IMG/VR virus record: IMGVR_UViG_3300042397_000912
Location: 1-22,334 of that record
DNA length: 22,334 bases
From: a virus
Strand: one strand, 5' to 3'
Positions 1 to 22,334 of the stretch are shown piece by piece (the first letter of the stretch is position 1; each line of letters opens with the position of its first letter). Made by a program: the position numbers and the translations under genes. The notes under the pieces are model-generated. The model did not search any database and had not been told where the DNA came from. It was given only the letters and a program-made list of their open reading frames with translations.

Positions 1-1814
1 GCGCCAGCGCCTAACACGTTTCTTGGATTTATTGGAAGTTTTCCACTTCTTCCGGGTGTCTTACCGCCGGGTTTGTTTCGGTCTGGGCCATCAGGTATAT
101 CAATATCTGGGCCGCCATTCATATTCCTCATAATAGCACGGGCCAAGGCCATTTGTACTATTGTCGATCCGAACAGTGCTAAAAATCCTGCACCTAATGC
201 TGCATACGTCCACGGGCTGGTAAACATTTCAGATAATATTGCTTTGAATGCTGGAGCGACTAATTCTCCTAACTTTTTAAAAGCAAAATTCAATGCGGCA
301 GCAACTCCTCCAGGACCGTTGAGTATGGCTACAAACTGTTCTAAAAATCTAGTAAGAGCAGGTATTACTTTTTGAATGTTATCAGCAACTAATTTAAACA
401 CTGGCATTAATGCCTTTAACAGTTGTTCTCGTAGGGCCATTAATTGTTTGTCAAGATTTAACATGTTTTTACTTGTGTCTTTTAATGCTTTGCCTTGAGC
501 AACTTGGGCGGCGGCCGCTTCTTGACCAAATTTGTCAAGTCCTATCATAGTGGACGCGGCTAGGCCAGTTTTGCTATTTAGATTTAACATTTGTCCAGTA
601 GTGACACCGGTTGTTTCCATCAATTTACCCATTCTTATGGACTCTTCTCTAATAACTTTATTGGCTTCTTCTTGAGATACTGTGCCTTTCCTTAATTGCA
701 TTGACAGTTTCACCAATGCAGGAGAATTCCTTGCTATGTCCATGGCCAAGTCATTGCTGGCACTAGGTACACCGTTGTTCAGCATTAAATCGGCCATAGC
801 GTCTGCATAATCTTTGCCTACCTCAGGAACCTTACTCAGTGCTGCCATGAACGATTGTGTTTCTTTTCCCATTGAGCCGAGTTGTCGATAAAATAATTTT
901 AATCGCTTATCCGACATTTGTTCAGCCAACGCTTTTTGGGCTTCTTGGCGAGTCATACCATGCACACGGGACAGCATATCTAACTGTAACAAATGTTCTT
1001 TAGTGCTTTCATTTAATTCATTCTGGTTCATGTTTTGAGCACGACCAAGACGAGTCTGCATTGCAAGATACCCTGCGGTCAAGTCAGCAGTTTCTTCCAT
1101 GCTGAATCCTAATCTTGCTAAACCTTGTTGAAATGGTCCTTGTAGACTTTTGTTAACCGCAGTAAAAATTTTAGCACCAGCAGTGGTATTTCCACCTAGT
1201 TGTGCCAGTGCTGAACTGTTTTCAGTAATGGCTTTTACAAACACTTCTAATGGCAACCCGGCACGAGCAGCCATGTCTCTCATAGTGTTAATACCACTGC
1301 CAAAATCTGCACCAACTGTACTTAATTTCCTGAACATGTCTATCTGTTCCTGCATGGCTTTGCCCACAGCACCAATAATTGGCCCAATTATTGGGATGCC
1401 GCTAAGTGCATCAGTAAAATCAGTAACTTTAGGTGTTGCAGAACTGAACGCAAAGTTAAGAGTTTTGCCTATGACATTCCCAATGCTGTTTAAGACGCCG
1501 ACTACGTCTCTAAGACCATCCATGAATTTTTTTCGTTTTTCTTTTTCTTCTTCTATGCGTTTGTTAAGTTGATCTCTGCGTTCTATTTCCTCGGCTATGG
1601 ATTTTCGATTTTTGTTATTTTGTTCAAGATTTTTTTGTTGTTCTTTAGTTGTACGTTTTAGTGCTTCTTCATATGCTCTTTGTATTTTGGCTGCTTCACT
1701 TTTATTTGAATTAGTGGCCAAAGTGGCTTGAAGCAACGCATACAGTGTTGCTTCAGTTGCGGCATTTTCTAACAAAATCGGTTGCCCGCCTAATTCACCA
1801 GTGACTTCAGCCAT
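1..1814 (-). CDS. Tail tape-measure-like protein (partial, runs off left edge)
   Basis: An uninterrupted leftward frame runs from the ATG at 1814-1812 to the window edge, at least 604 codons; the C-terminus lies outside. A strongly charged, Lys/Glu-rich stretch at about residues 40-98 looks like a coiled coil. Gly/Ile/Ala-rich segments follow (LSGIPIIGPIIGAVG near 137-151). Near residues 530-560 there is a hydrophobic, possibly membrane-inserting segment (TYAALGAGFLALFG), then a Gly/Pro/Lys-rich tail. Long helical architecture with late hydrophobic segments is typical of tape-measure proteins, which set tail length and pass through the tube at DNA ejection; T4 gp29 (590 aa) has this role. The neighbouring divergent gene is a gp26-like assembly protein with a frameshift extension, which supports the tape-measure reading. 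No T4 gp29 similarity could be confirmed by eye; another long helical virion protein is the alternative. Confidence 0.6.
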   Translation of the reverse strand, partial: MAEVTGELGGQPILLENAATEATLYALLQATLATNSNKSEAAKIQRAYEEALKRTTKEQQKNLEQNNKNRKSIAEEIERRDQLNKRIEEEKEKRKKFMDGLRDVVGVLNSIGNVIGKTLNFAFSSATPKVTDFTDALSGIPIIGPIIGAVGKAMQEQIDMFRKLSTVGADFGSGINTMRDMAARAGLPLEVFVKAITENSSALAQLGGNTTAGAKIFTAVNKSLQGPFQQGLARLGFSMEETADLTAGYLAMQTRLGRAQNMNQNELNESTKEHLLQLDMLSRVHGMTRQEAQKALAEQMSDKRLKLFYRQLGSMGKETQSFMAALSKVPEVGKDYADAMADLMLNNGVPSASNDLAMDIARNSPALVKLSMQLRKGTVSQEEANKVIREESIRMGKLMETTGVTTGQMLNLNSKTGLAASTMIGLDKFGQEAAAAQVAQGKALKDTSKNMLNLDKQLMALREQLLKALMPVFKLVADNIQKVIPALTRFLEQFVAILNGPGGVAAALNFAFKKLGELVAPAFKAILSEMFTSPWTYAALGAGFLALFGSTIVQMALARAIMRNMNGGPDIDIPDGPDRNKPGGKTPGRSGKLPINPRNVLGAG

Positions 1815-1841
1815 AATAATTTTTCACCCAAAATATGCGCA

Positions 1842-1849
1842 TATAAATA
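1842..1849 (+). promoter_or_regulatory. T4-type late promoter box TATAAATA for the gp26-like gene
   Basis: An exact match to the T4 late -10 box TATAAATA, 34 nt upstream of the GTG start at 1884, in the 69-bp gap between two divergent genes. T4-family late promoters consist essentially of this box read by gp55, and a gp55-like gene is present in the window. The expected start site is about 1855. Confidence 0.7.
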
Positions 1850-1862
1850 CTATGCGCTATTT

Positions 1863-1870
1863 TATTTATC
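1863..1870 (-). promoter_or_regulatory. Late promoter box GATAAATA for the tape-measure-like gene
   Basis: On the minus strand the gap reads GATAAATA, one base from the late consensus, about 48 nt upstream of the leftward ATG at 1814. The same octamer stands upstream of gp6 at 15179-15186. It faces the rightward box at 1842-1849, so the two predicted start sites (about 1855 and 1857) nearly coincide. Confidence 0.45.
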
Positions 1871-1883
1871 GGAGTTAAAAATC

Positions 1884-2741
1884 GTGGAAAATATCAGACA
1901 AAATCCTTTGCACAAGTATTTTAGACAACCTAAAATATATCTTAGATTGCCTAGTTCAGGAAATTTCTATCCTGAAGGAGCATTGGAGAAAACAGAAAAC
2001 GGAGAATACCCTGTGTACTCTATGACTGCAAAAGATGAAATTGTAATGAAAACACCTGATGCGTTAATGAACGGTCAGGCAACTGTAGATATAATCCAAA
2101 GTTGTATACCCAATATTAAAGATGCTTGGAAAGTTCCTAGCATTGATCTTGATGCTATACTGGTAGCAATACGTATTGCTACCTACGGAGAGATGTTGGA
2201 TGTCAATGCCATGATTCCAGGCTTAGACGAAGAGCGCACCTACGAAACTGATTTAAGATTAGTATTGGATAAACTGATTAATTCTACATTTGACACTGTT
2301 TGTAAAATCGATGATACGTTTGAAGTTAGAATACGTCCGTTAAACTATGCAGAGTTTACTAAAAATTCTACTCGTAGTTTAGAAGAGCAACGTATAATTC
2401 AAATTGTTAACGATGACAAGTTAGACGATGCAGACAAACTTGAAAAGTTTGCTGTGAGTTTTAGAAAATTAACAGAAATTACTATCAACATGGTGAGTTC
2501 CGGTATTATGTCTGTGATTACACCCGAAGGTACAGTAGATGATCCTGCGTTTATTCAAGAATTTGTCAACAATGCAGACAAAGATATACTAAAAAGTATC
2601 ATTGCGCACTTAGACGAGCAAAAAAAGAAATTCAACATTGAACCTTTTAAAGTACGTTCTTCTCCAGAAGAAATCGAAAAGGGTGCGGCAGCAGAATTTG
2701 AAGTACCTATTACATTGGACAGTTCAAATTTTTTCGCGTAA
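1884..2741 (+). CDS. gp26: gp26-like baseplate hub/tail assembly protein, 0-frame product (285 aa)
   Basis: Start is GTG at 1884, supported by CGGAG at 1870-1874 with 9-nt spacing; no in-frame ATG nearby has a comparable site. The N-terminal IYLRLPSSGNFYPEG (about residues 18-32) and an acidic, mixed alpha/beta body without signal peptide or membrane segment fit the T4 gp26 baseplate family as found in marine T4-like phages, where these proteins run longer than T4 gp26 (208 aa). T4 gp26 is needed for hub assembly. The gene sits beside the tape-measure-like gene and ends at a strong -1 frameshift signal joining it to the frame at 2735-2965, so it may be the short form of a G/GT-type tape-measure chaperone pair. 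Family assignment is from recognition of the N-terminal motif and position; the chaperone role is inferred. Confidence 0.6.
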   Translation: MENIRQNPLHKYFRQPKIYLRLPSSGNFYPEGALEKTENGEYPVYSMTAKDEIVMKTPDALMNGQATVDIIQSCIPNIKDAWKVPSIDLDAILVAIRIATYGEMLDVNAMIPGLDEERTYETDLRLVLDKLINSTFDTVCKIDDTFEVRIRPLNYAEFTKNSTRSLEEQRIIQIVNDDKLDDADKLEKFAVSFRKLTEITINMVSSGIMSVITPEGTVDDPAFIQEFVNNADKDILKSIIAHLDEQKKKFNIEPFKVRSSPEEIEKGAAAEFEVPITLDSSNFFA

Positions 2742-2756
2742 GGCTCCTTAGCCTTA
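2726..2756 (+). other. Programmed -1 ribosomal frameshift signal
   Basis: Read in the gp26-like frame, 2726-2732 is A_AAT_TTT and 2729-2735 is T_TTT_TTC; both are X_XXY_YYZ slippery heptamers in the correct phase. Three nt after the second (six after the first) lies a perfect stem: TAAGGCT at 2739-2745, loop CCTT, AGCCTTA at 2750-2756. The 0-frame stop TAA (2739-2741) is at the base of the stem. The -1 frame is open from here through the stop at 2963-2965. Slippage at either heptamer gives the same junction, Phe-Phe-Arg-Val-Arg. Confidence 0.8.
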
Positions 2757-2776
2757 GTCTGAATGAAGCACTAGAC

Positions 2777-2965
2777 ATGATTAAGGGGCTTGATAATCAA
2801 GTTAAAGAAATCAAAAACGAGATATTCAGGCTGTGTTGGTACATGCGCGGTAGTGTGACCATTGATGAAGGGTTTGCCTTGACATATGATGACAGAGTCA
2901 TCATCTCAGACATCATTAAAGACAATTTAGAAACTACTAAAAAAACACAGATGCCGTTCTTTTAA
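2777..2965 (+). CDS. C-terminal extension of the gp26-like protein in the -1 frame (62 aa from its first ATG)
   Basis: The frame is -1 relative to the gp26-like gene and is open upstream of its first ATG through 2735, so a shifted ribosome would append 76 residues to 284, giving 360 aa over 1884-2965. The ATG at 2777 has no convincing Shine-Dalgarno site, which argues against independent initiation. The protein has an amphipathic helix (GLDNQVKEIKNEIFRLCWYM) and a charged helix ending with MPFF. Short helical extensions of this type are the T part of G/GT tail chaperones, which bind the tape-measure protein. It could be a separate small baseplate gene, but spacing, phase and the frameshift signal favour fusion. 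The stop overlaps the convergent gene by 4 bp. Confidence 0.65.
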   Translation: MIKGLDNQVKEIKNEIFRLCWYMRGSVTIDEGFALTYDDRVIISDIIKDNLETTKKTQMPFF

Positions 2966-2970
2966 ACGGC
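2953..2970. terminator. Hairpin across two convergent stop codons
   Basis: GCCGTT (2953-2958), loop CTTTTA, AACGGC (2965-2970). It lies across the overlapping stops of the rightward extension frame and the leftward gene at 2962. On the minus strand a run of seven T follows after 7 nt (complement of 2939-2945), so it may help terminate the leftward transcript. The gap before the T run makes it an imperfect intrinsic terminator. Confidence 0.35.
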
Positions 2971-3900
2971 CACTGCTACTCGTCTACGGCCTCGTCGCGG
3001 CGCAGAAACTTTAACGCTGGATTGAGGAGCAGGTGCAGCCGCTGGTTTTGGATTAGCCATTTGATTCTGTGCATTAGCCGCTGCCGCTTTCTGTTTTTCA
3101 GCCCTTATCTGTGCAGGTGTTTGTGCAACAGGTGTTGATGGCGCAGGATTGGCTTTCATTTGTGCCTGTGCCGCATTTGCAGCCTGTGCTTGTTTAGTTG
3201 CACGAATTTGTGCAGGAGTCATATTGCTGGTATTAACAGGTGCAGTAGTTGTTGCGGCAGTTTTAGAGGCCGCGGCAGGATTTTGCAATGCTGTTTGCGC
3301 AGCCAAAACAATCTTCTTAAGATCTTTCTTATTCATCTGCGGAATAACTTGTAACAATGCAGGAATATTAAATGGCTGATTTGACGGATTTGTAGGTGTT
3401 TGTGTATTAGGTGCTTGTGCGCCAGGAGTTGACTGTTGTGCTTGATTAGGCTGAGTTGACTGTGGTGCAGTCTGTGTCGCAGTATTACCACCAGCACCTG
3501 CTGTGGAGGCTACAGCGCCTCCAGCACCACCAGAACCTTTAATATATTCTTGTGCAGTTTTATTAAGAATAGCAAACACTGAATCTTTGTCAGCACTGCC
3601 AGTGAGGTTAGGCGGTACATTTTGTGTAGGAATGCCGTTCTTCAACATAAAGTCTTTGAGATCACCGAGTGTTGCTTCGGCTTCAGGACGACCAGCAGTT
3701 CTCAAATATCTTTGATATTCTTTATAATAACGATTAGCAAATTGTCCAACATCTGCTTTACTGTCTAATTGCCCAGCCCATGTCTTTAATCCAGCGGCAC
3801 TTAATGCGGCTGCACCAATACGCTTCGCGGCTTGTCCTAGCATACCAGCAGGCCCTTCAGCAATCTGTTTATTTTCAGAAAGAATTTCTATCGCTTTCAT
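2962..3900 (-). CDS. Ala/Pro/Gln-rich protein with possible capsid-targeting N-terminus
   Basis: 312 aa, ATG at 3900-3898 with AAGGAT (complement of 3909-3914) 8 nt upstream. No family is recognised with certainty. The N-terminus MKAIEILSENKQIAEGPAG contains LSE (7-9) and IAE (13-15), both matching the (I/L)-x-E cleavage consensus of the T4 gp21 prohead protease; T4 internal proteins and Alt begin with comparable short targeting peptides. A compact region at about 48-120 (ANRYYKEYQRYLRTAGR) is followed by a low-complexity Gly/Ala/Thr/Gln/Pro linker, a helical segment (about 179-206), two 33-residue repeats starting TPAQIRA, and a basic end PRRGRRR (301-307). A late gene for a packaged, DNA-associated head protein is the inference. 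A tail or baseplate accessory protein is possible. Confidence 0.6.
   Translation of the reverse strand: MKAIEILSENKQIAEGPAGMLGQAAKRIGAAALSAAGLKTWAGQLDSKADVGQFANRYYKEYQRYLRTAGRPEAEATLGDLKDFMLKNGIPTQNVPPNLTGSADKDSVFAILNKTAQEYIKGSGGAGGAVASTAGAGGNTATQTAPQSTQPNQAQQSTPGAQAPNTQTPTNPSNQPFNIPALLQVIPQMNKKDLKKIVLAAQTALQNPAAASKTAATTTAPVNTSNMTPAQIRATKQAQAANAAQAQMKANPAPSTPVAQTPAQIRAEKQKAAAANAQNQMANPKPAAAPAPQSSVKVSAPRRGRRRVAVAV
3049..3219 (-). repeat. Two tandem 33-residue repeats within the low-complexity protein
   Basis: Residues 228-260 and 261-284 of the protein at 2962-3900 both open TPAQIRA-x-KQ and continue Ala/Asn/Gln-rich to Gln-Met-(Lys)-Ala-Asn-Pro; the second copy is cut short. The unit is about 99 bp. 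The DNA copies have diverged at many positions, so the duplication is not recent. Confidence 0.6.
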
Positions 3901-3921
3901 TCACTTCTATCCTTAAGATAC

Positions 3922-3930
3922 AATATTTAG
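3922..3930 (-). promoter_or_regulatory. Candidate late promoter box (CTAAATATT) for the low-complexity protein
   Basis: The minus strand reads CTAAATATT just 21 nt upstream of the ATG at 3900, sharing the TAAATA core of late boxes. It forms the loop of an inverted repeat GATAC (3917-3921) / GTATC (3930-3934). The match is partial and the sequence AT-rich, so this is tentative. Confidence 0.3.
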
Positions 3931-3934
3931 TATC

Positions 3935-4416
3935 AATATAGATGAACTACGTTCATCTGTTCTTCGCTTGCGCTCGAACTATTCGACTTCTTTTATTAAT
4001 TATAGGAATTTATTAAGTGCGAAGCACATTAAATATTATCTAGATTGTGTAGTCACACTTCGCCCTGGCGGGCAAAGTTATTTTGAACATTATCTGAGTT
4101 GAGCAGTTCACTTAGCGTTGGCACTATAGTATTTCTACTTGCTTAGGCGGTCATCCGGTACCTAATCGTGCTGTCTTATATGACGGCGGTATACAAACAT
4201 ACGCTAACATGCGTGTATACGTGGGGCGTATTTCCCCTCTTTTAGCCTTTTATAATTGTCTTAAACAGCAAAACCGGTTGTATGTAGGCATATCCGATCT
4301 ACGTCCTGTTAAGGATAGTTGCTGAGTACTGTTGCGGCACAGATTTCCGTCCCTGAGACCCGAGGTCCAGTTGTTCTTAGACACTTGATATAAGCCAGTG
4401 CAAGCCAAAAACCGCT
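3935..4416. ncRNA. Gene-free region with dense inverted repeats; possible structured RNA
   Basis: No frame of note and no tRNA were found over about 515 bp between the leftward genes, a long gap for this genome. It holds several hairpins: AGATGAAC-TAC-GTTCATCT (3940-3958); GTGC-GAA-GCAC (4017-4027); GCCC-TGGC-GGGC (4062-4073); TTAGGCGG-TCAT-CCG with a 3-nt bulge then CCTAA (4143-4165); GTATAC and ACGC pairing with GCGT and GTATAC (4189-4220); GGGG-7 nt-CCCC then TCTTTT (4223-4243); TCCT-GTTA-AGGA (4304-4315); CTG-a-GACC-cga-GGTC-CAG (4353-4370). The part from about 4140 to 4370 looks more GC-rich than its neighbours, which in AT-rich phage DNA often marks RNA genes. Strand and boundaries are unresolved; no known RNA family was recognised. 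Confidence 0.4.
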
Positions 4417-4851
4417 TTATTTTGCCTTAGATTGTTCTAACAGCCGTTGCCTAAGTATGTTTGAACCGCCTACTCTAACGTTGATAATACCGTTATAGTA
4501 GTCATCGCTTTCCAGTACTCTGCGTTCAAACTGTTCTCTTGCCTCCAGATATGACATTTCTGCCTTGGACATGCAAAGATATAGTATTTCTCTTGTGAAA
4601 TTTTCCGGACCTAGTGCGTGGACATCTGCATTGAGCCTATCAGATGAACCATAGTAGTCGCGCCAATCGCTTTCTACTACACTTCTTCTTTTAAGTTTTT
4701 TGCCTTTGAGTGGTGGTTTGGTGCGTTTAAACTGTGCTAGTTTTTTGCCTATGTATTTTTGTCCGGTTTGTAGATTCGTAATAAGATACACAAAGCCAAT
4801 ATAGCCTTCTGGAATCTCTTCTACAGGTTGATTTTGATACGTCCACAGCAC
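4417..4851 (-). CDS. GIY-YIG nuclease-family protein
   Basis: 144 aa. The GIY-YIG fold signature is visible: GFVYLI (19-24) for the GIY strand and KYIGKK (32-37) for the YIG strand, followed by basic residues including R43, the block WRDYYGSS (63-70), and a helix with acidic residues (EAREQFE, 103-109) then YYNGIINVRVGG (118-129), in the places expected for the metal-binding Glu and conserved Asn. T4-like phages carry GIY-YIG enzymes of the Seg homing type; related free-standing proteins are common in marine myophages. No DNA-binding repeat domain follows, so it is a minimal nuclease core. It starts 4 nt after the preceding gene's stop, so it belongs to the gp55-gp47-gp46 operon. Homing, repair or DNA-processing roles are all possible. 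The structured gene-free region lies just downstream. Confidence 0.7.
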   Translation of the reverse strand: MLWTYQNQPVEEIPEGYIGFVYLITNLQTGQKYIGKKLAQFKRTKPPLKGKKLKRRSVVESDWRDYYGSSDRLNADVHALGPENFTREILYLCMSKAEMSYLEAREQFERRVLESDDYYNGIINVRVGGSNILRQRLLEQSKAK

Positions 4852-4855
4852 AATG

Positions 4856-5161
4856 TTAATTAGTGTTTGTGTCGTCCTTAGCCTGTTCTTTTTGGCGTTG
4901 CCTGTCTATTTTTCGTTGCCTGCGTTCGCTGGGTTCTGTGGGCTCAATACCCAACATAGGATTCCCGTGCATTTTAATTCTTGTTTCTTGTATTTCTCTG
5001 CGCCTGTGTTTAATTAGTGGTGAAATGTCGTTGAGAGCCGCACGAGCATCTCTGGCACTTTGAATATATCCAAAGTTTTCAAATTTCTCGTTGGCTGTAC
5101 AGTATCTAATAAATGCCTTGACAATTTTGTCATGCAAACTATCTTCTATTTCGTCACTCAT
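4856..5161 (-). CDS. Small charged protein of the gp46/gp47 operon, function unknown
   Basis: 101 aa. Its ATG (5161-5159) lies inside the end of gp46 with an 8-bp overlap, indicating translational coupling. Residues 1-50 are predicted helical (DKIVKAFIRYCTANEKFENF); residues 51-95 are rich in Arg/Lys/Glu (IKHRRREIQETRIKMHG, then ERRQRKIDRQRQKEQAK), probably a charged helix able to contact nucleic acid. There is no signal peptide or membrane segment. I do not recognise the family. Position suggests an accessory role in recombination or replication. Confidence 0.6.
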   Translation of the reverse strand: MSDEIEDSLHDKIVKAFIRYCTANEKFENFGYIQSARDARAALNDISPLIKHRRREIQETRIKMHGNPMLGIEPTEPSERRQRKIDRQRQKEQAKDDTNTN

Positions 5162-6935
5162 GAATTTCTATGTCGTTGCTATAACTAGTAAAACCGTTTT
5201 CTTTAATAACTCTTAATACATTGTTTACTCTACCAATCAATTCATCTCTGTGACTGATCAAGTAAATGTTTTTATGTCGTTCACGACCCATCTTTTTCAA
5301 TATACCTAGACTGCCTTCAACACCGGCAGCATCCATTCCACTGTCGATAAGTTCGTCAATGAATAACAAGTTAATATTTTGATATAAACTTTCCCATACA
5401 TCACGGAAACTCCATGACAATCCAAGTATTAGTCTATTACGTTCACCACGACTCAAATTATCAAAGTCTAGATCCTGGCCCAACTGTGTAATTTCAACAC
5501 TCAAGTCGTTTTGGAATACTACGCTGTGCGGAAGACCGACCTTGTCAAGATAGTAGGTTAATCTGTTGTTAAGATAAGCAAGATTCTGATCAATGATTTT
5601 CTTACGAATAAACGAATCTTTGTTAGTCAACAGTTTTAATAAAAATTCTTGATGGTCTTTCATCAAAGTTAAACTATTAACGGAGTCCCACGAAACATCT
5701 TGCAGTGCAGTATTCTCTAAATCTTCTATTTGTTCTTGATAGGTATCAAGTTCATTGCGTTTATTTTCTAACTGAGTACCTAGATTTTCTAAATTACTGC
5801 GATGGTTGTATGCTTCGTCCAATGTGTCATAGAAAGACACAGGGCGCCCGTTGATATCTCCAATACCATCCAGTTCTTTTATTACAACTTCTAATTTTCC
5901 AGCAACATCGGACATGTATATATCTGCTTCAAGTAAATTCTTTTCAGCAGACTTAATCATTTCTTCATGCTTGTGGTCGTGCAGGTCTTGCTCACAGGCA
6001 GGGCATTTGTTATCTGCTAATTTTGTAATTTCTTTTTCATATTTTTTAACAGTCTTATCTGCCTGCATCAGCGCAGTTTCTAAAGTAGCACGTTCTTTGT
6101 TAAGACTTTTAATTTTAGCCGCGTGGTCGTCATAGGTTTTTAAAAGAGCATGTTGATTAATTTCATGCTCAATGTCTACACCAGCAAGTTCGTCGATGGC
6201 TTTTTGAATTTTTGTAATATCTGTTTCTTTATTTTTCTGCCATGCACTTTGCTTCAACTTTAAACTGTTGATACTTTCCTGAATTCTATCATTGCTTTTC
6301 TTTACAGCATCGATTTTAGCACTTTCTTGTAGAATGTCGTCTTTGCTGATTCTAATCTGTTCCTTGAGCATTTCTGCTTTTTCACTGAGCAGAGTAATGC
6401 CTAGTAGTTGTTCAATGATGGCACGTTGGTCATTGGCCTTCATTGAAAGAAACGGTTCAGTATAGGTGTTTAAGGCAACAATGTGTTTGAACATGTCGTG
6501 ACTCATACCAAACAGTTCGTCGATGTCTTTTTGTGTTTCTCTACTATCGCCCTGTCCTTCATCGTCGACATCTTGATCGTCAATTACTTGATCGTCGATA
6601 TAGAATTTAAGCACATTTGGCTTACGTCCACGTTCGATGCGATAAAGTTTTCCATCTTTTTCAAATTCAACAGTGACCAACATGTTTTTACCGTTGATCT
6701 TATTGATCAAATTGTCTTTTTTAATGTTTGTAAGTGCTTGGCCAAACAATGCATAACTCAGCGCATTGACAATAGTGGTCTTGCCAGTGCCGTTACGACT
6801 TCCGCTGTCATCTCCGCCCTGGTCTAGATTCTCACCCAGCACTAACGTCAACTGCTCTGTGCAGAAATTAACCGCTTGTGTGGCATTTCCCACACTCATG
6901 AAGTTTTTTACAGTTAAATCTTTTAATTTTATCAT
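5154..6935 (-). CDS. gp46: gp46 recombination nuclease subunit (Rad50/SbcC-like ATPase)
   Basis: 593 aa, close to T4 gp46 (560 aa). An ABC/SMC-type ATPase split by a coiled coil: Walker A SRNGTGKTT at 46-54, Q-loop region around 154-170, coiled-coil arms about 185-305 and 320-410 around a zinc hook CPAC (311-314), signature NLSRGERNRL (493-502), Walker B NLLFIDE (522-528) and H-loop SHRDE (561-565). With gp47 it forms the T4-family equivalent of Mre11-Rad50, resecting DNA ends to start recombination-dependent replication and taking part in host DNA breakdown. The ATG follows the gp47 stop after 3 nt, and the end overlaps the next gene by 8 bp, so this is one operon. All ATPase motifs are present and the gene looks intact. 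Confidence 0.95.
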   Translation of the reverse strand: MIKLKDLTVKNFMSVGNATQAVNFCTEQLTLVLGENLDQGGDDSGSRNGTGKTTIVNALSYALFGQALTNIKKDNLINKINGKNMLVTVEFEKDGKLYRIERGRKPNVLKFYIDDQVIDDQDVDDEGQGDSRETQKDIDELFGMSHDMFKHIVALNTYTEPFLSMKANDQRAIIEQLLGITLLSEKAEMLKEQIRISKDDILQESAKIDAVKKSNDRIQESINSLKLKQSAWQKNKETDITKIQKAIDELAGVDIEHEINQHALLKTYDDHAAKIKSLNKERATLETALMQADKTVKKYEKEITKLADNKCPACEQDLHDHKHEEMIKSAEKNLLEADIYMSDVAGKLEVVIKELDGIGDINGRPVSFYDTLDEAYNHRSNLENLGTQLENKRNELDTYQEQIEDLENTALQDVSWDSVNSLTLMKDHQEFLLKLLTNKDSFIRKKIIDQNLAYLNNRLTYYLDKVGLPHSVVFQNDLSVEITQLGQDLDFDNLSRGERNRLILGLSWSFRDVWESLYQNINLLFIDELIDSGMDAAGVEGSLGILKKMGRERHKNIYLISHRDELIGRVNNVLRVIKENGFTSYSNDIEIHE

Positions 6936-6938
6936 CTG

Positions 6939-7943
6939 TTATAGGTTATTATAGATTGCAAGCAACACTTTGGAATCGTAGTTGTCGCTTTGAATGTTGG
7001 CGATTTGATTGCTGACAATTTGATCCACACTTTCAAAATGTTCAACATCGATGTCGTTGTTGATTTCCACTTCCTTCTTTTCAGGAATAAGTGTAAGTTC
7101 ACGCAGATCACCGTTTGCTAAAAATGTTTCTTTGATGTAACTGGCTTCTTCGTAACTGATGTCAATGTCGATGCCTACTCTTAGATAAGTTTTGCTTTTG
7201 ATAAGGTCATCGCCTTCGTCGATTAGTTGACTCAGTTTGACAGTTTTAAACTTAGGTGCATCGGGCCAAACTTTATACTGCGGCTTTCCACCGTGTTCTA
7301 AAATCATCATACCACGGTCATCGTCCCATGCATCTGCATAGTTATGTGGAAATGCATTACCAATGTAAACAATGTTCTGCTTGGCTTGACGTTTGTGAAA
7401 GTGTCCGCTGAATACATACTCGGGATTTTTAAAGTTACTGGCCTGTAGTTCGCCGTGATCTGGCATCTGTACCATGGCGTTCATCATAAACAATGGAAGT
7501 TCAAAGTGTCCAAAAACATATCGACTCTTTAACTTCTCCATCTTTTTCCATTCTTCGCCTATTAACCAAGGCACCATAGTTGTATCTCCTATGGTGGTAA
7601 TCTCATTTACAATGGTAACTCCGGGAATGTGACGTCCCCAGTCTACCGAATGTACATCACGCTTGTCTTTGTAATACAAGTCGTGATTACCTGGAAAGAA
7701 ATAGAACTGATCAAAGGCTTTGCCTAGTTTTTCCAATGCTTTAACACTGGAAACCATAGTTAGCATGTTGAGACTGTTACGATTATGATGCCAATCGCCT
7801 AGGAAGATGCCAGTGTCACAGCCATCTTTCTTTGCTTCAGCAATGAACCAGTCTACAAAATCTTCGCAGTCTTGATTATGTGTGGAACTATTTGATTTTA
7901 ACCCAAAATGGATATCTGTAAAGGCAGCAATTTTTTTAAACAT
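6939..7943 (-). CDS. gp47: gp47 recombination nuclease subunit (Mre11/SbcD-like)
   Basis: 334 aa, matching T4 gp47 (339 aa). The metallophosphoesterase motifs are in order: D10-I-H12, GDWHHNR (49-55, D50), PGNHD (84-88, N86 and H87), GHFE (146-149, H147) and GHFHKRQ (180-186, H181 and H183), the ligands of the two-metal centre. The C-terminal third would contact the gp46 ATPase. The start has AGGA about 9 nt upstream (in the minus-strand sequence ACTAGGACTTATG). It follows gp55 by 35 nt and precedes gp46 by 3 nt. It acts with gp46 in end resection during phage recombination and replication. Confidence 0.95.
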   Translation of the reverse strand: MFKKIAAFTDIHFGLKSNSSTHNQDCEDFVDWFIAEAKKDGCDTGIFLGDWHHNRNSLNMLTMVSSVKALEKLGKAFDQFYFFPGNHDLYYKDKRDVHSVDWGRHIPGVTIVNEITTIGDTTMVPWLIGEEWKKMEKLKSRYVFGHFELPLFMMNAMVQMPDHGELQASNFKNPEYVFSGHFHKRQAKQNIVYIGNAFPHNYADAWDDDRGMMILEHGGKPQYKVWPDAPKFKTVKLSQLIDEGDDLIKSKTYLRVGIDIDISYEEASYIKETFLANGDLRELTLIPEKKEVEINNDIDVEHFESVDQIVSNQIANIQSDNYDSKVLLAIYNNL

Positions 7944-7978
7944 AAGTCCTAGTAGTGTAGCAAAAATTTAAAGTAATG

Positions 7979-8821
7979 TCAATCCTCAGCGGGTGTTTCG
8001 ACTGAAGCATCGACTTCTCGTTTCATAGCATTTGAATATTCGTGGTTAACCATTCTAGTATTACTAGGGTTCATGCCGTTCATTTCAAGGATGTCGTCTC
8101 GGATGTTTTGCATTTTCTTTTCAATATTGATGACACGCACGAACGAGTTAGTAACTGCGGCGGTAAAATATGCAAACGGGTTATCACTTTTTGACTCATC
8201 GAATTGTAATCCAATTTGTGTAAGTTGAAGAATTGCCTGACCTTTCATTTCTTCATTGTAAGTATATCCGCGGACGTTGCCTCGAGTAGCGTAACGTTCA
8301 CAAAGTTTAATATACATACGGGCCAACGTGTTGGTGATCTGTCCGTGCTCTTTGCTGAACTTACCAGTTTTTACACCACCTGTCCAGTGACTTTTACCTA
8401 CACATTCTAAGTTATCGTTTTCGTCAAACTTCCAATGTTGGAATGCCGGAAAGTTTACCTTTGCCTTGGCATCTGCCGCACTTTTAACACTCTTTTTTCT
8501 TCCTGGTTCGTCAGGAATATGCTCGTAGGTCATGATCCTAAAAACTACATCTGTTTTCTCGATCTTTTTATAATCGACTTCGAACTCTGCAAGTTTGACC
8601 TTTGGGTCAACAGCCTTGGCTGCTTCAAAGGCCTGCTGGGACAAACGCTTTGCTCGAACACGTTTGGCTTCTGCCACTGTGCGTATGTTGATTTTTTCAA
8701 TACTTGGCAAGATTAAATCGTATTGATGGTATTCTTGTTTAGTAAAACTTGAATACGAATTTTTACTTTTGTGTATTTCTGCCAATAAATCTTTGTTGTT
8801 TAAGTAGTTAACTTTTTTCAT
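7979..8821 (-). CDS. gp55: gp55-like late-transcription sigma factor, with long N-terminal region
   Basis: 280 aa. The region at about 165-245 resembles sigma region 2 of gp55: ARMYIKLCERYATRG, then the helix MKGQAILQLTQIGLQFD, DNPFAYFTAAVTNSFVRVIN (213-232) and the basic IEKKMQNIRDDIL. This segment binds the RNA polymerase core and reads the -10 late box. T4 gp55 is 185 aa; here about 160 residues precede the sigma part, including NYLNNKDLLAEIHKSK near the start. The end (ETPAED) is acidic and lacks the short hydrophobic clamp-binding tail I would expect from T4 gp55. Start ATG 8821-8819 with GAGGAG (complement of 8835-8840). First gene of an operon with gp47 and gp46 behind a host-type promoter; late boxes in the window are its likely targets. 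Confidence 0.8.
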   Translation of the reverse strand: MKKVNYLNNKDLLAEIHKSKNSYSSFTKQEYHQYDLILPSIEKINIRTVAEAKRVRAKRLSQQAFEAAKAVDPKVKLAEFEVDYKKIEKTDVVFRIMTYEHIPDEPGRKKSVKSAADAKAKVNFPAFQHWKFDENDNLECVGKSHWTGGVKTGKFSKEHGQITNTLARMYIKLCERYATRGNVRGYTYNEEMKGQAILQLTQIGLQFDESKSDNPFAYFTAAVTNSFVRVINIEKKMQNIRDDILEMNGMNPSNTRMVNHEYSNAMKREVDASVETPAED

Positions 8822-8846
8822 TTTTATTGTGGAACTCCTCTATGCT

Positions 8847-8875
8847 ATAATAAACTCAGTAGATAATAAAGTCAA
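8847..8875 (-). promoter_or_regulatory. Host sigma70-type promoter for the gp55-gp47-gp46 operon
   Basis: On the minus strand: -35 TTGACT (complement of 8870-8875), 17-bp spacer, -10 TATTAT (complement of 8847-8852). Each hexamer is one base from consensus and the spacer is ideal. The predicted start near 8840 leaves a leader of about 20 nt beginning with the GAGGAG ribosome site. This indicates early or middle expression by host polymerase. Confidence 0.7.
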
Positions 8876-8881
8876 TAAATA
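8874..8881 (+). promoter_or_regulatory. Candidate late promoter box AATAAATA for the baseplate module
   Basis: AATAAATA differs from TATAAATA at the first base only and lies 22 nt before the ATG at 8904, with CGGAG (8889-8893) between. It overlaps the -35 hexamer (8870-8875) of the divergent early promoter by 2 bp. Confidence 0.5.
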
Positions 8882-8903
8882 TATGTAACGGAGATAGCCA
8901 AAC

Positions 8904-9773
8904 ATGACACAGGGTATTAATAAATTTTTAGAAGGTGCTGATAATTTCGGTACCAGCATCGGCGGCAACCTGGGCGGTCTTGTTAAGTCGGGGGTAGGAC
9001 TTGTACAAGGAGCCAGAAAGTTATTTGGCGCCCCAGGCAGTAGCACAGTGGCTCCAGGTGCAGAAGGAGACGGTGTCTACGGTCAAGGTCAAGCCAAATT
9101 TGTATCAAATGGTCCTAAAGACTGGCGGGTACGATTAAGTTTACCCCCAATAGACAGTTTATTTGATCTTCAACTAGGTGGACAAAGTTATGGAACTTAC
9201 CAAGGTCCTATATTAGGTCCGCTTATAAACAGTAACGGCTTTATTTTTCCTTATACACCTTCAGTAACTTTAACACATTCAGCAAACTATTCTTCAATGG
9301 ATCCTATACATAATAATTATCCGTTTGCAGCCTATGAAAACAGTAAACTAGATAAAATTACCATTGTAGGAGATTTTTACTGTGAAACTTCTTTTGATGC
9401 GGCATACTGGATCGCTGGTGTACATTTTTTTAGAACTATGACTAAAATGTTTTTTGGTGAAGGTGCGTATTCAGGGTCACCCCCTCCGATCATTAAGTTA
9501 AGCGGTTACGGGGACTTTGTTTTTAATCAAGTACCAGTAGCAGTTACACAGTTTTCAGTGGAAATGCCCAAGGACGTCGATTATATTCCTACTAGTTTTC
9601 TAGTACCAACCGAGTTAAAATCAGGCACTGGGGTAGGTTATGTTCCTGTAAAAAGTGTTTTTACAGTGACGTTGTTGCCTATGTACAGCAGGGAATCTGT
9701 TAGAAAGTTTAATTTAAGTGATTTTGCTGGTGGAAAATACCTAAATCCAACTGATGGAAAAGGATTCATCTAA
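8904..9773 (+). CDS. gp48: Baseplate tail-tube cap protein (gp48/gp54-like)
   Basis: 289 aa, somewhat shorter than T4 gp48 (364) and gp54 (320). ATG at 8904 with CGGAG 10 nt upstream. A Gly-rich N-terminus (residues 1-60) is followed by a beta-rich body: DWRVRLSLPPIDSLF (about 73-87), PYTPSVTLTHSANYSSMDP (112-130), an aromatic segment DAAYWIAGVHFFRTMTKMFF, and VFTVTLLPMYSRESVRKFNL near the end. This pattern fits the tail-tube-fold proteins that cap the hub and start tube polymerisation. First gene of the rightward baseplate operon; its stop shares a base with the gp53 start (TAATG). Which of gp48 or gp54 it matches better cannot be settled by eye; only one of the two is seen here. Confidence 0.7.
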   Translation: MTQGINKFLEGADNFGTSIGGNLGGLVKSGVGLVQGARKLFGAPGSSTVAPGAEGDGVYGQGQAKFVSNGPKDWRVRLSLPPIDSLFDLQLGGQSYGTYQGPILGPLINSNGFIFPYTPSVTLTHSANYSSMDPIHNNYPFAAYENSKLDKITIVGDFYCETSFDAAYWIAGVHFFRTMTKMFFGEGAYSGSPPPIIKLSGYGDFVFNQVPVAVTQFSVEMPKDVDYIPTSFLVPTELKSGTGVGYVPVKSVFTVTLLPMYSRESVRKFNLSDFAGGKYLNPTDGKGFI

Positions 9774-10075
9774 TGTCTGCACAATACCCTAACACTAGTC
9801 CATGGGCCAAGACTAATCTAAGTCCAAGTTTATTAGGATATTTTAATATTAGACCTGTGGCCGCACAGGACGATGATATCCTTTATGTGATCGAACCTCA
9901 GTTTAATTACAGACCAGATTTATTGGCCAATTATCTCTACGGCACTCCAAAGTTATGGTGGGTGTTTGCACAGCGAAACATGGACGAAATTAGAGATCCT
10001 ATTTTTGATTTTAGATCGGGCATAGAAATATTTCTTCCTAAAAAAAGCGGACTATTTAAATTGTTAGGATTGTAA
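9773..10075 (+). CDS. gp53: gp53 baseplate wedge protein
   Basis: 100 aa, about half of T4 gp53 (196 aa) but typical of short marine homologues. The recognisable core is YRPDLLANYLYGTPKLWWVF (46-65) followed by QRNMDEIRDPIFDFRSGIEIFLP (split around residues 67-89), which ends in the LysM-like proline strand of the family. gp53 joins wedges to the central hub during baseplate closure. Translation is coupled to the upstream gene through TAATG (1-base overlap), and the next start lies 3 nt past the stop. Confidence 0.85.
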   Translation: MSAQYPNTSPWAKTNLSPSLLGYFNIRPVAAQDDDILYVIEPQFNYRPDLLANYLYGTPKLWWVFAQRNMDEIRDPIFDFRSGIEIFLPKKSGLFKLLGL

Positions 10076-10078
10076 CAA

Positions 10079-13000
10079 ATGGCCACAGCACAACAGGCTA
10101 TGGGAGCCGAGAATTACGAAAAGTTTCGTAATTTTATAAAAACAAAAGAAAGCGGCGGCAATTATGCTAGTCTTCAGAATGTTAATTTAAAAGACAAAGC
10201 AGGTAATGTCATTGCTAGGAATGTTGACGCTGGCTACAGAGGTGCATATCAAATAGGTGCCGAATATGCACAAGGTCAAGGGTTGATCAAATCAGGTATA
10301 GAAACAGATTATCGTAAGTTAGGCAGCAATCCGATTGAAAAAGCCGCCAATCACAAAGCCTTGATGGACAACGATAATAACTGGAATAACCCTCCAGGTA
10401 GTGTAAAAAACTTTTTAGCAAGTCCAAAAATTCAGGATCAAGCATTCGATAAAGGTACGCAAAAAAACTACCAACAACTGGTGGCTGAAGGTCTGATAAC
10501 ACCAAATACTCCTCCAGATCAAGTAGCAGGAATCCTTGCCGCATCTCATGCCGCAGGCGTAAAAGGATACAAAGAATTTTTAGCAGATCCAACTAAAGCA
10601 GATGGCGCAGGCACTCGAGTATCTACATATCTAACCGGAGCCCAAGCCGCTGTTAACGGAAAAGCACCACCACCTTCAGGAAATGCAGCCAAACAAAACG
10701 GCAAGCCTGCAGAAGATAAACCTCCAACAGATCCAAAAGTATTGAATGGCACTAACAGATCGTTACAGGAAACTAGAATCGGCAACACAGTTTACATAGG
10801 TGGCACGGCTAAAAAGAAACCACCGATCCCTCTGCCATTCCCTAATGTGTTGTCATCATTTTCCAGTCATAATGCCATCATAACACTGAGTTGCATCAGC
10901 CGCACCATGCATAGTAATCCTAAACAGTCTTATAAAAACGGAAACATTGGAACTGTAGTTTTACGTAGTTCAGGAGCCGGAGATCTAGCAGGCCAGACGG
11001 CAATAACGACAAAAGAAAATCCAACAGGAAAATATGACTTTGGCATCAACAACGTTGAAATAAATTCACAGATAACGTATAACCGTGAAACACAAGCATC
11101 AAATGCTTATACTATAAGTTTTGATGTTCTTGAACCTTATAGCATGGGACTGTTTATGCAGGTCTGCCAGAACGCAGCCCAAAGCCAAGGGTGGTCCAGT
11201 TATTTAGGTGATACAACATTTTTATTAACTTTTGAATTTATAGGCTATGACGCCGACGGAACCCCTACAAGAATACCAAACACCACCCGCCATATTCCAC
11301 TCGCGTTTACAACTATGGCAATGACCGCAACTGGCGGCGGATCTGTTTATAGAGTAACGGCCCGTCCCAGCAACGAAACGGTTTTCTTAAATAATTTTAA
11401 ATTATTTGAACATGACATTTCTGTTGAAGGATCGACAGTTCAAGAAGCGTTGCAATCGGGCGAGCGCAGTTTGCAGACTATTGTTAATAAAAGACTGCAA
11501 GAATATGCATCTAAAAATCCAGCCTCCACTGCCTTCGACGAAGTAATAATAATTTTTCCTAAAACACAAGACGTATCTGAATTACAAGGAACTAATCAAG
11601 AAGGAAATAACATAGGATTAGAACTTCGTGCCGAAGACGGCACTATTAGTACTATTAAGGTAAACCCTGAAGACGGTACACGATATGATGCTTCAGGGCT
11701 AAGTTCGCAAGCGCCGGGAGTTAGCCCCGAAGTAGCAAAAATAAATCCTAACTCCGCAGAATCATTCGTACCAAAAGTAAGTAGAAAATTTTCTGCAGCC
11801 AACTTAATACAAGACAGTGATGATTTAAACGCTATTGGTAAAAGTGTTTTACAGTTCGATTCTACTATGTCTGCAGAAAGTGGATCTAACAATCAAAATG
11901 ATATTCAACTAGATCCAGCAAATCCTATATCTAGAAAGAGAGTTACCTACGATAAAAGCAAAAGACAGTTTACATATAGTCAAGGTACTAGTATTGTTAA
12001 TGCTATTTCCAGCATACTGCTACATAGCAAATATTGCAGAGCAGGATTAGACGCACAAAAAGTAGACCCAAAGGGAATGATATCTTGGTTTAGAATAGAA
12101 TCAGAAGTGCATTTTCAACAACCTAAAGAAGGCAACATTGGAGATAACACCGTACCTAAATTGTTAGTTTTTAAAGTTGTTCCTTACTTTGTACACAGTG
12201 AAAGAAATACTGCGAACCAAGCGGCTCCTGCTGGACTTGCTGAATTGTCAACAGAAGTTGCCAAGGTATATGACTATCTTTACACAGGAAAAAACACAGA
12301 AGTTTTAGGTTTTAATATTGAATTCCCACAAGCAATGTTTAACTCTGTGGCCAAAGGTTCCAACTTAGATGATGCGGCATTAACAGACAACGGCAGAAAC
12401 GCTGCCACACCTGATTCGCCCACAGCCAAAATTGCCGCGGATAATAGTTCTTACTGGGGCGAAAGCAATGGTCCAAAAATGACATCTAATCCGCCAACAC
12501 CTGAAAGTAATAACAATGGTGGCACTAACTATGCAGATCAAAGAACACGGGTTGCCGAAGCCTTCCAACGAGCATTGAATGACAGTGAAACAGATCTAGT
12601 AAATATTCCTAATTTTACAATAATGGGCGACCCGTATTTCCTTGCCGATAGTGGCTTGGGTAATTTTAGCAATACCGGATCGGGGTCATTTAATGTCACA
12701 AAAGATCTGGCCATGGATTATCAAAGCGGAGAAGTAGACATAGCAATTACTTTTAGAACACCAATAGACTACAATAGTTCTACAGGGTTGATGGATTTTG
12801 GAGATACACAAATAGTTAGACATTTTAGTGGCCTGTATAGAGTCCTTGAAGCAAGACATCGATTTCAAAACGGCAAATTTACTCAAGAGTTATCATTACA
12901 ACGCCGACGTAATCAAACTGCTGAAAGCACAAATAAACCTGTGCCAGTAACTGGACAAACACCTGGCGATTTTGTAGTAGATAATACCGCAGGTGTAGCA

Positions 13001-13303
13001 TTTTCAGGTGCCGCACAAAACGATGCTAATGATCGTACTCCTGCAATTGAAGGACCCGCCGCTGGTTCACCACCTGGAGACAGCGCACCTAATCAGCGAG
13101 TAGCAGCCTTTAATAGATCTGATCTAGCCAACGATAGCGGAGATTCGGGATCAGCAACTGCCAATCCAACTGCGCCAGGGTCGATTGTAAAATCATTAGT
13201 CGACGGCCTTGGAATAATAAGAAATAAAGTAGTGTCTACATTGTTTAAACCTACAAATAGTAAAAATGAAACTCAAAATACAAGCGAATTTAACAACCAA
13301 TGA
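10079..13303 (+). CDS. Baseplate hub-like protein with N-terminal muralytic domain
   Basis: 1074 aa; ATG at 10079 with AGGA (10066-10069) 9 nt upstream. The N-terminus has the hallmark of lysozyme-like/lytic transglycosylase folds: KTKESGGNY (21-29, probable catalytic E24) and YRGAYQIG (53-60), continuing to about residue 190. A Pro/Gly/Lys linker (about 192-235) leads to a long beta-rich body with TFEFIGYDADGTPTRIP, AKVYDYLYTGKNTEVLGF and, towards the end, FTIMGDPYFLADSGLGNF and SGLYRVLEARHRFQNGKFTQ, then a disordered tail. Position between gp53 and the gp5-like spike, and the tube-fold-like body, suggest the gp27 hub role. If so, the cell-wall-degrading domain is carried on the hub instead of on gp5. 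The enzyme call is strong at motif level; the gp27 equivalence is inferred. Confidence 0.7.
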   Translation: MATAQQAMGAENYEKFRNFIKTKESGGNYASLQNVNLKDKAGNVIARNVDAGYRGAYQIGAEYAQGQGLIKSGIETDYRKLGSNPIEKAANHKALMDNDNNWNNPPGSVKNFLASPKIQDQAFDKGTQKNYQQLVAEGLITPNTPPDQVAGILAASHAAGVKGYKEFLADPTKADGAGTRVSTYLTGAQAAVNGKAPPPSGNAAKQNGKPAEDKPPTDPKVLNGTNRSLQETRIGNTVYIGGTAKKKPPIPLPFPNVLSSFSSHNAIITLSCISRTMHSNPKQSYKNGNIGTVVLRSSGAGDLAGQTAITTKENPTGKYDFGINNVEINSQITYNRETQASNAYTISFDVLEPYSMGLFMQVCQNAAQSQGWSSYLGDTTFLLTFEFIGYDADGTPTRIPNTTRHIPLAFTTMAMTATGGGSVYRVTARPSNETVFLNNFKLFEHDISVEGSTVQEALQSGERSLQTIVNKRLQEYASKNPASTAFDEVIIIFPKTQDVSELQGTNQEGNNIGLELRAEDGTISTIKVNPEDGTRYDASGLSSQAPGVSPEVAKINPNSAESFVPKVSRKFSAANLIQDSDDLNAIGKSVLQFDSTMSAESGSNNQNDIQLDPANPISRKRVTYDKSKRQFTYSQGTSIVNAISSILLHSKYCRAGLDAQKVDPKGMISWFRIESEVHFQQPKEGNIGDNTVPKLLVFKVVPYFVHSERNTANQAAPAGLAELSTEVAKVYDYLYTGKNTEVLGFNIEFPQAMFNSVAKGSNLDDAALTDNGRNAATPDSPTAKIAADNSSYWGESNGPKMTSNPPTPESNNNGGTNYADQRTRVAEAFQRALNDSETDLVNIPNFTIMGDPYFLADSGLGNFSNTGSGSFNVTKDLAMDYQSGEVDIAITFRTPIDYNSSTGLMDFGDTQIVRHFSGLYRVLEARHRFQNGKFTQELSLQRRRNQTAESTNKPVPVTGQTPGDFVVDNTAGVAFSGAAQNDANDRTPAIEGPAAGSPPGDSAPNQRVAAFNRSDLANDSGDSGSATANPTAPGSIVKSLVDGLGIIRNKVVSTLFKPTNSKNETQNTSEFNNQ

Positions 13304-13336
13304 ATATACATACATTTTTAAACATCAAGGATCACT

Positions 13337-14710
13337 ATGACTACACCTGAAAGATCATCCGAAGGAAGACATAAATTCAAGGGTGGCCCGTATCTTGCAA
13401 GAGTGGTAAGTAACGCGGATCCTAAGTACATGGGAACACTCTATGTACAATTACTACGACGAGAAGTGGGTAACACTTATAATCGTGAAGGTCAAACAAT
13501 ACCTGTAAGATATCTAAGTCCCTTCTATGGGGTTACAAATGCAGACAGCACTGATAAAAATAACAATTTTAACGGAACACAAAAAAGTTACGGGTTCTGG
13601 GCAGTACCGCCAGACGTAGGATGTACAGTACTGTGTGTGTTTATAGAAGGCGACATTAAGCAAGGATTCTGGATAGGGTGTGTGCAGGACGAATTTATGA
13701 ACTTCATGGTTCCTGGATTAGCCGCAACAGAAATTCATAATGATCCAGGTGGCAAGGGTAAAAAAGTAGTTGCAGAGTGGAATAAAAAAACAAACGATAC
13801 TGTACAGTCAGACACAACACTAATTAAAAAACCAGTACATCCTTTTAACTCGGTGTTAGGACAGCAAGGTTTAGCCACAGACGAAACTAGAGGACTTACT
13901 ACATCTAGTGCTCGACGAGACTTGCCCAGTATGGTGTTTGGCATTTCTACACCTGGACCAGTTGATCGACGCGGCGGCGCAAAAACAGGATCTATCGGTC
14001 ATTATGAAAGCAAAGTGTCGGGCGCATTTGTAAGCAGATTAGGCGGATCCACGTTTGTCATGGATGACGGCGATCCAACATTGTTGCGTAAAACTCCAGC
14101 CAGTGAAGGCCCACCAGAATATGTTAATGTTGAACTTTCAAAAGACGGAGATCCAACATTACCTCACAACGAGTTAGTAAGGATTCGTACTAGAACAGGA
14201 CATCAAATTCTACTACACAACACTGAGGATTTAATTTACATTGGTAATGCCAAAGGTACTACATGGATAGAATTGACAAGTAACGGTAAGTTAGATATCT
14301 ATGCCGCTGACAGTGTCAGCATCCACACTAAAAACGATTTGAATATCACAGCCGACAGAGACATTAACATGAGTGCTGGCGGCAAAGTCAATATATTATC
14401 TGGCGATAAAATGCATTTAGATAGTGGCGCAGACATGGAAGTTGTCAGCGCCGCTGACACTAAAATAACTACCAGCGGTACTACACATATAAACAGCGGT
14501 GGTAATCATTTAGAAACAGCCAGTCAGATTCATATGAACGGCCCAGACGCAGCCACGGCTGGTTCAGGAAATAAACCAGGCAGAGTTCCACAAGCAGAAC
14601 CTTGGAGCGGCCACGAAAACTTAAATCCCAAAGGACATACTCCTGATGCCAAGCCTACAGATGGCAAGTTGTCAGCAACACTTGACACATTTAAGAAAAT
14701 TGGAAAATAA
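13337..14710 (+). CDS. gp5: gp5-like central spike protein lacking a lysozyme domain
   Basis: 457 aa (T4 gp5 is 575). ATG 13337 with AAGGA at 13327-13331. Residues 18-122 look like the OB-fold (GPYLARVVSNADPKYMGTLYV, split at 17-37, and VGCTVLCVFIEGDIKQGFWIG at 94-114). The middle region (about 125-280) shows no lysozyme motif. GHQILLHNTE (288-297) starts the VgrG/gp5-type beta-helix, with short repeats such as DINMSAGGKVNILSGDKMHL (342-361), making the trimeric membrane-piercing needle. The C-terminal EPWSGHENLNP (421-431) is followed by a polar tail. Neighbours are the hub-like gene upstream and gp25 8 nt downstream. Spike identity is secure; the lack of the enzyme domain is seen directly. 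Confidence 0.85.
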   Translation: MTTPERSSEGRHKFKGGPYLARVVSNADPKYMGTLYVQLLRREVGNTYNREGQTIPVRYLSPFYGVTNADSTDKNNNFNGTQKSYGFWAVPPDVGCTVLCVFIEGDIKQGFWIGCVQDEFMNFMVPGLAATEIHNDPGGKGKKVVAEWNKKTNDTVQSDTTLIKKPVHPFNSVLGQQGLATDETRGLTTSSARRDLPSMVFGISTPGPVDRRGGAKTGSIGHYESKVSGAFVSRLGGSTFVMDDGDPTLLRKTPASEGPPEYVNVELSKDGDPTLPHNELVRIRTRTGHQILLHNTEDLIYIGNAKGTTWIELTSNGKLDIYAADSVSIHTKNDLNITADRDINMSAGGKVNILSGDKMHLDSGADMEVVSAADTKITTSGTTHINSGGNHLETASQIHMNGPDAATAGSGNKPGRVPQAEPWSGHENLNPKGHTPDAKPTDGKLSATLDTFKKIGK

Positions 14711-14718
14711 ATACTGCT

Positions 14719-15153
14719 ATGAATATCGAAAAAAATCTCGTTTCTAGAATCAATGTACCGTCCTCAAAAAGCACCACCATTGTGGGCAGTCGTACCTATA
14801 GGGGAATCAGCACAGTTGCAGACTCGGGTACGTTTCCCTTATATGATATTTCATTAATAAAACAAGATATTACTAATCATTTTCATATTCGAAAAGGTGA
14901 AAAATTAGAAAATCCAAATTTCGGAACAATTATTTGGGATGTTTTATTTGAACCATTGACTGAAGAAATAAAAGAGTTAATCATTGATGATGTAACTGCT
15001 GTTATTAACTACGATCCCCGTGTTCGAGTGGTGGATATCACAGTAAGTGAATATGAAAGCGGCCTACAAATAGAATGCGATTTAACTTACTTGCCCTATA
15101 ACATATCAGAAAGTCTGCGTTTTAGATTCGACGAAGCCAATAGTATTCTATAA
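14719..15153 (+). CDS. gp25: gp25 baseplate wedge protein
   Basis: 144 aa (T4 gp25 132 aa). Shows the GPW/gp25 signature: LYDISLIKQDITNHFHIRKG (41-60), EKLENPNFGTIIWDVLFEPL (61-80), DDVTAVINYDPRVRVVDITV (90-109) and SESLRFRFDE near the end. gp25 is the conserved wedge/sheath-initiation protein of all contractile injection systems, nucleating sheath assembly together with gp6 and gp53. It begins 8 nt after gp5, with only a weak GGAAA as ribosome site, so coupling to gp5 translation is likely. Confidence 0.93.
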   Translation: MNIEKNLVSRINVPSSKSTTIVGSRTYRGISTVADSGTFPLYDISLIKQDITNHFHIRKGEKLENPNFGTIIWDVLFEPLTEEIKELIIDDVTAVINYDPRVRVVDITVSEYESGLQIECDLTYLPYNISESLRFRFDEANSIL

Positions 15154-15178
15154 ATTAACTACCCACATTTTCTTACAC

Positions 15179-15186
15179 GATAAATA
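15179..15186 (+). promoter_or_regulatory. Late promoter box GATAAATA upstream of gp6
   Basis: One base from TATAAATA and identical to the leftward box at 1863-1870. It lies in the only gap of the gp25-gp6 segment, 17 nt before the ATG at 15204, with GAGG (15193-15196) between. The start would be near 15192, giving a very short leader. Confidence 0.5.
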
Positions 15187-15203
15187 ACATGTGAGGGCCA
15201 TAT

Positions 15204-18200
15204 ATGGGTAGCATAGATAGACAAAATCGATTAATTGCCGCGGAAGACTGGACAAAAATTTACCAGAGTTTCCGTAATGCAGACTTTCAAAGTTACGACT
15301 TTGACAACTTACGCCGTACGATGATTGCGTACCTGCGTGAAAATTATCCTGAAGATTTCAACGATTATATTGAGTCAAGTGAGTACTTGGCTCTTATTGA
15401 CCTTATTGCATTTTTAGGTCAAAACCTGGCATTTAGATTTGACTTAAATGCTCGAGATAACTTCCTTGAACTAGCAGAACGCAGAGAAAGTGTGCTACGT
15501 CTAGCACGTCTGCTATCCTATAATCCTAAAAGAAATATTCCAGCCAACGGCTTATTAAAGTTTTCTGCTGTAAGTACCACCGAAGAAATTATTGATAGTA
15601 ACGGTAGAAACTTATCAGGGCAAACTGTTCTGTGGAATGATCCTAGTAACAGTAATTGGTATGAACAATTCATTAAGATTATTAATTCGTCAATGAACGA
15701 AATAATACAATTTGGTCGTCCTCAAGACAAAAAAGTTATTGGCGGCGTAGCAACAGAACAATACAGAATTAATGGGTTAAACACAGAAGTTCCTGTATAC
15801 AGTTTTACTAAAAACATTGATGGTCGAACCATGGACTTTGATATTGTTTCTACAGTATTTAAAGATTCTGATTCAATATACGAAGAACCCCCATTCCCCG
15901 GCAACAACTTGGCATTTTTGTACAGGGACGACGGCGGCGGACCAGCAAGTAGTAATACTGGATTCTTTTTACACTTCCGTCAAGGTACATTAGAAGAAGG
16001 AAACTTTGTAGTAGACCGTCCTACACCTAACGAAGTTGTAGATTTAGATTCTCCAGGAATTAATAACACTGATATTTGGTTGTACAGTACTAATACACTA
16101 GGAGTAGAATCGACTTTATGGACACAGGTAGAATCAGTTGTTGGAAATAACATCATTTATAACTCTACTCAAAAGAATTCTAGAAAATTATACAGTGTAC
16201 AAACTAGATCCAACGACCGTGTTAGATTAGCATTTGCTGATGGAGTGTTCGGAGATTTACCCCAAGGCCCATTTAAAACATATTACCGCATCAGCAACGG
16301 ATCATCATATAAGATTTCTCCAGGTAACATAAAAAGTGTTACTATAGATATACCTTACTTAAATCGCAACGGTAAAGCGGAGACTCTATCAATTGTACTA
16401 TCATTAAAATATACAGTTACTAATGCTAGTTCGCAAGAATCAACATCATCTATCAAACAGAATGCTCCAGGAACATACTATACACAAAATAGAATGATAA
16501 CAGGAGAGGACTATAATATTCTGCCACTGAGTGTTAGTCAAGAAATTTTAAAAGTCAAATCTGTTAACCGTTCAAGTTCGGGTATTAGTCGATATTTTGA
16601 TTTAAAAGATGTAACTGGAAAATATAGTAGTACAAACTTATTTGGAACAGATGGAATCATCTATAAAGAAAATTTTACAGAAACATTTAATTTTAATTTT
16701 GCAACAAAAAGCGAAATTGAAAGTGTAGTAGTAAATCGAATCATACCTGTTCTTAAAAAGAAAACCGTTTATGATTTTTACTTAGATAATTTCTCAAGTA
16801 TCAATTTGGGCGTTCCGTTCATTGCGTGGAACCGTATTACTAAAGCCACAAATTTATCAACAGGTTTTTTCTCAAATAATACCACAGGAGAATTTAGGAC
16901 TGTTGGCGCATTTACAAGTTCTAATCTTCGGTATGCAGTAAACGATAGTTTGTTAAAGTTTGTTCCACCTCCTGGATTTAGAGCATTTGATTCTAAAAAT
17001 AATTTTATTGCTAATACTGCACCGGTAGTACCAGGAGAAAAGTCGTATATCTGGACAAAGGTAGTTAATATTACAGGTAGCGGAGTTGTTGGTTCAAACA
17101 ACACTTTACCAAACGGTGACGGCCCAATTAAACTTAATGAAGTAATTCCGTCTGCGGCAGAATTACAAAATATTATTCCTAAATTTGTAAAAGAAATATC
17201 AGACAGTGTAAGAAACAGAATATTTGATTTAATATTTGCACAAAAAGAATTTGCATTACGCTATGATGCAGTTGATACTGCGTGGAAAATTATTACCGAA
17301 TCAAACGTAGATAAAATTTCTAACTTTAGTTTGGGAAAAACTGGCGACATTAGTAATCAAAGACTCGATGCAAGTTGGTTAATTTTATTCGAAACTGACG
17401 GCGAAACATACACAGTAACTAATCGTTCTACTAGATATGTTTTTGAAAGTATTAAGGAAGTTCGATTCTTTTTTGACAGCGGCGACAAAATTTACGATAC
17501 TAACACTGGAAAAATTGTCAAAGATAAAATTTCTGTATTGAGTATTAATCCTAAACCATTAGATGTATATCCGCTGAACAAAAATTATGACTGGGAAATC
17601 CTCGACGAGTTCAAGGGTGCAGACGGGTACATCGACAGTAAAAAAATCAGCGTAACTTTCACAGACAAGGACGAAGACGGTGTGATCGACGATCCTGAAA
17701 TTTTTGAAAGAATTGTAGAAACAAGCGTTGAGCCCACTAAAAAACTTATTTTTCAACAACGTCGAACCGGACTGGATGGAGTTACGGATTACTTTTACAT
17801 TGCCAACGATGATGATCTGATCCGTACGTACAATACACAATCAGAAATTGATACCAGCGTTCCAGGAGGAATTGCTGAAGGACAACTAGTATATTGCTTA
17901 GATGATAAATTAATAAAAAGATTTATTAGAACCGGTCAGCCTCAATTTCAAGTTACAAATGAATATAGAGGATTCTTTGGCCGCGGAGACATAAAGTTCC
18001 AATATGTACATAGTGCAGACAGTAGTGCTAGGTTAGATCCTAGTGCCACAAACATTATGGACGTATATGTTTTAACAAAGTCCTATGACACAGAGTATCG
18101 CCGATGGGTCAAACAAGAAAGTCTTACAAAACCACTGCCGCCAAGCAGTGATGCACTGTTTATTAACTTTGGAACAAGACTACAAAAAGTTAAAGCAATT

Positions 18201-18662
18201 AGCGACGAAGTCATATATCATCCTGTAAAATATAAAGAAGTATTTGGATCGACAGCGCCTACAAGCCTTCAAGCAACATTTAAAATAGTTAAAAATAATA
18301 ATGTATCGGTCAGTGACAGTGATATTAAAGCGTCAGTGACTAATGCAATAAACGAATTTTTTGCAATTGAAAATTGGGAATTTGGAGATACATTTTTCTT
18401 TGCTGAGTTGACAACTTACATAATGAATAGAGTTGCACCAAACATTAGCAACATGATAATTGTTCCTAAAGATCCAAATTTAAGTTTTGGTAGTCTGTAC
18501 GAAATCAAATCTAACTCTGATGAAATCTTTATCAGTTCAGCAACAGTTAACGATATTGAAATTATTAGCGAAATAACAGCATCAAGAATACGAGCCAACG
18601 GCGCAGTGTCGACAACACTGAATAATAATATTGGTATACAGAGTTCAAACTATGGCATTTAA
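15204..18662 (+). CDS. gp6: gp6 baseplate wedge protein (enlarged)
   Basis: 1152 aa, against 660 aa for T4 gp6. ATG 15204 with GAGG upstream. The N-terminus carries the family's clearest block: YLRENYPEDFNDYIESSEYL (43-62), ALIDLIAFLGQNLAFRFDLN (63-82) and ARDNFLELAERRESVLRLAR (83-102), followed by LLSYNPKRNIPANG. The middle contains baseplate-J-like beta segments (RLAFADGVFGDLPQGPFKTY; NAPGTYYTQNRMITGEDYNI). The C-terminus, KVVAISDE-like to FGDTFFFAELTTYIMNR, resembles the gp6 end that forms the inner iris ring. Dimers of gp6 link the six wedges. The extra roughly 490 residues appear spread through the middle and late part. Overlaps the next gene by 11 bp. Confidence 0.9.
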   Translation: MGSIDRQNRLIAAEDWTKIYQSFRNADFQSYDFDNLRRTMIAYLRENYPEDFNDYIESSEYLALIDLIAFLGQNLAFRFDLNARDNFLELAERRESVLRLARLLSYNPKRNIPANGLLKFSAVSTTEEIIDSNGRNLSGQTVLWNDPSNSNWYEQFIKIINSSMNEIIQFGRPQDKKVIGGVATEQYRINGLNTEVPVYSFTKNIDGRTMDFDIVSTVFKDSDSIYEEPPFPGNNLAFLYRDDGGGPASSNTGFFLHFRQGTLEEGNFVVDRPTPNEVVDLDSPGINNTDIWLYSTNTLGVESTLWTQVESVVGNNIIYNSTQKNSRKLYSVQTRSNDRVRLAFADGVFGDLPQGPFKTYYRISNGSSYKISPGNIKSVTIDIPYLNRNGKAETLSIVLSLKYTVTNASSQESTSSIKQNAPGTYYTQNRMITGEDYNILPLSVSQEILKVKSVNRSSSGISRYFDLKDVTGKYSSTNLFGTDGIIYKENFTETFNFNFATKSEIESVVVNRIIPVLKKKTVYDFYLDNFSSINLGVPFIAWNRITKATNLSTGFFSNNTTGEFRTVGAFTSSNLRYAVNDSLLKFVPPPGFRAFDSKNNFIANTAPVVPGEKSYIWTKVVNITGSGVVGSNNTLPNGDGPIKLNEVIPSAAELQNIIPKFVKEISDSVRNRIFDLIFAQKEFALRYDAVDTAWKIITESNVDKISNFSLGKTGDISNQRLDASWLILFETDGETYTVTNRSTRYVFESIKEVRFFFDSGDKIYDTNTGKIVKDKISVLSINPKPLDVYPLNKNYDWEILDEFKGADGYIDSKKISVTFTDKDEDGVIDDPEIFERIVETSVEPTKKLIFQQRRTGLDGVTDYFYIANDDDLIRTYNTQSEIDTSVPGGIAEGQLVYCLDDKLIKRFIRTGQPQFQVTNEYRGFFGRGDIKFQYVHSADSSARLDPSATNIMDVYVLTKSYDTEYRRWVKQESLTKPLPPSSDALFINFGTRLQKVKAISDEVIYHPVKYKEVFGSTAPTSLQATFKIVKNNNVSVSDSDIKASVTNAINEFFAIENWEFGDTFFFAELTTYIMNRVAPNISNMIIVPKDPNLSFGSLYEIKSNSDEIFISSATVNDIEIISEITASRIRANGAVSTTLNNNIGIQSSNYGI

Positions 18663-21600
18663 TAACGATCAAATCGACCCATTTTTACCGATTGGAAATG
18701 ACGGTGAAAAAACTTCACTAAGTTTTGTACCTAAATATTTTAGAACTAGTTCTAATCGAAAATTTTTAAGCGCAACCATCGATCAGATGATGTCTGAAGG
18801 TGAAGTAGAAAAAATAAATGCCTTTATAGGTAGAAAAACATTTGAGCCTTATCGTGTCTTGGACAAATATCTACAAGGTGCCACAAAACAACGTGAAGAT
18901 TATCAATTTGAACCAGCAGTAATTATAAAAGATTCACTGGACAATGTTACATTCTTTAAAGATTATCCAGACTATATTAATCAGTTAGCAAGTTTTAACA
19001 GCGGCGATACTGACCATAACAAGATCAATGCTCAAGAATTTTATTCTTGGGACCCACATTTTAACTGGGACAAGTTTGTTAATTATCGGGATTATTACTG
19101 GTTACCGCTGGGCCCTGTTAGTGTTCCTATTGCAGGACAATCTGACAATATTACCAGCACTTACACTATTAAACTTGTTGATGACGGCGACAACCGTGCA
19201 TATGTTTTTACCCCAGATGGACTAACAAGTAATCCTAGTTTAAAATTATACAGAGGACAAACTTATAATTTTCAAGTAGAGTGTCCAGATTTTGGAATTG
19301 CATTTAAAACTGTAAGAGAAACTGGTGATAGTAATTTTTATACTCAGGGAGTTAGTACTGGAAATCAATATGTCGAAAGCGGCACTATTGAATTTACTGT
19401 GCCTACTGATGCACCCAACATCATTTATTATGTCAGCGGAACTGATGTAAACACCGGCGGCATTTTTAAAATCTATGATGTAACTGATGCTAGTAGTATT
19501 GATGTAGAAAAAGAAATTCTTGGAAAACAATCGTATCTGTCATCTAATGAAGTACAATTGTCTAACGGGATGAAAGTATTTTTTCAAGGAAGAATAACAC
19601 CAGAAAAATATGCTTCGGGAAACTGGTATGTTGAAGGAGTTGGCACTGCAATCAAGTTGATCAAAGAATCAGATTTAGCAACACCGTCTACATATTCAAC
19701 AAGTACTAGCATTGAATTTGACAACGAACCGTTTGATAGTCAAGGATTTGAAGTATCAGGTAATCTTCCAAGCAATAAAGATTATATTTTAATTAATAGA
19801 TCCAGCAAAGATTTAAACCCATGGAGTAGATTCAACCGATGGTTCCATAAAGATATCATAGAAGCATCTTCTCAAATCAATAATTTACCAACAGTGCTTG
19901 ATCAGTCACAACGTGCTACTCGTCCTATTATTGAATTTGAAGCAGATTTAAAATTATGGAATTTTGGTCGCCAATTTAAAACTAATGTCACATTGGTCGA
20001 TTCTTTTACTAGAGATGTTTTCAGCACAATTGAAGGAAGCGTGGGCTATAACGTCGACGGAGTTAATTTGTTGGAAGGCATGCGTATATTGTTTACCGCA
20101 GATCCTGATTTACAAGTTAACGGTAGAATTTTTAAAGTTAAATTTATAACACACCTTGGTGTTAAACGATTAACGTTAGTAGAAGAAGTTGATACTAATC
20201 CAATAGAAGGTGAAACAGTATTAGTGCTCGACGGTGTAATAAACAAAGGTAAAATGTTTTACTATACTGGAAATACATGGAAAGAAACACAGCAAAAAAA
20301 TTCAGTAAATCAAGCACCGTTGTTTGATGTATTTGACGAAACTGGTATTAGTTACGGCGACGATGTAGTTTATCCAGGTACTACTTTTTTAGGTACACGA
20401 ATTTTTGGATACCGACCTGGCAGTAACATTGACAGCGAATTAAATTTTGGAATTTCTTATAAAAATATAGGCAACATTGGCGACATATTATTTGACTTTA
20501 ATTTACAAAAAGATTCTTTTATCTATAAGAACATTGCAGATATTGTAACAGTGACTCTTGATAAGGGTTATTTGAAAAAATCAGCAGATTTAACAAATGT
20601 TTCGTTTGTCAACGGATGGGTCAAAGCAATCGCTGACAGTCGACAATATGTTGTTCAACAGTTTGACGGCTCTGACAGAATAAATTATTTTCCTATTGAT
20701 GTATATGATCAAAGCGGTCTTCTAACTGATCTAGAAACACGGGTTTATATTGACGGTAAAATTATCAGTGAAGAAACAGGTTATATTATTGAAGTTAGAA
20801 ACGATATTGCATTTGTTAATTTAAGCAGAGATTTATTACCTACAGAAAGTATTGTAATTAAAAGCACAAGTTCTGCTAAAAAGAATAATAACGGGTATTA
20901 TGAAATTCCCAGCAACTTAGAAAGTAATCCTAGTAATTTAGTTATTGGTGATTGCACACTAGGCGAAGTAATTAATCATTTAAAAACTATAGGCAATTCT
21001 AGACAAGATTTTAGAGGAACTATTCCAGGTACTGGAAATTTACGTGACTTATCTAACTTATCAGCATATGGCACAAAGATAGTTCAGCACAGCGGTCCAT
21101 TGACTCCAGTTATCTATCATTTTACAAATAAAGATCATAATATTGTAAATGCCCTGAGATATTCAAAAGATGAATATAGTAAGTTTAAACGAAATTTCTT
21201 ACGTGTGGCTAGTACATATGGATTTGATGGTATTACTAGAATACACTTAGATTTAATTTTAAAAGAATTAATCAAAGACAAGACTAAAACCATGCCGTTT
21301 TTCTTCACAGATATGGCGCCGTTTGGTGGCAGTGTGATATTTGATCAAGAAGTCATAGACGATTCTATAACAGAATATCCATTGATTTTTGACTTTGACT
21401 TGAACACATTGTCTGACAAAGCAGTTATAGTATATCTAAACGAAAAACAACTATTGCATGGCCGTGACTATGAGTTCTTTAATACAAACTTTATTCGTAT
21501 TTTAAAACCAATCGTTGCTGAAGATAACCTTAAAGTGGTTCAGTATGAAAATACCAATGGTTGTTATATTCCTGCAACACCGACAAAACTAGGACTATAC

Positions 21601-22334
21601 CCGTTATATGAACCTAAACTGTATCTTGATGATACACTAGTAACACCACAAAATGTTATTCAAGGACACGATGGTAGTATTCTTTTAGCCTACAACGATT
21701 ATCGAGATGATTTAATTTTAGAATTAGAAAAAAGAATCTACAATAACGTCAAAATAAAATACAATACAGAACTGTTTGACATTTCTAATTTTGTCAGCGG
21801 ATACTATAGAAAGAATGATTTAACTAAAAAACAGTTAGATGATACTATTCGTCAAGACTTCTTAAAATGGAGTAGATTCATTTCTGAAGATTATACCAAA
21901 CATACGTTCTTTGACCCCAATAATAGTTTTACATATAACTATAAAAACTTTTCTGGCAACGATGGATCAGAAATTCCAGGACATTGGAGAGGTGTTTACA
22001 AATATATGTATGACACTGATCGTCCGCATTCTCATCCTTGGGAAATATTAGGATATAGTCAGCAGCCTGATTGGTGGACATCTGTATATGGTCCCGCACC
22101 GTACACACGTGATAATCTTGTATTATGGAATGATATAGCCGAGGGTATTATTAGAGAACCAAATAAACTAGTAATACGAAATAGTAAATTTGCAAGACCG
22201 TCGATAATAAACCATATCCCAGTAGATGAGGAAGGAAACTTATTATCTCCGTTAGAGTCTGTTGCTGTTAAAGATTATGTTTTTTATCTTGCAGAAGGTG
22301 CATTTAGTTTCGGCGATTTTGCACCAATAGAAAA
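18652..22334 (+). CDS. Very large baseplate wedge protein at the gp7 position (partial, runs off right edge)
   Basis: Starts at ATG 18652 inside the end of gp6 (11-bp overlap, different frame) and stays open for 1227 codons to the window edge, already longer than T4 gp7 (1032 aa). N-terminal blocks include DPFLPIGNDGEKTSLSFVPKYFRTS (split at 9-33) and EFYSWDPHFNWDKFVNYRDYYWLPLG (129-154). Residues about 170-278 form a cupredoxin-like beta-sandwich (LKLYRGQTYNFQV, GTIEFTVPTDAPNIIYYV, GGIFKIYD). Further on are SGYYRKNDLTKKQLDDTIRQ and HWRGVYKYMYDTDRPHSHPW, then a Trp-rich segment. No signal or membrane segment. Position directly after gp6 and the size match the giant structural proteins of marine T4-like phages, usually taken as gp7 counterparts. 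The gp7 equivalence rests on order and size. Confidence 0.75.
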   Translation, partial: MAFNNDQIDPFLPIGNDGEKTSLSFVPKYFRTSSNRKFLSATIDQMMSEGEVEKINAFIGRKTFEPYRVLDKYLQGATKQREDYQFEPAVIIKDSLDNVTFFKDYPDYINQLASFNSGDTDHNKINAQEFYSWDPHFNWDKFVNYRDYYWLPLGPVSVPIAGQSDNITSTYTIKLVDDGDNRAYVFTPDGLTSNPSLKLYRGQTYNFQVECPDFGIAFKTVRETGDSNFYTQGVSTGNQYVESGTIEFTVPTDAPNIIYYVSGTDVNTGGIFKIYDVTDASSIDVEKEILGKQSYLSSNEVQLSNGMKVFFQGRITPEKYASGNWYVEGVGTAIKLIKESDLATPSTYSTSTSIEFDNEPFDSQGFEVSGNLPSNKDYILINRSSKDLNPWSRFNRWFHKDIIEASSQINNLPTVLDQSQRATRPIIEFEADLKLWNFGRQFKTNVTLVDSFTRDVFSTIEGSVGYNVDGVNLLEGMRILFTADPDLQVNGRIFKVKFITHLGVKRLTLVEEVDTNPIEGETVLVLDGVINKGKMFYYTGNTWKETQQKNSVNQAPLFDVFDETGISYGDDVVYPGTTFLGTRIFGYRPGSNIDSELNFGISYKNIGNIGDILFDFNLQKDSFIYKNIADIVTVTLDKGYLKKSADLTNVSFVNGWVKAIADSRQYVVQQFDGSDRINYFPIDVYDQSGLLTDLETRVYIDGKIISEETGYIIEVRNDIAFVNLSRDLLPTESIVIKSTSSAKKNNNGYYEIPSNLESNPSNLVIGDCTLGEVINHLKTIGNSRQDFRGTIPGTGNLRDLSNLSAYGTKIVQHSGPLTPVIYHFTNKDHNIVNALRYSKDEYSKFKRNFLRVASTYGFDGITRIHLDLILKELIKDKTKTMPFFFTDMAPFGGSVIFDQEVIDDSITEYPLIFDFDLNTLSDKAVIVYLNEKQLLHGRDYEFFNTNFIRILKPIVAEDNLKVVQYENTNGCYIPATPTKLGLYPLYEPKLYLDDTLVTPQNVIQGHDGSILLAYNDYRDDLILELEKRIYNNVKIKYNTELFDISNFVSGYYRKNDLTKKQLDDTIRQDFLKWSRFISEDYTKHTFFDPNNSFTYNYKNFSGNDGSEIPGHWRGVYKYMYDTDRPHSHPWEILGYSQQPDWWTSVYGPAPYTRDNLVLWNDIAEGIIREPNKLVIRNSKFARPSIINHIPVDEEGNLLSPLESVAVKDYVFYLAEGAFSFGDFAPIE

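Follow-up and report, generated by a model that had tools for sequence, protein, structure and literature searches.

The window analysed here is the whole stretch of 22,334 nucleotides covering positions 1 to 22,334 of the IMG/VR record IMGVR_UViG_3300042397_000912. This 22-kb fragment of an uncultured virus carries T4-like genes, encoding a gp46/47-like nuclease, a late sigma factor and gp53-, gp25- and gp6-like baseplate proteins. The features of the locus under study are as follows:

3 to 1814, minus strand: neighbouring gene in divergent orientation, tape-measure-like, truncated at the edge of the window; assigned by homology to a full-length relative (L007)
1884 to 2741, plus strand: gp26-like gene, short form (TAC-N), 285 aa, GTG start, C-terminal end ...NFFA followed by the stop
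2726 to 2732, plus strand: A_AAT_TTT, second in-phase heptamer, read from the sequence; non-conserved
2729 to 2735, plus strand: T_TTT_TTC, slippery heptamer; conserved slip site by invariance in relatives and codon statistics
2735 to 2965, plus strand: 76-aa extension in the −1 frame, RVRLL...MPFF, making up the TAC-C part of the long form; relatives on at least 440 viral contigs
2739 to 2756, plus strand: 7-bp hairpin of the preliminary description, competing with the long stem; non-conserved, 83% of cells paired
2741 to 2751, plus strand: conserved downstream stem, 5' arm, starting 5–6 nt after the heptamer
2781 to 2791, plus strand: conserved downstream stem, 3' arm, pairing with about 2741–2751

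The gp26-like gene belongs to the T4_baseplate family PF12322, which it matches at 34.6 bits, where the curated cut-off is 24.5. Its match among the PHROGs is phrog_150, baseplate hub (E = 2.6e-12), and the protein has a fold match in BFVD named 'Baseplate hub assembly protein, T4-like' with a TM of 0.85. A fold search of the solved structures in the PDB gave no similarity for the gp26-like part or for the −1 part. As had been proposed in the preliminary description, the gene adjoins a tape-measure-like gene: the full-length relative of this neighbour (L007, 1448–3931, minus strand, 827 aa), to which the copy in the window is 60% identical, matches phrog_167, tail length tape measure protein (E = 2.9e-12). 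A chaperone of the G/GT type is likewise found beside the tape measure gene; however, the tape-measure gene is divergent here and does not lie downstream, which is a counterpoint to the chaperone reading.

The 3' end of the gp26-like gene reads TCA AAT TTT TTC GCG TAA in the 0-frame, with the stop at 2739–2741. The two overlapping heptamers are both in phase, and the −1 frame stays open between a point 11 codons 5' of the slip and the stop at 2963–2965; both points are read directly in the sequence, the phase and the open frame 3' of the slip as first described. A slip on either heptamer would give the identical predicted junction, N-F-F-R-V-R. The −1 extension is predicted by AlphaFold2 to be all-helical (pLDDT 90.7), and direct sequence matching of the −1 product of the window against Pfam, PHROGs and the PDB gave no significant match.

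Viral contigs were scanned with the 76-aa −1 product, and nearly all matches among the relatives listed begin at the first residue 3' of the slip. An alignment of the locus in related phages had been proposed at the outset as a check on the frameshift. TTTTTTC stands at the junction in the same phase in all 70 distinct viral loci encoding relatives of the −1 product, where the 0-frame reaches its stop at most a few codons past the slip and the neighbouring codons and flanking residues vary. The heptamer is also invariant in the 38 dissimilar representatives, defined as loci less than 85% identical. From the use of Phe codons, TTT TTC would be expected in all 38 with a probability of about 10^-25.6, and a T-ending codon before TTT TTC in all 38 with one of about 10^-9; both figures overstate the case, as lineages were treated as independent. 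The other of the two heptamers claimed, A_AAT_TTT, did not hold up in the same way: its AAT is replaced by ACT, GAT, GCT, AGT or TAT before TTT TTC in at least 9 of the 38 representatives, and A_AAT_TTT was rejected as the main slip site because the preceding codon varies among them. The conservation of T_TTT_TTC extends to the cyanophages, where the gp26 junction is of the identical FF|R type and has TTTTTTC in 81 of 81 loci, and to the jumbo phages Phosso, Atu_ph07, PA5oct and 121Q, which have TTTTTTC and the same junction, with the −1 geometry of the window. The junction of XacN1 has the variant T_TTT_TTT and a longer 0-frame tail.

The RNA downstream of the slip site was compared with codon-preserving recodings. 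Among the relatives of the window, the 56 nt after the slip are more stable than synonymous recodings, with a mean z of −2.5 and p < 0.05 in 60% of the sequences, and values at four control positions were near 0. The cyanophages show the same excess stability after the slip (mean z −2.6, controls about 0). Some relatives of the window (L091, L087, L096 and L014) had no significant downstream structure in the codon-preserving test, which counts against the proposed reading. The preliminary description had placed a perfect 7-bp stem with a 4-nt loop after the slip. Such a hairpin is present, with arms at 2739–2745 and 2750–2756, a spacing of 3 nt and an MFE of −8.5 kcal/mol compared with −17 kcal/mol for the long stem. 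It was rejected as the stimulator, since it breaks in relatives and shows no compensatory (double) change. The long stem, of 10–11 bp, has 95% of its cells paired in the clade of the window, where 10 pairs are unbroken in 11 of 11 distinct sequences and 3 pairs show double compensatory changes. It thus provides the conserved pairing about 5–9 nt after the heptamer that was looked for in a stimulatory element. The stimulator structure now differs from the one first proposed, and it is testable.

In other clades, the same 5' arm is combined with a nearer 3' arm, and the resulting hairpin has 12 bp and a loop of 8 nt. The 5' arm, AGGATCTT, is paired with the near 3' arm in L045, L057, L059, L070 and L081 and with the far arm in the clade of the window and in L018/L029. 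The stimulator appears to have been rewired around a fixed slip site across clades.

Access to the −1 frame may be considered without a frameshift if ribosomes translate the downstream frame as a small gene in its own right, through coupling or by re-initiating once they have passed the 0-frame stop. This reading draws on the 0-frame stop near the junction, on the annotation of the frame in GenBank as an ORF of its own in Phosso, 121Q and S-PM2, and on 4 of the 38 representatives in which ATG is the second −1 codon and coupling is possible. These four do not account for the rest, however: no start codon of the −1 frame lies upstream of the slip in any of the 38 representatives, and the first downstream start among them is variable or absent and lacks a Shine-Dalgarno motif. 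In the window, the earliest candidate start is the ATG at 2777, codon 15, and yet the residues before codon 15 are conserved; no Shine-Dalgarno motif was found before this ATG, which agrees with the initial claim that the downstream frame has no good ribosome site. Coupling would also leave the invariant TTTTTTC and its codon bias unexplained. Re-initiation was rejected because no start or Shine-Dalgarno motif is conserved, and we regard a separate gene as very improbable.

Transcriptional slippage would fuse the frames by inserting a base on the T6 run, and there is a homopolymer run at the junction on which it could act. Six T are few for a polymerase to slip on. The length of the run is fixed at exactly six T, with a C next to them, in the pattern of an in-phase heptamer, and the downstream RNA structure is under selection; both observations argue against this mechanism, the probability of which we consider slighter still. 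A chance placement of a common heptamer beside an unrelated overlapping frame would agree with the 13 occurrences of TTTTTTC in the window (12.3 expected), which make the heptamer alone unremarkable, and is refuted by the in-phase conservation over 70 distinct loci in several phage groups, so that its probability is practically nil; the case exceeds chance because TTTTTTC is conserved, not because the heptamer occurs.

The gene at 1884 is thus very probably a T4-like tail assembly chaperone gene, which would encode a short form and a −1 frameshifted long form by means of T_TTT_TTC with an RNA stem, genes 26 and 51 of T4 being the duplicated equivalents. The junction, its conservation, the constraint on the RNA, the family membership and the tape-measure neighbour are all seen at the level of sequence. 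The comparative evidence supports the original proposal that a gp26-family gene beside a tape measure gene would produce a G/GT-like pair by a −1 frameshift.

From this evidence we infer that the shift occurs, with some efficiency, and that the gp26-like gene has a chaperone function. Most ribosomes would stop at 2741 and yield the 285-aa short form. Some would slip back by one base on T_TTT_TTC (2729–2735), helped by the RNA stem starting 5–6 nt downstream, and would yield a long form of 360 aa that ends in the helical part of 76 aa. If the pair works like lambda gpG/gpGT, the short form may coat the tape measure protein, and tail tube subunits may be recruited by the C-terminal part of the long form. 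The lambda pair resembles the window in being a short and a long chaperone made by a −1 frameshift and associated with the tape measure gene; it differs in gene arrangement and in the slippery sequence. In T4, duplication would have given each of these two forms a gene of its own, 26 for the short form and 51 for the long one.

The number of PF12322 copies is one in S-PM2, Phosso, PA5oct, 121Q and XacN1 and two in T4, namely genes 26 and 51. Both gp26 and gp51 of T4 belong to PF12322, the family of the gp26-like gene of the window, and gp51 has an extra C-terminal part where the −1 extension sits. T4 differs in that genes 26 and 51 are separate and without a frameshift, and gene 25 directly follows gene 26. 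In profile alignments, the cyanophage −1 product matched the C-terminus of T4 gp51 with a probability of 96% and P = 2e-9. The −1 product of the window's clade gave a weak, collinear match to the same C-terminus (P from 0.05 to 0.001 by alignment); the weakness of the profile match of this clade to T4 gp26/gp51 is ascribed to the shallow alignments. Since both T4 proteins belong to PF12322 and the C-terminus of gp51 shares homology with the −1 product of the cyanophages, gp26 and gp51 of T4 seem to correspond to the short and the long tail-assembly chaperones, respectively. The suggestion that the gp26 family is the T4-like equivalent of the G/GT chaperones gains support from the same pair and the same homology. 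The results favour T4 gp26 and gp51 as a duplicated short/long pair, which helps to make sense of two T4 hub assembly genes that have long been puzzling. A wider scenario, in which T_TTT_TTC is fixed across the gp26 family (cyanophages, jumbo phages and this lineage), the stimulator has been rebuilt repeatedly with a near or far 3' arm, and the T4 genes 26 and 51 are a derived duplication replacing the frameshift, has in our estimate an even chance of being correct. Genes 51, 26 and 25 are in tandem on one strand in L130 and L132 (a Pseudotevenvirus and a relative), whereas 51 and 26 are divergent in T4. The 2022 abstract of Vladimirov and colleagues reportedly names genes 26 and 51.

Tail chaperones made by frameshift are classical (lambda G/GT), and a review adds 'except T4' (PMC5009743). 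According to passages in PMC12846349 and PMC10885494, the T4-like tail assembly chaperone genes were identified by Vladimirov, Gautam & Davidson (2022, Virology 566:9-15). A passage of PMC12846349 gives poly-T sequences as known −1 signals in the TAC-N genes of T4-like phages, and a passage of PMC10885494 describes some T4-like phages with a short gene and a long fusion gene instead. Because the idea of gp26/gp51-type short and long chaperones, together with the poly-T slip sites of T4-like phages, is already credited to Vladimirov et al. (2022), the principle is already known, and the window is a well-supported new case from an environmental lineage, with the stimulator corrected. As far as they are described in those passages, the T4-like TAC-N/TAC-NC genes resemble the window in the gp26-family short form, the poly-T slip near the 3' end and the long form made by a −1 shift; the downstream stem varies between lineages.

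The frameshift strategy for tail chaperones would be kept in a large, mostly uncultured T4-like group, in which the second half either lacks an annotation or is labelled as a hypothetical gene of its own. In S-PM2, gp26 and the 58-aa 'gp51' resemble the window in TTTTTTC, the FF|R junction, the −1 phase and the stem after the slip, and a large ORF in the tape-measure position adjoins gp26; the C-terminal part differs, being weakly similar to that of the window by sequence. In this locus (L223 1972–2864, equal to S-PM2 150471–151363), 'gp51' is annotated as a separate gene but has the look of a −1 extension belonging to gp26. No gp26 is listed in the S-PM2 annotation over 20–134 kb; the gene was located at 150 kb by means of PF12322. 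A tblastn search with the S-PM2 −1 product also matched the annotated gp51 of Aeromonas phages, and separate gp26 and 'gp51' labels recur in many cyanophage records. The gp26-like gene of the jumbo phages Phosso, PA5oct and 121Q comes after a large gene in divergent orientation, as in the window; the C parts of the jumbo phages differ, being 21–30% identical to that of the window. In PA5oct, the −1 extension of this gene (L114 4840–5058) is unannotated.

Elsewhere in the window, positions 4263–4406 on the minus strand match the Rfam Polynucleobacter-1 RNA (RF01718) with 98.6 bits, the gathering threshold being 37. The match lies in the non-coding gap between an ORF at 2962–3900 and a GIY-YIG-like ORF at 4417–4851. 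The best PHROG for 4420–4851 (minus strand) is phrog_447, labelled NAD synthetase; three homing endonuclease families match as well, and the NAD synthetase label of phrog_447 may be a mis-annotation.
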